Shown here: positions 1-64,000 of the stretch, one piece after another
How positions within the stretch are numbered: the stretch's first letter is position 1
Layout of the letters: the number at the start of each line of letters is the position of its first letter
Notes under the pieces: model-generated
What the model was told of the DNA's origin: nothing
The model's database searches: none
What the model saw: the letters and a program-made list of their open reading frames with translations, nothing else
Source of the DNA: Rhizobium albus
Lineage (GTDB): Bacteria; Pseudomonadota; Alphaproteobacteria; Rhizobiales; Rhizobiaceae
Assembly (NCBI GenBank): GCA_030160035.1
Contig: BSNO01000003.1
Span: forward strand, 806,001 to 870,000
DNA length: 64,000 nucleotides
Direction: 5' to 3'
Program-made: the position numbers and the translations under genes

Positions 1-2
1 CG

Positions 3-86
3 CCGGACCGCTTGGACGCGCTCGTCTGGGCCATCACGGCCCTGCTGCTCGGCCATGATGGTGCGCCGCGCGTTCGCGGAATTTAG
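3..86 (+). CDS. Terminase large subunit, C-terminal end only (GTA g2 type)
   Basis: Only the last 27 codons are inside the window, read in frame 3 and ending with TAG at 84-86. The peptide runs PDRLDALVWAITALLLG and then a short basic tail. The PDRLDALVWA block is the usual C-terminal signature of the large terminase (DNA packaging ATPase/nuclease) of GTA and HK97-like phages. The gene ends 19 bases before the portal start, which is the expected order. The ATPase and nuclease domains lie outside the window and cannot be judged. Confidence 0.75.
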   Translation, partial: PDRLDALVWAITALLLGHDGAPRVRGI

Positions 87-105
87 AACCAAGCGAGGAC
101 GACAG

Positions 106-1293
106 ATGAAATTCTCTTTCAGCCTGCCTTGGCGCAAAGCCGAGGCCGGGGCGCGGCCGGCTGTGGAAACCAAGGCCAGCCAGTTCGGCGCGGGCTTCGT
201 CGCCTTGCACCAGACGGTGGGTGCGCAATGGTCGGGCCGATCCTTCGGGGCGCTTGCTCATGCAGGCTACATGCGAAACCCGATCGGGCACCGTTGCGTG
301 CGGCTGATTGCCGAAGCGGGCGCCTCGGTGCCGCTGATCGCCTATGAGGGGGACCGGGAGCTCGATCGCCACCCGGTCCTGGAGCTGATGGCGGCGCCCA
401 ACGGCAGCCAGGCGGGCGTGGAATTTCGCGAAGCGCTGATCGGGCAGCTGGTGCTTTCCGGTAATGCCTATGTGGAGGCGGTGGGGATCGGCGAGCGGCT
501 GCGGGAGTTACATCTCCTGAGGCCTGACCTCGTGACGCCGGTGGAGGATCGGAGCGGCTGGCTCACCGGCTATGACTATAGCTGCCGTGGGCAGAAGCGA
601 CGCATCGGGCTTGGCCATGCTGGCGAAGGCGGGCTAATGCACTTGCGGCTGTTCAATCCGCTCGATGCGCATATGGGCTTTCCGCCGCTTGCCGCTGCCG
701 CGATGGCGCTCGACCTGCACAATCAGGCCGCGATCTGGAACAAGGCCCTGCTCGACAATTCGGCACGGCCGTCCGGCGCGCTGGTCTACCAGCCGAAAGA
801 GGGCGGCAACCTCACCGAGGAGCAATATGAGCGCCTGAAAGAAGAGCTGGAGGAGGGCTATTCCGGCGCAAGGCGCGCGGGGCGGCCGCTTCTTCTGGAA
901 GGTGGGCTCGACTGGAAAGCGATGGCGCTGACGCCGCGCGAGATGGATTTCGTCGAGGCAAAGAACGGTGCTGCGCGCGATATCGCACTCGCACTCGGGG
1001 TGCCGCCGATGCTGCTGGGGATACCCGGTGACAACACCTATGCAAATTACCAGGAGGCGAACCGCGCGTTTTACCGGCTGACGATCCTGCCGCTGATGAC
1101 GCGCATCTGTGCGCGCCTGACGCACTGGCTTTGCCCGGCGTTCGGTGACGACATCCGCATCAATTTCGACACCGACCAGATCGCGGGGCTCGCCATCGAG
1201 CGGGAAGCCGACTGGAAACGCCTGCAGGCTGCGGATTTCCTGACCGAGGACGAGAAGCGAAAAGCCGTGGGATATGAACCGCTTGAGCGGTGA
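106..1293 (+). CDS. HK97-family portal protein (GTA g3 type)
   Basis: A 395-residue portal protein, which forms the ring at the capsid vertex through which DNA is packaged and the tail attaches. Family features seen are the LVLSGNAYVE block near residue 130, the MALTPREMDFVE block near 280 and the ALGVPPMLLGIPGDNTYANYQEA block shortly after, all typical of phage_portal (HK97 gp3). An upstream in-frame start at 55 exists but overlaps the terminase stop. ATG 106 has GAGGAC five bases upstream and gives the usual N-terminus (MKFSFSLPWR), so I prefer it. The family length is about 390-400, so the gene looks intact. Confidence 0.93.
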   Translation: MKFSFSLPWRKAEAGARPAVETKASQFGAGFVALHQTVGAQWSGRSFGALAHAGYMRNPIGHRCVRLIAEAGASVPLIAYEGDRELDRHPVLELMAAPNGSQAGVEFREALIGQLVLSGNAYVEAVGIGERLRELHLLRPDLVTPVEDRSGWLTGYDYSCRGQKRRIGLGHAGEGGLMHLRLFNPLDAHMGFPPLAAAAMALDLHNQAAIWNKALLDNSARPSGALVYQPKEGGNLTEEQYERLKEELEEGYSGARRAGRPLLLEGGLDWKAMALTPREMDFVEAKNGAARDIALALGVPPMLLGIPGDNTYANYQEANRAFYRLTILPLMTRICARLTHWLCPAFGDDIRINFDTDQIAGLAIEREADWKRLQAADFLTEDEKRKAVGYEPLER

Positions 1294-1366
1294 ATTGGAT
1301 TCAGACCGGCAGCGGGTTGAATCGATCTCTCAAGGGAACGGGCAGGGGGTGAATGGAGAAGCGACG

Positions 1367-1672
1367 ATGACGGACCTGATTCAGGACATCGGCCTTTTGC
1401 TTGCGAAGGGTCTCGGCGCCATGGCCGGTGCGATCATCTCGCTGATCTACCTCCTCCCGAAAAGCAGGCGCGAAGCGGCGGGGCGCTTCTTCATCGGGGT
1501 CGCGAGCGGGATGATCTTCGGCGGTGCGGTGGGCGTTGCGCTGTCCGACTGGCTGGCGATCGGATCGCGGCTGACACCGATCGAAATCACGCTGATGGGC
1601 TCTGCCGCAGCGAGCCTTTGCGCCTGGTGGGCTCTCGGCGTTCTGGCCCGGCTGGCCGAACGCTGGAAATAG
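1367..1672 (+). CDS. Small two-helix membrane protein inside the GTA cluster (DUF6107-like)
   Basis: A 101-residue protein between portal and prohead protease, the slot called g3.5 in GTA clusters. The start at 1367 follows GGAG at 1353-1356; a longer frame from 1274 overlaps the portal gene and adds a polar stretch without family character. It has hydrophobic segments at about residues 10-30 (GLGAMAGAIISLIYLLP), 38-58 and 72-92, so it is probably an inner-membrane protein. I believe small proteins at this position in rhizobial GTA clusters are annotated DUF6107, but this is from memory. No enzymatic motif is visible and the function is unknown. Confidence 0.75.
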   Translation: MTDLIQDIGLLLAKGLGAMAGAIISLIYLLPKSRREAAGRFFIGVASGMIFGGAVGVALSDWLAIGSRLTPIEITLMGSAAASLCAWWALGVLARLAERWK

Positions 1673-1727
1673 CAAAGCCCGGCCGGGGCGGCTGAAGCGG
1701 GCGTCATTCGAGACATGAGGAACGACC

Positions 1728-2297
1728 ATGAGTGCAGACGCGATCATCGCCTGCAGACAGAAGAAATATGCCGATCTGGCACTGGAGACAGTGACGGAGG
1801 CGGGGCGGTTCTCCGGTTATGCCAGCGTCTTCGACGCCGTCGACCTCGGTCGTGATGCGATCGCGCCCGGCGCCTTTGCGACTTCGCTGAAGGCACGCGG
1901 CTCCAGCGGCGTGAAGATGCTGTTCCAGCACGATCCCAATATTCCGATCGGCCGGTGGGTGTCGATCGTAGAGGACCGGCGCGGCCTCAAGGTGACAGGC
2001 CAATTGGCGATGGGTGTCGCGCGGGCGCGGGAGATCCATGAATTGATGCGGGCCGGCGCGATCGACGGGCTGTCGATCGGCTTCAAGACAGTTCGGGCGG
2101 AGGCCGACCGCATGCGCAACGTGCGCCGCATTCTTCAGGCCGACCTTTGGGAAATCTCGGTGGTGACATTTCCGATGTTGCCCGAAGCGCGGGTGGCCGC
2201 GGTGAAAGCGGCCGGCCGGGAGCAATTGTCGCTGGCGTCGATCATTCGCCAAGCGACTGAGATCATGCAGCAGAAAAAAGGACGATATCATGGATGA
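1728..2297 (+). CDS. HK97-family prohead protease (GTA g4 type)
   Basis: A 189-residue serine protease that cleaves the N-terminal scaffolding arm of the capsid protein during head maturation. Seen are the FSGYASVFDAVDLGRD start of the U35 family domain, the LFQHDPNIPIGRW block carrying the likely catalytic His near residue 67, and DGLSIGF near residue 113 with the likely nucleophilic Ser. The RBS GAGGAAC lies just upstream of ATG 1728. The 3' end overlaps the capsid start by 8 bases, consistent with translational coupling to its substrate. Confidence 0.92.
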   Translation: MSADAIIACRQKKYADLALETVTEAGRFSGYASVFDAVDLGRDAIAPGAFATSLKARGSSGVKMLFQHDPNIPIGRWVSIVEDRRGLKVTGQLAMGVARAREIHELMRAGAIDGLSIGFKTVRAEADRMRNVRRILQADLWEISVVTFPMLPEARVAAVKAAGREQLSLASIIRQATEIMQQKKGRYHG

Positions 2298-3534
2298 GCA
2301 GGCAGGCGTGCGCGCACCGGAAGTGAAGGCAGCCGATGAGGATGTCGGGGCAGCTTTCGGCGCCTTCATGAACCAGTTCGAGGCGTTCAAGGATGAGAAC
2401 GAGCAACGACTGGACGAACTGAAAAATCGCGGCGCGGAAGATGTGGTGACGCGCGAAAAGCTCGACCGCATCTCCAAGTCGATGGACGCCCAGCAGCGAT
2501 TGATCGATGAGCTGGTGCTGAAGCGCGCCCGCCCGGCGATCGGTGGAGCGACAAGCGCGCAGATGCTGGAGCGCAAAGAGGCGTTCGAGCGCTATGTGCG
2601 CCGCGGTGACGAGAACGACCTGCGGACGATCGAAGCCAAGGCGATGTCCTATGGCTCCGATCCCGATGGCGGCTTTCTGGTGCCAGATGAAATCGACACC
2701 GAGATCGGCCAGCGTTTGAGCTCGCTGTCGCCGATCCGGTCGATCGCGACGGTCAGGCAAGTCTCCGGCGCGGTACTGAAGAAGCCGTTTGCGGTTTCGG
2801 GCATGGCTGTCGGCTGGGTCGGCGAGACGGCGGCGCGGCCGCAGACGAACACGGCGCAGCTTGCCGAGCTGTCTTTCCCGACGATGGAACTCTACGCGAT
2901 GCCGGCGGCGACCGCTTCGCTGCTGGAGGACAGCGCCGTCGACATCGAGTCGTGGATCGCATCGGAAGTCGAGATTGCTTTTGCCGAACAGGAAAGCGCC
3001 GCCTTCATTGGCGGCGACGGTGTCAACAAGCCGCGCGGCATCCTCGACTACGACACGGTTTCGGAGGCCACCTGGACCTGGGGCTCGATCGGAACCGTGG
3101 CGACCGGCAGCGCCGGCGCACTGGATGCCGACGCGCCTTCCGATGTGCTGATCGACACGATCTATGCGCTGAAGGCCGGCTATCGGCAGAACGCCTCCTT
3201 CGTGATGAACCGCAAGACGCAGGCGGCCATCCGCAAGATCAAGGACGCGGACGGCAACTATATCTGGCAGCCGCCGGCGACGGCCGGTGCGCGCGCTGCC
3301 TTGATGGGCTTCCCCGTCGTGGAGGCCGAGGACATGCCGGACATTGCGGCGGATGCGACGCCGATCGCGTTCGGTGATTTCCGGCGTGGCTACATGATCG
3401 TCGACCGCACGGGCGTGCGCATCCTGCGCGATCCCTATTCGGCGAAACCCTACGTGCTGTTCTACACGTCCAAGCGCGTGGGTGGCGGCGTGCAGGATTT
3501 CGACGCGATCAAGCTTGTGAAGTTCTCCGCCTAA
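2290..3534 (+). CDS. Major capsid protein, HK97 fold (GTA g5 type)
   Basis: A 414-residue phage major capsid protein. Residues 1 to about 110 are polar and predicted coiled coil (the delta-like scaffold arm, rich in E, K, D). The mature shell domain starts near SYGSDPDGGFLVPDEI at about residue 117, the normal HK97 transition. Other family blocks are PIRSIATVRQVSG, EQESAAFIGGDGVNKPRGIL and the C-terminal AFGDFRRGYMIVDRTG. It overlaps the protease gene by 8 bases. A long GC-rich hairpin follows 23 bases after the stop (separate entry). Confidence 0.95.
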   Translation: MDEQAGVRAPEVKAADEDVGAAFGAFMNQFEAFKDENEQRLDELKNRGAEDVVTREKLDRISKSMDAQQRLIDELVLKRARPAIGGATSAQMLERKEAFERYVRRGDENDLRTIEAKAMSYGSDPDGGFLVPDEIDTEIGQRLSSLSPIRSIATVRQVSGAVLKKPFAVSGMAVGWVGETAARPQTNTAQLAELSFPTMELYAMPAATASLLEDSAVDIESWIASEVEIAFAEQESAAFIGGDGVNKPRGILDYDTVSEATWTWGSIGTVATGSAGALDADAPSDVLIDTIYALKAGYRQNASFVMNRKTQAAIRKIKDADGNYIWQPPATAGARAALMGFPVVEAEDMPDIAADATPIAFGDFRRGYMIVDRTGVRILRDPYSAKPYVLFYTSKRVGGGVQDFDAIKLVKFSA

Positions 3535-3556
3535 GCGACGCCGCAACGACGGCATG

Positions 3557-3583
3557 CCCCGTTCCGGAGCGACCGGGACGGGG
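3557..3583 (+). terminator. Hairpin directly after the capsid gene
   Basis: An 11-bp stem: CCCCGTTCCGG at 3557-3567, loop AGCGA at 3568-3572, and CCGGGACGGGG at 3573-3583, with one G-T wobble. It lies between the capsid stop (3534) and the g6 start (3606). The T content downstream is low (TCGATTTC), so it may act as a partial terminator or a 3' stabiliser rather than a full stop. Confidence 0.6.
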
Positions 3584-3605
3584 TCGATTTCAAAGGACAT
3601 GGGAC

Positions 3606-4175
3606 ATGACGATTGTCGTGACGGACCCGGCCGTCGGCGAAGCGCTGACGCTTGCCGAGGCGAAGACGCATCTGCGCGTGGAGACCGATCTCGAAGACGG
3701 ACTGATCGAAAGCCTGATCCGCGTGGCGCGGGAGTATCTGGAAAGCGTGACCGGCCTGGTTCTGCTGGAACAGGGCTTTCGGCTTTTCCTGGACGATTGG
3801 CCGAAGGCCCATGCGATCCTCCTGCGCCGGCATCCGGTGAAAAGCCTCGATGCCGTCATTGTCTATGACGCGGAGGGGCTGCCGGAGGACGTTGATCTGG
3901 CAAGCGTTCGGCTTGATCGGACGCGACGTCCGGCCCGGCTGATCGTTTCGGCGATCAAGGCGCCGGCGCGGATCGTCAACGGCATCGAGGTGGAATTTCG
4001 GGCCGGCTTCGGTGAGAGCGGCGCCGATGTGCCCGACGTGCTGAAGCGGGCAATGCTCATTCATGTGGCCGCAATGTACGAACTGCGCTCCGGCGTTCCG
4101 ATCGGCCAGCAGCCGGCGCTCGTGCCGGATGGCTATGACCGGCTGATCGCGCCGTGGCGGCGGCGGTCGCTATGA
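3606..4175 (+). CDS. Head-tail connector protein (GTA g6 type, gp6-like)
   Basis: A 189-residue protein of the phage gp6-like head-tail connector / DUF3168-adjacent family. The N-terminus (ALTLAEAKTHLRVETDLEDGLIESLIRVAREYLE) is the hallmark: a short helical domain with the LAEAKTHLR motif. A beta-rich second half follows, ending in a basic tail. It is the first gene after the capsid hairpin and ends with an ATGA overlap into the next gene. It would form the ring just below the portal. Confidence 0.88.
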   Translation: MTIVVTDPAVGEALTLAEAKTHLRVETDLEDGLIESLIRVAREYLESVTGLVLLEQGFRLFLDDWPKAHAILLRRHPVKSLDAVIVYDAEGLPEDVDLASVRLDRTRRPARLIVSAIKAPARIVNGIEVEFRAGFGESGADVPDVLKRAMLIHVAAMYELRSGVPIGQQPALVPDGYDRLIAPWRRRSL

Positions 4176-4507
4176 GGCCGGGCGCGGTAATCGACCCAGG
4201 GCATCTGCGTATGCGGCTTAACCTGGAAGCGCCCGCCGATGATGACGATGGCCAAGGCGGCTCGACCGGGGAGTGGCAGCATGTCACTGGCCTCTGGGCG
4301 AAGCTTGAACCTATCAGCGCCTCGCACCTGGAGCAGGCATCACAGATCCAGCAAGCGGCAAGATACAGGGTGACGCTGCGCCACCGGCCAGATGTCGCCA
4401 TCGGCATGCGGTTCACCCGGTTCGAGCGGGTGTTCCATATCCTGACGATGAGCGATCCCGACGAGACCGGGCGCTATCTCGTCTGCGCGTGCGAGGAACG
4501 GTCATGA
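4172..4507 (+). CDS. Head-tail adaptor protein (GTA g7 type)
   Basis: A 111-residue protein of the SPP1 gp16 / head-completion family. Seen are the typical beta-barrel pattern (LRMRLNLEAP, then GEWQHVTGLWAKLEPISA, then YRVTLRHRPDVAIGMRF) and the final strand FHILTMSDPDETGRYLVCACEE. The start is set by the ATGA overlap with the previous gene at 4172-4175; an in-frame start at 4154 would overlap by 22 bases and adds nothing conserved. It ends with another ATGA overlap. Confidence 0.87.
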   Translation: MRPGAVIDPGHLRMRLNLEAPADDDDGQGGSTGEWQHVTGLWAKLEPISASHLEQASQIQQAARYRVTLRHRPDVAIGMRFTRFERVFHILTMSDPDETGRYLVCACEERS

Positions 4508-4908
4508 GCGCCGCGCCGAACTTGCAGCAGGCGATGGTTTCAGCACTTCGAGCCGACGATGAGCTGATGTCGAACCTGAAGGTGGCGGACATCTTCGATC
4601 GACAGGTTCAGGGTGCCCGGCTGCCATACATCGTGCTCCACGCTTTCGAGACTAGGGAGTGGAGCACGGACGAGGATTGCAGCGAAGAGCACCGCGTCAC
4701 GCTCGCCGTCTATTCCGGCGAGAACGGCAGGCGTGAGGTGCAATCGATCCTGAAGCGGCTGCGGCTGGTGCTGCATGACGCGGCGCTTTCGCCTGTCGAC
4801 GCGCGGCTGGTCGGCCTCAGAGTCGTTTCGACCGATGTGAGGCGCGTGGAGAAGAGCCGGTTGCACCGAGGAACGATGGTTTTACGGGCGTTTACCGAAA
4901 GCGCCTGA
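4504..4908 (+). CDS. DUF3168 tail-completion protein (GTA g8 type)
   Basis: A 134-residue DUF3168 protein, the tail terminator / completion type joining head connector and tail tube. Family character is seen in the N-terminal helix NLQQAMVSALRADDEL, the FDRQVQGARLPYIVLHAFETREWSTD segment, and the VTLAVYS and C-terminal VEKSRLHRGTMVLRAFTE strands. The start is fixed by the ATGA overlap at 4504-4507. It is the last gene of the head-proximal block; an 85-base gap with a terminator-like hairpin follows. Confidence 0.87.
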   Translation: MSAAPNLQQAMVSALRADDELMSNLKVADIFDRQVQGARLPYIVLHAFETREWSTDEDCSEEHRVTLAVYSGENGRREVQSILKRLRLVLHDAALSPVDARLVGLRVVSTDVRRVEKSRLHRGTMVLRAFTESA

Positions 4909-4953
4909 TTCAGATTGCGAGCGCCGGTCAAACGACCGGCAGGATGACGTTGT

Positions 4954-4976
4954 GGCTCCCACACGGGGGCCTTTTT
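4954..4976 (+). terminator. Intrinsic terminator-like hairpin before the major tail gene
   Basis: GGCTCCC at 4954-4960, loop ACAC at 4961-4964, GGGGGCC at 4965-4971 (7 bp with one G-T wobble), then TTTTT at 4972-4976. This has every part of an intrinsic terminator, yet it sits inside an otherwise overlapping operon, 17 bases before the major tail start. It may be an attenuator, or mark the 5' end of a second transcription unit. Confidence 0.65.
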
Positions 4977-4993
4977 CATGTTTGGAGATGGCC

Positions 4994-5404
4994 ATGGGTG
5001 CGCAGAGGGGCAAGGACCTGCTGCTGAAGATCGAGAGTGGCGGGCAATTCGTGACAGTCGCGGGGCTGCGGGCAAAACGCCTCGCATTCAATGCGCAGAC
5101 CGTGGACGCGACGGACTCAGAATCCGCCGGCCGGTGGCGCGAGCTTCTGGCGGGCGCCGGCGTGCAGCGGGCCTCGGTCTCGGGATCGGGGCTTTTCAAG
5201 AATGCAGAAAGCGACGCGCTGACGCGCACGGTCTTCTTCGCAGGCCAGATCGTGGACTGGCAGATCGTCGTTCCAGCTTTCGGCACGCTGTCTGGCCCTT
5301 TCCAGATCACGGCGCTCGAATATGCCGGGCGGCACGACGGCGAGATCACCTTCGAGATCGCCATGGAATCGGCAGGCGCGCTGGAATTCGGGAGTGACGC
5401 ATGA
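4994..5404 (+). CDS. Phage major tail (tube) protein, TP901-1 family (GTA g9 type)
   Basis: A 136-residue tail tube protein. Seen are the family N-terminus MGAQRGKDLLLKIE, the motif QTVDATDSESAGRWRELLAGAGVQRASVSGSG in the middle, and the C-terminal FEIAMESAGALEF. ATG 4994 has GGAG at 4984-4987 with a 6-base spacer; ATG 4988 is too close to that site, and a GTG at 4952 lies within the hairpin stem, so both are rejected. The protein is expected to be made in many copies per particle. It overlaps the next gene by ATGA. Confidence 0.9.
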   Translation: MGAQRGKDLLLKIESGGQFVTVAGLRAKRLAFNAQTVDATDSESAGRWRELLAGAGVQRASVSGSGLFKNAESDALTRTVFFAGQIVDWQIVVPAFGTLSGPFQITALEYAGRHDGEITFEIAMESAGALEFGSDA

Positions 5405-5751
5405 CGTTGCGCAAGATCACCGCGAACCCGAGGCGCGGCGAAATCGCCGCACCGATCGACGGCGAACAGCGGGTGCTGTGCCTGACGCTCGGCGCCTTGG
5501 CGGAACTGGAAGCGGCGTTCGGCGCCGACGATCTCTCCAAGCTCGTCGACCGATTTGCCACGGGTGGTCTCTCCGCGCGGGACATCATGCGCGTGGTTGG
5601 AGCGGGTCTGCGTGGTGGGGGCAATCTCTTCACCGATGACGAGGTGGCGCAGATGACCATCGATGGTGGTGCGCGCGGCTTTGCCGAACTGGTCGCTCAA
5701 TTGCTGGAAGCGACATTCGGCGGCGGGAGCGCTGCCGCCACAAACCCTTGA
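5401..5751 (+). CDS. GTA tail-assembly protein (g10 type)
   Basis: A 116-residue protein recognised as the gene transfer agent family protein found between the tail tube and tape measure genes. Family features are the GEIAAPIDGEQRVLCLTLGALAELEAAFGADDL start and the DIMRVVGAGLRGGGN segment. In long-tailed phages this position holds tail assembly chaperones that load on the tape measure protein, and that is the likely role. It starts in an ATGA overlap with the tail tube gene; its TGA overlaps the TTG start of the next gene. Confidence 0.85.
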   Translation: MTLRKITANPRRGEIAAPIDGEQRVLCLTLGALAELEAAFGADDLSKLVDRFATGGLSARDIMRVVGAGLRGGGNLFTDDEVAQMTIDGGARGFAELVAQLLEATFGGGSAAATNP

Positions 5752-5978
5752 ATGCCGCAGATGCAGTCGAGCGACGAGAGGGCGCGCCACCTTTCCCCTG
5801 GGAAGGGGTGATGCGCATCTCGCTCCTGCATCTGCGGCTGTCGCCCGATCAGTTCTGGCGCATGACACCCCGCGAACTCGCGATGATTTTGGCGACCAGT
5901 CGCTCCACGCAGGCGCCGGACCGTGCGGCGCTTGACGACCTGATGCGCAGTTTTCCAGACAGGGAACAGTTTCCATGA
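5748..5978 (+). CDS. GTA phage tail assembly chaperone (g10.1 type)
   Basis: A 76-residue protein of the rcc01693 / tail chaperone family. The conserved core PFPWEGVMRISLLHLRLSPDQFWRMTPRELAMIL identifies it. No ATG in frame lies upstream of that core. The only early start is TTG 5748, which overlaps the previous stop as TTGA. Starting at ATG 5811 would cut the conserved PFPWEG block, so the TTG start is favoured. Together with the previous gene it resembles the chaperone pair that other phages make by frameshifting, here encoded separately. Confidence 0.8.
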   Translation: MNAADAVERREGAPPFPWEGVMRISLLHLRLSPDQFWRMTPRELAMILATSRSTQAPDRAALDDLMRSFPDREQFP

Positions 5979-6520
5979 CCGAAGACCTTGCCTATCGCGT
6001 CGAACTGGACAGCCGTCCTTTCGAGCGCGCGCTGGGGGATCTTGAATTGCGAGCCGAGCGCCTGGGAAGTGCTCTGTCCGGTGCGATGCGCCGTGCCGCG
6101 GTCGAGGGCCGCGATCTCGACCAGGTGTTGCGCGGGCTGGCGTTGCGGATGAGCGACATCGCGCTCGATGCCGGCCTGAGGCCGCTGCAGAATGCCCTTT
6201 CAGGCGCTGTCTCCAATTTTGCCGAGAGCGTCGCCGGGCGCGTCGTACCCTTCGCCAAAGGCGGGGTCGTCTCGACGCCGAGCTATTTTCCGATGGGTGG
6301 CGACATCGGCTTGGCCGGCGAGGCGGGCGCTGAGGCGATCCTGCCGCTCGCTCGCGGGGCCGACGGCAGGCTGGGCGTTGCCGCAGGCGCAGGCCAGGGC
6401 GCGGGCGCGCCGATCGTCTTCAACGTGACCACGCCCGACGCGCAAAGCTTCCTGAAGTCGGAGGCGCAGTTGAGCGCCATGCTGGCACGCGCTGTCGGCC
6501 GCGGGACAAGGGGGCTCTGA
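5975..6520 (+). CDS. Tail tape measure protein (GTA g11 type)
   Basis: A 181-residue short tape measure protein. Seen are the alpha-helical start (DLAYRVELDSRPFERALGDLELRAERLG), the LRGLALRMSDIALDAGLRPLQ segment, and the characteristic block FAKGGVVSTPSYFPMGGDIGLAGEAGAEAILPL around residues 94-127. The shortness fits the small tail of GTA particles. It starts in an ATGA overlap with the chaperone gene. Confidence 0.88.
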   Translation: MTEDLAYRVELDSRPFERALGDLELRAERLGSALSGAMRRAAVEGRDLDQVLRGLALRMSDIALDAGLRPLQNALSGAVSNFAESVAGRVVPFAKGGVVSTPSYFPMGGDIGLAGEAGAEAILPLARGADGRLGVAAGAGQGAGAPIVFNVTTPDAQSFLKSEAQLSAMLARAVGRGTRGL

Positions 6521-6521
6521 C

Positions 6522-7160
6522 ATGACTGACTTTCACGACGTGCGCTTTCCGCTGCGGCTGGCAATCGCGACGAGTGGCGGCCCGGCGCGACGGACAGACA
6601 TCGTGCAGCTGAACAACGGTCGCGAGCAGCGCAATGCGCGCTGGGCCAACGCGAGGCGCCGTTACGACGCCGGGACCAGCGTCCGAACGCTCGACGATCT
6701 GCACACGCTGCTGGCGTTCTTCGAGGCGCGGCGCGGACAGTTGCACGGCTTTCGCTTCCGCGACCCCATCGATTTCAAGTCTTGCGCTCCCTCTATCGCC
6801 ATTGCTGCGACGGACCAGCAGATCGGCGTCGGTGACGGCGAACGAGCACGGTTCTCGCTCGTGAAGCACTACGGCGATGCTGCTGCATCCATCTCCCGGT
6901 CGATCAGCAAGCCCGTGCAAGCTTCTGTGCTGGTGGCGATCGACGGAGAGGCGGTGCCGGTCGATCGGTACGTGGTCGACGCGATGACCGGCGACGTCGT
7001 TTTTCTAACCGGTTTCGAGCCGGCTGCCGGAGCCGCCGTTACGGCTGGCTTCGAGTTCGATGTCCCAGTCCGCTTCGACATGGATCGGCTCGAGATCAGC
7101 CTGACCGCCTTTAAGGCGGGCCAGATCCCTTCGGTGCCGATGGTGGAGATCGCACCATGA
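6522..7160 (+). CDS. Distal tail protein, DUF2460 (GTA g12 type)
   Basis: A 212-residue DUF2460 / TIGR02217 protein. The N-terminus (FHDVRFPLRLAIATSGGP) and the internal ARRRYDAGTSVRTLDDLHTLLAFFEARRG and GFRFRDPIDFKS blocks are diagnostic. In Rhodobacter GTA the equivalent protein forms the distal tail ring between tail tube and hub. ATG 6522 is two bases after the tape measure stop; the 3' end is an ATGA overlap with the hub gene. Confidence 0.92.
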   Translation: MTDFHDVRFPLRLAIATSGGPARRTDIVQLNNGREQRNARWANARRRYDAGTSVRTLDDLHTLLAFFEARRGQLHGFRFRDPIDFKSCAPSIAIAATDQQIGVGDGERARFSLVKHYGDAAASISRSISKPVQASVLVAIDGEAVPVDRYVVDAMTGDVVFLTGFEPAAGAAVTAGFEFDVPVRFDMDRLEISLTAFKAGQIPSVPMVEIAP

Positions 7161-8050
7161 GAGTTCTGCCAGAGCCGCTGGCGACGCATCTTCGCCAAGA
7201 CGCAACGACGATGTGCAATGCCTGGAGGCTGACACGGGCCGATGGTGTCGTGCTTGGCTTCACCGACCATGATGCGACGTTGAGCTTTGCCGGAACGGCA
7301 TTTTCGCCCGTGAGCGGCTTCGTTGGTACCGAGGTCGAAAGTGGGCTGGGGCTTGCTGTCGATACGAGCGAGGTCGCAGGCGCATTTTCCTCGGACGCGA
7401 TCACCGAGCAGGACCTGAAAGCCGGACGCTACGATGGCGCGCGCGTGGAGCTTTTTGCGGTCAACTGGATGGCGCCGGCGGGGGGCCATATGCTGATGCA
7501 GGTTTTCGATCTGGGCGAAGTTTCGCGTGCTGGACAGGCGTTTCGTGCCGAGCTGCGCAGCATGGCGCAACAGCTCGACGCCGTCCGGGGGCGTGTCTAT
7601 GGCCGCCGCTGCGATGCCAATCTCGGCGATCACAGATGTCGCGTAACCCTCGATGCGCCAGAGCTGACTGGAGTGGCGACCGTCATTGCCGTTGCGAACG
7701 GAGCAAAGCTGCGGGTCATCGGGCTTGAGAGCTTCGAAGATGGCTGGTTTCGCTACGGCCTTGCCACCTGGCAGAGCGGTGTGAACGCGGGACTGTCGGT
7801 CGCGGTGCTCAGTCACACCCGGCACGACGACGGCACGGAGATCGAGCTATGGTCGCCGATGGCCGACGCGCCGCAGGAAGGCGACATGCTCAAGCTCACG
7901 GCGGGCTGTGACAAGACGTTCAAGACGTGCCGAGAAAAGTTTTCCAACGGCCTGAATTTCAGAGGGTTTCCGCATTTGCCGGGTTCCGACTTCGCCTATG
8001 GCTATGCCGGCGAAAATGGTCTGCACGATGGCTCGCCGGTGGTGCCATGA
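7157..8050 (+). CDS. Tail hub protein, DUF2163 / phage BR0599 family (GTA g13 type)
   Basis: A 297-residue protein with an N-terminal DUF2163 domain (CNAWRLTRADGVVLGFTDHDATLSFAG) and a C-terminal BR0599 domain. The conserved cysteines are visible: GRRCDANLGDHRC near residue 155, and GCDKTFKTCREKF plus NFRGFPHLPG near the end. Such cysteine sets hold a metal or Fe-S cluster in tail-tip hub proteins of related particles; that is inference here. It sits between the distal tail and peptidase genes, both joined by ATGA overlaps. Confidence 0.92.
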   Translation: MRVLPEPLATHLRQDATTMCNAWRLTRADGVVLGFTDHDATLSFAGTAFSPVSGFVGTEVESGLGLAVDTSEVAGAFSSDAITEQDLKAGRYDGARVELFAVNWMAPAGGHMLMQVFDLGEVSRAGQAFRAELRSMAQQLDAVRGRVYGRRCDANLGDHRCRVTLDAPELTGVATVIAVANGAKLRVIGLESFEDGWFRYGLATWQSGVNAGLSVAVLSHTRHDDGTEIELWSPMADAPQEGDMLKLTAGCDKTFKTCREKFSNGLNFRGFPHLPGSDFAYGYAGENGLHDGSPVVP

Positions 8051-8499
8051 CGACGGCGGCGGACGTGACACGCCAGCTCATCATCGACGAAGCGAGGCGG
8101 TGGTTGGGCACGCCTTATCGGCATCAGGGATCGAGCCTGGGCATCGGCTGCGACTGCCTTGGCCTTGTTCGTGGCGTCTGGCGCGCCGTGTACGGTTGCG
8201 AACCGGAGGCGCCTGGTCCCTACGCTGCGGACTGGGCAGATGGCAACCAAGGCGAGCGTCTCCTGGAAGCGGCTGAGCGGCACTGCGGCGCGGGTTTCGG
8301 CCTCGCAGCCGCGCAGCCGGGTGACCTTATTGCGCTGCGCTGGAGGCCCGGTCAGCCGGCCAGGCATATCGGCATCTTGAGCGGCCCCGACCACTTCATC
8401 CACGCCTACGAGCAGGCGAGCGTCGTCCAATCGGCCCTGGTGCCTTCTTGGCGGCGTCGTGTCGCCGCAGCCTATCGCTTTCCGGGGATCACCGACTGA
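8047..8499 (+). CDS. NlpC/P60 family cell-wall peptidase of the tail (GTA g14 type)
   Basis: A 150-residue NlpC/P60 peptidase, expected to cut peptidoglycan peptides during DNA delivery. The catalytic Cys is in GCDCLGLVRGVW (about residues 36-47) and the catalytic His in RHIGILSGPDHFIHAYE (about 108-124). The start is set by the ATGA overlap at 8047; the frame is open further upstream (to 7927) but that part lies inside the hub gene. It ends in a TGATG overlap with the tail-tip gene. Confidence 0.92.
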   Translation: MTTAADVTRQLIIDEARRWLGTPYRHQGSSLGIGCDCLGLVRGVWRAVYGCEPEAPGPYAADWADGNQGERLLEAAERHCGAGFGLAAAQPGDLIALRWRPGQPARHIGILSGPDHFIHAYEQASVVQSALVPSWRRRVAAAYRFPGITD

Positions 8500-11400
8500 T
8501 GGCAACCATTCTTTTGCAGACAGCCGGAGCGGCATTCGGCAGCCTGTTCGGTCCATTCGGCGCGATCGTCGGTCGTGCGGCAGGCGCCTTGGCGGGTGCT
8601 GCGGTCGACCGTGCGCTGATCGGCGGCGAAACGCGGCGGGGACCGCGCCTCGAAGGCGGGCGCATTCCATCTGCCGACGAGGGCGCGGGGATCAACCGCC
8701 TGTATGGCACTGCGCGGATTGCAGGCACGCTGATCTGGGCGACGCGCTTCGAAGAGGCCGTGACGCGGGAGCGACAAGGTGCGAAGGGCGGCGGCCAGCG
8801 GGTCGAGACCTACAGCTATTTCGGCAATTTCGCGATCGGTCTGTGCGAGGGCGTGATTGCCGGCGTGCGGCGCGTCTGGGCCGACGGACAGGAGCTCGAC
8901 CTGACCGCAATCGAAATGCGGGTCCATAGCGGCACGGAAGAACAGCTTCCCGACCCGCTGATCGACGCCAAGCAGCGCGACGGCGAGGCGCCGGCTTATC
9001 GTGGCCTCGCCTATGTGGTGTTCGAGCGCTTACCGCTCGACCGTTTCGGCAACCGGATCCCGGTGCTGACATTCGAAGTGATGCGCCCGATCGGTCGGTT
9101 GGAGCAGGGGCTGCGGGCCATCACCATGATCCCGGGCGCAACGGAACACGGCTATCAACCGGCACCGGTGTCGGAGCGAGTGGGCGACGGCGAGGGGCAG
9201 TTTCTCAATCGTCACGCCTTGCATGCAACGAGCGACTGGGTTGCATCGCTCGACGAGTTGCAGGCGCTCTGCCCCAATCTTGAAAGCGTGGCGCTGGTTT
9301 GCGCCTGGTTCGGCAGCGACCTCCGTGCGGGGGCCTGTCGTATCGATCCGAGGGTAGAGGTGGCTTCGCGGCTGGACGAGAGCCAGCCCTGGTTAGTTGC
9401 GGGTATCGGTCGGCAGTCGGCCTTGCTCGTTTCGAGGAAGGACGGTTCGCCCGCCTATGGCGGCACGCCGAGCGATGCGAGCTTGCGTGCAGCCATTGCC
9501 GATTTGAAGGCGCGCGGGTTGAAAGTCTATCTTTATCCGTTCGTGATGTTGGATGTTCCACCTGGGAACGGCCTGCCGGATCCGGAAGGCGGAGCCGAGC
9601 AGCCGGCTTATCCGTGGCGAGGTCGCATCACAAGTTACCCGGCGCCCGGCCGCCCGGGCAGCGCCGATCGCACAGCGGCGGTGCGGGCTCAGGTGGATGC
9701 CTTCTGCGGACCCGCACTGCCGACGGACTTTGCGGCCGGTGCAGGAGGCGTCGTCTATTCCGGCAGCGATTCCGGTTATCGACGGTTCATCCTTCACTAC
9801 GCGCATCTCGCAGCGCAGACCGGCGGCGTCGATGGGTTCATCCTGGGCTCGGAGATGCGCGGCCTGACGCGTCTGCGGGACGAGAACGACGCATTCCCGT
9901 TCGTCGATGCGCTCATCCGCCTCGCCGACGACGTGCGCTCCGTCATGGGTCCCGCCACTCGCCTGACCTACGCCGCCGACTGGACCGAATATTTCGGCTA
10001 TCGACCGGATGACGGCAGCGGCGACGTTTTCTTCAATCTCGATCCGCTTTGGATGAGCGACGCGATCGATGCGATCGGGATCGACAACTACATGCCACTT
10101 GCCGATTGGCGGGACGGTGATGTCACCGATGGCAATCCCGATGGGTTCGCCAACCCTACCGATCGGGAGGGGATGCGGTCACAGATAGCGGGCGGTGAAG
10201 GGTTCGATTGGTATTATGCGACGGCCAGCGACCGCGCCGAGAGGCGTCGCACGCCGATCGCCGATGGTGCGCACGACAAGCCCTGGGTCTTCCGGACGAA
10301 GGATCTGGAAGGCTGGTGGAGCAATCCTCATTTCGAGCGGCGGGGCGGTGTGGAACGCGCGCTGCCGACCACCTGGCTGCCAGGCGGAAAGCCAATCTGG
10401 TTCACCGAGCTTGGCTGCCCGGCAGTCGACAAGGGAGCCAACCAGCCGAATGTTTTTCCCGATCCGAAATCGTCGGAAGGGCAAATTCCATATTTCTCGA
10501 CCGGCGCGCGGTCCGATCTCATTCAAAGACGCTTCATGGAGGCTCATCTCGACCATTGGTCGAGCAGTGATGTGCCAGTCGGCATGGTCGACCCAGCCCA
10601 CATCTTCGGATGGACCTGGGATGCGCGCCCCTATCCCGCTTTTCCGGCTGACAGCGCTGTCTGGTCCGATGGGGCGAACTGGCGCACGGGCCATTGGCTG
10701 AACGGCCGGCTGGGGACCGCGGCCATGGCAGACATCATCGAAGCGATCGGAATCGACCACGGCGTTTCGTCCATCCGGTGCGACGATCTGAACGTCGATC
10801 TCATCGGCTATGTCCAGAGCGAGCCGATGACGGCACGCGCTCTGATCGAACCGCTTCTCGAACTTGCTCAGGCGGATGCCCATGAAAGTGCAGGCGTCAT
10901 CCGCGTCCGCTCAAGGTCTACCAGCGTTGTGGCGCCCCTGGCAGCGGATGTGCTTGTCGAACCTGACGAGGCTGCGACGATTGCGTTTGTGCGATCGCAG
11001 CCAGACGAGCTCGCCGTTCAATGCATCATCGACCACATCGATCCCGACAGCGAGTATTCGGCGGCCATCGGCAGGTCCCGCAGGCTGGAAATGTCGGAGA
11101 CGCGGCTGCAGCGGCTCTCGCTGCCTGCTGTGATGACCGAGGAAACGGCTGGGGCGCAGGCGGAGGCCTGGTTGCGCGACCATTGGGCCGGAGGTGAGCG
11201 GGCGACTTTCGCTCTGCCGCCATCTCGGATCGAGGTCGAACCGGGTGACGTGCTGCTTCTGGAAGAGCAGGGCACGACACGCTGGGCAGTGACCCGCGTC
11301 GAAGATGGCGGCTCAAGGCGGATCGAAGCGAGCAGCATCGCCGAGGCTCAGCCGAAATTGCCGGGTACCGGTGGAACGAGGCCACCGTCACTTCCTGACA

Positions 11401-12338
11401 GGCTGGCGCCCTGGCTGCCCATGATCGAGCTGATCGATCTCCCTGTACTCGACGGCTTCGATGAAACAGGGTGGTTCAAGGCGGCTCTCTGGAGCAGGCC
11501 GTTCAAGCGCGCTCTCCTTTCCATGTCCGAAGGGGAGGAAGGCTTTCGCGAGAGAGCAGAAATCGAACGACCAGCTCGCATGGGCGTGCTGACCACTGCG
11601 CTGCAGCCTGGTGTCGCGAACCGGTTCGACCGTTCCGGTACATTGTTTTGCCGGCTGGCCTTCGGCAGCCTGGAATCTGCAACCGAGCTTGCTGTGTTGA
11701 ACGGCGCCAACGCGCTGGCAGTGCGCAGCAATTCCGGTGCCTGGGAGGTTGTTCAGTTCACGCACGCCGAGGAGACCGAAATCGGTCACTGGCGACTGAG
11801 CGGCCTGCTCCGGGGGCAGGGCGGCACGGAAGACGCGATGCTTACGGGTGCAGACATCGACGCGCGCATTGTGGTGCTGGATGAGGCGTTGGCGCCGATC
11901 CGGTTGCGGCCGAGCGAGGTGGGCATCCCCTTCAACTGGCGAATTTCGGCGACCGGCGGAGAAGTACAGCAACTGGGGACACCAATTGCAGGCGGAACTC
12001 GAGCGCTGACGCCGCTTGCGCCGGTGCATCTCGAAGCCTTTCGGGATCAGGAGGGAAGCATCGACATTTGCTGGATCCGGCGCGGTCGTATCGATTCCGA
12101 CAGTTGGCTCGACAGCGACATACCGCTTGATGCTGACGGCGAGCGATACCGCCTTCAGATTGAGGACGAATCTACGACCCAGCACGTCGTGGACGTCTTC
12201 GAGCCCCGGTTTCATCTTTCGGACGCGGAGCAACGCGCGATCTTCGGCGCGCCGCCTTCGATCATCGAGATCACAGTTCGCCAGATCGGATCGCGCATGG
12301 CTCTCGGGCTTCCGGCGCGCGCCGTGATCACCCTTTGA
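8499..12338 (+). CDS. GTA tail-tip / host specificity protein with TIM-barrel domain (g15 type)
   Basis: A 1279-residue protein, the largest of the cluster and the particle part thought to contact the recipient cell. The N-terminus (LLQTAGAAFGSLFGPFGAIVGRAAGALAG) is a hydrophobic glycine-rich segment. The GTA TIM-barrel-like domain spans roughly residues 420-740, with TYAADWTEYFGY near 490, DAIGIDNYMPLADWRDG near 525 and WFTELGCPAVDKGANQPNVF near 633. A phage-tail domain and a C-terminal beta-rich domain (ALTPLAPVHLEA, then ICWIRRGR) follow. ATG 8499 overlaps the previous stop; a longer frame from 8448 is inside g14. Full length for the family. Confidence 0.93.
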   Translation: MATILLQTAGAAFGSLFGPFGAIVGRAAGALAGAAVDRALIGGETRRGPRLEGGRIPSADEGAGINRLYGTARIAGTLIWATRFEEAVTRERQGAKGGGQRVETYSYFGNFAIGLCEGVIAGVRRVWADGQELDLTAIEMRVHSGTEEQLPDPLIDAKQRDGEAPAYRGLAYVVFERLPLDRFGNRIPVLTFEVMRPIGRLEQGLRAITMIPGATEHGYQPAPVSERVGDGEGQFLNRHALHATSDWVASLDELQALCPNLESVALVCAWFGSDLRAGACRIDPRVEVASRLDESQPWLVAGIGRQSALLVSRKDGSPAYGGTPSDASLRAAIADLKARGLKVYLYPFVMLDVPPGNGLPDPEGGAEQPAYPWRGRITSYPAPGRPGSADRTAAVRAQVDAFCGPALPTDFAAGAGGVVYSGSDSGYRRFILHYAHLAAQTGGVDGFILGSEMRGLTRLRDENDAFPFVDALIRLADDVRSVMGPATRLTYAADWTEYFGYRPDDGSGDVFFNLDPLWMSDAIDAIGIDNYMPLADWRDGDVTDGNPDGFANPTDREGMRSQIAGGEGFDWYYATASDRAERRRTPIADGAHDKPWVFRTKDLEGWWSNPHFERRGGVERALPTTWLPGGKPIWFTELGCPAVDKGANQPNVFPDPKSSEGQIPYFSTGARSDLIQRRFMEAHLDHWSSSDVPVGMVDPAHIFGWTWDARPYPAFPADSAVWSDGANWRTGHWLNGRLGTAAMADIIEAIGIDHGVSSIRCDDLNVDLIGYVQSEPMTARALIEPLLELAQADAHESAGVIRVRSRSTSVVAPLAADVLVEPDEAATIAFVRSQPDELAVQCIIDHIDPDSEYSAAIGRSRRLEMSETRLQRLSLPAVMTEETAGAQAEAWLRDHWAGGERATFALPPSRIEVEPGDVLLLEEQGTTRWAVTRVEDGGSRRIEASSIAEAQPKLPGTGGTRPPSLPDRLAPWLPMIELIDLPVLDGFDETGWFKAALWSRPFKRALLSMSEGEEGFRERAEIERPARMGVLTTALQPGVANRFDRSGTLFCRLAFGSLESATELAVLNGANALAVRSNSGAWEVVQFTHAEETEIGHWRLSGLLRGQGGTEDAMLTGADIDARIVVLDEALAPIRLRPSEVGIPFNWRISATGGEVQQLGTPIAGGTRALTPLAPVHLEAFRDQEGSIDICWIRRGRIDSDSWLDSDIPLDADGERYRLQIEDESTTQHVVDVFEPRFHLSDAEQRAIFGAPPSIIEITVRQIGSRMALGLPARAVITL

Positions 12339-12366
12339 CTTTCTTCAATCTGACAGGAGAATGAGT

Positions 12367-12573
12367 ATGGATCCCATCAAGCCCTGGTATATGTCGCGCA
12401 GCATCTGGGGCGGCCTGATCGCCGCTGCAGCCTCTCTTGGAAGCCTTTTCTGCGTGACGCTCGAAACGGGTGACCAGCTCATTTTGACGGAGGCATTGCT
12501 CCAGGTCATAGGTGCTTTGGGTGCGGCGGCCGCGGTCTATGGTCGGTTTGCAGCCACAAGCCGCCTGTTTTAG
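12367..12573 (+). CDS. Small holin-like membrane protein after the GTA cluster
   Basis: A 68-residue protein with two hydrophobic segments, IWGGLIAAAASLGSLFCV (about residues 13-30) and LLQVIGALGAAAAVYGRF (about 45-62), and a short polar turn between them. The SRSIWGGLIA start and GRFAATSRL end match a common phage holin-like pattern. ATG 12367 has AGGAGA with a 6-base spacer; ATG 12361 directly abuts it and is unlikely. It is 28 bases after the tail-tip gene and before the terminal hairpin, so it is probably co-transcribed. A lysis or release role is inference. Confidence 0.7.
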   Translation: MDPIKPWYMSRSIWGGLIAAAASLGSLFCVTLETGDQLILTEALLQVIGALGAAAAVYGRFAATSRLF

Positions 12574-12579
12574 AGACGA

Positions 12580-12610
12580 GGGACGCCGCAGGCGGGGCCG
12601 GCGGCGTCCC
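12580..12610 (+). terminator. Hairpin closing the GTA cluster
   Basis: A perfect 10-bp stem GGGACGCCGC (12580-12589) and GCGGCGTCCC (12601-12610) with an 11-base loop. No T-run follows (CTCAAAG), which is common for GC-rich alphaproteobacterial terminators. It begins 7 bases after the holin-like gene stop. Confidence 0.65.
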
Positions 12611-12670
12611 CTCAAAGAAGATTGCTGGCATTCATTTGCCGTTCAGTGTGCCTCCGGTAAAAGTGCGCCT

Positions 12671-12958
12671 ATGAAACGGACAGCATCAATCGGAACCGCA
12701 ATGCTAGCGTCACTTCTTTTTTCGGCCGTGGCCGCGACTGCAATGCCGACCGTTCAGGTCGACCACCAGCGGCCGCTCACCCAGATGGTGCAACTCGACT
12801 GCGGCGGCGCGGCACAGCGCGTCGTGGCCGAGACCGGTGGCACCCTGCTGTCCGTATCGCCAGGTCCGAACGGAACCTGCAGCGTGACGGTGCTGATCCC
12901 CGGCAATGGCAGCGACGACAGGCCGCGTCGCGAAACGCGGACCGTTCCCGCTGGTTGA
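12671..12958 (+). CDS. Small secreted protein upstream of feuPQ (FeuN candidate)
   Basis: A 95-residue protein with a clear Sec signal peptide: basic MKRT, hydrophobic core to about residue 24, and cleavage likely after VAATA. The mature part is about 70 residues, with two cysteines (VQLDCGG and NGTCSVTV) that could form a disulfide. No domain is recognised. In Sinorhizobium a small periplasmic protein, FeuN, is encoded just upstream of feuP and restrains FeuQ; size, location and export fit, but I cannot compare sequences. An upstream in-frame start at 12512 overlaps the holin-like gene and the hairpin, so it is rejected. Confidence 0.65.
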   Translation: MKRTASIGTAMLASLLFSAVAATAMPTVQVDHQRPLTQMVQLDCGGAAQRVVAETGGTLLSVSPGPNGTCSVTVLIPGNGSDDRPRRETRTVPAG

Positions 12959-13015
12959 CGCAAGCGCCTTCAACAGGCACTGAACCATAATCTTTTCAAG
13001 GCGCGGGCCAGCTTT

Positions 13016-13705
13016 ATGCGGATATTGGTTGTCGAGGATGATCGCGATCTCAATCGCCAACTGAGCGATGCGCTGGTTGATGCCGGCTACGTCGTCGATC
13101 AGGCCTATGACGGCGAGGAAGGCCATTTTCTCGGAGATACCGAGCCCTACGATGCAGTCGTATTGGATATCGGTCTGCCGGAAATGGATGGCATCAGCGT
13201 CCTGGAGCGGTGGCGCTCGGGTGGACGATTGATGCCTGTGTTGATCCTCACGGCCCGCGATCGCTGGAGCGACAAGGTTGCCGGTATCGACGCCGGTGCC
13301 GATGACTACGTGGCGAAGCCCTATCATCTCGAAGAAGTGCTGGCGCGCATCCGCGCGCTCATCCGTCGGGCAGCCGGCCATGCCTCCTCGGAACTGAGAT
13401 GCGGCCCCGTGCTGCTCGACACCAAGGCTTCAAAGGCAAGCGTCGACGGCCAGCCGCTCAAGCTCACCTCGCACGAATATCGGCTTCTCTCTTACCTGAT
13501 GCATCATATGGGCGAGGTGGTGTCGCGCACCGAGCTCGTCGAGCACATGTACGACCAGGATTTCGACCGCGATTCCAACACGATCGAAGTGTTTGTCGGC
13601 CGCCTGCGCAAGAAGATCGGCGGAGACTACATCGAGACGGTGCGCGGTCTCGGCTACCGCATGCAGGAGCCCGGCAATGGCGGCGGCACGGCCGAAAAGG
13701 GTTAG
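13016..13705 (+). CDS. feuP: OmpR-family response regulator, FeuP type
   Basis: A 229-residue regulator with receiver domain (residues 1-115; acidic pair EDD at 7-9, phospho-acceptor Asp in VVLDIGLPEMDG near 51, Lys in VAKPYH near 101) and a C-terminal winged helix (LTSHEYRLLSYLMHHMG, then NTIEVFVGRLRKKIG, then VRGLGYRM). The stretch GEEGHFLGDTEPYDAVVLDIGLP is the form I associate with rhizobial FeuP, which in Sinorhizobium activates ndvA and cyclic glucan export. The kinase gene starts inside its 3' end. Confidence 0.85.
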   Translation: MRILVVEDDRDLNRQLSDALVDAGYVVDQAYDGEEGHFLGDTEPYDAVVLDIGLPEMDGISVLERWRSGGRLMPVLILTARDRWSDKVAGIDAGADDYVAKPYHLEEVLARIRALIRRAAGHASSELRCGPVLLDTKASKASVDGQPLKLTSHEYRLLSYLMHHMGEVVSRTELVEHMYDQDFDRDSNTIEVFVGRLRKKIGGDYIETVRGLGYRMQEPGNGGGTAEKG

Positions 13706-15116
13706 TTCTCTCACCTTACGCGTGTTGGCGGTTTCCACGCTTTGGGCGGTGATCGCGCTCATCGCCGTCGGTCTCATCATCAACACGCTCTATCGCCAAG
13801 GCACGGAACGCGGCTTTCGCGAATTGCTGCGCGCGCATCTCTACAACGTCGTGAACTCCGTCTGGATCAACGGCGAGGGCGAGTTGCGCGGAGAACCCGA
13901 ATTCGGTGATCTGCGTTACTCCCAGCCTGCAACCGGCTGGTACTGGGTCGTGGAGCCGATCGAAGGGTCGAATTCGCCGCCGAAATCCTCGATCTCTCTC
14001 GGGGGCCGGTCGCTCGACCGGCCGAGCCAGGAAGAAATCTCCTTCAACGCCCTCTACGAGCGCGCCTATAACGTCGTCGATCCGTTCGGCAACGATGTCG
14101 TCGTCATGGAGACCGAAGTCGAACTGAACGACGAAGGGCGTGTCGCGCGCTTTCGCGTGACGGGCAATCGCGATGCGGTCGAGGCCGACGTGGCCGAATT
14201 CACCAACCGACTGACGATTGCCCTTGTCATCTTCGGCGTAGCGTCGCTTTTCGTGAATGCCGGCGCGATCCTGATCGGGCTGCGGCCACTGGACAGCGTG
14301 CGTCGCGCACTCGAAAGCATCCGGACCGGCAAGAGCTCATCGCTGAACGATGAATTCCCTCGCGAAATTGCGCCCTTGGCCGGGGAAGTGAACGCCCTGA
14401 TCGACACCAACCGAAGGGTCGTGGAACGCGCCCGCATGCAGGTGGGCAACCTTGCGCACTCGCTGAAGACGCCGCTGGCTGTGCTGCTCAACGAGTCGAA
14501 GAGCATGACCTCCGAGCATGGCGACCTTGTCCGCAATCAGGCGGAAACCATGCAGCGGCAGGTACAGACCTATCTCGATCGGGCGCGTATCGTCGCGCAA
14601 TCAGGATCCATTCTTGCGAGAACCGAGGCAGAGCCAGCTTTCGAACGTCTGATACGGGTGATGCGCCGGCTGAATCCCAATCTGGCTTTCGAGTTAAGCG
14701 TGAAACCCAAGGGCGTATGGATCGCGCTCGAGCAGCACGATCTCGAGGAGATCGGCGGCAACCTGCTCGACAACGCCGCCAAGTTCGCCCGCAGCCGGAT
14801 CAAGGTGAGCCTCGCGGTCGGCGCTGTCGCTCCGGCCCGTCCCGACGATGGACCCAGCGATGGCTGGCTGACGCTGGTTGTGGAGGATGACGGGCCCGGA
14901 CTGACGGCAGACCAGATGGCGGAGGCCGTCAAGCGCGGTCGCCGGCTCGACGAAAGCAAGCCCGGCACGGGGCTGGGGCTTTCCATCGTCGACGAGATCG
15001 CGCGGGAATATCACGGCGTTCTGCGGCTGACGCAGAGCCCGCTCGGTGGACTTCGCGCGGAAGTCACGTTGCCTGCCATCAAGGAAGCGGCGTCTCGGCT
15101 GCGACTGCGCTCGTAG
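13677..15116 (+). CDS. feuQ: Membrane sensor histidine kinase, FeuQ type
   Basis: A 479-residue kinase: TM1 at about residues 15-38, periplasmic sensor region to about 175, TM2 near 180-203 (LVIFGVASLFVNAGAILIG), HAMP linker, H-box LAHSLKTPLAVLL near 262, N-box NLLDNAAKFA, and G-boxes DDGPGL and GTGLGLSIVDEI. The start at ATG 13677 overlaps the regulator by 29 bases; an earlier in-frame start at 13593 runs through the regulator gene and gives a non-hydrophobic arginine/alanine-rich leader, so it is rejected. It forms a pair with FeuP. Confidence 0.85.
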   Translation: MAAARPKRVSSLTLRVLAVSTLWAVIALIAVGLIINTLYRQGTERGFRELLRAHLYNVVNSVWINGEGELRGEPEFGDLRYSQPATGWYWVVEPIEGSNSPPKSSISLGGRSLDRPSQEEISFNALYERAYNVVDPFGNDVVVMETEVELNDEGRVARFRVTGNRDAVEADVAEFTNRLTIALVIFGVASLFVNAGAILIGLRPLDSVRRALESIRTGKSSSLNDEFPREIAPLAGEVNALIDTNRRVVERARMQVGNLAHSLKTPLAVLLNESKSMTSEHGDLVRNQAETMQRQVQTYLDRARIVAQSGSILARTEAEPAFERLIRVMRRLNPNLAFELSVKPKGVWIALEQHDLEEIGGNLLDNAAKFARSRIKVSLAVGAVAPARPDDGPSDGWLTLVVEDDGPGLTADQMAEAVKRGRRLDESKPGTGLGLSIVDEIAREYHGVLRLTQSPLGGLRAEVTLPAIKEAASRLRLRS

Positions 15117-15231
15117 GTCGCGAATTCGTCATTTGTTCTGTTGCCTTATCGGCCACAATGCGGCCATAAGCATCGGGCACCCAATTTGCGTGCCGATAAT
15201 GGCTCCTGCGCCGGAAATTATACTTTTAGCG

Positions 15232-15690
15232 ATGCTTCACTCCCTGCAGCACACAACGAAGTTCCTGGTTGTCATTGCGCTAGGCGCTTTGGCCGGATGC
15301 GCGTCTTCGCAAACCGGCAGCTCGACACTCGCCATGTTGCCGGCTTCGCTCAGCAGTGAGCGTGGGCAGACGGCCGAGAACGCCTTTCTGACCGCGTTGA
15401 ATGGCGGGATCATCGCCCCGGTTGCCGGCAACACGCTCTCGGAACGAGATCTGCGCAAGGCGCTGGAAGCGGAATACAACGCGCTCGAGGCAGCCCCCGT
15501 AGGCCAATCGGTGGCCTGGACCAACGAACGATCCGGTCTGTCCGGCGAAGTTGCGGCAGCCCAGGCCTATCAGGTGGGTTCCCAGAACTGCCGCCAGTAC
15601 ACGCACACTCTGCGTGGCAATGGCCAGCCGATCGTCGCAAGAGGCACGGCATGCCGCTCGGCGGAAGGCACCTGGACGCCGCTGACCTGA
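15232..15690 (+). CDS. Outer-membrane lipoprotein of the surface antigen (17 kDa / RT0821) type
   Basis: A 152-residue lipoprotein. A signal peptide ends in the lipobox LAGC at about residues 19-22. The second half has the pattern of small surface antigen lipoproteins: LSERDLRKALEAEYNAL, GQSVAWTNERSGLSGEV and the C-terminal NCRQYTHTL...ARGTACRSAEGTWTPL, where two cysteines frame the final strands. ATG 15232 is chosen because it places the lipobox properly; the open frame continues upstream to 15046 inside feuQ. Role unknown, probably outer-membrane integrity. Confidence 0.8.
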   Translation: MLHSLQHTTKFLVVIALGALAGCASSQTGSSTLAMLPASLSSERGQTAENAFLTALNGGIIAPVAGNTLSERDLRKALEAEYNALEAAPVGQSVAWTNERSGLSGEVAAAQAYQVGSQNCRQYTHTLRGNGQPIVARGTACRSAEGTWTPLT

Positions 15691-15816
15691 TTGCACCGGC
15701 ACAGGCTGATTTTTCAGTCTGAAACGGCCGTGCCAGCTTGCGACCAAACGCCCCGAGACCAAGGTAACCTTTCCTTTGCTCTTGGAAGATGAGAGCCCGT
15801 CGGATATTCGATTGAC

Positions 15817-17052
15817 ATGATGTTCTGGGTACTCGCCGCCGTTCTGACTGCCCTCGTGACGATTGCGTTGTTGCTGCCCCTGGCGCGCGGCAAGCGCGCC
15901 GGCAGCGACGCGGAATACGATGTCGAGGTCTATTCCGACCAGTTGGCCGAAGTCGAACGTGATCGGGCAGGCGGCCTGATCGGCACGGACGAGGCAGCAC
16001 ACGCCCGCGCCGAGATCGGCCGTCGTCTTTTGCGGGCAAAAAAAGCGCAGTCTGCCGCAACAGACCGCCGCGGCGGAGGTCGCCTCACGACCGCTGCCCG
16101 CCTGTGCGTTCTCGTCGGCGTTCCGCTCTTGGGAATGAGCGTCTATCTCGCGACCGGCGCTCCCGGTCTCCCGGATCAGCCGCTTGCATCGCGTGCCACG
16201 ACGCCTGAGGAAGCTTCTCCGATCGCGACGATGATCGCTCAGGCAGAGCAGCACCTTGAGGAAAACCCGGATGACGGGCGCGGCTGGGATGTTCTAGCGC
16301 CGATCTATCTTCGGGCAGGGCAACTGCAGGAAGCGCGCACGGCCTACCTGAACGCCATCCGCCTCTTGGGCCCCACCTCGGCCCGCCAAAGCGGCTACGG
16401 TGAAGCGCTTGTCGCGCTCGCCAGCGGCGTCGTCACCGAAGAGGCCGCTGTGGCTTTTCAGTCCGCGCGTGAATTGCAGCCGGACGAGCCGAAGGCAGCG
16501 TTCTATCTGGCCCTGGCGCTGGAGCAGGAAGGGCGCGACGATCGTGCCCTTGAAGCGTTCCGCCGGCTTGCAGAACAGTCGCCGCCTGACGCTCCCTGGA
16601 TGACGGTGGTGAACGAGAAAATCGCGGCGCTGGGCGGGCAGGTTGCCGACATTAGTCCTTCCGGCCTGCCGCCTTTGAGCCTGTTGCCGGGTGCCGAAGC
16701 AGATGCAAATGCCGATTCCGGCGATGTCGCGTCAGTTCAGCCGCCGCTTCAGCCCGGCCCATCGCAGGACGATCTGGCTGCGGCGCGTGACATGAGCGAC
16801 GAGGAGCGCCAGGCCATGATCGAAACGATGGTCGGCAACCTTGATCGTCGCCTTCGAGAGAACCCGCAGGACATCGAAGGATGGATCCGATTGGTTCGTT
16901 CCTATGGAGTGCTCGGTCAGCCCCAGCAGGCCGAAGAGGCGCTTGCCCGGGGGCTTGCCGTGTTCCCTGAAGAGAGCGAAGATGGCCGGGCACTGCTTGC
17001 CGTCGCGCGCCAGGTTGGAGTTGACCGGCTGGAAGAGGAGGGTGCGCAATGA
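15817..17052 (+). CDS. ccmI: Cytochrome c biogenesis protein CcmI (CycH)
   Basis: A 411-residue protein with an N-terminal TM ([22 protein letters not shown]), a leucine/Glu-rich cytoplasmic loop, a second TM near residue 85-105 ([19 protein letters not shown]) and a long periplasmic TPR region ([25 protein letters not shown] and later repeats). CcmI holds apocytochrome c for the CcmF/H haem ligation complex. It is the first gene of an order matching rhizobial cycHJKL and ends in an ATGA overlap with ccmE. Confidence 0.93.
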
Positions 17053-17498
17053 CGCGCAAGCAGAAACGCCTGGCGGTCATTGCCGGAGGCATGGGCGTCG
17101 TCGCGGTTGCCGCAGCCCTCGTTCTGGTCGCGCTGCGTGACGAGATTGTCTTCTTCCATTCGCCCAGCGATCTTTTGACCAACGCCGTGGAACCCGGCAC
17201 GCGCATCCGTCTGGGCGGCCTGGTCGCCAACGACTCGCTCAATCGCTCCTCCGGCACGCTCGTTCGGTTTGCCATCGAAGATGGCGGCAGCGAGGTGGAA
17301 GTGGAGTACAACGGCATCCTCCCGGATCTTTTCCGCGAAGGGCAGGGCGTCATTACTGAAGGGGCGTTCCAGCCGGGAAGTCCGGTTTTCGTCGCGGACA
17401 CAGTTCTTGCCAAGCACGACGAGAATTATATGCCGCGCGAAGTTGCCGACAGTCTGCGCGAGCAAGGCGTCTGGCAGGGTGAGGGGGAGGCCAATTGA
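17049..17498 (+). CDS. ccmE: Haem chaperone CcmE (CycJ)
   Basis: A 149-residue membrane-anchored periplasmic haem chaperone. It has a basic N-terminus and a TM at about residues 9-30, an OB-fold domain ([30 protein letters not shown]), and the haem-binding motif AKHDENYMP near residue 122, whose His bonds covalently to haem. The start overlaps the ccmI stop (ATGA at 17049). A 40-base gap separates it from ccmF. Confidence 0.95.
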
Positions 17499-17538
17499 TC
17501 GATCGTCGATTGGTCACGGATAAGGGAGAGATAGGCGC

Positions 17539-19551
17539 ATGATCGTCGAACTCGGACATTATGCGTTGATCATCGCCTTTGCGACGGCGCTGGTGCAGTC
17601 GGTTCTGCCGGTCGTCGGCGCACGGCGCGGCGATCAGTCCTTGATGGCGATCGGGGATACCTCTGCCATCGTCTCCTTCCTGCTCGTGCTTTTGTCGTTC
17701 TGCGCGCTGACCTACGCCTATGTGGTTTCCGACTTCTCGGTCCAGAACGTCTACGAAAACTCCCATTCCCTGAAGCCGATGATCTACAAGATCTCCGGAG
17801 TCTGGGGAAACCACGAGGGCTCCATGCTCTTGTGGATCCTTATCCTCGTCTTCTTCAGTGCGTTGGTCGCCTTCTTCGGTCGAAACCTGCCGAAGTCCCT
17901 GCGCGCCAATGTGCTCGCCGTTCAGGGCTGGATCACAACGGCGTTCCTGCTCTTCGTGTTGCAGACCTCGAACCCCTTCGCGCGGATCGTACCCACTCCG
18001 ATGGAGGGCCGCGATCTCAATCCGATCCTCCAGGACATCGGGCTCGCGATCCATCCGCCGCTGCTCTATCTCGGCTATGTCGGCTTTTCGATCTGCTTCT
18101 CCTTCGCCGTCGCAGCGTTGATCGAAGGTCGGATCGATGCGGCTTGGGCGCGCTGGGTGCGGCCCTGGACGCTGACGGCCTGGATATTCCTGACCGGCGG
18201 CATCGCCATGGGTTCCTACTGGGCCTATTACGAGCTTGGCTGGGGCGGCTGGTGGTTTTGGGACCCGGTCGAAAACGCGTCCTTCATGCCCTGGCTCGCG
18301 GGCACTGCGCTTCTGCATTCTGCGCTCGTGATGGAAAAACGCGAGGCGCTGAAGATCTGGACGATCCTGCTCGCGATCATCACCTTTTCCCTGTCGCTGC
18401 TCGGCACCTTCCTGGTGCGCTCGGGCGTGCTCACGTCGGTCCATACCTTTGCATCCGATCCGAGCCGCGGTGTCTTCATTCTCGCCATTCTGGTGGTCTT
18501 CATCGGCGGCGCTTTCGGGCTTTTCGCGCTGCGGGCAACCTCGCTGAAATCCGGTGGATTGTTCCAGCCCATCTCGCGTGAAGGCGGACTGGTGCTGAAC
18601 AATCTCTTCCTCACGACCGCCACTGCGACGGTGCTGATCGGCACGCTCTATCCGCTCCTGTTGGAGACGGTGACGGGCGAAAAGATTTCCGTCGGCCCGC
18701 CATTCTTCAATCTGACATTCGGCCCGTTGATGATCCCGCTGCTCTTGGCGGTACCGTTCGGCCCGCTGCTGGCCTGGAAGCGCGGCGATCTGCTCGGCGC
18801 TGCTCAAAGGCTCTATGTTGCAGCCGGTCTCGCTCTGCTTGCCGGTCTCATCGTTGTCTATTTCACAACTGGGGCGCCGGTGCTCGCGGCGCTCGCTCTC
18901 GCCATCGGCTTCTTCGTCATGTTCGGCGCGGTCACCGATCTCGCGTTGCGGGCAGGCGTCGGCAAAGTGTCGGCCGGCATCGCGATGCGTCGGCTCGCCG
19001 GCCTTCCGCGATCGGCCTTCGGTGGCGCCATGGCGCATTTCGGCCTCGGCGTCATGGTGATCGGCATCGTGGCGGTCACCGCATTCGAAACCGAGGCGGT
19101 TGCCGAAATGGCGCCGGGCGAGACGATCGATGCCGGCGGCTACACGCTTCGCTTCGATAGCATGGACCCGAACCAGGGCCCGAACTACGTCGAGGATGTC
19201 GGCCATTTCACGGTGCTGCGGAATGGCGCGGAAATCTCGCGCATGGATTCTGCAAAGCGCGTCTACACCGCGCGGCAGATGCCGACGACCGAAGCCGGGA
19301 TACTTACCCGGGGCTTCAGCCAGCTTTACGTGTCGCTTGGCGACTTCGTCACGCCGGAGGGCGCCGAGGCGCCGACCGCCATCGTCGTGCGCGTCTGGTG
19401 GAAACCGCAAGTCACGTTGATCTGGATCGGCTCGGTCATCATGGCATTCGGCGGGTTGATATCGCTGTCGGATCGTCGCCTGCGCGTCGGCGCACCGAAG
19501 CCGCACCGGCAGCGCAAGGCTGGCGGTCCTGTGATGGAGCCGGCGGAATGA
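17539..19551 (+). CDS. ccmF: Cytochrome c haem lyase subunit CcmF (CycK)
   Basis: A 670-residue polytopic membrane protein. The tryptophan-rich haem-handling motif GGWWFWDPVENASFMPWLAGTALLHS lies at about residues 234-260. Further markers are WGNHEGSMLLW near 94 and HTFASDPSRGVF near 305. It works with CcmH and CcmI to attach haem to apocytochrome c in the periplasm. The size is normal for CcmF. The next gene starts in its stop codon (ATGA). Confidence 0.96.
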   Translation: MIVELGHYALIIAFATALVQSVLPVVGARRGDQSLMAIGDTSAIVSFLLVLLSFCALTYAYVVSDFSVQNVYENSHSLKPMIYKISGVWGNHEGSMLLWILILVFFSALVAFFGRNLPKSLRANVLAVQGWITTAFLLFVLQTSNPFARIVPTPMEGRDLNPILQDIGLAIHPPLLYLGYVGFSICFSFAVAALIEGRIDAAWARWVRPWTLTAWIFLTGGIAMGSYWAYYELGWGGWWFWDPVENASFMPWLAGTALLHSALVMEKREALKIWTILLAIITFSLSLLGTFLVRSGVLTSVHTFASDPSRGVFILAILVVFIGGAFGLFALRATSLKSGGLFQPISREGGLVLNNLFLTTATATVLIGTLYPLLLETVTGEKISVGPPFFNLTFGPLMIPLLLAVPFGPLLAWKRGDLLGAAQRLYVAAGLALLAGLIVVYFTTGAPVLAALALAIGFFVMFGAVTDLALRAGVGKVSAGIAMRRLAGLPRSAFGGAMAHFGLGVMVIGIVAVTAFETEAVAEMAPGETIDAGGYTLRFDSMDPNQGPNYVEDVGHFTVLRNGAEISRMDSAKRVYTARQMPTTEAGILTRGFSQLYVSLGDFVTPEGAEAPTAIVVRVWWKPQVTLIWIGSVIMAFGGLISLSDRRLRVGAPKPHRQRKAGGPVMEPAE

Positions 19552-20027
19552 TCGGGGGCGCGCGCATTATGGCCCTCCTGATCGTCGTCATGGGGCTGGC
19601 GTCGCCCGCGTTCGCGGTGCAACCCAACGAAATTCTGGACGATCCGGCTTTGGAGCAGCGGGCACGCTCTATCTCCGCCGAACTGCGCTGCATGGTCTGT
19701 CAGAACCAGTCCATCGATGACTCCGATGCGGAACTGGCGCGGGATCTTCGCGTGCTTGTGCGGGAACGGCTGGTGTCGGGTGACACCGATGAGCAAGTCT
19801 ACGACTACGTGGTTTCCCGCTACGGCGAGTTTGTGCTCCTGCGTCCTCGCCTGTCGATCCAGACGCTTGCGCTCTGGGCCGCACCCATTCTCGTCATGGG
19901 CGCTGGCATCGCCGCCATCGCAACGTTCCTGCGCAATCGTGATCCGCTCCAGGCCGGTCCGACACTGACAGAGGGCGAGGAGAAGGCGATCGCCGATCTG
20001 CTGAAAGAGCGCTCCAACCGCAGCTGA
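19548..20027 (+). CDS. ccmH: Cytochrome c maturation thiol protein CcmH (CycL)
   Basis: A 159-residue protein: signal peptide (residues 1-25), the redox motif LRCMVCQNQSIDDSDAELA near residue 48, and a C-terminal TM (TLALWAAPILVMGAGIAAIATFL). It reduces the apocytochrome thiols before haem ligation. The start is set by ATGA overlap with ccmF; the open frame continues upstream to 19398 inside ccmF. No CcmG or CcmABC is nearby, as expected for the split rhizobial arrangement. Confidence 0.93.
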   Translation: MIGGARIMALLIVVMGLASPAFAVQPNEILDDPALEQRARSISAELRCMVCQNQSIDDSDAELARDLRVLVRERLVSGDTDEQVYDYVVSRYGEFVLLRPRLSIQTLALWAAPILVMGAGIAAIATFLRNRDPLQAGPTLTEGEEKAIADLLKERSNRS

Positions 20028-20157
20028 CGGCGTCAAGCTTCGCCAACATTACCAAAATTTCATGTCGAGGACAGAGCGCCGTAATGTGACGTGCCCTATC
20101 TCTATGTCGACGCTGCCAAAGCAGCACGAAATCGGCAAGAACGAGGGTTAGACGTCC

Positions 20158-21693
20158 ATGAAATCGAACCAGTCCTTCCAGACAAAGCTGAAAAGCATCC
20201 TGGCCACATCCACCATTGCTGGCGTCGCCGGTGTGATGCTCGTCACCGGCGTGCCGGCAACCATCAGCGCGATGGCCGATCCAGTCCGGATCGAGGCTCC
20301 GACAACCGCGCCAAGCTTCGCGGATGTGGTTGAGGCCGTTTCGCCGGCTGTCGTTTCCGTCCGCGTCCAGGGAGAAGCGGAAGAGGTCGCGCAAAACGAG
20401 GGCTTCGGTTTCCAGTTCGGACCTCCCGGCCTGGAAAATCTGCCTGAAGACCATCCGATGCGCCGGTTCTTTGACGAATTTGGTGGCCCGAACTTCGGCC
20501 AGCCCGGCCGACCCGACCGGCCGAACCGTCCCCGTGGTCCGATGCCCGTTTCTCAGGGATCCGGCTTCTTCATCTCTGATGATGGCTATCTCGTCACCAA
20601 CAACCACGTCGTCGAAGGCGGTTCGAGCTACAGCATTATCCTCGATGATGGCACCGAATTGTCGGCCGAGCTGATCGGCACCGACAGCCGTACGGACCTT
20701 GCCGTTCTGAAGGTCGATGCGGACCGAGAATTCACTTATGTCGAATTCGGTGACGATCAGGGCGCGCGGGTCGGCGATTGGGTCGTTGCAGTCGGCAACC
20801 CGTTCGGTCTGGGCGGCTCCGTCACTGCCGGCATTATCTCCGCTCGCGGTCGTGAAATCGGTGCAGGACCCTACGACGACTTCCTGCAGATCGACGCAGC
20901 CGTGAACCGCGGCAACTCGGGCGGCCCGACGTTCAACCTCTCCGGTGAAGTCATCGGCGTGAACACCGCCATCTTCTCTCCTTCCGGCGGCAATGTCGGC
21001 ATCGCTTTCGCGATCCCGGCCACTCTCGCACAAGACGTTGTGCAGGATCTGATCGAGAGCGGCAGCGTCAGCCGTGGTTGGATCGGAGTGCAAATCCAGC
21101 CAGTCAGCGAAGATATCGCTGAGTCCCTCGGATTGGCCGAAGCTTCCGGTGCTCTCGTCACCGCGCCCCAGCCCGATGCGCCTGCAGCTGCGGCCGGTAT
21201 CGAATCGGGTGACGTCGTGACGGCCGTGAACGGTGAAGCCGTTGAAAATCCGGGTGACCTTGCCCGCCGCATCGCTTCTATCGAGCCGGGCACCGAGGTC
21301 GAGCTTTCGGTCTGGCGCAATGGCGCTTCGGAAACGGTTGCCGTCACGCTCGGTACGTTCCCGGCGGACGAGCAGCAGGCATCCGCGACGGAAGAACCAG
21401 TACCCGCGCCTTCGAGCGGTGGGGAGCTGACCGAATTCGGCATGACCGTTGCCCCCTCGGACGATGGCAATGGCGTGGTCATCGCTGAACTCGATCCAGA
21501 CGGCACGGCTGCGGAGCGTGGCTTCCAGGTCGGTGACGTGATCGTGCGCGTGCAGGATCGCGATGTCGCGAGTGCCGAAGACATCACGGCAGCCGTTGCG
21601 GCCGCCGCTGAAGATGGTCGAGGCGCAGCGCTTTTCCAGCTGCGCAGCGATGAGCAGAACCGCTTCGTCGCCCTGCCGATCGATCAGGGCTGA
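20158..21693 (+). CDS. degP: Periplasmic serine protease/chaperone DegP (Do/HtrA)
   Basis: A 511-residue Do-family protease. It has a signal peptide to about residue 40, then the catalytic triad: His in LVTNNHVVEGG (about 155), Asp in SRTDLAVLKV (about 182) and Ser in NRGNSGGPTFNL (about 258). Two PDZ domains follow (GWIGVQIQPVS from about 308; ELTEFGMTVAPS from about 423). A proline/arginine-rich insert (RPDRPNRPRGP) precedes the protease core. It degrades or refolds damaged envelope proteins. A two-component pair lies downstream and may respond to envelope stress. Confidence 0.94.
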   Translation: MKSNQSFQTKLKSILATSTIAGVAGVMLVTGVPATISAMADPVRIEAPTTAPSFADVVEAVSPAVVSVRVQGEAEEVAQNEGFGFQFGPPGLENLPEDHPMRRFFDEFGGPNFGQPGRPDRPNRPRGPMPVSQGSGFFISDDGYLVTNNHVVEGGSSYSIILDDGTELSAELIGTDSRTDLAVLKVDADREFTYVEFGDDQGARVGDWVVAVGNPFGLGGSVTAGIISARGREIGAGPYDDFLQIDAAVNRGNSGGPTFNLSGEVIGVNTAIFSPSGGNVGIAFAIPATLAQDVVQDLIESGSVSRGWIGVQIQPVSEDIAESLGLAEASGALVTAPQPDAPAAAAGIESGDVVTAVNGEAVENPGDLARRIASIEPGTEVELSVWRNGASETVAVTLGTFPADEQQASATEEPVPAPSSGGELTEFGMTVAPSDDGNGVVIAELDPDGTAAERGFQVGDVIVRVQDRDVASAEDITAAVAAAAEDGRGAALFQLRSDEQNRFVALPIDQG

Positions 21694-21708
21694 GCGGAGC
21701 GAACCGAG

Positions 21709-21739
21709 GGCGGACCGTGACGTGGGTCTCCGGTCCGCC
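21709..21739 (+). terminator. First hairpin after degP
   Basis: A 9-bp perfect stem, GGCGGACCG at 21709-21717 and CGGTCCGCC at 21731-21739, with a 13-base loop, 16 bases after the degP stop. The downstream GTCTTCG has few Ts, so it is a GC-type terminator candidate. Confidence 0.55.
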
Positions 21740-21803
21740 GTCTTCGCCCGAGGATGCGCAACCCTGCCCGCGACGCCAGATCCTCGGACGGAGACTTGAA
21801 GAG

Positions 21804-21834
21804 ACGGCGAGCCGCCCCCCACGGCTCGCCGTTT
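21804..21834 (+). terminator. Second hairpin after degP
   Basis: An 11-bp perfect stem, ACGGCGAGCCG at 21804-21814 and CGGCTCGCCGT at 21822-21832, loop CCCCCCA, followed by TT. It lies between degP and the next regulator, so the two are probably separate transcription units. Confidence 0.65.
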
Positions 21835-21904
21835 CGCATTCGGGTGCGACCGATCCAATTCCCAACCCTGTCCAAGCGTTGAAATTGTGCCTATGAAAGA
21901 ATTC

Positions 21905-22585
21905 ATGAAAATCCTGCTGATCGAAGACGACCGAGAGGCTTCGACCTATCTGGTCAAGGCGTTTCGCGAGTCTGGAATCGCGGCCGATCATGCAGCCGAT
22001 GGCGACACCGGCTTTCATATGGCCAGCCAGAACATCTATGACGTTTTGGTCATCGATCGCATGCTGCCGAAGCGCGACGGCCTGTCGATCGTCTCGGAAC
22101 TGCGTCGGCTCGGCAATGAAACGCCGGTCCTCATCCTGTCCGCGCTCGGCCAGGTCGACGATCGCGTGACAGGCCTGCGCGCAGGCGGCGACGATTATCT
22201 CCCCAAGCCCTATGCGTTTTCCGAACTCCACGCCCGCGTCGAAGTTCTCGCGCGCCGCAAGGTTGGCACGCGTGAAAGTGAGACCAGCTACCGGGTCGGC
22301 GATCTCGAACTCGATCGACTGTCCCACGAAGTGCGGCGGGGAGGGCGCGACATCACGCTGCAGCCGCGTGAGTTTCGGCTTCTGGAATATCTCATGCGCA
22401 ATGCCGGCCAGGTGGTGACGCGGACCATGCTGCTCGAGCATGTCTGGGATTACCACTTCGATCCGCAGACCAACGTCATCGACGTCCACATTTCGCGCCT
22501 GCGATCGAAGATCGAGAAGGATTTCGACCAACCCTTGCTGCGCACGGTGCGCGGTGCCGGCTACATGATCAAGGCGGATAGTTGA
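21905..22585 (+). CDS. OmpR-family response regulator
   Basis: A 226-residue regulator. The receiver domain shows EDD at 7-9, the acceptor Asp in VLVIDRMLPKRDG near 51 and the Lys in LPKPYAF near 101. The winged-helix domain shows LQPREFRLLEYLMRNAGQVVTR and NVIDVHISRLRSKIE with VRGAGYMI. ATGs at 21887, 21893 and 21905 are all in frame; 21905 gives the standard MKILLIEDD start. It pairs with the kinase five bases downstream. The target genes are unknown; degP next door makes envelope stress a reasonable guess. Confidence 0.88.
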   Translation: MKILLIEDDREASTYLVKAFRESGIAADHAADGDTGFHMASQNIYDVLVIDRMLPKRDGLSIVSELRRLGNETPVLILSALGQVDDRVTGLRAGGDDYLPKPYAFSELHARVEVLARRKVGTRESETSYRVGDLELDRLSHEVRRGGRDITLQPREFRLLEYLMRNAGQVVTRTMLLEHVWDYHFDPQTNVIDVHISRLRSKIEKDFDQPLLRTVRGAGYMIKADS

Positions 22586-22589
22586 GCCG

Positions 22590-24002
22590 ATGAAGCGGCT
22601 GCGCGCCCTCTTCGGCACAACGGCTGTACGCCTGTCGGCGCTTTATCTCGGCCTCTTTGTGCTCTGCGCCGTGGCGCTGGTCTTCTACGTGACCGCCATC
22701 TCCGGCAATCTCTTGCGCGCCCAGACCCAGGAAGCGATCGATGCGGAGATGCGGTTTCTTTCGCGGGCCTACCAAACCGGCGGCATTACCCGCCTCGTGC
22801 GCGTCGTCGAGCGTCGGTCCCGCCAGCCGGGGGCGGGGCTCTATACGATCACTGCACCGAACGGCGAGATCATCGCCGGCAATGTCGCTTCGCTCCAGCC
22901 GGGCACGCTGGACCGCGAAGGCTGGACAGCGCTTCCCTTCCGCTACGATCGCTATACCGAGAACGACGATACAGCGCGCCAGCATACCGCGCTTGCCCAG
23001 ATCGTGTTCCTGCCGAATGGCATGCGCCTGCTGGTGGGCCGCGATCTCGGCGAGCCGGAGCTCTTCCGCAACCTCGTCCGGCGCGCGCTCGTCATCGCGC
23101 TCGCCATAATGGGGTTCGGCGCGCTGGCCATCTGGTTCTTCGTCGGCCGCCGCGCCCTTCAGCGCATCGATCGCATGGACCAGGCAAGCCGCAAGATCAT
23201 CGCGGGTGATCTGGGGCAGCGTCTGCCAGTGGGCAGTTCAGGCGACGAATTCGACAGGCTTTCGGAATCGCTGAACGCGATGATCGGCCGGATCGAAAAG
23301 CTCAACGAAGGCCTGCGCCAGGTCTCCGACAACATCGCCCACGATTTGAAGACGCCGCTGACACGGCTGCGCAACCGCGCCGAGATGGCGCTCGCCGCAA
23401 GCGATACGGTCGATGACTATCGCGGCGCCATGGAGGATGTGATCGGCGAGAGCGACCAGCTCATCCGCACCTTCAACGCGCTTTTGATGATTGCCCGTGT
23501 CGAGGCAGGATCGGCGGCTGCCGAGCTCCAGGATATCGATCTGTCGGAGATCGTCACCGACACGGTGGAGCTCTACGAACCGCTTGCCGAGGATGCAGGC
23601 GTCACCCTGACCACCGCGGTCGCGCCCAGCATCTCCGTCAAAGGCAATCGGGAACTGGTCGGCCAGGCGCTGGCCAATCTTATCGACAACGCGATCAAAT
23701 ATTCGTCTGGCCTGCCGTCGGCGCGGATCGACGTGCGGCTGGAGCGACTGGCAGAAGGCCCGACGATCACGGTGGCCGACAACGGGCACGGCATTCCGGC
23801 CGACAAGCGCGCCGCTGCCGTTCAGCGCTTCGTCCGGCTCGATGACAGCCGCTCGCGCCCGGGCACCGGCCTGGGGCTGAGCCTTGTGGAGGCGGTGATG
23901 CATCTTCATCGCGGCCGGCTTGAACTGCTGGACGGCCTCCCGCATGAAGAAGCCGATGATTTACGGCCGGGACTCGCCGTCCGAATGCTGTTCGACGGCT
24001 AA
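22590..24002 (+). CDS. Membrane sensor histidine kinase
   Basis: A 470-residue kinase with TM1 at about residues 10-32, a periplasmic sensor of about 130 residues, TM2 near 168-188 (LVIALAIMGFGALAIWFF), HAMP (RIDRMDQASRKIIAGDL), H-box NIAHDLKTPLTRLR near 248, N-box ANLIDNAIKYS, and G-boxes VADNGHGIP and GTGLGLSLVEAV. It lies directly after its regulator. No ligand-binding motif that names the signal is visible. It ends shortly before glnE, whose start follows after 25 bases. Confidence 0.88.
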   Translation: MKRLRALFGTTAVRLSALYLGLFVLCAVALVFYVTAISGNLLRAQTQEAIDAEMRFLSRAYQTGGITRLVRVVERRSRQPGAGLYTITAPNGEIIAGNVASLQPGTLDREGWTALPFRYDRYTENDDTARQHTALAQIVFLPNGMRLLVGRDLGEPELFRNLVRRALVIALAIMGFGALAIWFFVGRRALQRIDRMDQASRKIIAGDLGQRLPVGSSGDEFDRLSESLNAMIGRIEKLNEGLRQVSDNIAHDLKTPLTRLRNRAEMALAASDTVDDYRGAMEDVIGESDQLIRTFNALLMIARVEAGSAAAELQDIDLSEIVTDTVELYEPLAEDAGVTLTTAVAPSISVKGNRELVGQALANLIDNAIKYSSGLPSARIDVRLERLAEGPTITVADNGHGIPADKRAAAVQRFVRLDDSRSRPGTGLGLSLVEAVMHLHRGRLELLDGLPHEEADDLRPGLAVRMLFDG

Positions 24003-24027
24003 GAATTCCGGCGCCTGGGAGGGCGAC

Positions 24028-27027
24028 GTGACGAAGACTGAACTGACCACCGCCGCCCCCCTTGCCGACCTTCTGGCTTCGCCGCTTCGGCCGTTGTCCA
24101 AAGTCGACGAGAAATCGGCTCGTTCGGCATTGAAGGATTTTGCCGCGCGGGCTCCCGCATTGGGGGAGGCGCTGGCGAAGAACAGCGCGCTCGCCGCTTT
24201 CCTCGCGGCGACCTTCTCCCTGTCACCATTTCTGCGCGATACCGCTTTCGCAGATCCGGCGATGCTGGCGCGCGCGGTTACCGAACCGCTCGATCACAAT
24301 CTTGACGCGCTGTGCCGGCAGGCACGCCAGGCGTGGAAACCTGCCGGAGACGCTGAAGGCCCGGTAACCGAGCAGGCCCTGATGGCCTCGCTGCGGCGGC
24401 TGAAGCGCGAGGCGGCGCTGACGCTCGGGCTGGCCGATCTTGCAGGCGTCGCATCTGCCGCCGAAACGACCGCCTGGCTGAGCGATGTGGCCGAAGCAAG
24501 CCTCGCCGCCGCAATCGATTTCCTGCTGCTCGGTCTGGATGATGCCGGCAAGATCACGCTGCCCGATCGCGCCAGTCCGTCCCAGGGCTCGGGCCTCATC
24601 GTGCTGGGCATGGGCAAGCTCGGCGCGCGCGAACTGAACTATTCTTCCGATATCGACATCGTTCTGTTTTTCGAGCCGGATGCCCGTGTGCTGAAGGATC
24701 CGGGCGACGGGGCCGATCTCTTTTCCAAGATGGCGCGCCGGCTGATCCGCATCATGCAGGAGCGCACCGGCGATGGATATGTCTTCCGCACCGATCTCCG
24801 GCTGCGTCCGGATCCCGGCTCGACGCCGCTCGCGATCCCGGTCGAAGCTGCGCTGAATTATTACGAGGGCAGGGGCCAGAACTGGGAGCGCGCCGCCTTC
24901 ATCAAGGCGAGGCCCGTCGCGGGCGATCTGGAGGCCGGTCAGCAGTTCTGCCGCGAGCTCGTACCCTTCGTCTTCCGCAAATATCTCGATTATGCGGCGA
25001 TTGCCGACATCCATTCCATCAAGCGCCAGATCCACGCCCATCGCGGTTTCGGCGATATCGCGGTCAAGGGGCACAACGTCAAGCTCGGCCGCGGCGGCAT
25101 CCGCGAGATCGAGTTCTTTGTCCAGACACAGCAGCTGATCGCCGGTGGCCGCATGCCGGCCCTGCGCGGGCGGCGCACCGACGAGATGCTCCAGGCGCTG
25201 GTGCAGGCCCGGTGGATCGATGCCGAAACCGCCGAGACGCTGACCGAAGCCTACTGGTACCTGCGCGATATCGAGCACCGCATCCAGATTGTCGGTGACG
25301 AGCAGAGCCACACTTTGCCGGAGACCGAAGCGGAGCTGAAGCGCATTGCCTATCTCGCCGGGCACAAGGACACCAAGGACTTCGCCGCCGACTTCACGCG
25401 CCGTCTGAAGACGGTCGAGCACCACTATGCCGAACTCTTCGAGCACGAGAGCCATCTCTCCGGCGAGGCCGGGAACCTCGTCTTCACCGGCGAGGATGAC
25501 GACCCCGACACGATGGCGACGCTGAAGCGGCTGGGCTTCGACAAGCCCTCGGAGATCGCGAAGATCATCCGCACTTGGCACTATGGCCGCTACCGCGCGA
25601 CCCAATCTGCCGAAGCGCGGGAACGCCTGACCGAACTGACGCCGAAGCTTCTGACCGCGTTTGGCCGCACGCGGCGCGCCGATGAGGCATTGCTGCGCTT
25701 CGACAGCTTCCTCTCCGGCCTGCCATCGGGCATCCAGCTGTTCTCGCTGCTCAGCCAGAACCCGGGGCTGCTTTCGCTCATCGTCACGATCATGTCGTCG
25801 GCGCCGCGTCTGGCCGACATCATCGCGCGCAAGCCGCATGTCTTCGACGGCATGCTCGATCCGTCGCTGCTCGCCGAACTGCCGACGCGCGACTATCTCA
25901 AGCAACGTCTCGATGCGTTTCTGCTCGGCAATTTTGCCTATGAGGAGATCCTCGATCGGCTGCGCATCGTCGCTTCCGAACAGCGCTTCCTCATCGGCGT
26001 GCGCCTGCTGACTGGTGCGATCAACGGCGAGCGCGCCGGGCGGGCGCTCACCGATCTGGCCGACCTCATTCTCGCAACGACGCTGCAGGCAGTGGAAGCG
26101 GAAGTCGCCGCGGTGCACGGCAAGGTGCCCGGCCAGCGCGTGGCCCTGCTTGGCATGGGCAAGCTCGGCAGCCACGAAATGACGGCCGGTTCCGATATCG
26201 ATCTGCTCCTGATCTACGACCACGACCCCGAGGCCGATGAATCTGACGGTAAGAAGCCCATCGACCCGCCGCGCTATTTCGCCCGGCTGACGCAGCGCCT
26301 CATCGCCGCCCTGTCGGCGCCGACATCGGAGGGTGTGCTCTATGAGGTCGATCTGCGCCTGCGCCCTTCCGGCAACAAAGGCCCGGTCGCGACCCGCATC
26401 AACGCGTTCGCAAAATATCAGCGCGAAGAAGCCTGGACATGGGAGCACATGGCGCTGACCCGGGCGCGGACCGTCGCGGGTGATGAGAGCCTCAGGGCGG
26501 ATGTCGACACGATCGTGGCCGAGATCATTGCCGGTCGGCCGGATCGGGCGAAAATCGCGTCCGACGTCTTGGAGATGCGCCAGCTGATGGATCAGGAAAA
26601 ACCACCGAAGAGCAACTGGGACCTGAAGCTCATTCCCGGCGGTCTGGTGGACATCGAGTTCATGGCGCAGCATCTGGCGCTCGTGGAGGCATTCCCGGAC
26701 GGCGCCGAGCGACCGACGACCACCGCTGATGTGTTGACGGCTTTGGGGCCAAGGAAGCTTAAAGCCGACGATCTGGAGACGGTGCTGGCCGCTTTGTCTC
26801 TCGAGACGGAGCTTTCGCAGATGATGCGGCTCTGCCTCGACGGCGATTTCGACCCCGCCGAGGCCCCCGCCGGCCTGATCGACCAGCTCTGCCGAACGGC
26901 CGAATTGCCGGACCTGAAGACGCTCGAGGCGGATCTGAAACGGCAGGCAAAGCAGGTGCGCACGATCATGCTCGGCCTGTTGAACGCCGATATCGGACAG
27001 GCCTCCGCGGCGCGCAGCAAGGGTTGA
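24028..27027 (+). CDS. glnE: Bifunctional glutamine synthetase adenylyltransferase/deadenylylase
   Basis: A 999-residue GlnE. Two nucleotidyltransferase domains are seen. The N-terminal (deadenylylase) domain carries GMGKLGARELNYSSDIDI near residue 193 and GRGGIREIEFF near 355. The C-terminal (adenylyltransferase) domain carries GMGKLGSHEMTAGSDIDLLLIY near 712 and PGGLVDIEFMAQH near 870. It switches glutamine synthetase activity in response to nitrogen through PII proteins. GTG 24028, with GGGAGGG five bases ahead, is the best start; the frame upstream to 23920 lies within the kinase gene. Confidence 0.95.
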   Translation: MTKTELTTAAPLADLLASPLRPLSKVDEKSARSALKDFAARAPALGEALAKNSALAAFLAATFSLSPFLRDTAFADPAMLARAVTEPLDHNLDALCRQARQAWKPAGDAEGPVTEQALMASLRRLKREAALTLGLADLAGVASAAETTAWLSDVAEASLAAAIDFLLLGLDDAGKITLPDRASPSQGSGLIVLGMGKLGARELNYSSDIDIVLFFEPDARVLKDPGDGADLFSKMARRLIRIMQERTGDGYVFRTDLRLRPDPGSTPLAIPVEAALNYYEGRGQNWERAAFIKARPVAGDLEAGQQFCRELVPFVFRKYLDYAAIADIHSIKRQIHAHRGFGDIAVKGHNVKLGRGGIREIEFFVQTQQLIAGGRMPALRGRRTDEMLQALVQARWIDAETAETLTEAYWYLRDIEHRIQIVGDEQSHTLPETEAELKRIAYLAGHKDTKDFAADFTRRLKTVEHHYAELFEHESHLSGEAGNLVFTGEDDDPDTMATLKRLGFDKPSEIAKIIRTWHYGRYRATQSAEARERLTELTPKLLTAFGRTRRADEALLRFDSFLSGLPSGIQLFSLLSQNPGLLSLIVTIMSSAPRLADIIARKPHVFDGMLDPSLLAELPTRDYLKQRLDAFLLGNFAYEEILDRLRIVASEQRFLIGVRLLTGAINGERAGRALTDLADLILATTLQAVEAEVAAVHGKVPGQRVALLGMGKLGSHEMTAGSDIDLLLIYDHDPEADESDGKKPIDPPRYFARLTQRLIAALSAPTSEGVLYEVDLRLRPSGNKGPVATRINAFAKYQREEAWTWEHMALTRARTVAGDESLRADVDTIVAEIIAGRPDRAKIASDVLEMRQLMDQEKPPKSNWDLKLIPGGLVDIEFMAQHLALVEAFPDGAERPTTTADVLTALGPRKLKADDLETVLAALSLETELSQMMRLCLDGDFDPAEAPAGLIDQLCRTAELPDLKTLEADLKRQAKQVRTIMLGLLNADIGQASAARSKG

Positions 27028-27091
27028 TCGACTCCAGCTTCGAGCGGCAAGTCTCTGCAAAGATTACTGAATTGTAATGCCGTGGTCATCC

Positions 27092-27112
27092 GCCATTCAT
27101 CGGCCGAATGGC
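27092..27112 (+). terminator. Possible glnE terminator
   Basis: A 7-bp perfect stem GCCATTC (27092-27098) and GAATGGC (27106-27112) with a 7-base loop, followed by the pyrimidine-rich ACCTTCCTTCCC. It is 65 bases after the glnE stop. Weak candidate. Confidence 0.35.
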
Positions 27113-27226
27113 ACCTTCCTTCCCAGAGCTTCGGTTGAACGCCGCGGCTTTGCCGGACCGGATCCGGTCGATCTCAATGGCCCGAAGCCGCTTGGAAGCG
27201 GACTGCGCCCACGAAGGAGTATGAGG

Positions 27227-27859
27227 ATGACAATCGCACGCAAGGCCACTTTGGCGACATTGATCGCGGCCCTTCTCGCCACGTCGAGCTTCGCGATCGC
27301 CCAGCAATCCGATAACGCCGACGACCAGACGGTGCCCGCGATCGAAGAGCCGATGGACGATGATGCCGGTTCCTTGGAAGGCGACGATGCGGACATCATG
27401 GAAGAAGACGCCGATGCCGGCCCGGCCATGCGCGGCCCCGGTCGCCGCGCGGACCGCATGCTGCAGCGGCTCGATCAGGACGGCTCGGGCGATATCAGCG
27501 TCGAGGAATTCAGCCAGCGCCGTCTCGGCTGGTTGAGCGAAGCCGATGCGGATGGTGATGGCGTGATCTCCATGGAAGAACTGACGAGCGCCATCGACCA
27601 GCGCCGCCAGGAACGCCGCGAAGCCCGCTTGCTGGCCCGCTTCGACATCAATGGCGACGGCCAAATTACCATCGAGGAACTGGAGCGCCACCAGGAAAAG
27701 CGTTTCGCTCTCATGGACCGCAACGATGACGGCGTGCTGACCGCAGACGAAATGCCCCGTCGCGGCGAGGGCATGCGCGGCCCGCACGGCCGCATGGGCC
27801 ACCACGGGAAGGGTCCTGGGGGCGGTCACCACGGCATGATGGAGCGTTACGGCCGATAG
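27227..27859 (+). CDS. Periplasmic EF-hand calcium-binding protein
   Basis: A 210-residue protein with a signal peptide (cleavage after SFAIAQ, about residue 26) and a very acidic linker (residues 30-62). Four EF-hand loops follow: DQDGSGDISVEE, DADGDGVISMEE, DINGDGQITIEE and DRNDDGVLTADE. The tail is rich in Gly and His (GRMGHHGKGPGGGHHGMM) and may bind other metals. ATG 27227 has AAGGAG with a 7-base spacer; ATG 27221 is too close to it. Probably a calcium buffer or sensor outside the inner membrane. Partner unknown. Confidence 0.85.
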   Translation: MTIARKATLATLIAALLATSSFAIAQQSDNADDQTVPAIEEPMDDDAGSLEGDDADIMEEDADAGPAMRGPGRRADRMLQRLDQDGSGDISVEEFSQRRLGWLSEADADGDGVISMEELTSAIDQRRQERREARLLARFDINGDGQITIEELERHQEKRFALMDRNDDGVLTADEMPRRGEGMRGPHGRMGHHGKGPGGGHHGMMERYGR

Positions 27860-27895
27860 GCGCGGCCTTCTTGCTCAGTGCAGATCACTCCCGGG

Positions 27896-28000
27896 CTAGA
27901 GCGTTTCCAGGTGAAGTGGCTACCGGTTCAGCGCCGGAAACGCGACAAATCAGAAACTTAGAGCCGTTGAGCGATTTGAAGAAACGCGAAACTGCTCTAG
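27896..28000. repeat. Palindromic intergenic repeat, RIME-like
   Basis: A unit of about 105 bases bounded by the inverted ends CTAGAGCGTTTC (27896-27907) and GAAACTGCTCTAG (27988-28000). The internal parts include GGAAACGCGACAAA and GAAGAAACGCGAAA. The pattern matches a repeat I know from many rhizobial intergenic regions. It lies between two convergent genes. Confidence 0.7.
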
Positions 28001-28048
28001 GTCCGGGGGTGAAAGTCATTTGAATCGCCTTCTCATGGAGCACCGCAG

Positions 28049-28134
28049 ATGGTCGGGACAAGCCCGACCATGACGGTGAAGCGATAGAGCCAAACACTTC
28101 GGATTCCCGTCATCCTCGGCCTTGTGCCGAGGAT
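28049..28134. repeat. Pair of short palindromic repeats
   Basis: Hairpin one is ATGGTCGGG (28049-28057), loop ACAAG, CCCGACCAT (28063-28071). Hairpin two is ATCCTCGGC (28112-28120), loop CTTGT, GCCGAGGAT (28126-28134). Both stems are 9 bp and perfect. They are joined by an outer inverted pair TGACGG (28071-28076) and CCGTCA (28107-28112). The second is the ATCCTCGG-CTTG-CCGAGGAT type common in rhizobial spacers. Either could also act as a terminator for the flanking convergent genes. Confidence 0.65.
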
Positions 28135-28192
28135 CTACCGCACCATCCAAGCAACGAGTGCCAATGGATCCGCGTCAGACGAACGGGTAGCC

Positions 28193-30574
28193 TCAAGCCA
28201 CCCGCGCTTCGTACCGTCCCTGCTCATTGGCGAACGCGATGACGTTCGACATGCGGCGCTGCTCGCGGTTGGGGATGCGGATCGAGACGATGGTTCCGAC
28301 GCCTTCGATCGACTTGATGCGCATCGTTCCACCGTGCAGTTCGGTCAACGACCTGGAAATTGCGAGCCCTAGACCCGAGCCGCCATTGGTGCGCGAGAAC
28401 TGGTTCTGCACCTGCTCGAAGGGCTGTCCGATCTTGCCGAGCGACGATTTCGGAATGCCGATGCCGCTGTCGGCGATCGACAGGATGACGGCACCGGACA
28501 CTTTGCGCGCGGTGACGGCCACGCGACCACCTTCGTCGGTGAATTTCACGGCGTTCGACAGAAGGTTGAGCAGGATCTGCTTCATCGCACGGCGGTCCGC
28601 CGGCAACGCCAGGCCCGGCTCGATGCGCTGCACCACGTGAAGGTGCTTCTTTTCCGCCGGGATGGCGGTCAGGCGCATGGCTTCCTCGACGAGAGGTGCC
28701 AGGTCGATCGCTTCGCGCTCCAGCTTCATCTGGCCGGCCTCGATCTTCGACATGTCGAGAATGTCGTTGATGACGTTGAGCAGATGCGTGCCGGATCCGT
28801 GGATGTCGCGGGCATATTCCACGTATTTGTCCGAGCCGAGCGGTCCGAACATGCCCGTGTGCAGGATTTCCGAGAATCCGATGATGGCATTCAGCGGTGT
28901 GCGAAGCTCGTGCGACATGTTGGCGAGGAAGGCCGACTTCGCCTGGTTGGCCGCCTGGGCGCGTTCCTTCTCGGCCATGTAGTTGGCGTTGAGCTCTGAG
29001 AGCTCGACCGTCTGGCGCTGCAGCTTCATGCGCGAGTTCGACAGGTCGCCGATGGTCGCCATCAGGCGCTTCTCGGAATCGGCCAGCCGCTCCTGCTGGC
29101 GCTTCAGCTGCGTGATGTCCGTGCCGACCGACACGAGGCCGCCGTCGCGCGTGCGGCGTTCGTTGATCTGCAGCCAGCGCCCGTCGGCAAGCTGCACTTC
29201 GCTCGTCTGCGACTGCTGGATCGTGCCGCCATCGGCCATGCGGCGCTCCACCACCGGCCGTGTCGAGGCCGCATAGACCACGGCGCGCGGCGTGCCGGGG
29301 CGCAGCACCTCGTCCGGCAGGCCGTACATGGTGCGGTAGTTTGAGTTGCAGAGCACGAGCTCTTCGTTCTTGTCCCAAAGCACGAAGGCTTCGGACGTGC
29401 TTTCGATCGCCTCGAACAGGCGCTGGTCGGCCTCGGCCGTCTTCTGCACGAGCTTGTGCTGCTCGGTCACATCCATGGCAATACCGATGAGATGTGTCTG
29501 GGTCGACGAGCGGTCGATCACCTGCGCACGGGCGCGCATCCACACATAATGCCCGTCGGCGTGGCGCATGCGGAAAATCTGGTCGACCTGCTTGGTCTCG
29601 CCGCGTGCGATGGATCGGGCAATCGAATAGAGATCGCTGTCGTCGGGATGCATGAGCCGCATGGCATCCCCGAACGACAGCACGCAGTCGCGCGGCGGCA
29701 TGCCGAGCATTTCGTACATCGAGCTCGACCAGTACATACGCCCCCGCGCCATGTCCCAGTCCCACAGACCGCAGCGGCCGCGCGAGAGCGCCGTGTCCAC
29801 CCGATGATGCGATTCCATGTAGATGTCGTCGGCTTCCCGTGCCCGGGTGGCCTGGCTGAAATAGGCGTAGAGGATGACGAGCAGCACTGCCGACGTGGCC
29901 GTGAACAGCGTGACGTTCAGCGACACGGAACGGCGCCAGTCCTCCATGATCGGCGTCAGCGGTGCAAGCGTCAGCACCGAACCTTCGCCCGATGGCAGAT
30001 GGGATACACTGACGAGATAGGACACGTCGCCATGCTCGATCTCGCCGACACCGGCGCGCTGGCCGAACCGCCACATGGCGGAGCTTTCAGGCGCGAGCAC
30101 ATGGGCGGAAAGGCCGATGAGAGAGGAGCCATTGGCCGTTGCAGCAAAGACCCGCGCCGTGGTGTCCGCCACGAGCATGATCTGGCCTTCGCTCAGCCGT
30201 TCCGCAGGCAGCAGCCGGTTGAGGCGCGCCTCGGTATCCCAGCGGGCGGTGTCGCCCGATAGATCGGCATCCGACAGGATGGCGCTCGCGGCAGTAACGG
30301 CCATGACGACGGCGTCGCGGCCTTGATCGATGGCGGCTTCGCGCTGCCCGGTCAGGTCGACAAGACGCGCTGCCCCTACCACCAGCAGGAAAACGACGAT
30401 GAGGATGGGTATGGAGCGCTTGAGATACGGTTCAGCCTTGACCAGCTGCGCGTAAGTCGGCCGGGCGAAGAGCTTGGCGTGTCCTGCGAGATTTCCATCC
30501 CACGCTTTCGCCCCACCCTTGTCGGTGGACATGGCAAGGCCATCGGCCGCGCCCAAAGGCTGCGCTTCCGCCAT
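28193..30574 (-). CDS. pleC: PAS-domain sensor histidine kinase, PleC type
   Basis: A 793-residue kinase: TM1 near residues 53-73 (IPILIVVFLLVVGAARLVDL), an extracytoplasmic region to about 215, TM2 near 220-242, two PAS domains (about 265-370 and 385-500, with GLWDWDMARGRMYWS and DKNEELVLCNSNYRTMYGLP), a coiled coil, H-box SHELRTPLNAIIGFSEIL near 560, N-box and G-box DSGIGIP plus GSGLGLAISRSL. The H-box is that of the PleC/DivJ/PdhS group acting on DivK. Position between glnE and pepN fits my memory of Sinorhizobium pleC. ATG 30574 is preferred over TTG 30583 by its AAGGAAG spacing. Confidence 0.8.
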   Translation of the reverse strand: MAEAQPLGAADGLAMSTDKGGAKAWDGNLAGHAKLFARPTYAQLVKAEPYLKRSIPILIVVFLLVVGAARLVDLTGQREAAIDQGRDAVVMAVTAASAILSDADLSGDTARWDTEARLNRLLPAERLSEGQIMLVADTTARVFAATANGSSLIGLSAHVLAPESSAMWRFGQRAGVGEIEHGDVSYLVSVSHLPSGEGSVLTLAPLTPIMEDWRRSVSLNVTLFTATSAVLLVILYAYFSQATRAREADDIYMESHHRVDTALSRGRCGLWDWDMARGRMYWSSSMYEMLGMPPRDCVLSFGDAMRLMHPDDSDLYSIARSIARGETKQVDQIFRMRHADGHYVWMRARAQVIDRSSTQTHLIGIAMDVTEQHKLVQKTAEADQRLFEAIESTSEAFVLWDKNEELVLCNSNYRTMYGLPDEVLRPGTPRAVVYAASTRPVVERRMADGGTIQQSQTSEVQLADGRWLQINERRTRDGGLVSVGTDITQLKRQQERLADSEKRLMATIGDLSNSRMKLQRQTVELSELNANYMAEKERAQAANQAKSAFLANMSHELRTPLNAIIGFSEILHTGMFGPLGSDKYVEYARDIHGSGTHLLNVINDILDMSKIEAGQMKLEREAIDLAPLVEEAMRLTAIPAEKKHLHVVQRIEPGLALPADRRAMKQILLNLLSNAVKFTDEGGRVAVTARKVSGAVILSIADSGIGIPKSSLGKIGQPFEQVQNQFSRTNGGSGLGLAISRSLTELHGGTMRIKSIEGVGTIVSIRIPNREQRRMSNVIAFANEQGRYEARVA

Positions 30575-30709
30575 CGTTCCCAACTTCCTTCTGGAGCGAT
30601 TCGGCTATCCCATCTCCGAATCTGCCCTAAGGAATCATGGGCGAATCGTGTTGTCCAGAGCCGGCGGCAATCTTTCTTTAACCTTCTCGGCCCCCGCGTT
30701 TCAGGTGCC

Positions 30710-33355
30710 CTATGCCAGCGTTCGTTTCACGATGTCGCTGACGTCGGTGGAGAGCCCCTCGGCCGCGGCAATTCGCGAAAGCGCAGCGCGTGCGTGTTCG
30801 CGTCGACCGGCTTCAAGCGAGCGCCAGGAGCGCATGGAGGTCAAAAGGCGGGCGGCGAGCTGCGGGTTGCGGGCGTCGATCGCAAGCACCTGATCGGCGA
30901 GGAACCCGTATCCCGCGCCGTCTTCGCGGTTGAACCCCGTGGGGTTGCCCGATGCAAAGGCGCCGATGAGCGCCCGCACGCGGTTCGGGTTGGAGAGCGC
31001 GAAATGGCGTGTTTCCATCAGCCCCTTCACATGATCGAGCGTATCGGCGCCCGGCGCCATGGCCTGAATCGACAGCCACTTGTCGATCACCAGCGGGTCG
31101 CCGCCAAAGCGTGTCTCGAAAGCCGCGAGAGCTTGTGTGGCCTCGGCCGATCCCGGGAAGAGATGCGCCAGAACCTGAAGCGCCGACGCCATGTCCGTCA
31201 TGTTGTCGGCTTGGTCGAAAACGCCAAGCGCGCGTTTGGAATCCGCATCGGCAATCGAGAGGTAGCTGAGCGCAACGGCCCGCAGCGCGCGCTTGCCCGC
31301 ACTGATCGCATCCGGCGAGAAGAGCCCGGGCGTCGCCATCTCGTCGAACAGTTTTTCCGCAACCGGTCTGAGCACCTGGGCGACCGCGGCAAGCACGGCA
31401 TCGCGGCCGCGCTTGATCGCATCTGGATCGATGTTGCTGCCGAGTTCACGCGCAATGTCGGCCTCGCTCGGCAGGCTGAGCGCCTGGGCGCGGAAGGCCG
31501 GCTCCAGCGTCTCGTCGCTGGCACTGGCGATCAGCGCCGCGATTAGGTCGGGGTCGACCGACACCGCCCGACCGTCACGCGAGAACTTCGCCGCATCCAG
31601 CAGAATCCGCATCGCAAATTCGTTCAGCGCCTGCCACCGGGCAAAGGAATCGCTCTCGTGCTTCGCAATATGGGCGAGATCGGTCGATGCCTGTTCAAAG
31701 GACAAATTGATCGGCGCGGAAAATCCGCGGTTGAGCGACAGCACCGGCCGGCCGCCCATGCCCTTGAAAACGACACTCTGGCGGCGTTCGGTCAGATGGA
31801 TCACGTCGCCATCGACGCGCGCACCTGAAACCTCCGCTGGTTCAGCTTCGCTTCCGTCTTCGAGCAGCAGCCCAAAGCGCAGGGGGATGTGCATGATCTT
31901 CTTGGCGCTTTCACCCGGTGTTGCGGCCACCGACTGTTCCAGATCGACAGTCAGGCTGTCGGAACGCTGGTCGTAGTTGACGGACACGCTGACGGTCGGC
32001 GTGCCGGCCTGATGGTACCAGATGGCGAACTGGGCAAGGTTGGTGCCTGTCGCATCCTCGAAGGATTTGACGAAATCCTCGATTGTCGCGGCTTCACCGT
32101 CATGGCGCTCGAAATAGAGATCCATGCCCTTGCGGAAGCCCTCGGCGCCGAGGATCGTCGCGATCATGCGCACGACCTCCGAGCCTTTCTCGTAGACCGT
32201 CGCCGTGTAGAAATTGTTGATCTCGCTATAGGTCACCGGCCGGGGCGGGTGTGCGAGGGGGCCCGCATCCTCCGGAAACTGGTGAGCCTTCAAGAGCCGC
32301 ACCTCGGCAATGCGCTTGACCGGGCGCGAGCGCATGTCCGCAGAGAATTCGTGATCGCGGTAAACGGTCAGCCCTTCCTTGAGGCAGAGCTGGAACCAGT
32401 CCCGGCAAGTGATTCTGTTGCCGGTCCAATTGTGGAAGTACTCATGCGCGATGATCGCCTCGATATTGGCGTAGTCGGCATCGGTCGCAGTCTCAGGGTC
32501 AGCCAGCACATATTTGTCGTTGAAGACGTTGAGACCCTTGTTCTCCATCGCCCCCATGTTGAAATCGGACACCGCGACGATTTGGAAGATGTCGAGATCG
32601 TATTCGAGCCCGAAGACGTCCTCGTCCCACTTCATCGAGCGCTTCAGCGCATCCATGGCATAGGCCGCGCGCGACTCCTTGCCGTGCTCGACATAGATCT
32701 TGAGACCGACCGACCGGCCCGACGCGGTGGTGAAGACATCGTCGACGACGCCGAGGTCACCGGCGACCAGCGCAAAGAGGTAGGACGGCTTGGGGTACGG
32801 ATCGTGCCAGATCGCATAGTGCCGGTTTCCATCGAGCGCGCCGGCTTCCACGGGATTGCCATTCGAAAGCAGGAGCGGGGTCTCGCTCCGGTCTCCCTCG
32901 ATCCGAACGGTGTAGACGGCGAGAACATCCGGCCGATCAAGGAAATAGGTGATCCTCCGGAAGCCTTCCGCCTCGCACTGGGTGCAATAGACGTCATTCG
33001 AGCGATAGAGCCCCATCAGCTGCGTGTTGGCGGCCGGGTCGAGCCTTGTCGTGACCGTCACGGAGAAAGTGCCATCCGCCGGCAGATCGTGGATCGTGAG
33101 CCGATCCGGCGTGACGTCGTATCTCTGGCCCTCCGCGGTTTCATTGTCGATGGAAAGCGAAACCAGTTCCAGCGCGTCGCCGTCGAGCACCAGCGGTGCA
33201 TCGGTCGGAACGCCATCGCGGCGACGGAGCGTCATCTGGCTCACCACTTCCGTGTCCGCGCCGGCCAGGCGGAACGTCATCGACACCGTCTCGATGGCAA
33301 AATCGGTCGGACGGTAATCGCTCAGATGAAAAACCTGGCCGGTCTCGGTACGCAT
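30710..33355 (-). CDS. pepN: Aminopeptidase N, M1 family
   Basis: An 881-residue metallo-aminopeptidase of the Escherichia coli PepN type. Seen are the exopeptidase motif MGAMENKGLNVF near residue 265 and the zinc site HEYFHNWTGNRITCRDWFQLCLKEGLTVYRD near 300 (two His and a downstream Glu). The long C-terminal helical domain is present. It removes N-terminal residues from peptides in the cytosol. ATG 33355 starts the conserved MRTETGQVFHLSDYRP; the frame extends upstream to 33433 without family similarity. It is divergent from the Mo hydroxylase gene across a 255-base spacer with no recognised element. Confidence 0.95.
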   Translation of the reverse strand: MRTETGQVFHLSDYRPTDFAIETVSMTFRLAGADTEVVSQMTLRRRDGVPTDAPLVLDGDALELVSLSIDNETAEGQRYDVTPDRLTIHDLPADGTFSVTVTTRLDPAANTQLMGLYRSNDVYCTQCEAEGFRRITYFLDRPDVLAVYTVRIEGDRSETPLLLSNGNPVEAGALDGNRHYAIWHDPYPKPSYLFALVAGDLGVVDDVFTTASGRSVGLKIYVEHGKESRAAYAMDALKRSMKWDEDVFGLEYDLDIFQIVAVSDFNMGAMENKGLNVFNDKYVLADPETATDADYANIEAIIAHEYFHNWTGNRITCRDWFQLCLKEGLTVYRDHEFSADMRSRPVKRIAEVRLLKAHQFPEDAGPLAHPPRPVTYSEINNFYTATVYEKGSEVVRMIATILGAEGFRKGMDLYFERHDGEAATIEDFVKSFEDATGTNLAQFAIWYHQAGTPTVSVSVNYDQRSDSLTVDLEQSVAATPGESAKKIMHIPLRFGLLLEDGSEAEPAEVSGARVDGDVIHLTERRQSVVFKGMGGRPVLSLNRGFSAPINLSFEQASTDLAHIAKHESDSFARWQALNEFAMRILLDAAKFSRDGRAVSVDPDLIAALIASASDETLEPAFRAQALSLPSEADIARELGSNIDPDAIKRGRDAVLAAVAQVLRPVAEKLFDEMATPGLFSPDAISAGKRALRAVALSYLSIADADSKRALGVFDQADNMTDMASALQVLAHLFPGSAEATQALAAFETRFGGDPLVIDKWLSIQAMAPGADTLDHVKGLMETRHFALSNPNRVRALIGAFASGNPTGFNREDGAGYGFLADQVLAIDARNPQLAARLLTSMRSWRSLEAGRREHARAALSRIAAAEGLSTDVSDIVKRTLA

Positions 33356-33610
33356 GAATGGCACGCCTTGCTGACTGTGAGAAAATAGTGCTGTCCTATC
33401 GGAACAGCGTTGCCATGGAAAGCGCGGCGGCAATGCTGGCGCCGATGGGCAAACGATGTTTTTACCTATTCGGGCTCGACATTCGCGCGCTTGGATTTAA
33501 CTATCGGACGGTCAGAAAGCGGCCGGTGCGATCTCAGCACCCGTTTCGCTTTCGCGTCATTCGGCTCCGTCTCCCAAGCCGCCTTCATCGACGAGATACA
33601 GGACAATTTC

Positions 33611-35917
33611 ATGACGATCGCTACACCGAAATTCGGAGTGGGTGCTTCCGCCTTGCGCAAGGAAGACGATGCGCTGATCAAGGGCGAGGGCCGCTATACC
33701 GACGACGTCAAGCGCGAAGGCGCGCTGCATTCCTATGTGCTGCGCTCGCCCCAGGCAGCCGGCTCCTTCAAGATCGGGTCGCTCGACGAGGCAAAGGCGG
33801 CGCCCGGCGTGAAGCTTATCCTCATTGCCAAGGACATCGCTCATCTCGGCCCGATCAAATGCATGGCCAAGGCCAAGCAGCCGAGCGGCGAGGAGCACCC
33901 GGTGCGCGATATTCCGCTGCTGGCTGCGGACCGGGTGAGCTATGTAGGCGACGCGATCGCCTTCATCGTTGCCGACAGCATCGATCAGGCACAGGACGCG
34001 GCCGAACTGATCGAGGTCGATTACGATGCCGAAGACGCCCAGACCGATCTTGCGACCGCGCTCGATGAGGGGGCGCCGCTCGTCTGGCCGGAACTCGGCA
34101 GCAATCAGCTCTATCTCCACGAGAACGGCAACTGCGAAGCGACGGCCAAAGCCTTCGATGCCGCCGCGCATGTCACCACGATCCAGTTCGTCAATAACCG
34201 CCTTGTGTCGAACTATCTGGAGCCGCGTGCCTGCGTCGCCGAGTGGGATGATGAAGCAGGCTTCACCATCGTGGTCGGCAGCCAGGGCGTTCACTCCATG
34301 CGCCGGGCGCTGGCGCAACACGTCTTCAAGATGGATCTCGATAAGGTCCGCGTCATCAGCCATGACGTCGGCGGCGGCTTCGGCACCAAGATGTTTGCCT
34401 ATCGCGAATATCCGCTCGCCATGGAGGCTGCACGGCTCCTGAAGCGTCCCGTCAAATGGACGTCCGATCGCACCGAGCATTTTCTCACCGATGCGCATGG
34501 CCGTGACAATCTTGTCACCGCGTCGATGGCCATGGATGCGGATGGCCGCTTCACGGGCCTCCGGATCGAGACGATCGCCAATATGGGCGCCTATTGCCAC
34601 ACATTCGGTCCGAACATTCCGGTGATCGGCTCAACCATGTCGACTGGCGTCTACGACATTCAGAACCTCGATCTCACCATTAAAGCGGTCATGACCCACA
34701 CCGCGCCGGTCGATGCGTATCGCGGCGCTGGCCGGCCCGAAGCTGCCTATCTGATCGAGCGCCTGGTCGATGCCTGCGCGCGCGAAACCGGCCGCAAGCC
34801 GGAAGAGCTTCGCCGTATCAATTTCATCCGGCCCGAGCAGTTTCCCTACAAGACGCCCACCGGCCGCCAATACGACGTGGGCGAATTCGACGGGCACATG
34901 ACCCAGGCGATGGACCGTGCCGGCTGGGCTGATTTCGAAGCCCGGCGCGCGGAAGCGGCGTCTCGCGGCAAGCTGCGCGGCATCGGCATGGCGACCTACA
35001 TCGAGGCCTGCGCTTTTGCCGGCTCCGAACCGGCCCATCTCGAACTGAACGGTGACGGCACGATCACGCTCTTCATCGGAACCCAGACGAACGGGCAGGG
35101 CCATGCGACGGCCTACAGCCAGTTCATCGCGGAAAAGATCGGCATCGATTTCGACAAGATCATCGTGCGCCAGGGCGACACCAAGGAGCTCGATCGCGGC
35201 GGCGGCACTGGCGGTTCGCGGTCGATTCCGCTCGGCGGCGTCTCGGTCTCCAACGCCTCCGAGATTCTTGCCGAGAAGATCCGCAAGCTCGCCGGCAAGG
35301 AACTGGAAGCCGGGCCAGAGGATATCGAACTGGTCGATGGCCAGGCGCGCATCGTCGGCACGGACCGCGCGGTCAACTACGGCGATCTCGCAAAAGGCGC
35401 GACCGATCCGGAAGATCTGAAAGCCATGTCCGACATCAAGCAGGACGAGGCGACCTATCCGAACGGGACCCACATCGCCGAAGTCGAGATCGATCCCGAG
35501 ACCGGCCATGTGGATGTTGTCGCCTATACGATCGTCGACGATTTCGGCGTGACGGTGAACCCTATTCTTCTCATGGGCCAGGTCCATGGCGGCGTCGTGC
35601 AGGGCATCGGCCAAGCGCTCGGCGAGCAGGCGGTCTACAGCGACGACGGCCAGCTGATCACCGCCTCCTTCATGGATTACGCCGTGCCGCGGGCAGACAA
35701 CGTGCCGTTCATCCAGTTCGAGACGCGCAATGTGCCGTCTACGACTAACGCGCTCGGCATCAAGGGCGCGGGCGAGGCCGGCACGATCGGGGCGTGTCCG
35801 TCGATCATGAACGCCCTTGTTGACGCGCTCGATGGCCCGCTCGGCATCCGCCACGTAGAAATGCCCGCAACGCCGGATCGGATGTGGGCACTGATCCAAG
35901 ACGCGAAGGGCCACTAA
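33611..35917 (+). CDS. Xanthine dehydrogenase-family Mo-binding large subunit (orphan)
   Basis: A 768-residue large subunit of the molybdenum hydroxylase superfamily (CoxL / aldehyde oxidase-like), acting on an unknown aldehyde, CO or N-heterocycle. Seen are the GKGRYTDD-like start (IKGEGRYTDDVKREG), SHDVGGGFGTKM near residue 254, VDAYRGAGRPEAAYL near 365, TNGQGHATAYSQ near 493 and the catalytic-Glu block IKGAGEAGTIGACP near 717. The motif YRGAGR instead of AYXCSFR argues against true CO dehydrogenase. No FAD or 2Fe-2S subunit gene flanks it. ATG 33611 is chosen; the frame is open from 33410. Confidence 0.88.
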   Translation: MTIATPKFGVGASALRKEDDALIKGEGRYTDDVKREGALHSYVLRSPQAAGSFKIGSLDEAKAAPGVKLILIAKDIAHLGPIKCMAKAKQPSGEEHPVRDIPLLAADRVSYVGDAIAFIVADSIDQAQDAAELIEVDYDAEDAQTDLATALDEGAPLVWPELGSNQLYLHENGNCEATAKAFDAAAHVTTIQFVNNRLVSNYLEPRACVAEWDDEAGFTIVVGSQGVHSMRRALAQHVFKMDLDKVRVISHDVGGGFGTKMFAYREYPLAMEAARLLKRPVKWTSDRTEHFLTDAHGRDNLVTASMAMDADGRFTGLRIETIANMGAYCHTFGPNIPVIGSTMSTGVYDIQNLDLTIKAVMTHTAPVDAYRGAGRPEAAYLIERLVDACARETGRKPEELRRINFIRPEQFPYKTPTGRQYDVGEFDGHMTQAMDRAGWADFEARRAEAASRGKLRGIGMATYIEACAFAGSEPAHLELNGDGTITLFIGTQTNGQGHATAYSQFIAEKIGIDFDKIIVRQGDTKELDRGGGTGGSRSIPLGGVSVSNASEILAEKIRKLAGKELEAGPEDIELVDGQARIVGTDRAVNYGDLAKGATDPEDLKAMSDIKQDEATYPNGTHIAEVEIDPETGHVDVVAYTIVDDFGVTVNPILLMGQVHGGVVQGIGQALGEQAVYSDDGQLITASFMDYAVPRADNVPFIQFETRNVPSTTNALGIKGAGEAGTIGACPSIMNALVDALDGPLGIRHVEMPATPDRMWALIQDAKGH

Positions 35918-36053
35918 GCGCCGAAATAACCCTGGGCGAGGGACGGTCTTCCGGTTCTTGAGGCTGGTTTCGTCTCTGCGGCCGGTGTTTTTTCAGACAT
36001 CGGCCGCGTTCCCGGCTAATCAGGGTTGCTTACCAAACCCCTTGAGTCGTGCC

Positions 36054-37070
36054 GTGACCCCTCCTTCTCCTGCCAGGCAGGCCAATTCGTCATCCCCGGA
36101 AGCCGCATCAGCCGCGCCGGGTGACGTGTCTGCTCTCGCTCCCGATCCGGAGACGATCCGCGGCATCCTGCTCAAGATCGCCTCCGTCACGGTCTTCATC
36201 GGCATGTCCACCTGCATCAAGGCGGCGGGTGAGGGGATTCCTGCAGGTCAGATCGTTTTCTATCGATCGCTCTTTGCGATGGTGCCGATCCTCACCTACC
36301 TGGCTCTGCGCCGGCAGCTGCGCACCGCTTTCGCCACGACAGCACCCCTGTCGCACGTCCTGCGTGGCCTTGTCGGCGTCTGCTCGATGGGCCTCGGTTT
36401 CTACGGCCTCACCAAGCTTCCCCTCCCGGACACCATCGCGCTCGGTTACGCGATGCCGCTGCTGACAGTCGTTTTCGCGGCGATTTTCCTGAAGGAGCAG
36501 GTGCGCATCTACCGCTGGAGCGCAGTGCTCGTCGGTCTCGTCGGCGTCATGATCATATCCTGGCCGCGCCTCACGCTATTCAACAGCGGCGTCGGGTCGT
36601 CCGAGGAAGCGTTCGGCGTGCTGGCCATTCTCGCCTCCGCTGCACTCGGCGCCTGCGCGATGATCCTCGTGCGGCGGCTCGTCGCCACTGAGCGGACGCC
36701 GACGATCGTGCTCTATTTCTCGCTCTCGGCGACGCTGCTTGCGCTTTTGACGCTGCCATTCGGCTGGGCAGCACTCGACGCGGAGCGGTTCGCTCTGCTC
36801 ATGGCTGCCGGCTTCTTCGGTGGTGTCGGGCAGATCCTGCTGACCCAGTGCTACCGCTATGCCGATGCTTCGACGATCGCGCCGTTCGAATACACCTCCA
36901 TCATCCTCGGCATCGCGATCGGCTATCTGATGTTCGGCGACGTGCCGACCTGGTCGATGCTGCTTGGCACGGCCATCGTCATCTGTGCCGGCATCTACAT
37001 CATCGTGCGCGAACATCAGCTCGGCCTCGAGCGGCGTGCCGCGCGACGGCTCGTCACGCCTCAGGGTTGA
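36054..37070 (+). CDS. EamA/DMT-family transporter
   Basis: A 338-residue, ten-helix drug/metabolite transporter with two EamA repeats. The first repeat starts near IRGILLKIASVTVFIGMSTCIKAAGEGIP and includes VLRGLVGVCSMGLGFYGLTKLPLPDTIALGYAMPL; the second starts near GVLAILASAALGACAMILVRRL and ends with a glutamine/arginine-rich cytoplasmic tail. Substrate unknown. The start is uncertain: GTG 36054, TTG 36042 and TTG 35958 are all in frame and only a proline/serine-rich leader would differ. It converges with the CBS gene, three bases apart. Confidence 0.8.
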   Translation: MTPPSPARQANSSSPEAASAAPGDVSALAPDPETIRGILLKIASVTVFIGMSTCIKAAGEGIPAGQIVFYRSLFAMVPILTYLALRRQLRTAFATTAPLSHVLRGLVGVCSMGLGFYGLTKLPLPDTIALGYAMPLLTVVFAAIFLKEQVRIYRWSAVLVGLVGVMIISWPRLTLFNSGVGSSEEAFGVLAILASAALGACAMILVRRLVATERTPTIVLYFSLSATLLALLTLPFGWAALDAERFALLMAAGFFGGVGQILLTQCYRYADASTIAPFEYTSIILGIAIGYLMFGDVPTWSMLLGTAIVICAGIYIIVREHQLGLERRAARRLVTPQG

Positions 37071-37073
37071 TCG

Positions 37074-37586
37074 CTAGCTCGTCAGGAAGGCGATCAGAAT
37101 CACCGTGTAGACCAGGATGCCGGCGCCAATCAGCACGAATTGCAGGTTGGATGAGATCGTCGCCCGGGTAACGTCGCGGGCATGGTCGATCATGTCGGGC
37201 CAGGTGTAGGAGACGAAGTCGCCCTGCGTCATGATCGCCGTCACGCGACCTTCGTTGTCCACCACGGGCAACCGCCGGAAACGTTCGTTCGACATGATCT
37301 GCAGCCATTCGACGACATTGTCGTCGGCATGGGCGACCTTGACGTTGCGGGTCATGATGTCGCCGAGCATCGTCTGGTGCGCATCACGGCCCTGGTTGAT
37401 GAGCCGCTTCATCAGATCGCGCTCCGTGACGATACCCAGAAGCTTGTTCTGCGGATCGACGACGACCACCGAGCCGTAATTCATCTCCGACATCTGCTTT
37501 ACCGCTTCGCTCACCGGCGTATCGGGCGGGAATGCGAGCGGTTTCGGCTTGTTCATGAACTCCTTGCGTTCGCGTATGCGCATCAT
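37074..37586 (-). CDS. CBS-domain protein with C-terminal membrane anchor
   Basis: A 170-residue protein with two CBS motifs: PDTPVSEAVKQMSEMNYGSVVVVDPQNKLLGIVTERDLM (about residues 20-60) and VVEWLQIMSNERFRRLPVVDNEGRVTAIMTQGDF (about 90-125). A C-terminal TM follows (LQFVLIGAGILVYTVILIAFL). The CBS pair is expected to bind an adenosine nucleotide. The effector partner is not encoded nearby. ATGs at 37586 and 37583 are both possible, with GGGAG at a spacing of 4 and 7 bases. Confidence 0.85.
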   Translation of the reverse strand: MMRIRERKEFMNKPKPLAFPPDTPVSEAVKQMSEMNYGSVVVVDPQNKLLGIVTERDLMKRLINQGRDAHQTMLGDIMTRNVKVAHADDNVVEWLQIMSNERFRRLPVVDNEGRVTAIMTQGDFVSYTWPDMIDHARDVTRATISSNLQFVLIGAGILVYTVILIAFLTS

Positions 37587-37846
37587 GATGCTCCCGGATG
37601 CAAAGCCCCCATGCCGAGAGGTAGCGTATCATGCGGTGAGGCATAGCGTCGCAGCAGAAATTATGAGGCCCCGTCTTCAACACGGCGGGGGGCTGGCGGA
37701 CTTGGCAAATGGCGGGAAGGTGAGCCAAAGCTTGGAAAGCGCAATGGCAGATCCCATCTGATGCGCCGAACGAAACAATGCTCGGACCGACCATCAACCG
37801 GGCACCACGACGGGGCCGCCAGAGGGGCGGGGGACACGCATCATCC

Positions 37847-39049
37847 ATGAATGAATCGCTTCAAGGCACCCTGGCGGTCGAAACGTTGACGACCGACGAA
37901 CTCACCTACCGCCTGTCCCAGCAATCGCTGCTCGCCGAATTCGCAAGCTTCGCCCTGCAGTCGCGTGATCTCGACGCAGTGCTGCAGCGAGCGACGGAAC
38001 TGTGCTCCGCTGGCCTGCGCACGCCCTATGCGAAAATCCTGTGTTACCGGCCCGAGCAGAACGACCTCCTGATGGTCGCCGGCGTCGGCTGGGAAGAAGG
38101 CTCGGTGGGCAATGCGGCACTTGGTGCCGATCTGGCCTCGCCGGCGGGCTTTGCCTACCATACGCGTCAGTCGGTCCTCTCGAACCATCTGGAGCACGAG
38201 GAGCGGTTCCGCACACCCGAACTTTTGCGCAGGCACAACATCCGTCGCGCGATCAATGTGCTGATCGAGTATGGCGACGGGCCGGAACGCTTCGGCGTCA
38301 TGGAGGTCGACAGCCCCGATGCCGGCATGTTCGACACCTCCGACGCGCATTTCCTGGCGGGTTTTGCGGCACTGCTCGGCATCGCCATCGAGCGCCAGCA
38401 TAAGGACCGGCTTCTGGCGCAGGCGCTGGAGCACCAGTCGCTTTTGACACGTGAAATGAGCCACCGGGTGAAGAACTCGCTCGCTGTCGTGTCCAGCCTG
38501 CTGCGCATCCAGGCGCGCGGCGGCGTGTCGGACGAGGTGCGCAAGGCGTTGGACGATGCAGGATCGCGAGTCGCGACCGTTGCGCAGGTGCACGATCATT
38601 TGTGGCGCGGCGAGATGGTGGGCGAGGTCGACCTTGTCGGGTTCCTGCGCGATCTCTGCCGCAACCTCGAAGGTGCCGGTCCCGGCCATCCCATCTCATG
38701 CGAAGGCCCGTCGCCGCTCCAAATGTCGGCCGACCGCGCCATCCCGCTGGGGCTGTTCGTCAATGAAACGATCACCAACGCGATGAAATACGCCTATCCA
38801 GAAGGCCAGCATGGCCCGATCTCCGTCAAGGTCGACGCCGATGACGAGCGAGTCACGGTCAGCGTGAGTGATCAGGGCAACGGTTTCCCGCCGGACTTCG
38901 ACTTCGAAGCCGCCCGCGAGAGCCTCGGCCTCAAGATCGTGAACTCTTTTGCGCGGCAGTTGGAAGCGGAACTCAAGATCGAGCCCCGCGCCAATCCCGG
39001 CTGCCGCTTCACGGTCAGCTTCGCGCGCAGCGCTTCAGTCGCGCACTAG
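37847..39049 (+). CDS. GAF sensor histidine kinase, HisKA_2 type
   Basis: A 400-residue soluble kinase. A GAF domain covers about residues 25-185 (LDAVLQRATELCSAGLRTPYAKILCYRP, then VLIEYGDGPERFGVMEVDS). The HisKA_2 dimerisation domain has the phospho-acceptor His in REMSHRVKNSLAVVSSLLRIQAR near 205. The ATPase domain shows PLGLFVNETITNAMKYAYPEG, VSDQGNGFP and GLKIVNSFARQLEAEL. Such kinases often work in the general stress or light response. No regulator is adjacent. ATG 37847 is preferred; the frame is open from 37778. Confidence 0.87.
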   Translation: MNESLQGTLAVETLTTDELTYRLSQQSLLAEFASFALQSRDLDAVLQRATELCSAGLRTPYAKILCYRPEQNDLLMVAGVGWEEGSVGNAALGADLASPAGFAYHTRQSVLSNHLEHEERFRTPELLRRHNIRRAINVLIEYGDGPERFGVMEVDSPDAGMFDTSDAHFLAGFAALLGIAIERQHKDRLLAQALEHQSLLTREMSHRVKNSLAVVSSLLRIQARGGVSDEVRKALDDAGSRVATVAQVHDHLWRGEMVGEVDLVGFLRDLCRNLEGAGPGHPISCEGPSPLQMSADRAIPLGLFVNETITNAMKYAYPEGQHGPISVKVDADDERVTVSVSDQGNGFPPDFDFEAARESLGLKIVNSFARQLEAELKIEPRANPGCRFTVSFARSASVAH

Positions 39050-39067
39050 GCGGTTCAAGCTCACGCC

Positions 39068-40339
39068 TCAAGCCGCTGGCCGCTCCTGGATCACGTCGTC
39101 GGGGGTGGCGTCGACGCGCGGATCCAGTTCCACCGTCTGTGGGGTCTGCCCCTTGCCGATCGGGATCGCGCGGAAATCGGACCGCGCCTCCTCGGCCGGC
39201 TTGGCGCGCTTAGTGGTGCGATAGAAGGCGTAGGCCGAATAAAGCCCGAACGCCGTGGCGATTGTCGCAAAGAGCGCCCACGGTCCCAGCGCATCCATGG
39301 CTGCACCCGTGATAAGCGGGCCGATCATCGTGCCGAAGCCATAGATGATCAAAAGCCCGCTCGAAACCTCCACGAAAGCGTTCGGCTCGGCATGGTCGTT
39401 CGCATGAGCGACATTCAGCGAGTAGATCGGGAAGAGCACCGAGCCCAGGAGGAACATCGTCAGGAAGAACGCCCAGCGGCTGTCGACGCCGACCAGAACG
39501 GCGGCAAGCGACAGCACCAGGCCGACCAGCCCTGCGAAGATCATGACATAGCGGCGGTCGGTGCGGTCAGAGAACCGGCCGAGCGGGATCTGGAACACCG
39601 CTCCGCCGATCATGGCGGCGGCGAGCATTGTCGCGCCTTCCGCGGTGGAGAGCCCGCTCTGCTGCGAATAGACGGGCCCGAGATTGCTCCAGGCGCTCGC
39701 GATCGCTCCGGCCAGCACGGCGCCGACGACGGAGGCTGGCGAGTTGCGGAAGAGCTTGCGGATGTCGAGCGTCACCTGGCTCAGCGGCTGCGGCGACTGC
39801 GCGCTCGATATCCCGGTCGGGATCACCGCCAGGCTGTAGAGCAGCGCGCCGACGATGAAGAGCGTGGGTCCGGCCGCATCGCCAAGAGGAACGGCGAACT
39901 GGCCCATCATGAGGCCAAGCATGGAAATGGTCATGTAGACCGAAAACACGCTGCCGCGCGTTTCGTTGGTGACACGCTCGTTGAGCCAGCTTTCGATGAC
40001 CATGTAGCCACCGGCGATCGAAAATCCTGCCACCGCACGAATGAGGATCCAGGCCAGAGGATGGACGATCAGCGCATGCATGAGCACCGATACCGACATC
40101 AGCGTCGCGAGCACGGCGAAGACGCGCACATGCCCGACGCGCAGCACAAGCCGTGGGGTCAGCACGCACCCGGTCGTGAAGCCGATCGCATAGCTCGTGG
40201 CCATCAGTGAAACCGACAGCGTCGACCAGCCCTCGGCGACGGCGCGAAGCGGCAGCAGATATCCGGCAAGACCGCCTGCCATCAGCATCAGGAACGCTGA
40301 AAAAAGCAGACTGCCGATTGGCAAAAGATTGGTGACCAT
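39068..40339 (-). CDS. MFS transporter
   Basis: A 423-residue major facilitator with about 12 TM segments. The RVGHVRVFAVLA loop and the internal GRFSDRTDRRYVMIFAGL loop are the MFS loop 2-3 and 8-9 motifs. The overall pattern (AGGLAGYLLPLRAVAEGWSTLSVSLMATSYAIGFTTGC) resembles the YcaD group. Substrate unknown. ATG 40339 gives the hydrophobic start VTNLLPIGSLLFSAFLM; the upstream frame to 40450 is arginine-rich and unlikely. Convergent with the GAF kinase, 18 bases apart. Confidence 0.86.
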   Translation of the reverse strand: MVTNLLPIGSLLFSAFLMLMAGGLAGYLLPLRAVAEGWSTLSVSLMATSYAIGFTTGCVLTPRLVLRVGHVRVFAVLATLMSVSVLMHALIVHPLAWILIRAVAGFSIAGGYMVIESWLNERVTNETRGSVFSVYMTISMLGLMMGQFAVPLGDAAGPTLFIVGALLYSLAVIPTGISSAQSPQPLSQVTLDIRKLFRNSPASVVGAVLAGAIASAWSNLGPVYSQQSGLSTAEGATMLAAAMIGGAVFQIPLGRFSDRTDRRYVMIFAGLVGLVLSLAAVLVGVDSRWAFFLTMFLLGSVLFPIYSLNVAHANDHAEPNAFVEVSSGLLIIYGFGTMIGPLITGAAMDALGPWALFATIATAFGLYSAYAFYRTTKRAKPAEEARSDFRAIPIGKGQTPQTVELDPRVDATPDDVIQERPAA

Positions 40340-40509
40340 GGGCAAACGCCGCCGATTTTGTTGTTGTCGTTTTGGGCAAGGATGTGAGGACGGGTCGCGA
40401 AGCAGTCTGACCGCGACGCCCGCCCTGAACCTCGAATTGCACGAAATCATGGCAGACGACGGCTCAATGACGACACCTCAGCCGTCATCCGGCGCCAAAC
40501 TTCGGAAAA

Positions 40510-41409
40510 TTACGCGTCGAGCCGGGCTTTGAGTGCCAAAAGGTCGCGCCAGGCGACTTTCTTGTGGGCCGGACTTGCGAGCAGAGCCTGTGGGTCGAGC
40601 ATCGGCAGTGCCGGCCAGGTGCGATCGCCAAGCCGATAATCCGTCCAGGTGCCACACTGCGCGGTGATGTTGCCGGTCATGTCCATCAGCCCCTTGGTCA
40701 CGACATTGCCGAGGACAACCAGGATTTCCGGATCGACGAGCTCGATGTGGCGCTCGGCAAAGGGCCGGCAAAGCGCCACCTCATGCGGCGTCGGCGTTCG
40801 ATTGCCGGGCGGCCGCCAGAAAATCAGATTGGTGAGATAGGTTGTCTCACGGTTAAGCCCGATTGCGCCCAGCATCCGGTCGAGCATCTGGCCCTCGCGC
40901 CCGACGAAGGGGAGGCCTTGCAGATCTTCCTCGCGGCCGGGCGCGCCGCCGACGATCATCACCCGCGCCTGCGGATTGCCATCGGCAAAGACTGTGGTTT
41001 TGGCGCTGAATTTAAGGCTGCAGCCGGCATAGTCGCTCACGGCCGCGCGCAGTTCGGCGAGCGTCGTGGCCTGCCGTGCCTTCTGCCGCGCATCGGCGAG
41101 CGCGACCTCGTCGGGAATGATCCCGATGGGCATGCCGGAGGACTGCTGCGAGGATTGGACGACGCGGCCTTCGCCCGGACCCTCGCGCGGCGTGGCCGGC
41201 AGAGGCCGCGGATCCCGCTCGCCTGGCCGAACCGACACATCGGCACGCCCGGCGATCGGACCGGACCGCTCGGATCGCAGGGCAGCACTCTCTGCGAAAC
41301 GATCGATAGCGGCATCTTCCAGCATGCAGTCGACACCGGCATCGGCGTAGAAGGCGAGCAGGGCAGCCAGATCGCGATCTGAGAGCTGGGCGAGATCGTT
41401 TGAATGCAT
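40510..41409 (-). CDS. Uracil-DNA glycosylase superfamily protein, family-4-like but divergent
   Basis: A 299-residue protein. The C-terminal 200 residues fit the family 4 uracil-DNA glycosylase fold (GREEDLQGLPFVGREGQMLDRML, then WRPPGNRTPTPHEVALCRPF). Key positions differ: motif A reads GGAPG rather than GEAPG, the usual HPA of the last motif reads LDPQALL, and two of four Fe-S cysteines (in CxxC and KCRPP) are Tyr and Trp. The N-terminal 90 residues are a proline/arginine-rich linker after a short helical domain. Starts ATG 41409 or TTG 41418 are both possible. Probably DNA repair; activity uncertain. Confidence 0.82.
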   Translation of the reverse strand: MHSNDLAQLSDRDLAALLAFYADAGVDCMLEDAAIDRFAESAALRSERSGPIAGRADVSVRPGERDPRPLPATPREGPGEGRVVQSSQQSSGMPIGIIPDEVALADARQKARQATTLAELRAAVSDYAGCSLKFSAKTTVFADGNPQARVMIVGGAPGREEDLQGLPFVGREGQMLDRMLGAIGLNRETTYLTNLIFWRPPGNRTPTPHEVALCRPFAERHIELVDPEILVVLGNVVTKGLMDMTGNITAQCGTWTDYRLGDRTWPALPMLDPQALLASPAHKKVAWRDLLALKARLDA

Positions 41410-41576
41410 GCCCCTCAATTATCGTCCTTTCGCGGCGCTGGCAAACGGAGAGGGATTTCCCGGCCGACTCGGGAACGGGACGGGTCGACAATGTGTTGAC
41501 GTTTTGCCATGGAGAGTAAGCTTTCAGCGGCGGTGCGTGCCGGCATCTCTGCTCCAGACGAATGAGGAAAGACCGG

Positions 41577-43247
41577 ATGAACGACACGACCGAGGCTGCA
41601 ATCGAACGCGAAAGCATGGAATTCGACGTCGTGATCGTCGGCGCTGGCCCCGCTGGTCTGGCAGCCGCGATCCGGCTGAAGCAGCGCGATCCTGAAATCA
41701 ACGTCGTCGTGCTCGAAAAGGGCGGCGAGGTCGGTGCCCACATCCTGTCAGGTGCCGTCGTCGATCCATCCGGCATCGACCAGCTCCTGCCCGATTGGCG
41801 CAGCGAGGCCGATCATCCCTTCAAGACCCCCGTCACCGAAGATCAGTTCCTCATTCTCGGCCCGGCAGGCGGCATGCGCCTTCCGAATTTCCTGATGCCG
41901 CCGCTGATGAACAATCACGGTAACTACATCGTGTCGCTCGGCAATGTCTGCCGCTGGCTTGCCGGCAAGGCGGAAGAGCTGGGCGTCGAGATCTACCCGG
42001 GCTTTGCAGCTGCCGACCTGATCTATGACGATGCCGGCGCCGTCATCGGCGTGGTGACGGGCGACATGGGCGTGGAGCGTGATGGCACGCGCGGTCCGAG
42101 CTTCCAGCCCGGCATGGAACTGCTTGGCAAATACGTGCTCGTCGGCGAAGGCGTGCGCGGCTCGCTCGCCAAGAAGCTGATCGCCAAATATGCGCTTGCC
42201 AAGGACAGCGAGCCGCAGAAATACGGCATTGGTCTGAAGGAGCTGTGGGAGGTGAAGCCTGAGAACCACCGCCCAGGCCTCGTGCAACATTCCTTCGGCT
42301 GGCCGCTCGATTACAAGACCGGCGGCGGCTCGTTCCTCTACCATCTGGAAGACAATCTCGTCGCCGTCGGCTTCGTCGTCCACCTGAACTACAAGAACCC
42401 GCATCTGTCGCCCTTCGACGAATTCCAGCGGTTCAAGACGCATCCGAAGATCGCCGACGTGTTCGAAGGTGCCAAGCGCGTATCTTACGGCGCTCGGGCG
42501 ATCTCCGAAGGCGGCTTCCAGTCGGTACCGAAGCTCGTCTTCCCGGGCGGGGCGCTGATCGGCTGCTCGGCCGGCTTCGTCAACGTGCCGCGCATCAAGG
42601 GTTCGCACAACGCGGTGCTGTCTGGCATGCTGGCTGCCGAACATGTGGCGGATGCGATCAAGGCGGGACGCTCGCATGATGCGGTCGAGGGATACGATCA
42701 GGCCTGGCGGACATCGCCGGTCGGCGAGGACCTGAGCCGGGTACGCAACGTCAAGCCGTTCTGGTCGCGCTTCGGCATGGCCGGCATTGCGCTCGGCGGC
42801 ATCGACATGTGGCTGACGACGCTGTTTCGCGGCTGGTCGCCTTTTGGAACCCAGAAGCACGGCGTGGCAGACCATGAAGCGCTCGAGCCGGCCTCCAAGC
42901 ACAAGAAGATCGATTATCCGAAGCCAGACGGCGTCCTCACCTTCGATCGGCTCTCATCGGTCTACCTCTCCAACACCAATCACGAGGAGGATCAGCCGGT
43001 CCATCTCCAGGTGAAGGACATGGAGCTGCAGAAGAAGTCCGAATGGGGCGTCTTCGCCGGCCCATCGGCGCGCTACTGCCCGGCCGCTGTTTATGAGTGG
43101 CACACGGAAAGCGGCGGCGAGCCGACCTATGTGATCAACGCGCAGAACTGCGTGCACTGCAAGACCTGCGACATCAAGGATCCCAACCAGAACATCAACT
43201 GGGTCCCGCCGCAGGGTGGGGAAGGGCCAGTGTATCAGAACATGTGA
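41577..43247 (+). CDS. Electron transfer flavoprotein-ubiquinone oxidoreductase
   Basis: A 556-residue ETF-QO, which passes electrons from acyl-CoA and other dehydrogenases through ETF to ubiquinone. The FAD-binding motif DVVIVGAGPAGLAAAIRL lies near residue 16, KGSHNAVLSGMLAAEH near 340, and the C-terminal ferredoxin-like 4Fe-4S domain has Cys residues in ARYCPAAVYEW and NCVHCKTCDIKDPNQNINW. ATG 41577 is preferred (GAGGAAAG upstream); ATG 41562 is also in frame. Full length. Confidence 0.95.
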   Translation: MNDTTEAAIERESMEFDVVIVGAGPAGLAAAIRLKQRDPEINVVVLEKGGEVGAHILSGAVVDPSGIDQLLPDWRSEADHPFKTPVTEDQFLILGPAGGMRLPNFLMPPLMNNHGNYIVSLGNVCRWLAGKAEELGVEIYPGFAAADLIYDDAGAVIGVVTGDMGVERDGTRGPSFQPGMELLGKYVLVGEGVRGSLAKKLIAKYALAKDSEPQKYGIGLKELWEVKPENHRPGLVQHSFGWPLDYKTGGGSFLYHLEDNLVAVGFVVHLNYKNPHLSPFDEFQRFKTHPKIADVFEGAKRVSYGARAISEGGFQSVPKLVFPGGALIGCSAGFVNVPRIKGSHNAVLSGMLAAEHVADAIKAGRSHDAVEGYDQAWRTSPVGEDLSRVRNVKPFWSRFGMAGIALGGIDMWLTTLFRGWSPFGTQKHGVADHEALEPASKHKKIDYPKPDGVLTFDRLSSVYLSNTNHEEDQPVHLQVKDMELQKKSEWGVFAGPSARYCPAAVYEWHTESGGEPTYVINAQNCVHCKTCDIKDPNQNINWVPPQGGEGPVYQNM

Positions 43248-43259
43248 GGCACCGGGCGG

Positions 43260-44132
43260 ATGCTGGTCCGCCTGTCGGCGCTTCTCGCTGCAATGGCGAT
43301 CATCGTCGGCTGCACGTCGTTGCCATCTAACGACCAGCTGGACGGCACCCGCCTACGCGTCGCCAGCCTCAATGCCCTTTATATCCGCCCGTCGGGTCCG
43401 CGTTTTGAAGCGTGGCTCGATCGGCGAGAGGCAATGGTGTCCGCCATCGCCGAGATCGACGCGGACATCTTCGCACTGCAGGAAGTCGAGACATTCGACG
43501 GAAGGCCGCTGAATGAGGGCAATCTTCAGCTCGATTTCCTGATGGAGCGCTTGCCGTCCTATGGGTTCGCGGCAATCCGACCGCCTGAATCCGTGCCGTC
43601 GACCCAGCCGATCCTTTACCGCAAAGACCGGTTCAGGCTGCTCGACGAGGGGTTCTATTTCTATCCCGGCCAGGGCGATCCCGTTTTTCCCCGCCGCGCC
43701 GATGGGCGACAGAACCGCTATGCAAGCTGGGCGCTCCTTCAGCCGCTGGAGGGTGGTCCACCGATCCACGTCCATAACTTCCACTTCGACCATCAAAGCG
43801 GCACCCGGCGACAGGAAGCCGCTTCCCGGATCGCCACAGATATAGCCCCGGCGATCGCCCGCGGCGAGCCGGTGCTCGTCATCGGGGACCTCAACGCGCT
43901 GCGCCATTCGCCCACAGGCGCAATCCTGCGCCGGGCGGGCCTGGCGTTCTCACAGATTACCGGCCCGACGTTCCACTTCGGAACCGGCATCGGCGCTTTT
44001 CCGGCGATCGATCATCTTCTTTATTCCGAGCGCTTCGAACCCGTTGGCCGCGGTGTCGTGTTCCGGCGCAATTATGATGGCCAATTGCCCTCGGACCATC
44101 ATCCCGTCGTCCAGGACTTCATCTTGCACTGA
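43260..44132 (+). CDS. Endonuclease/exonuclease/phosphatase-family lipoprotein
   Basis: A 290-residue protein with a lipoprotein signal (hydrophobic core and lipobox IVGC near residue 18). The EEP fold follows: RVASLNALYIRP, DIFALQEVETFDG (metal-binding Glu), HVHNFHFDHQSG, VLVIGDLNAL (catalytic Asp and Asn), AIDHLLYS and SDHHPVVQDF (catalytic His). It may be a secreted or membrane-tethered DNase or phosphodiesterase; the substrate is unknown. It starts 12 bases after the ETF-QO gene, which suggests co-transcription without obvious functional link. Confidence 0.85.
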   Translation: MLVRLSALLAAMAIIVGCTSLPSNDQLDGTRLRVASLNALYIRPSGPRFEAWLDRREAMVSAIAEIDADIFALQEVETFDGRPLNEGNLQLDFLMERLPSYGFAAIRPPESVPSTQPILYRKDRFRLLDEGFYFYPGQGDPVFPRRADGRQNRYASWALLQPLEGGPPIHVHNFHFDHQSGTRRQEAASRIATDIAPAIARGEPVLVIGDLNALRHSPTGAILRRAGLAFSQITGPTFHFGTGIGAFPAIDHLLYSERFEPVGRGVVFRRNYDGQLPSDHHPVVQDFILH

Positions 44133-44208
44133 GGCGGTCGATGCGCTTTCCTGGGCGCGGCTTCAGGCGTATTGTCCACGCCTCTAATCTCATCGTGGAT
44201 TGCCTTTC

Positions 44209-44823
44209 ATGGACCTCGCTGCCCTGTCCGTTTTTGCCGGTGCGCTTTTCGTGGCTGCCGCTTCGCCGGGACCCGGCATCGCCGCCATCGTCGCGCGGGT
44301 GCTGGGCGCCGGCGCGGGCGGTGCTGTGATCTTTACGGCCGGGGTCGCCTTCGGCGACGTGCTGTGGCTTTCCGCTGCGATCGGCGGCCTCGCGCTGCTG
44401 GCCCAAAACTTTGCGCTCGTCTTCCAGGCGGTGAAATGGGCGGGCGTGCTCTATCTCGTCTATCTGGCCTACAAGATGTGGACGTCCGCGCCAAAGCCTA
44501 CGAATGTGCGCGCCGCGGAGGGCGGTGAGCATCCGCTGGTGCTGTTTTCGGCGGGGCTCGCGGTGACGCTCGGCAATCCGAAGACCATGGTTTTCTACAT
44601 GGCGCTCCTGCCCAATCTCATCGACCTGGAAGCGGTCACGATGCTCGGCTATGTGGAGCTGTCAGCGATCACGCTTGCCGTTCTCGCCATCGTCTTCGGG
44701 TTCTATATCGTGCTCGCGGCCCGGGCGCGGCGGCTTCTGACGAGCGCCCGCTCGATGCGGATCGTCAACCGCTTTTCCGCCACGGCCATGGTCGGCGCTG
44801 CAGCGTGGGTCGCAGCCCGCTGA
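44209..44823 (+). CDS. LysE/RhtB-family amino acid exporter
   Basis: A 204-residue, six-helix exporter. The motif AAASPGPGIAAIVARVLGAGAGGA near residues 17-40 is the LysE signature, and GLAVTLGNPKTMVFYMALLP near 117 is the second family motif. It likely exports an amino acid or homoserine-like compound. ATG 44209 is preferred over the alternative start at 44200. The spacer to the next gene (44824-44987) contains nothing I recognise. Confidence 0.88.
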   Translation: MDLAALSVFAGALFVAAASPGPGIAAIVARVLGAGAGGAVIFTAGVAFGDVLWLSAAIGGLALLAQNFALVFQAVKWAGVLYLVYLAYKMWTSAPKPTNVRAAEGGEHPLVLFSAGLAVTLGNPKTMVFYMALLPNLIDLEAVTMLGYVELSAITLAVLAIVFGFYIVLAARARRLLTSARSMRIVNRFSATAMVGAAAWVAAR

Positions 44824-44987
44824 CTCTCAATCAGAATTCGAGCAACAGGCTGTAACTTTTCGTTCGCTTGACCGTTTAGGCGGCGGCACCAATATGGTGT
44901 CGCGCCCTCGGGCCAAAGCTGGCTCCCATCTTTGTTTTTCAGATGGATGAGGCAGGCGCGTCCCGACCGCTGATTGGATCCTCGACC

Positions 44988-45941
44988 ATGAATGTGCATG
45001 CAGTCTTCAACCGCGACGGCGGAACGTTCCGCACGATGGATATGGAAGCGTTCTGCCATACCGCCACACGCATCTTCGAAGCGCATGGCCATACGCTCAC
45101 CTGCGAAAACGTGACCGGCAAGCAGATCAAACGGAAGCTCGAGGCAGTCGCGGCCAAGGGTGACGTCGATGTTCTCTTGGCCGGCGGTGGTGATGGCACG
45201 ATTTCCACGGCGGCCGGCATCGCCTGGAAAGCCGGCATGCCACTCGGCGTGGTGCCGGCAGGCACCATGAACCTTGTTGCGCGAACCTTAAAGGTGCCGC
45301 TCGACCTCGAAGAGGCGCTCGAGGCCCTGGCGGCCGGCGAGATCATGGATGCCGATATTGCAAGCGCCAACGGCCGCGCCTTCGTGCACCAGTTTTCGAT
45401 CGGCATGCAGGCCCGCATGGTCCGGCTGCGCAACAGCTACTCGTTCAAGTCCCGCTTCCAGAAGATCATCGCGACGAGCCGTGCTGCCATGGGCGTAATC
45501 CTCGATCCGCCGGTCTTCAAAGTGTCCATCGATATTGATGGCAAGTCCGAGACCCGCAAGGTGTCCGCGATCGCCGTCTCCAACAACCACTATGGCAACG
45601 ATTCCCTGCTCTATGCGGACACGCTGACAGGCGGCCAGTTGGGTGTCTATATCGCCAAGCCGCTATCGACGGCCGGCATGACGCGTCTTGCGGCCGACAT
45701 TCTGCGCCGTCGCTTCCGCGAGAACGAGAATATCGACGAGATCGGTGCCATGAAGGTGCACCTCTATTTCCCCAAGCTCTATTCCAAGGCGCGTTCCGTC
45801 ATCGACGGCGAATTGGTGGAGCTGGAGCGAGACGTCACGATCAAGCTCCACCCGGGCGAGTTGAAGATCCTAGCGCCCAGCCAGACAGCTCTGGACGCCA
45901 AGGGCGCATCTACTGGAAAGCAGTCTCGTAGAAGCTCCTGA
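44988..45941 (+). CDS. Diacylglycerol kinase-family lipid kinase (YegS/DagK)
   Basis: A 317-residue lipid kinase. The DAGK catalytic domain shows the nucleotide-binding motif LLAGGGDGTISTAAGIAW near residue 66 and VVPAGTMNLVARTLKVP near 92. The C-terminal domain has the family pattern ending VIDGELVELERDVTIKLHPGELKIL. It probably phosphorylates diacylglycerol or a related lipid. ATG 44988 starts the conserved NVHAVFNRDGG; ATG 44943 is in frame but lacks an RBS. Its 3' end overlaps the convergent AMP nucleosidase gene by 32 bases. Confidence 0.88.
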   Translation: MNVHAVFNRDGGTFRTMDMEAFCHTATRIFEAHGHTLTCENVTGKQIKRKLEAVAAKGDVDVLLAGGGDGTISTAAGIAWKAGMPLGVVPAGTMNLVARTLKVPLDLEEALEALAAGEIMDADIASANGRAFVHQFSIGMQARMVRLRNSYSFKSRFQKIIATSRAAMGVILDPPVFKVSIDIDGKSETRKVSAIAVSNNHYGNDSLLYADTLTGGQLGVYIAKPLSTAGMTRLAADILRRRFRENENIDEIGAMKVHLYFPKLYSKARSVIDGELVELERDVTIKLHPGELKILAPSQTALDAKGASTGKQSRRSS

Positions 45942-47412
45942 GCTTGCGCGAATGCAGCCGCTCCGGCGGCATGGCGGCTAGCTTTTCCATCGCGCGGATG
46001 CCGATTTCGAGATGCTGGCTCACCTGCGTCCGGTAGAACGCCGTTGCCATACCGGGAAGCTTCAGCTCGCCATGAAGCGGCTTGTCAGAGACACAAAGCA
46101 GCGTCCCGTAGGGCACTCGGAAGCGGAAGCCGTTTGCGGCGATCGTCGCCGATTCCATGTCGAGCGCGATCGCGCGTGACTGGGAGAGCCGCTTGACCGG
46201 TCCGCGCTGGTCGCGCAGTTCCCAGTTGCGGTTGTCGATCGTGGCAACCGTGCCCGTGCGCATGATGCGCTTCAGATCATAGCCTTCGAGCCCTGTGACT
46301 TCGGCAACCGATTCCTGCAGCGCGACCTGGATTTCGGCGAGCGCCGGAATGGGCACCCACACGGGCAGATCGTCGTCGAGCACGTGGTCTTCGCGCACAT
46401 AGGCGTGCGCCAACACGTAGTCGCCCAGCGTCTGGCTGTTGCGCAGGCCGGCGCAGTGGCCGAGCATCAGCCAAGCATGCGGCCTGAGCACCGCGATGTG
46501 ATCGGTAATGGTCTTCGCGTTGGAAGGCCCGACGCCGATATTCACCATGGTGATCCCGCCATGGGACTTCTTCTTCAGGTGATAGGCCGGCATCTGTGGC
46601 AGCCGCACGCCAGCCACGCCTTCCGTCGGCTCGTCCGAGCCTGCGGGCGTCATCAGATTGCCCGGTTCGACGAAGGCTTCATAGCCACCGCCACCTTCCG
46701 CCATCAGGCGGCGGGCGAAGGCGCAGAATTCGTCCACGTAAAACTGGTAGTTCGTGAACAGGACGAAATTCTGGAAATGGTCGGCATTGGTTGCTGTGTA
46801 GTGTGATAGCCGCGCCAGCGAGTAGTCTATGCGCTGCGCGGTGAAGGGCGCGAGCGGCGAGGGCTCGCCGGGACCAGGCTCGTAGGAGCCATTGGCGATT
46901 TCGTCGTCCGTATTCGTCAGGTCAGGGGTATCGAACAGATCCCGGAGCGGTACAGTGAAGTTTTCCGCAAAGGACGCTTCCACATAGGCGCCTTCGCCGA
47001 ATGCGAAATGCAGCGGGATCGGCGTATCCGATTCCGACACGACGATTGGTACGCCGTGATTCTTCAAGAGGAGCCCGATCTGGTCCTTCAGATAGGGTGC
47101 GAACAGTTCCGGTCGCGTGATCGAGGTCGTGTAATGCCCGGGCTGGGTCACATGCCCATAGGAGAGGCGCGAATCAACATGGCCGTAGGAGGTCGTGTAG
47201 AGGCTGACCTGCGGGTAGTAGGCGCGATACCGCGTGGCGGGCGGAACGCCTTCACTCAGGCCTCTAAACGCGTCGGTCAGGAACGCGGTGTTGCGGGTAT
47301 AAAGCTCCGAAATGGCTCCCAGCGCTTCATCCGGATCAGAGAATGATCGCGGTTCGTAAGCGTCAGGTGACAATATGCGGGCGTCGGTGTGGTCGAAAGT
47401 CTTCTTGTCCAT
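45910..47412 (-). CDS. amn: AMP nucleosidase
   Basis: A 500-residue AMP nucleosidase that hydrolyses AMP to adenine and ribose 5-phosphate. An N-terminal regulatory domain has the Amn pattern YRAYYPQVSLYTTSYGHVDSRLSYGHVTQPGHYTTSITRP. The C-terminal PNP_UDP-type catalytic domain carries GGITMVNIGVGPSNAKTITDHIAVLRPHAWLMLGHCAGLR and ALDMESATIAANGFRFRVPYGTLLCVSDKPLHGELKLPG. Normal length. Confidence 0.94.
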   Translation of the reverse strand: MDKKTFDHTDARILSPDAYEPRSFSDPDEALGAISELYTRNTAFLTDAFRGLSEGVPPATRYRAYYPQVSLYTTSYGHVDSRLSYGHVTQPGHYTTSITRPELFAPYLKDQIGLLLKNHGVPIVVSESDTPIPLHFAFGEGAYVEASFAENFTVPLRDLFDTPDLTNTDDEIANGSYEPGPGEPSPLAPFTAQRIDYSLARLSHYTATNADHFQNFVLFTNYQFYVDEFCAFARRLMAEGGGGYEAFVEPGNLMTPAGSDEPTEGVAGVRLPQMPAYHLKKKSHGGITMVNIGVGPSNAKTITDHIAVLRPHAWLMLGHCAGLRNSQTLGDYVLAHAYVREDHVLDDDLPVWVPIPALAEIQVALQESVAEVTGLEGYDLKRIMRTGTVATIDNRNWELRDQRGPVKRLSQSRAIALDMESATIAANGFRFRVPYGTLLCVSDKPLHGELKLPGMATAFYRTQVSQHLEIGIRAMEKLAAMPPERLHSRKLRSFYETAFQ

Positions 47413-47721
47413 GCTCTACTATAGGCATCGCTTCGTGACAGGGAAATCGCCAACGCCAATTTTCCACGCAAGGTATACCTACTGGAATTGATGATGCGCA
47501 ATTAATGCCTTCTTCATAGACGACTGCCACCAATGATATGGCTTGGAGACTGGTACTTCGCCACCAGATTGCATGATGCAGTTCTCCCGGATGCCCCCAT
47601 CGGCGGCATGGCGTTGCGACGAGATGATCTCTCGGCGCGTCCCTCTCATCAACGATCGTCAAACAGCCGTTTAACGGCCCGCTTTCGCGCGGGACCGACG
47701 CTATGTCCATGGGAACAACGA
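47413..47721. other. Divergent spacer between amn and the chemoreceptor gene
   Basis: A 309-base spacer without a convincing gene. It holds an odd palindrome GCCGTT-T-AACGGC at 47666-47678, 44 bases before the chemoreceptor start, which could be an operator. I saw no clear sigma-70 or sigma-54 promoter. Flanking sequence at 47421-47520 is lower in GC than the genes. Confidence 0.4.
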
Positions 47722-49689
47722 ATGTCGAAGATAAAGATAAAGCAGCTGCTGCCGGCCCTTTTCGCGCTGATGGCGCTCATCGCGCTGGCTCAGGGCGCAC
47801 TCGGCTATTCGGCGGTGGCGACACTGCGGGAGCAGGTACAGGAATTCAGTGAGCGTCGTGTCCAGATCGGTCAGCTGATCAACCAGATCGATGCTGCAAC
47901 GGCCGACATTCGATTGGCGCACGCAAACCACACCATGGCTATCACACCGGAAGAGACGGCTGAGGTCGAAGACCGGATCGTGCGCCGCATGGAGCGGCTG
48001 AATGAGTTGAACGCTCTGTACTTGACCTATCTGACGACGGATACGTCCCGCGGTCTTCATGCCGAGTTCACACAGGCTTGGGATGCCTACATGGTCTCTG
48101 CAAACGAGATGCTGGAGCGTTCGCGCCTGAACCGGAAAGGCGCCGCCCAAAGCATGTTCATGGGCTCTTTGCGTGTTGCCTATAACGAAATCGACAGCCG
48201 CATCGTCGCCATGCTCGATTTCAACAATCAGATGAATGATCGCGCCGTGGCAGAAGCTGAAGCAGCCTACGAGCAGGCGCGCCTCGTCACAATCGGTGCG
48301 GTCCTCCTGTCTATCCTGCTGGCGATCGGCGCAGGCATGCTTGCACTCAACCGGATCTCCAAGCCCATCACCCGCATCACCGCGTCGATGAACGCGCTCG
48401 CTGCGGGCGATCTGCAGAGCGAAATTCCCTTCTCCGACCGCAAGGACGAGATCGGTGACATGGCGGCATCGGTGGCGATCTTCCGTGATGCCGGTCGCGA
48501 CAAGATCCGTCTGGAGCAGGAAGCAGAGGACGGTCGCTCGCTGACCGAGAAGGAGCGGATCGCCCGCGAAGCCGAAAAGGCGCGGGAAGCAGCGCAGATC
48601 GAAATGGCGATCACAGCCATCGGCGAGGCGCTCGGCCGCTTGGCGGATGGTGATGTTGCCTATCGCATCGACACCGAATTCTCAGGCAAGCTCGATCGTC
48701 TGCGTATCGATTTCAACGAGGCCGTGGCTAAGCTTGAGGAAGCGCTGCGGGCTGTCGGCGGCAATGCAAGCGGCATCTATGCAGGGTCGGAAGAAATTCG
48801 CGCCGCTGCCGACGATCTCTCCAAGCGCACCGAACAGCAGGCGGCCTCCGTCGAGGAAACCGCAGCGGCACTCGAGCAGCTGACGACGACGGTGAAGGAC
48901 GCGACCCGCCGCGCGGAAGAGGCTGGCCATCTCGTCGCCAAGACCCGCGAAGGTGCTGAGCGTTCCGGTGAGATCGTCGCCAGGGCCGTAGGCGCCATGG
49001 GCGCGATCGAAGCTTCCTCCGACAAGATCGGAAGCATCATCGGCGTTATCGACGACATCGCGTTCCAGACCAACCTTCTGGCACTCAACGCGGGTGTCGA
49101 AGCCGCACGGGCAGGTGACGCGGGCAGGGGCTTTGCGGTCGTCGCCCAGGAAGTCCGGGAGTTGGCTCAGCGCTCCGCTCAGGCAGCCAAGGAGATCAAG
49201 ACGCTGATCACCAGCTCCGGTGCACAGGTCAAGGAAGGGGCATCTCTCGTCAGCGAAACCGGCAAGGCGCTGGAAGCCATCGTGGTCGAGGTGCAGGAGA
49301 TCAACCGCCACGTCGTTGCGGTCGTGGAAGCCTCGCGCGAGCAGTCGCTCGGTCTCAGCGAAATCAACACCGCCGTGAACCAGATCGACCAGAACACCCA
49401 GCAGAACGCCGCCATGGTGGAACAGTCCACGGCGGCAAGCCATAGTCTGGCCCGGGAGGCGACGGCGCTCAACGAACTGCTCGCGCAGTTCAAGATCGGC
49501 GGCATGGATGGCCATGAAAGCCGCTCGTCGACACCAAGGCAGCGGCCCGTTGTTGCAGCGGCCGAGCACGGTGCGTCGAAACGGCCGGAATCGCCGGCCC
49601 GCGCGCTCGGCCGCAAGCTTGCCGGTGCATTCTCTCCGCGCAGCGAAGGCAATGCGGCGCTGAAAGCGTCGGACTGGGAAGAGTTCTGA
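47722..49689 (+). CDS. Methyl-accepting chemotaxis protein
   Basis: A 655-residue receptor: TM1 (about residues 8-30), four-helix-bundle sensor region rich in polar helices to about 185, TM2 (about 193-213, [21 protein letters not shown]), HAMP, a second HAMP-like linker, and the signalling hairpin with [51 protein letters not shown] near 430-480. The C-terminus is SDWEEF, resembling the pentapeptide that tethers CheR/CheB. ATG 47722 gives a proper TM1; the frame is open from 47533. The ligand is unknown. A strong terminator follows. Confidence 0.92.
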
Positions 49690-49705
49690 TCGCAATGCTC
49701 GAGAG

Positions 49706-49724
49706 CCCCGCTTCAAAAGCGGGG
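49706..49724 (+). terminator. Hairpin after the chemoreceptor gene
   Basis: Perfect 8-bp stem CCCCGCTT (49706-49713), loop CAA, AAGCGGGG (49717-49724). It is the first of two hairpins after the stop codon. Confidence 0.55.
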
Positions 49725-49734
49725 ATCGGGGAGG

Positions 49735-49765
49735 AAAGGGCGGCCTGATGGCCGCCTTTTCTTTT
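49735..49765 (+). terminator. Intrinsic terminator of the chemoreceptor gene
   Basis: Stem GGCGGCC (49739-49745), loop TGAT, GGCCGCC (49750-49756), flanked by AAAG on the left and a TTTTCTTTTC tract on the right. Classical rho-independent terminator. Confidence 0.85.
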
Positions 49766-49869
49766 CATGAGATCGCCCTAAGGAACCAATTGAGGCAGGC
49801 CCCGTTCTGGTCCTGTCTGACCGTCGCTCGCGGTGAGGCATCGAATTGGGTGCGAGCGTGGTGGAATTC

Positions 49870-51849
49870 ATGCCGCAGCAGGACAGCAAGCGAAGCGCAG
49901 CCATAGCCGGCAGCGCTTTAACTCCTAAAGTCACACCATCAGGAACGGCCGTTCGTCAGGCCGCCCCCTTCGGCCCGCAGTCGCTCATCGCCGCGATCGC
50001 CGTTGTCACGGCGCTTTATTTCGGTCGGGACGTGTTCGTGCCGATCGCCTTGGCTGTCCTTCTGACCTTTCTTCTTTCGCCGATTGTATCGCTGCTGCGG
50101 CGCTGGCGAATCCCGAGATCCATTTCGGTGGTCACGGTCGTCATCATGGCGATGTTCGCAATCTTCTGTTTCGGTGTTGTCGTCGCCAATCAGGTGAGCG
50201 TACTCTCGTCGAACCTCCCGTCCTACCAATTCAATATCCAGAACAAGATCCGTGATCTGCGCGAGACGCAGTTGGCCAGCGGCTCCTTCGACCGCGCTGC
50301 AGCGATGCTGGAGGCGATCGAGCGGGAAATCAGACAGGCCGAGGAGGAAGACGCGGCAGACGCAGAGGCGTCGGGCGAACCGGCGCCGATTCCAGTGCGG
50401 ATCGAAGAAGCGCCTCTTACCCCTTTCGAGATGCTGCAGACATTCGTCGTGCCGCTGATCGAGCCGCTGGCGACCGGCGGTATCGTCATCGTCTTCGTGA
50501 TTTTTATGCTTCTGCGGCGGGAAGATTTGCGGGACAGGTTCATCCGGCTCGCCGGGTCGACAGACATTCACAAGACCACCAATGCCCTGCAGGATGCGGG
50601 GCGTCGCGTTGGCCAATATCTGTTGATGCAGCTGGTCGTGAACGTCACATACGCCATCCCGGTTGCTGCGGGCCTCTGGTTCATCGGCGTGCCGAACGCG
50701 CTATTGTGGGGACTGCTCGCCCTTGTACTACGCTTCGTGCCCTATGTCGGTCCGATCATCGCCGCCTTCTTCCCGCTGGCGCTGGCGATCGCGGTCGATC
50801 CGGGCTGGACGATGCTGTTCTATACCGCGGCATTGCTCATCACGCTGGAACTGATTTCCAATAACCTGATTGAGCCGTGGCTTTACGGGTCGCGGACAGG
50901 CCTCTCACCGGTCGCGATCATTCTCGCGGCGATTTTCTGGACGTGGCTCTGGGGGCCCATAGGCCTCCTTCTCTCCACGCCCTTGACGGTCTGCTTCGTC
51001 GTGCTTGGGCGCCACGTTCAGCAATTCGAATTTCTCGACATTCTCCTCGGCAACGAACCGGTCCTCGCCCCGCACGAGCGGCTTTATCAGCGCTTGCTGG
51101 CCGGCGATCCGGACGAAGCGACGGAACAGGCCGAGATTTTTCTGCGTGAACGTCCGATCCGCTCATTCTACGACGACGTGGCCATTCCAGCGCTCGTGCT
51201 GGTCGAGCATGACCGGTCGCGCGGCGTTCTGGACGATGCCCATCGCGAAATGGTCGCAACGAGCGCGGTGGAACTTGTTGAAAACCTGTCGGAGCATGAG
51301 GATGTCGAGGCTGCCGAGGACGCGAACGAAAGAGACCTGAAACACGCCGCCGGTGCGGATTTGAAGCTGAAACCAGGGCGCATCGTCTGTGCGGGTGCCC
51401 GCGGCAATCTCGATGATGCGGCAGCCTTCATGCTGCGCGATGCGCTGGAGCATGCTTCGATCCACGCACTGGACGTGCCGCACGAGATGCTTCAGCCGAC
51501 CCAGCTTCGAAGTTTCGATTTCGACGACATCGGCACGATAGTCGTGGGCTATTTGAACAGCGAATCGATTGCCCACGCCCGTTATCTGGTGCGCCGCCTG
51601 CGGCGCCAGAGTCCCAAGCTGACGATCATCATCGCATTTTGGGGTGCGACAGGTGGCCGGGACGAGTTGGCGAAGATCGAAGACGCGATCCGTCCCGACG
51701 CGGTCTTCACGACAATCGTGGAAGTCGTGGCAGCTCTCCAACCGCTAGCGGAAGTGTCGAAGGAAGCTGAGGCGAAAGCGGCGGTCGAGGGTGCGGAGGA
51801 AGATCACGCATCTGTCGGGCTTCTGTCGGAACCGCAGCCTGCCGTTTGA
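49870..51849 (+). CDS. AI-2E family permease with long cytoplasmic C-terminal domain
   Basis: A 659-residue protein. The membrane part (residues to about 380) shows the AI-2E exporter/PerM pattern: LIAAIAVVTALYFGRDVFVPIALAVLLTFLLSPIVSLLRRW, a large polar insert, then VLRFVPYVGPIIAAFFPLALAIAV and LEPWLYGSRTGLSPVAIILAAIFWTWLWGPIGLLLSTPLTVCFVVLGRH. About 270 further residues form a soluble domain with alternating hydrophobic strands (GRIVCAGARGNLDDAA, GTIVVGYLNSES, LTIIIAFWGATGG), like a Rossmann or B12-binding-like fold. Substrate unknown. ATG 49870 chosen; TTG 49846 and GTGs 49858/49861 are alternatives. Confidence 0.82.
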   Translation: MPQQDSKRSAAIAGSALTPKVTPSGTAVRQAAPFGPQSLIAAIAVVTALYFGRDVFVPIALAVLLTFLLSPIVSLLRRWRIPRSISVVTVVIMAMFAIFCFGVVVANQVSVLSSNLPSYQFNIQNKIRDLRETQLASGSFDRAAAMLEAIEREIRQAEEEDAADAEASGEPAPIPVRIEEAPLTPFEMLQTFVVPLIEPLATGGIVIVFVIFMLLRREDLRDRFIRLAGSTDIHKTTNALQDAGRRVGQYLLMQLVVNVTYAIPVAAGLWFIGVPNALLWGLLALVLRFVPYVGPIIAAFFPLALAIAVDPGWTMLFYTAALLITLELISNNLIEPWLYGSRTGLSPVAIILAAIFWTWLWGPIGLLLSTPLTVCFVVLGRHVQQFEFLDILLGNEPVLAPHERLYQRLLAGDPDEATEQAEIFLRERPIRSFYDDVAIPALVLVEHDRSRGVLDDAHREMVATSAVELVENLSEHEDVEAAEDANERDLKHAAGADLKLKPGRIVCAGARGNLDDAAAFMLRDALEHASIHALDVPHEMLQPTQLRSFDFDDIGTIVVGYLNSESIAHARYLVRRLRRQSPKLTIIIAFWGATGGRDELAKIEDAIRPDAVFTTIVEVVAALQPLAEVSKEAEAKAAVEGAEEDHASVGLLSEPQPAV

Positions 51850-51864
51850 TGACGATCTTGCGTG

Positions 51865-52032
51865 TCAGCCGGCCCGCTGCAAACTGACATAGAGCACGAG
51901 GCCAGCACCGCTGATGCTGTTCTCGGCGCCGGCATTGGCCATTGCAAGGGCGCCCATCGGCCCGACGAAGGTGGCTGTGAGGAGGCAGATGCGCAGAGCA
52001 GTCGCGATGCCTCGCTTGGACCTGGCGATCAT
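51865..52032 (-). CDS. Small secreted or membrane protein, hypothetical
   Basis: A 55-residue frame starting at ATG 52032 with AGGAG eight bases ahead. It has a basic start (MIARSKRG), a hydrophobic core (ATALRICLLTATFVGPMGALAMANA) that reads as a signal peptide or a single TM, and a short tail. It lies in a 361-base spacer between two + strand genes. A longer frame to 52173 exists but its upstream part lacks an RBS. No homologue is recognised; support is the RBS and the signal sequence. Confidence 0.45.
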   Translation of the reverse strand: MIARSKRGIATALRICLLTATFVGPMGALAMANAGAENSISGAGLVLYVSLQRAG

Positions 52033-52210
52033 GACTGTCACTCCTCTCAACCCAGCGGCCCATCCGCTGTTCGTGTCGCCTTTATAAGAAAGAGCTTCTG
52101 AACGCGGTCTGAGGCTCGCGTTCATCCAGCGTTCAGACAATCCGCTTCGGCCGCTTGCATGGCCGAATACCAAACCTACCTTGATGCCAACGCAACAGGA
52201 GGCTCGAAAG

Positions 52211-52906
52211 ATGAACGACAGGCCTATCGAACTGCATTACTGGCCGACACCAAATGGCTGGAAAGTCACGATTTTCCTTGAGGAGATGGGTCTTCCCTAC
52301 GACGTCAAATACGTCAATATCGGCAAGGGCGAGCAGTTCGAGCCGGAGTTCCTGAAGATCGCGCCGAACAACCGTATGCCCGCGATCGTGGACCCGGACG
52401 GTCCCGGTGGGCAGCCCATTTCCGTCTTCGAATCGGGCGCCATCCTTCAGTATCTGGGCCGCAAGACCGGGCAGTTCTACCCAAGCGACGAGCGGGAACG
52501 TGTCGAGGTCGATCAATGGCTGTTCTGGCAGATGGGCGGTCTGGGGCCGATGGCCGGCCAGGCCCATCATTTCCGCCAGTACGCGCCGGAGAAGGTGCCC
52601 TACGCCATCGATCGCTATACCAACGAAGTGAACCGCCTCTACGGCGTCATGAACAGGCGGTTGGCCGACCGTGAGTTTCTCGCTGGCGCGTATTCCATCG
52701 CCGACATGGCGTGCGTCGGGTGGGTCAAGCCCCACGCCAATCAGGGCCAGGATCTGAACGACTTCCCCCATCTGAAGCGCTGGTTCGAGACGCTGCTGGC
52801 CCGTCCCGCGGTCGTGCGTGGCCTCAAGGTGGGAGAGGAGCACCGCCGCAACATCGCCAATGACGATGAGGCGAAGAAGGTGCTCTTCGGCCAGCGCGCG
52901 CGCTGA
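52211..52906 (+). CDS. Glutathione S-transferase-family protein (YghU/YfcG type)
   Basis: A 231-residue protein. The thioredoxin-like N-terminal domain has YWPTPNGWKVTIFLEEMGLPYDVKYVNIGKGEQF with the TPNG motif of the nu-class enzymes YfcG and YghU, then NRMPAIVDPDG and FESGAILQYLGRKTG (glutathione-binding ES). The helical domain follows from about residue 100. These enzymes often act as disulfide-bond reductases or peroxidases. ATG 52211 has AGGAGG upstream; ATG 52181 is in frame but lacks one. Confidence 0.9.
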   Translation: MNDRPIELHYWPTPNGWKVTIFLEEMGLPYDVKYVNIGKGEQFEPEFLKIAPNNRMPAIVDPDGPGGQPISVFESGAILQYLGRKTGQFYPSDERERVEVDQWLFWQMGGLGPMAGQAHHFRQYAPEKVPYAIDRYTNEVNRLYGVMNRRLADREFLAGAYSIADMACVGWVKPHANQGQDLNDFPHLKRWFETLLARPAVVRGLKVGEEHRRNIANDDEAKKVLFGQRAR

Positions 52907-52911
52907 GTGAT

Positions 52912-53262
52912 CTAGCCGAGCGGCGCCTTGAACACGAAGAAGGCGCCGCCGGCGATCATTGCGAAACCGACGAGGTGGTTGATCGTCAGCTTCTCGCCGA
53001 GGAAATAGACCGAGAAGAAGGCAAAGATCACCAGTGTGATCACTTCCTGCATCGTCTTCAGCTCGGCTGCCGAATATACCTGATGTCCGATGCGGTTTGC
53101 GGGCACGGCGAGGCAATATTCGAAGAAGGCGATCCCCCAACTGGCCAGGATCACGATCCAGAGGGCCTTGTTCTCGAACTTCAGATGTCCGTACCAGGCG
53201 AACGTCATGAAGACGTTCGACAGCGCGAGAAGCACGATCGGCATGATGGCGGCGTAAGTCAT
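52912..53262 (-). CDS. DUF486 (DMT-like) small membrane protein
   Basis: A 116-residue protein with four TM segments and the DUF486 pattern: MPIVLLALSNVFMTFAWYGHLKF, WIVILASWGIAFFEYCLAVPANRIGH, KTMQEVITLVIFAFFSVYFLGEKLTINHLVGFAMIAGGAFFVF. It resembles a half-size EamA transporter; function unknown. ATG 53262 is chosen; the frame upstream to 53373 is polar. The gene converges with the glutathione transferase gene, five bases apart. Confidence 0.87.
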   Translation of the reverse strand: MTYAAIMPIVLLALSNVFMTFAWYGHLKFENKALWIVILASWGIAFFEYCLAVPANRIGHQVYSAAELKTMQEVITLVIFAFFSVYFLGEKLTINHLVGFAMIAGGAFFVFKAPLG

Positions 53263-53407
53263 CGAGGATCCCCGGGAGGAAGGTTGACAGCGCGAATCGC
53301 GAGGCGATCCATTCGCTCTATACCGCCTCTCAAATTCCGACCAGAGAGATGAGCGCTCAGCCTTTAGGGTCACCCATGCCGGCTTCAGTCAGCTTTCCTG
53401 CGCACGC

Positions 53408-53440
53408 AAAAAAGCCGCCGGAGCGGATGCCACGGCGGCT
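53408..53440 (-). terminator. Intrinsic terminator of the DUF2147 gene
   Basis: On the minus strand: AGCCGCC, a 14-base loop, GGCGGCT, then TTTTTT (arms at 53434-53440 and 53413-53419; T-run from 53413 down to 53408). It starts 22 bases after the DUF2147 stop. Confidence 0.8.
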
Positions 53441-53461
53441 AATGTCAGAACGTGAAACGAT

Positions 53462-53809
53462 CTACTGGCGCTGCCAGGTCTCGCCGCGGCACAGAACCGC
53501 GAGCACACAGCCTTCGAGGCGCATGTTGTTGCCGTCCACAGCCGCTTTGCCCCTGTAGGTCTTGTCTTCGGCCAGATCGGTGATCGAGCCGGAATAGTTG
53601 GTGCCCGAACCGGCCATCGCACCGATCTGCTGGCCCTGGAACTCGCCGTTCTGAACGGTTCCGCAGAAGCCGTCGCTGCACGGCGCGAAGGTCACGAGCG
53701 TGCCCGTGGACGGACGCAGCCACGTGCCCTCGATCGGCTCGGCGGCATTCGCCTGAGCCGCAAGGCCAAAACTCATCACGCCTGCCAGAATGACTGCGCG
53801 CATCATCAT
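53462..53809 (-). CDS. Secreted DUF2147 family protein
   Basis: A 115-residue exported protein. It has a signal peptide (MMMRAVILAGVMSFGLAAQANA) and the DUF2147 pattern: IEGTWLRPSTGTLVTFAPCSDGFCGTV, LAEDKTYRGKAAVDGNNMRLEGCVLAVLCRGETWQR. Four cysteines could form two disulfides. ATG 53809 has GGAGGAG with a 7-base spacer; the frame is open to 53917. Periplasmic, role unknown. Confidence 0.85.
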   Translation of the reverse strand: MMMRAVILAGVMSFGLAAQANAAEPIEGTWLRPSTGTLVTFAPCSDGFCGTVQNGEFQGQQIGAMAGSGTNYSGSITDLAEDKTYRGKAAVDGNNMRLEGCVLAVLCRGETWQRQ

Positions 53810-54313
53810 CGATTGTCTCCTCCTCAAGAGCGATCGCCGAAGCCTCCCGGGCGACCGTGCCCTCTTATAGATGACGCGCACGTAAGCGTAAACAGAATTG
53901 GCGCTTTGCGTGCGCATCTCGCCGTGGAAATTCCGGTCCGGCAGCTTGAGTATCCGTCCCGATAAAAATCACCGCCGTTTTTCGTGGTTAGCAGCCGGTA
54001 AAAATCGCTCGGTAAACATCCTCTAAAATTTGTCTCAAAAGCGCCGCGTCGCAGCGGGTGCGATGTTTAACGAAAACCCAAATTTACCAAGCATTTGAAC
54101 TTTGTTTGTCTCCAGTTAAGCACGCCTTTTAACGGCGGTTTCAAGCCTTCCGGGCATAGTAGGTCACATCAGGGAGACGCCGCGGCAAGACGGCGCTGAC
54201 ACCCCGGAAAGACCAGAAAACCGGCACCGGGCAAGAAAAAGAAAAGCAAAAGACGCTCTCGAAGAGTGCGACAGGGACAACGAAGAAAACGAATTCGAAC
54301 GGGGATATGAGAT
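53810..54313 (+). promoter_or_regulatory. AT-rich promoter region and long leader of the Sel1-like gene
   Basis: A 504-base spacer between divergent genes. 53960-54150 is distinctly AT-rich for this genome, with repeated GGTAAA and TTTAAC words. A purine-rich stretch follows from about 54170 to 54305 (CAAGAAAAAGAAAAGCAAAAG at 54233-54253), which would be a 5' leader of the gene at 54314. I cannot place exact -35/-10 boxes. Confidence 0.4.
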
Positions 54314-54580
54314 ATGGCTCGCTTTGACATTCTGGATCACGAAGTTTCCGCCCAGGGCGGCAAGACCAACGCAGACGTCTTCTGCGAAATGGGCCTGATG
54401 TATGCGACCGGCCGCGAATGCGGACAGGATCTGGTCGCAGCCCACAAATGGCTGAACATCGCCGCCATCAAGGGCTCCGACCGCGCCGCCGAACTGCGCG
54501 CCGACGTTGCCGCGACGATGTCGAAGAGCGAGCTCGCCGCGGCGCTGCGCGCTGCCCGCGAATGGATGACGATGCACTGA
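54314..54580 (+). CDS. Sel1-like repeat small protein
   Basis: An 88-residue soluble protein with one Sel1-like repeat (VFCEMGLMYATGRECGQDLVAAHKWLNIAAIKGSDRAAE, about residues 22-60) and a helical C-terminus ending REWMTMH. Single-repeat Sel1 proteins of this size are common in rhizobia and are thought to be protein-interaction modules. Its spacer upstream is unusually AT-rich and leader-like. It converges on the aminotransferase gene. Confidence 0.82.
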   Translation: MARFDILDHEVSAQGGKTNADVFCEMGLMYATGRECGQDLVAAHKWLNIAAIKGSDRAAELRADVAATMSKSELAAALRAAREWMTMH

Positions 54581-54586
54581 TCGATC

Positions 54587-54643
54587 GCTGAGGGACCGGC
54601 AAGACGCTCCACAAGAAGGGCGCGGCCGGAGATTTCCCTCAGC
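54587..54643. terminator. Inverted repeat between convergent genes
   Basis: GCTGAGGGA (54587-54595) and TCCCTCAGC (54635-54643) form a perfect 9-bp inverted repeat with a 39-base loop. The right arm covers the aminotransferase stop codon. Possible bidirectional terminator; the long loop makes it weak. Confidence 0.4.
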
Positions 54644-55751
54644 CGCGGGCGGCTTTCAAGGCCGCTGGCAGCCGTTCTGCAAAGACATCGAGCTCGGCCT
54701 TTGGCGCCGCGCTCACACGGATGCACCGGTTCAGCGGTGCGACGCCGGGCATGCGCACGAAAACACCGCTTTCGACGAGTGCGGTCAGCACGCTCTTCGC
54801 GAACACACCGTCCTGGCCGCAGTCGATGGTGACGAAGTTGGTCGCCGAGGGCAGTGGCGTCAAACCATTGTCGCGTGCGATCTCCGCGATCCGTTCACGC
54901 GCTTCGGCCACGGCATCGACGACGCTCTTAAGATAAGTCTGGTCGGCAAGTGCTGCCTGCGCCGCGATCTGCCCCTGGCGGTTGACGCCGAAATGGTTGC
55001 GGATCTTGTCGAAGGTGCGGATCGTATCCGGCGCTCCGATTGCGTAGCCGACCCGCATTCCTGCCAGCCCATAGGCTTTCGAAAAGGTGCGCGTGCGGAT
55101 CACGTTCGGCCGGTCGAGAAAGGCATGTGCCGCAGGCAGCGTGCCATCAGGCGCGGTTTCGCCATAGGCTTCATCCAGCACCACCATGGTCGTCTCCGGA
55201 ACGGCATCGACGAACGCGGCCACCTGGCCGGCGTCGACGAAGCTGCCCATCGGATTGTCCGGATTGGCGAAATAGACGAGTGGTGCGTCTTCCCTGCGGC
55301 AGGTTTCGGCGAGTGCCTGCCAGTCCTCATGATCGTCCCGATAGGACACGGTGACGAGCCGTCCGCCAAACCCGGCAACATGGTAGTTGAAGGTTGGATA
55401 AGCGCCGAGCGACGTCACCACCGGCGTGCCGGGCTCGACGATCATCCGCACGATCAGGCCGAGCAGGCCATCGATCCCTTCGCCGACTGCAACTGCGTCA
55501 TAGGCAACGCCGAGATGCGCCGACAGCGCGCTCTTCAGCTGGTAGTTCTCCGCGTCGCAGTATTTCCAGGCTTCCTTGCCCGCTTCAGCCATGGCCTCGA
55601 CGACCCTGGGCGAGGGGCCGAAGGCGCTTTCATTGGCGCCGATGCGCGCATCGAACGGCCGTCCGCGTTGACGCTCCTGGGTCTCCGGCCCGACGAAGGG
55701 GATCGTTGCCGGAAGACCGGCGACGAGTGGCGTGAACCGCGAAAATCCCAT
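54639..55751 (-). CDS. PLP-dependent aminotransferase (HisC-like)
   Basis: A 370-residue class I/II aminotransferase. Seen are ARIGANESAFGPSPRVVEAMAEAG near the N-terminus, FANPDNPMGSF near 165, VVLDEAYGETA near 193 (PLP-binding Asp and Tyr) and RTFSKAYGLAGMRVGYAIG near 225 with the PLP Lys. The fold is that of histidinol-phosphate aminotransferases, but no his gene is near and this clade has several specificities. ATG 55751 starts GFSRFTPLV; the frame is open to 55823. Confidence 0.88.
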   Translation of the reverse strand: MGFSRFTPLVAGLPATIPFVGPETQERQRGRPFDARIGANESAFGPSPRVVEAMAEAGKEAWKYCDAENYQLKSALSAHLGVAYDAVAVGEGIDGLLGLIVRMIVEPGTPVVTSLGAYPTFNYHVAGFGGRLVTVSYRDDHEDWQALAETCRREDAPLVYFANPDNPMGSFVDAGQVAAFVDAVPETTMVVLDEAYGETAPDGTLPAAHAFLDRPNVIRTRTFSKAYGLAGMRVGYAIGAPDTIRTFDKIRNHFGVNRQGQIAAQAALADQTYLKSVVDAVAEARERIAEIARDNGLTPLPSATNFVTIDCGQDGVFAKSVLTALVESGVFVRMPGVAPLNRCIRVSAAPKAELDVFAERLPAALKAARG

Positions 55752-55773
55752 GAAGCGCTCCTTGTCCGGTGGC

Positions 55774-56205
55774 TCAGCGCGCAATGGCCGAGGTCGTGTA
55801 GGCAATGACGATGTAGCGTGCACCTTTGCCGATCGCCACGAGAATGATGAAGGTGAGCAGCTTGGTTTTCATCACGCCGGCAAAAAGCGTCAGCGCGTCG
55901 CCGAACAGCGGCACCCATGAAAACAGGAGCGCATAGACCCCGTATCGGCTGAACCAGCGTTGCGCCTTGTCGAGCTTGTCGGGCGAAACCGGGAACCACT
56001 TCCGGTCGCCAAAGCGCTCGACATAGAGGCCGAGAATCCAGTTGATGATCGATCCCGCCACGTTGCCGACCGTCGCCACTGCCACGAGCACCCAGATGGC
56101 GGTCGTGCCAGTGCTGATCAGATAGATGAGCACTGCCTCAGATGTTCCAGGCAAAATGCTCGCCGAAACCATGGCGGAAAAGAACAGGCCTATAAGTTCG
56201 GTCAA
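55774..56205 (-). CDS. YqaA/DedA-like small membrane protein
   Basis: A 143-residue membrane protein of the SNARE-associated/DedA family, YqaA branch: FFSAMVSASILPGTSEAVLIYL, VAVATVGNVAGSIINWILGLYVERF, FSRYGVYALLFSWVPLFGDALTLFAGVMK, and a C-terminal TM. No ATG lies at the right place; TTG 56205 gives the family N-terminus (LTELIGLFFSAM). The alternative is the frame start at 56478, which overlaps the divergent gene. DedA proteins are thought to act in lipid carrier flipping. It ends 22 bases before the aminotransferase start. Confidence 0.8.
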   Translation of the reverse strand: MTELIGLFFSAMVSASILPGTSEAVLIYLISTGTTAIWVLVAVATVGNVAGSIINWILGLYVERFGDRKWFPVSPDKLDKAQRWFSRYGVYALLFSWVPLFGDALTLFAGVMKTKLLTFIILVAIGKGARYIVIAYTTSAIAR

Positions 56206-56428
56206 AGGAGATGGTCCTGGGATTGCTGGAGCCGAGAGGCGTCCAGGCGGGCGGCTGCGTTGGGTTAGCGTTTGCCATGCCTTCGAGGCTGCTGCAATCT
56301 TCGTCGGGGTCAGACGCGTGATTGCCTGGCAGCAAGGGTGTACAGGCGCAAATTGCGGGCGTAAGCAAGCTTTGCCCCCTATCGCTGGCACGATCGCCTT
56401 CGCCGCCCCCACCTTCCAAAAGTTTGCC

Positions 56429-57391
56429 ATGCCGCCCTTCGTCGAGACGATCCTTTTTATCTTTGCCCTGATCGTCATCGGTTATGGTGCGGCCGCCCTC
56501 GGCCTCTTGAAAGCCCAGACGGGCGAGGGGCTCAGCACCTTCGTCGTCTCCGTAGCTCTGCCGATGCTTCTTTTCAGAACGCTGCTCGCAGCCGACTTCG
56601 GCTCCGGTCTGCCCTGGGGGCTTTGGATTGCCTATTTCTCAGGAATTGCCGTCACCTGGACGCTCGGGCACATCACCATCCGGCAGGTTTTCGGGCGAGA
56701 CGCACGGGCAGGCGTCGTGGCCGGCGTGACATCCGCCTTTGCCAATCTGGTCCTTCTTGGCCTCCCGCTGATCGCCGGCATCTACGGGCCCGAGGGCCTG
56801 TTGTTGCTGAGCCTGATCATCTCCATCCATCTGGTGATCCTGATGGCTGTGTCGATGTTGCTGTTCGAATGGGCGCAGCACAAGGATGGGGTGTCGAAGG
56901 GCTCGATCGGGATCGTCGCTTTCGTGCGGAGCTTCGGCCTGCAACTCATCCGAAACCCGTTGATCGTCGGCATTCTCTGCGGGCTGATCGGGCGCCTGAT
57001 TGGCCTCGAACTGCCATCGCTCGGCAGCCGTCTCGTCAACAGCCTCGCCGATATCGCAGCACCCCTGGCGCTTTTCGCCATGGGCATGAGCCTGCGCAAT
57101 TTCGGGCTTGCCGGACATCTGATGCCCGCCGCAGCGCTGACCTTCCTCAAGCTGATGGTCATGCCCACGGTGGTCCTCGTCATGGCGCTCATCCTGGAAT
57201 TGCCACCACTGACCGCACAGGTCGCCGTCGTTTCGGCCTCGATGCCCGCAGGCGTCAATTCCTGGCTGATCGCCAACAAGTTCAACACTGGCCAGCGCCT
57301 CGCCTCGACGGCCATGACCATGTCGACGCCGCTGGCAGCCTTGTCGACGCTTTTCTGGGTTTTCGTCGCAGGCCATGTCTTCGGCGGCTGA
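56429..57391 (+). CDS. AEC-family (auxin efflux carrier-like) transporter
   Basis: A 320-residue, ten-helix transporter with the AEC pattern: FVETILFIFALIVIGYGAAALGLL, then LLGLPLIAGIYG near 108, and in the second half ADIAAPLALFAMGMSLRN near 205 and VSASMPAGVNSWLIANKF near 268. Probably exports or imports a carboxylate; substrate unknown. ATG 56429 is preferred; the upstream frame to 56126 overlaps the divergent gene and has no transporter character. Confidence 0.87.
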   Translation: MPPFVETILFIFALIVIGYGAAALGLLKAQTGEGLSTFVVSVALPMLLFRTLLAADFGSGLPWGLWIAYFSGIAVTWTLGHITIRQVFGRDARAGVVAGVTSAFANLVLLGLPLIAGIYGPEGLLLLSLIISIHLVILMAVSMLLFEWAQHKDGVSKGSIGIVAFVRSFGLQLIRNPLIVGILCGLIGRLIGLELPSLGSRLVNSLADIAAPLALFAMGMSLRNFGLAGHLMPAAALTFLKLMVMPTVVLVMALILELPPLTAQVAVVSASMPAGVNSWLIANKFNTGQRLASTAMTMSTPLAALSTLFWVFVAGHVFGG

Positions 57392-57418
57392 ACCCATTCT
57401 GGAGCAGAGAGTTCAAGT

Positions 57419-57450
57419 TTGAAGTTGACTCGCATCATCAACTTTAATAT
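57419..57450 (+). promoter_or_regulatory. Iron-responsive promoter with IRO box (RirA type)
   Basis: Perfect inverted repeat AAGTTGA (57422-57428), nine bases, TCAACTT (57438-57444), containing the TGA-N9-TCA rhizobial iron-responsive operator at 57426-57440. A possible -35 TTGAAG (57419-57424) and -10 TTTAAT (57443-57448) with an 18-base spacer put the box inside the core promoter. It is about 80 bases before the TonB receptor gene. RirA represses such genes when iron is sufficient. Confidence 0.75.
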
Positions 57451-57525
57451 CGCGCCCCTTGGCTAGGCCATCGGGGGCGTCATTTCACATGCCCTTGGCG
57501 GTGGCGGCCACATCGCCAGGGGATC

Positions 57526-59661
57526 ATGATGGCCGCAACGTCCTTCCAAACAGTGCTTCGATTCGCCCTTCTCGCCGGCGTCTGCCTCCCGGTGGCAGCG
57601 CTTGCGCAAACGCCTACCGAACTGGAATCGATCGAGGTGCAGGGCGTCTTCGACGACGGGCAAGGGCCGTTCGAAGGCTATGCCGCCGAGGCGAGCGTCA
57701 GCGCCACCAAGGGCGGGCGCCCGATCATCGAAACGCCGCAGGCCGTCAGCGTCGTGGGCGCCGAGTTCATTGCCGACACGGCGGCCCGCACGGTCACCGA
57801 AGCAACGCGCTATTCGCCGGGCATCCGCTCGGAGACGTTCGGCAACGATGCCCGCAACGACTGGTTCCTGCTGCGCGGCTTTACCTCCCAGGTGAGCAGC
57901 TATTTCGTCGACGGCCTCGCGCTGAAGTCGAGCGACAGTTTCGCCACCTGGAAGATGAACCCCTATCTGCTCGAGCGTATCGATGTGCTTCGCGGCCCGT
58001 CCTCCTCGCTCTACGGTTCGTCCAACCCTGGTGGCCTCATCAACATGGTCACCAAGCGCCCGACGGGCGAGACCGGCGGAGAGATCACGACCGGCATCAA
58101 CGAGCATGGCCGCGGAATATTCGGCATCGACGCGCAAGGCGTTGCCGGGCGTTCCGGTGATTGGGCCTGGCGCTTTGTGGCTTCGGGCAATGCCGGCGAC
58201 ACCGAATATGAATTCATCGACGACGACGGCTTCGCCATCATGCCGTCGCTCACCTGGACGCCGAGCGAGGATACGACCCTCGAACTCTACGCCAATGTTC
58301 AGGCCTTCAGCACCAATGGCCAGAACTTCCTGCCCTATGTCGGTACCGAGGTCGACGCGCCCTTTGGCCGGATCGATCCGGAAACCTTCACCTCGGAGCC
58401 CGGATACGATGCGTTCAAGCGGACCCAGGCCATGGCGGGGTACGAATTCGAGCATCGCTTCAACGACCGGGTGACGGTGCGCCAAAACCTGCGCTACGCC
58501 CATCTCGACATCGACTTCACCAATGTCTACGGCGTTGGTTACGCGGCCGGCTCGCCCACGGCGACGAACGCCGATCTGGCGCGCTTCAACTTCATCACAA
58601 CGCCGCAACTCGGCCTGTTCTCGGTCGACAACCAGGCGGAATTCTTGGCCGACACGGGTGCGCTTTCGCACACGCTGCTTTTCGGGGTGGACTATGCCCG
58701 CTTCGATCTCGATGACGAGGCCGGTTTCGACTTCGCCCCGTCGCTCGATCTCCTCAACCCGGTCTATTCCGGCATTACCGCACCGACGACACGCTACAGC
58801 GACCAGAGCACGGTCCAGCAGCAACTCGGTCTCTACGTGCAGGATCAGATCGAGTACGGAAACTGGGATCTCGTCCTGTCCGGCCGGTCGGATTTTGTCG
58901 ACACCGACATCGACAACAATCTGGGCGCCGACAGCTCCCAGTCTTCCGAAGCGCTCTCAGGTCGTGCAGGCCTGATGTACGGCTTCGACAACGGCATCTC
59001 GCCCTATGTCAGCGTGTCGCGCTCGTTCCTGCCCGTCATCGGCACCGACAGCGTCTCGGGCGCGGCATTCGATCCGGAAACGGGGATCCAGTACGAAGCC
59101 GGCGTGAAGTACCAGCCCGCCTTCCTCGGCGGCGGATATATCGGCCTTTCCGTCTTCGACCTGACGCGCGAGAATGTCGTGACGTCCGACGGCATCAACT
59201 TCAATCGCCAGATCGGCGCCGTGAATTCGCAAGGCTTCGAACTGGAAGCGGCCGGCCAGATCACGCCGGATCTGAAGTTCGTCGGCTCCTATACCTGGTA
59301 CGACCTCACGATCGAAGAGGGCAATCCGGTCGAGATCGGCAATGTACCCACCGCCGCACCGGAGCAGTTCGCATCGCTTTGGCTGGATTACACCGTTCCG
59401 CAGGGCGCGCTTGAAGGCGTGAGCGTCGGCGGCGGCGTGCGCTATGTCGGGCGCTCCTATGCCGACACGGCCAACACGCTCGAGGTCGGCGACACCGTGC
59501 TCGTCGATGCCGCCTTGCGTTACGAGAAGGATGCGTTCGCGGCCGCACTTAACGTCTCGAACCTCTTCGACGAAACCTATGTCGCTGGCTGCAGCAGCCC
59601 AACGGCATGTTTCTACGGCGAAGGCCGCGAAGTCGGCCTCACGCTGAGCTACCGGTGGTGA
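57526..59661 (+). CDS. TonB-dependent siderophore receptor (FhuA-like)
   Basis: A 711-residue outer-membrane receptor. It has a signal peptide (cleavage after ALAQ, about residue 27), a plug domain with RPIIETPQAVSVVGAEF, RGFTSQVSSYFVDGL and RIDVLRGPSSSLYGSSNPGGLINMVTKRP, then a 22-strand barrel ending in an aromatic-terminated strand GREVGLTLSYRW. It takes up a ferric siderophore, most likely a hydroxamate given the FhuBCD-type transporter downstream. ATG 57526 follows GGGGATC. The next gene begins seven bases after the stop. Confidence 0.93.
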   Translation: MMAATSFQTVLRFALLAGVCLPVAALAQTPTELESIEVQGVFDDGQGPFEGYAAEASVSATKGGRPIIETPQAVSVVGAEFIADTAARTVTEATRYSPGIRSETFGNDARNDWFLLRGFTSQVSSYFVDGLALKSSDSFATWKMNPYLLERIDVLRGPSSSLYGSSNPGGLINMVTKRPTGETGGEITTGINEHGRGIFGIDAQGVAGRSGDWAWRFVASGNAGDTEYEFIDDDGFAIMPSLTWTPSEDTTLELYANVQAFSTNGQNFLPYVGTEVDAPFGRIDPETFTSEPGYDAFKRTQAMAGYEFEHRFNDRVTVRQNLRYAHLDIDFTNVYGVGYAAGSPTATNADLARFNFITTPQLGLFSVDNQAEFLADTGALSHTLLFGVDYARFDLDDEAGFDFAPSLDLLNPVYSGITAPTTRYSDQSTVQQQLGLYVQDQIEYGNWDLVLSGRSDFVDTDIDNNLGADSSQSSEALSGRAGLMYGFDNGISPYVSVSRSFLPVIGTDSVSGAAFDPETGIQYEAGVKYQPAFLGGGYIGLSVFDLTRENVVTSDGINFNRQIGAVNSQGFELEAAGQITPDLKFVGSYTWYDLTIEEGNPVEIGNVPTAAPEQFASLWLDYTVPQGALEGVSVGGGVRYVGRSYADTANTLEVGDTVLVDAALRYEKDAFAAALNVSNLFDETYVAGCSSPTACFYGEGREVGLTLSYRW

Positions 59662-59668
59662 CGGCACG

Positions 59669-60493
59669 ATGACGGCCCTTTCCGCCTCGCCGTTGACAGG
59701 GGAGCCCGTAGCGCTCGACGCTGCGAGCTTCACGCTGGACAATGTCGGCCTGACGATCGGCCCCGCGCGGATACTGTCCGGCATAACGAAGCGGTTCGAA
59801 GCCAACCGCATCTATGGCCTGATTGGCCCGAACGGCGCGGGCAAGACTTCCCTTGTGCGCATTCTGGCCCGCCATCATGAGCCGAGCGAGGGCAGGGTTC
59901 ACTATGAAGGGCGCCCGCTCGGCGATTGGGCGGCGCGCGCCTTCGCCTGCAGCGTCGCCCACATGCCGCAGCAGCTGCCTTCCAGCCAGCAATTGTGCGT
60001 AAAGGATCTGGTCGCGCTCGGGCGTTACCCGTGGCACGGACCCTTCCGCCGCAAATCCACGGCAGATCAAGCCGCCATCGAGGAGGCGATGCGCGTAGCC
60101 GACGTGGCGGATTTCGCCGACCGGCTGGTCGATACATTGTCAGGTGGCGAGCGCCAGCGTGTCTGGGTGGCAATGATGGTGGCGCAGGCCGGCCGGTTCC
60201 TGCTGCTGGACGAGCCGACAGCCGCGCTCGATATCGCCCATCAGGCGCACCTGCTTGAGCTTCTGCGCGGCGTTGCTCGCGCGCGCCGGTTGGGCATCGT
60301 CATGGCCTTCCACGACATCAACATCGCCGCCACCTTCTGCGACGAAGTGCTTGCCATGAAGAACGGCAAGCTCATCGCCAGCGGCACGCCGACCGAAATC
60401 ATCACGCCGGAAATTCTGAGCGCTGTCTACGACATCGATATGGCGACGATGCCGCATCCGACAACCGGGCGCCCCATCGGGTTCATCCGATGA
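59669..60493 (+). CDS. fhuC: Iron-siderophore ABC transporter ATP-binding protein (FhuC type)
   Basis: A 274-residue ATPase with Walker A GPNGAGKTS near residue 54, Q-loop MPQQLPSSQQLCV, signature TLSGGERQRVW near 157, Walker B FLLLDEPTAALD near 177 and switch His in AFHDINIAA. The ALGRYPWHGPF segment is typical of the FecE/FhuC group. It joins the binding protein gene by an ATGA overlap. Confidence 0.92.
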   Translation: MTALSASPLTGEPVALDAASFTLDNVGLTIGPARILSGITKRFEANRIYGLIGPNGAGKTSLVRILARHHEPSEGRVHYEGRPLGDWAARAFACSVAHMPQQLPSSQQLCVKDLVALGRYPWHGPFRRKSTADQAAIEEAMRVADVADFADRLVDTLSGGERQRVWVAMMVAQAGRFLLLDEPTAALDIAHQAHLLELLRGVARARRLGIVMAFHDINIAATFCDEVLAMKNGKLIASGTPTEIITPEILSAVYDIDMATMPHPTTGRPIGFIR

Positions 60494-61377
60494 GACGAGC
60501 GGCTTGGCTGCTGGCGCTTCTGTTCGCCTCGCCCATCGTGCCGGCCGCTGCCCAGACGGCTGCGCCACGTGTGATCGCGGTCGACTGGGGCCTTGCCGAA
60601 ACCCTCGCTGCCATCGGCGCGCCGCCAAGCGGCCTGCCGGAGATGGCCGGCTACGATGCATGGGTGAAGACCCCACCCATGCCGTCGGAGACTGCCGAGC
60701 TCGGCCTGCGCGTCACGCCGAGCCTGGAGTTCCTGGCAGCCGCAAAGCCGGATGTCATTGCAGTCACCAGCCAGTTCGCAGCGATCGATCCTATCCTCAG
60801 CCGCATTGCGCCGACCCGTTCGCTCGACATCTACACGAGTGAGTTGACGCCGTTCGACCATGCAGTGGTGGCCGCCCGTACGCTTGGCGAGATGACAGGC
60901 CGGGAGACGGCCGCAGAAGAATTGATCGCCGACACCGATCGCCGGATTGCAGCGCTTGAGGAGCGCATTGCCGGTCGGGCGACGAAGTCCGTGCTGATGG
61001 TGAGCTTCATGGACGACCGCCACGTGCGCGTCTTCACCAAGGGCAGCCTGTTCGACGATGTGATGGCGCGTGCCGGCCTTTCCAACGCATGGACGGAGGC
61101 TGGCAATTTCTGGGGCTTCGCAATGGCCTCCATCGAGAACCTGGCCCGTTTGGACGACACCGCGATGCTGATCGTCGAGCCGATCCCGGAATCGGTGCGG
61201 CTGAAGCTCGAAGACCCTGAAAGGCGCAGCTTGCTCGGCCAGCTCCCCGCCTTCGCTCCCGGCAATTATCGCCTGATCCCGCCCGTCTGGCAGTTCGGCG
61301 CATTGCCATCGGCAGGCCGCTTCGCCGATCTGCTTCTTAACGAAGCCGACTTCCTGGAGCGCACCGATGCGCTCTGA
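60490..61377 (+). CDS. fhuD: Iron-siderophore ABC transporter substrate-binding protein (FhuD type)
   Basis: A 295-residue periplasmic protein with a signal peptide (RRAAWLLALLFASPIVPAAAQ, cleavage near residue 22) and a class III binding fold: VIAVDWGLAETLAAIGAPPSGLPEM, SLEFLAAAKPDVIAVTS, and the long connecting helix around RIAALEERI. The VDWGLAETLAAIG start is characteristic of FhuD-type hydroxamate binders. Its stop overlaps the permease start by 11 bases. Confidence 0.88.
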   Translation: MRRAAWLLALLFASPIVPAAAQTAAPRVIAVDWGLAETLAAIGAPPSGLPEMAGYDAWVKTPPMPSETAELGLRVTPSLEFLAAAKPDVIAVTSQFAAIDPILSRIAPTRSLDIYTSELTPFDHAVVAARTLGEMTGRETAAEELIADTDRRIAALEERIAGRATKSVLMVSFMDDRHVRVFTKGSLFDDVMARAGLSNAWTEAGNFWGFAMASIENLARLDDTAMLIVEPIPESVRLKLEDPERRSLLGQLPAFAPGNYRLIPPVWQFGALPSAGRFADLLLNEADFLERTDAL

Positions 61378-63355
61378 TCCCTCTATCTCGCGGACCGGCT
61401 TCGTTCTGCTCGGCGCAGGCATAGTGCTGGTCGCAGCCCTTGTCCTGCTCAATCTCGAACGGCTGCTGCCCACGACTGGCCTATCTGGTCTTTTTGGTGG
61501 AGAGGCGCTGCCGCTGACCGACGGCCTGATCCTCAATTACGCCTACTGGCCGCGTCTGCTGACGGCACTCCTGGCCGGTGCGGCACTGGGACTGGCCGGG
61601 GTCATCTTTCAGCAGGTCCTGCAAAATCCCTTGGCAGCTTCGGAGACATTGGGTGTCAGCGCTGGCGCGCATCTGGCGCTGACGCTTGGGCTTCTGCTCG
61701 CGCCGGCGCTGCAATCGGTGCATCCGGAACTCTTCGCGGTCGCCGGTGCATTCTCGGCCTGGGGCCTGATCGCGCTGATCGCAAGGCGCCACCGCGGCGA
61801 TCCGCTGACGCTTATTCTCACCGGCTTCGTTGTCAGCTTCGCGCTCGGCGCGGTCTCGAGCCTCCTGATGCTGCTCAATCAGGAATATCTCACCTCGCTC
61901 TTCATCTGGGGGGCCGGGTCGCTGGCGCAGGATGATTGGAGCTCGGTCGGCTTTCTTGTGCCAAGGCTCGCCGCCTGCATCCTGATCGTTGCGCTTCTGT
62001 CGCGCGCCTTGCTGCTGCTGGGCTTCGGCGACGATGCCGCGCGTGGTCTTGGCGTTTCATTGAAATTCGCCCGCCCGCTACTGCTCGGTGTGGCGGTGTT
62101 TCTCTCGGCAAGCGTCGTGGCAAGCGTTGGCGTGATTGCTTTCATCAGCCTCGCAGCCCCACATCTGGCGCGCCTTGCCGGTGCCGAACGCCTGTCGTCG
62201 CGGCTGATCGGCGCGCCGATTGCCGGCGCTCTGCTCGTGCTCGTAATCGATCAGGTCATCCAGCTTGCAACGCCCGGACAATCGGCCCTGCTGCCGACCG
62301 GCGCCGTGACGGCGTTGATCGGTGCCCCGATCATGATCTGGCTCCTGAGCAGGCTGCCGGCCATAGCGCTTGAGGGCAGCGGCCGCGTCGCCTTCGTGAC
62401 CTCCGCCTTATCAGCGCGCCCCGTGAAAGCCCTGATGGTGGCGGCGCTGGTTCTCGTAGCGGTGCTCGGCGCTGCCTTACTGGTTGGCCGCGGTCCGGAA
62501 GGGCTCACCTTCGGCTTCAATGTCGGGGCAGGGGCCATGGAGTGGCGCCTGCCGCGCGTCATCGCTGCGGCGGCTGCCGGTCTCGGCATCGGCGTCGCCG
62601 GAACGCTGGTGCAGCGATTGTTCGCCAACCAGATGGCGAGCCCCGAAATCTTGGGCGTCGGCGGCGGCGTTGCCGTCGGCCTCATCGTGTCGCTGCTCCT
62701 GTCGTCGACCGCCGGCGTCGGCCTGCAACTGCTTGGAGCGATCGGTGGAGCGTTGACCGTCATGGCGCTTCTGATGGTGCTGGGAGGCCGACGCGGCTTC
62801 CAGGCCGAACGCCTGCTGTTGATCGGCATCGCGGTGACCGCTCTGCTCGACGGCGTCGTGCTCCTCTTCCTGGCGCTCGGCGATCCGCGTTCGTCGCAGG
62901 TGCTGGCCTGGATGGGTGGTTCGACCTATCGCGCGACGATGGAGCTGGCTCTCGCCGTTGCCTTCATCTCGATCGCGAGCCTCGCCGCTGTGCTGCCCTT
63001 CGCGCGCTGGCTCGACATCCTGCCGCTCGGCGACGAGGCGGCGCGCGGTCTCGGTCTGCCCATCCGCGCCGTTCGCTTCACCATCCTGATCGTTTCGGCC
63101 ATCGTGACGGGTGCCGCTGCGCTCGTCATCGGACCGATGAGCTTTGTCGGCCTGCTTGCACCCCATGTCGCGAACCTCGCTGGCCTGCGCCGCGGACGCC
63201 ATCAGGTAATCGCGGCAGCGCTCATCGGCTCGGCGCTTGTGGCATTTTCGGATTGGGTCGGCCGCATCATCTTCGCGCCCACCGAACTGCCAGCGGGCAT
63301 TCTCGCGGTTTTCATCGGCGCCTCGACCGTCGCGATCTTCCTGTTCCGGCGATAG
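61367..63355 (+). CDS. fhuB: Iron-siderophore ABC permease, fused double FecCD domain (FhuB type)
   Basis: A 662-residue membrane protein with two tandem FecCD permease halves. The first half carries RLLTALLAGAALGLAGVIFQQVLQNPLAASETLGVSAGAHLAL near residue 65 and GVIAFISLAAPHLARL near 257; the second carries RVIAAAAAGLGIGVAGTLVQRLFANQMASPEILGVGGGVAVGL near 395 and GPMSFVGLLAPHVANLAGLRRG near 590. A double-length permease is the FhuB hallmark. It completes a receptor-ATPase-binding protein-permease operon. Confidence 0.93.
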   Translation: MRSDPSISRTGFVLLGAGIVLVAALVLLNLERLLPTTGLSGLFGGEALPLTDGLILNYAYWPRLLTALLAGAALGLAGVIFQQVLQNPLAASETLGVSAGAHLALTLGLLLAPALQSVHPELFAVAGAFSAWGLIALIARRHRGDPLTLILTGFVVSFALGAVSSLLMLLNQEYLTSLFIWGAGSLAQDDWSSVGFLVPRLAACILIVALLSRALLLLGFGDDAARGLGVSLKFARPLLLGVAVFLSASVVASVGVIAFISLAAPHLARLAGAERLSSRLIGAPIAGALLVLVIDQVIQLATPGQSALLPTGAVTALIGAPIMIWLLSRLPAIALEGSGRVAFVTSALSARPVKALMVAALVLVAVLGAALLVGRGPEGLTFGFNVGAGAMEWRLPRVIAAAAAGLGIGVAGTLVQRLFANQMASPEILGVGGGVAVGLIVSLLLSSTAGVGLQLLGAIGGALTVMALLMVLGGRRGFQAERLLLIGIAVTALLDGVVLLFLALGDPRSSQVLAWMGGSTYRATMELALAVAFISIASLAAVLPFARWLDILPLGDEAARGLGLPIRAVRFTILIVSAIVTGAAALVIGPMSFVGLLAPHVANLAGLRRGRHQVIAAALIGSALVAFSDWVGRIIFAPTELPAGILAVFIGASTVAIFLFRR

Positions 63356-63374
63356 GCTCTCAACGCGTGGCGAC

Positions 63375-63394
63375 GCCGCCTGCGCTCAGGCGGC
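63375..63394. terminator. Hairpin between convergent fhuB and diguanylate cyclase genes
   Basis: Perfect 8-bp stem GCCGCCTG (63375-63382), loop CGCT, CAGGCGGC (63387-63394). It overlaps the stop of the minus-strand gene. No T-run on either side; bidirectional GC-type candidate. Confidence 0.5.
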
Positions 63395-64000
63395 TGCCGA
63401 CACCGAAACTGCGCTGCCGCTGGCCGCAGGTGCCGGGGTGTCGTCGGCCACAACACGGTTTCGCCCCGTGCTCTTGGCGACATACATGCGCGCATCGGCC
63501 CGGCTGATGGCAGCGTGGATGCTGCGATCGACCGCGCGGATGCTCGCGGTTCCGAAGCTTGCGGTGATCGGCTCCTTGATGCCGATCATCGAGAAGTCGG
63601 TTTCGCCGAAAGCTTCCCGGATGGTTTCGGCGACGCTTGCGGCTTCGAGATTGGAATGCGTCGGCAGGAAGATCACGAATTCCTCGCCGCCGAACCGTGC
63701 CGCGTGCGCTGTTGAGGGCAGGGCATGCTTCAAGAGCGCGGCGAAACCGGCGATCACGCCGTCGCCGGCAGCGTGACTGTAGAGATCGTTGATCCGCTTG
63801 AAGCGATCGATGTCGCACAGAATGACGGCGCCTTCGCTCATTCTGTCGATATGAGCGAGCGTCATGTTTTCGAAGCCGCGCCGGTTGAGCAAGCCGGTGA
63901 GATAGTCGGTCTCCGCCGCGTCGCGATAGCGGTCCAGAACGTCAAGCGCGACCGCGCCAAGCCCGACCAGCGCGAAACTGAGCCCGATCAGTGTTCCGCT
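63386..64000 (-). CDS. GGDEF-domain diguanylate cyclase, C-terminal part (truncated by window edge)
   Basis: The frame is open to the window end, so at least 204 residues are seen and the N-terminus is missing. The visible part begins in a hydrophobic segment (LIGLSFALVGLGAVALDVL), then YRDAAETDYLTGLLNRRGFENM, DIDRFKRINDLYSHAAGD and ARFGGEEFVIFLP, the intact GGEEF active site that makes cyclic di-GMP. No RxxD inhibition site precedes GGEEF. The upstream hydrophobic part indicates a membrane-bound enzyme. Confidence 0.85.
   Translation of the reverse strand, partial: SGTLIGLSFALVGLGAVALDVLDRYRDAAETDYLTGLLNRRGFENMTLAHIDRMSEGAVILCDIDRFKRINDLYSHAAGDGVIAGFAALLKHALPSTAHAARFGGEEFVIFLPTHSNLEAASVAETIREAFGETDFSMIGIKEPITASFGTASIRAVDRSIHAAISRADARMYVAKSTGRNRVVADDTPAPAASGSAVSVSAAA

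Follow-up and report, generated by a model that had tools for sequence, protein, structure and literature searches.

The gene at positions 40510..41409 (minus strand) of the window, by which we mean the whole 64,000-nucleotide stretch of DNA that was analysed, encodes a 299 aa protein of the uracil-DNA glycosylase (UDG) superfamily, the orthologue of the alphaproteobacterial family-4 UDG, whose catalytic residues have been lost. The simplest account of this protein, and one that we regard as reasonably probable, is a conserved pseudo-glycosylase that has been retained for some second function other than catalysis; the chief rival is a glycosylase that acts on a new substrate. What has been altered is the orthologue itself and not an additional copy, the constraint on it is measurable, and orthologues that are intact, partly eroded or fully eroded can be compared within a single bacterial family. 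A UDG role besides uracil excision is therefore testable by gene removal and orthologue swaps.

The reading frame (41409..40510, minus strand) is intact; its 299 residues are counted from an ATG, and an alternative TTG start is possible at 41418. The original prediction of a family-4-like UDG with lost catalytic residues was borne out by the matches to the Pfam UDG family (1.5e-31) and to the NCBIfam model TIGR00758 UDG_fam4 (166.7 bits, above the cut-off of 125.3), with the motifs as they had been read. The best solved relative found by phmmer is the UDGa of Thermus thermophilus (9.4e-34). An AlphaFold2 model built with 38 orthologues has a pLDDT of about 96 across the catalytic domain (residue 101 onward), and its fold is closest to family 4 (Z 28.1 to 4zbx and 27.5 to 1ui1, against 26.9 to DNA-bound UdgX), the superposition covering residues 116-299. 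Residues 1-48 are predicted with moderate confidence to form two helices, followed by a disordered linker. They include the motif LLxFYxxAGVD...DR (aa 15-40; 41290..41367, minus strand), which is kept here and in most orthologues, including the eroded ones.

The orthologue is present in nearly all bacteria of the order, and in the window's genus the altered protein is the one ordinary family-4 UDG orthologue, with identical motifs and an open frame in all three genomes (G000, G297 and G298). The gene for ETF-ubiquinone oxidoreductase (ETF-QO; 41562..43247, plus strand) is its divergent neighbour and marks the usual locus; an MFS transporter gene (39068..40450, minus strand) lies downstream on the same strand and serves as context. 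Among the best 80 of 483 candidates, that is, the named loci, 73 have ETF-QO divergently upstream within 3 kb, and in many loci the two genes are a kilobase or so apart. We therefore treat the window gene as the usual orthologue, with seven exceptions to the arrangement noted: four loci with less than 3 kb upstream, and L005, L006 (both Hoeflea) and L070, where the full stretch was present. A 15 kb region of G311 (L148) likewise gave no match to ETF-QO. No model of a 2023 PADLOC library matched, and the eight neighbours scanned include no defence gene. On the far side of ETF-QO, an Exo_endo_phos-family gene (window 43260-44132) has 75% amino acid identity to its counterpart in G298, against 92-99% for the other genes compared.

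Several samples underlie the counts given below. Thirty loci were taken directly from the 288 genomes of the order with a match; the 40 sequences from the class and the first 20 from outside it were drawn from the best-scoring matches, and the later 60 from weaker ones. In the family, 120 of the 147 genomes with a match were read, plus G297. UdgX loci (L001, L142-L144, L246-L248), duplicates, the region loci L145-L148, and L003 and L004 were dropped before counting.

Both catalytic motifs are altered as the original prediction had claimed. Motif A (aa 154-158; 40936..40950, minus strand) reads GGAPG in our alignments in place of the canonical GE[A/G]PG, and its Glu is present in 244 of the 290 other alphaproteobacterial sequences and in 28 of the 40 outside sequences. 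Motif B (aa 272-278; 40576..40596, minus strand) reads DPQALLA in place of HPAYLLR, so that the leaving-group His, which is found in 281 of 290 alphaproteobacterial and in all 40 outside sequences, and the DNA-contact Arg are lost. The changes in the window's genus comprise Glu155 to Gly, His272 to Asp, Arg278 to Ala and Arg252 to Cys, and further Arg250 to Ala, Tyr275 to Ala, Ala274 to Gln and Ser/Ala172 to Glu. In the loop GNITAQCG (aa 246-253; 40651..40674, minus strand) the usual Gly247, Arg250 and Arg252 are replaced by Asn, Ala and Cys. The block PFVGREGQ (aa 167-174; 40888..40911, minus strand), which had been described as intact, is not: the stacking residue Phe168 is kept, and Glu172 is new, replacing the Ser or Ala of all 173 best-matching alphaproteobacterial sequences. 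The uracil-pocket residues Glu161, Phe168, Asn194 and Asn203 (Glu47, Phe54, Asn80 and Asn89 in T. thermophilus numbering) are kept. Overall, the protein departs from 10 of 62 strongly conserved positions and keeps 52, the maximum number of departures among the 173 best-matching relatives being eight. For the UDGa of T. thermophilus, the published cost of such losses is three to four orders of magnitude in rate for H155S and three in k2/Km for E41Q (PMC5387724), and H178A of UdgX is reported to be inactive yet folded (PMC10776899).

The replacements extend to the residues that would hold DNA. Ten DNA-backbone contacts of UdgX, taken from a list in PMC10359453, correspond by alignment to positions 171, 172, 235, 247-249, 272, 274, 275 and 278 (that source names residue 153 as Ala, where our count gives Arg). 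Six of these ten positions carry residues that are rare in the 173 best matches, compared with 19 of 179 other domain positions (p=4e-4), and within the strongly conserved positions the rare residues fall at five of six mapped contacts and at five of 56 others (p=2e-4). No other sequence of the 173 has more than five rare residues at mapped contacts, and L128 has five. At the DNA-face positions, which were chosen after the changes had been seen, the window protein has a charge of -1, compared with a mean of 0.5 in the 44 other family members without the motif-A Glu and 3.1 (minimum 1) in the 74 with it; the net charge of the whole domain is not unusual by itself, values as low as this occurring in 6 of 133 and in 11 of 40 relatives. 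L128 and L354 (from G330 and G779) have odd residues at several DNA-contact positions (GKPFTGPAG, HPEYLLK) and intact Glu and His, possibly an early stage of a similar change.

Glu155 and His272 are universal in the 173 best-matching alphaproteobacterial relatives, and it was on these matches that a view of their loss as unique to the window's genus had rested. We rejected this view when weaker matches and the family survey gave many Glu-less and some His-less relatives; dropping it barely moved the odds of the pseudo-glycosylase reading. Among 118 other family members, Glu is lost in 44 and His in eight, six members lacking both and 38 of the 44 Glu-less ones retaining His. With the loss of Glu go Gln274, the loss of Arg278 and the loss of DNA-face charge. 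Cys252 is peculiar to the window's genus, all 44 other Glu-less relatives having Arg252, and at residue 172 Glu is not among the six commonest residues of the Glu-less relatives. Of the positions that are at least 95% conserved in the Glu-bearing members, some remain at least 90% unchanged in the Glu-less set (of which the three rows of the window's genus are part), among them Gly25, Cys130, Trp198, Arg199, Cys214, Arg252, Trp255, Trp287 and Asp289, and the N-terminal motif is largely kept. Listed below 60% are Glu155, Ala156, Gly158, Arg159, Glu161, Leu175 and Leu277, with Asn194 on the border (0.60). Many of the kept positions will be structural, and to place a second function in them is guesswork.

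In the gene tree, computed with the motif columns removed, the window's genus adjoins the genus of G311 and G765, whose motifs are intact (support 87), and lies outside the large eroded clade; its group also holds L117 and L119. The distinct branch that had been suggested is thereby not a deep, separate one, as the gene has such an intact neighbour and sits at the usual ETF-QO locus. The stem branch of the window's genus is fairly long (rank 32 of 350), and the loss of Glu and His fell on this stem. The tree requires nine or more changes of the Glu state and at least five in the presence of Ung; it was built quickly and contains several long rows, so both numbers are rough.

The eroded relatives take more than one form. 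A large group of the family (e.g. L210, L213, L225, L272-L282), mostly with Ung, has a motif A of the GPMPxxDDD type and a motif B HPQ[DE]; it is eroded otherwise than the window's genus, yet under purifying selection. On another branch, the Ung-bearing G758 (L305) has GGAPT and DPAML, with Gly and Asp at the very sites where the window's genus has them. Outside the order, the alphaproteobacterial sequence L241 (G674) has GEAPN as motif A, a Thr at position 194 and EPQRLLR as motif B, in which Glu replaces the His, by its sequence a case of erosion outside the family too. Among weakly scoring family-4 sequences of other Pseudomonadota, motif-A Glu is replaced by Asp in 11 of the 20 read (L250-L269), among them sequences of the range L250-L266, and the four cysteines and His are intact.

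Glu loss is associated with the presence of a family-1 Ung, being found in 36 of 40 genomes with Ung above the cut-off and in 11 of 81 without (Fisher 1e-16), an association that is not separable from kinship and that appears to come mainly from one clade. A family-4 match is present in all 40 Ung-bearing genomes, although 36 of them lack Glu. It is tempting to suppose that Ung freed the orthologue from uracil repair, and kinship may explain the pattern instead; for Ung acquisition as the driver of erosion, the two independent pairs on well-supported branches (five on all branches) are too few for a test. Ung and Glu occur together in G311, G765, G698 and G786, and neither is present in the window's genus and eight other genomes. 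The window's genus thus departs from the association: Ung gave no match in any of its three genomes, and its tree neighbour has Ung and intact motifs. In the Ung search, eight genomes had sub-threshold matches alone, and the four of these that were read were counted as lacking Ung. The window's genome has four UDG genes, which is within the range of its relatives, the other UDG-fold proteins of G000 being a UdgX fusion (P0004), a family-5-type protein (P0003) and a 3ikb-like protein (P0002). Uracil-rich DNA was considered and set aside, since dUTPase is present in all three genomes of the genus.

The eroded gene is under strong purifying selection, in agreement with the original judgement that it is not decaying. 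Compared with the congener G298, dN/dS is 0.033 at dS 0.59 for the gene and 0.018 at dS 0.49 for the catalytic domain (likelihood ratio 124.9 against omega=1), and the neighbouring ETF-QO and MFS genes have values of 0.024 and 0.012. These values come from a purpose-written script, not from PAML. In other same-genus pairs, taken over the last 190 aligned codons, dN/dS ranges from 0.042 to 0.092 in nine Glu-less pairs and from 0.022 to 0.056 in eight Glu-bearing pairs; the former range leaves out the saturated pair L302/L314 and counts as Glu-less the pair L223/L311, which has Asp for Glu (0.079). By these pairs, selection to keep the eroded copies is almost as strict as for the intact ones.

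That the eroded gene is still preserved by selection therefore suggests a second function, which is deduced solely from this retention. The stem of the window's genus saw the loss of the motif-A Glu, of the leaving-group His and of several contacts to the DNA backbone, and with them, presumably, of uracil excision at a useful rate and the usual holding of DNA. Strong purifying selection has meanwhile preserved the fold, the N-terminal motif and the residues for base recognition (Glu161, Phe168, Asn194, Asn203). Erosion of this kind has occurred several times over in the family, and there too the gene was kept. The retained role would be a second, non-catalytic one that the orthologue had besides repair, most likely to bind either a ligand, such as a base or a nucleotide, or a partner protein by way of the parts conserved in eroded copies. 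More tentatively, such a function may have outlived the glycosylase activity several times in the family, with the window's genus as an especially clear example, since it has neither catalytic residue left and still has the uracil pocket. With the same degree of doubt, such a protein could be a scaffold or a sensor of uracil or nucleotides. The second function is perhaps seated in the N-terminal motif together with the remodelled former cluster site (127, 130, 198, 214), which is still conserved in eroded copies.

Some observations sit awkwardly with a pseudo-glycosylase. The uracil-recognition residues are intact, which would not be expected if the protein had no base to bind; the motif-2 His is dispensable in UDG families 2 and 6, which function in its absence (PMC5387724); neither E41 to Gly nor H155 to Asp is among the mutants that we found described; and the association with Ung fails for the window's genus. 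Most of the other eroded copies, 38 of 44 with His, may be active on something. The chief rival is a working glycosylase with a base other than uracil as its substrate, in which Asp272 and Glu172 would give a new chemistry and Gly155 would open the pocket; we rate it as unlikely for the window's genus, and it may apply to the large eroded clade with His. The strong purifying selection, the existence of His-less families and the same Gly and Asp pair in G758 agree with it, as does the repurposing of the UDG fold in the anti-phage glycosylases Brig1 and Brig3, which are reported to excise alpha-glucosyl-hmC and 5hmC, respectively (PMC11078745, PMC13160076). Against it, the uracil-specificity residues of the window protein are unchanged, whereas Brig1 has Glu for the usual Asn (PMC11078745), the DNA-contact residues went along with the catalytic ones and the DNA face lost charge. 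Brig1 and Brig3, moreover, are reported from defence islands, and the window gene lies beside ETF-QO with no PADLOC match and no defence gene among the eight neighbours scanned.

A slow uracil-DNA glycosylase, in which another residue has taken over and which serves uracil repair in a genus without an Ung match, would explain the intact Asn194, Phe168, Glu161 and Asn203. We consider it more doubtful still, since E41Q and H155S each cost T. thermophilus UDGa about 1000-fold or more (PMC5387724), an Asp next to the departing uracilate would be expected to do more harm than Ser, and the UdgX-type, family-5-type and fourth UDG-fold proteins could do the work. Decay, with function lost and the sequence drifting, might be read from the 10 departures at 62 conserved positions, above the maximum of eight in any of the 173 relatives, and from the fairly long stem branch. 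Set against the dN/dS values, the open frame in three genomes and the 52 conserved positions kept, it is very improbable; it is refuted for the time since the split of the three species, and an earlier relaxed phase is possible. A misalignment or sequencing artefact is suggested by the phmmer alignment to T. thermophilus UDGa alone, where motif B is shifted and Asp272 is unpaired with His155. We give it next to no weight, as Asp272 is directly paired with His in the alignments to T. maritima UDG and UdgX, the motifs are identical in three genomes and the superposition spans residues 116-299. Nor were canonical residues recovered by better alignment, Asp272 standing at the His site in all multiple alignments.

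Although the TIGR00758 cut-off is exceeded, we leave the protein outside the family-4 UDGs, since neither catalytic motif nor the full cluster is found in it; it is a derivative of the alphaproteobacterial two-cysteine orthologue. Such orthologues from Hoeflea, Mesorhizobium, Bradyrhizobium and others have 42-54% identity to it and share the N-terminal motif, usually the ETF-QO neighbour, and Phe/Tyr and Trp for two cysteines; the best-matching ones differ in keeping the motif-A Glu and motif-B His. The other eroded orthologues (e.g. L210, L213, L225, L305) resemble it in the loss of Glu, often in Gln274, usually in the loss of Arg278, and in the lost DNA-face charge and purifying selection. 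They differ in that most keep His (38/44), many have Glu161 replaced by Asp, most have Ung, and they lie on other tree branches. The UDGa proteins of T. thermophilus (1ui0/1ui1) and Sulfolobus tokodaii (4zbx) have the same fold (Z 27-28) and base-pocket residues, but the window protein lacks two of their four Fe-S cysteines and their motif-A Glu and motif-B His. UdgX (of M. smegmatis, and also P0004), itself a family-4 derivative with altered chemistry, shares the fold (Z about 26-27); its KRRIH R-loop (a gap here) and GEQPG are missing from the window protein, and DNA contacts kept in UdgX are lost. The family-5 (UDGb) motifs, of the GLAPA type for A and HPSPLN for B, are not found in it, unlike P0003, which is of the family-5 type.

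A described parallel is from Halobacteria, where family-4 homologues judged inactive are said to be common and their function is left open (PMC5295032). The halobacterial proteins are reported there as extra copies beside an active one, whereas the window's is the only ordinary family-4 copy. No eroded sole family-4 orthologue was met in the open-licence papers searched before the family-wide erosion was seen. The Fe-S-free glycosylase of Bradyrhizobium mentioned in the original prediction as possibly related is presumably BdiUng (5gn2), which shares the UDG fold with our model as a remote match (Foldseek rank 39, 19% identity, query TM 0.37).

The iron-sulphur cysteine positions form a class-wide layer of their own. 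As originally read from YxxC (YAGC) and FWRPP, two of the four cysteines required for a 4Fe-4S cluster are replaced, by Tyr at the Cys1 site (aa 127; 41029..41031) and Trp at the Cys3 site (aa 198; 40816..40818), and the second and fourth, Cys130 (41020..41022) and Cys214 (40768..40770), are kept (all on the minus strand). Cys is never found at the first position in the other 290 distinct family-4 sequences from Alphaproteobacteria, where the residue is Phe in 275, Tyr in 7, Leu in 4, Trp in 2, Met in 1 and His in 1; the third position is always Trp, and Cys130 and Cys214 are each kept in 279. All four cysteines are present in 40 of 40 family-4 sequences from other Pseudomonadota. The Bradyrhizobium orthologues of the window gene lack the same two. 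On this distribution, the missing ligands are an old, class-wide trait, not one peculiar to the window gene. The catalytic and DNA-contact changes are younger and arose more than once in the family, so the changes do not form one coordinated set, contrary to what had been proposed. The cysteine layer need not abolish catalysis, because archaeal family-4 Cys-to-Ser mutants are reported to have lost only about 40% of activity (PMC5295032). In the open-licence papers searched we met no statement that alphaproteobacterial family-4 UDGs lack two cluster ligands, and this clean class-wide loss constitutes a natural experiment on the purpose of the cluster in family 4. A four-cysteine family-4 UDG with GEAPG and HPAYLLR is also encoded on a contig of a viral collection (IMGVR_UViG_3300010373_001364; L209:2983-3546), followed, as judged by eye, by an apparent sigma-factor gene; it is a relative of no special bearing here.
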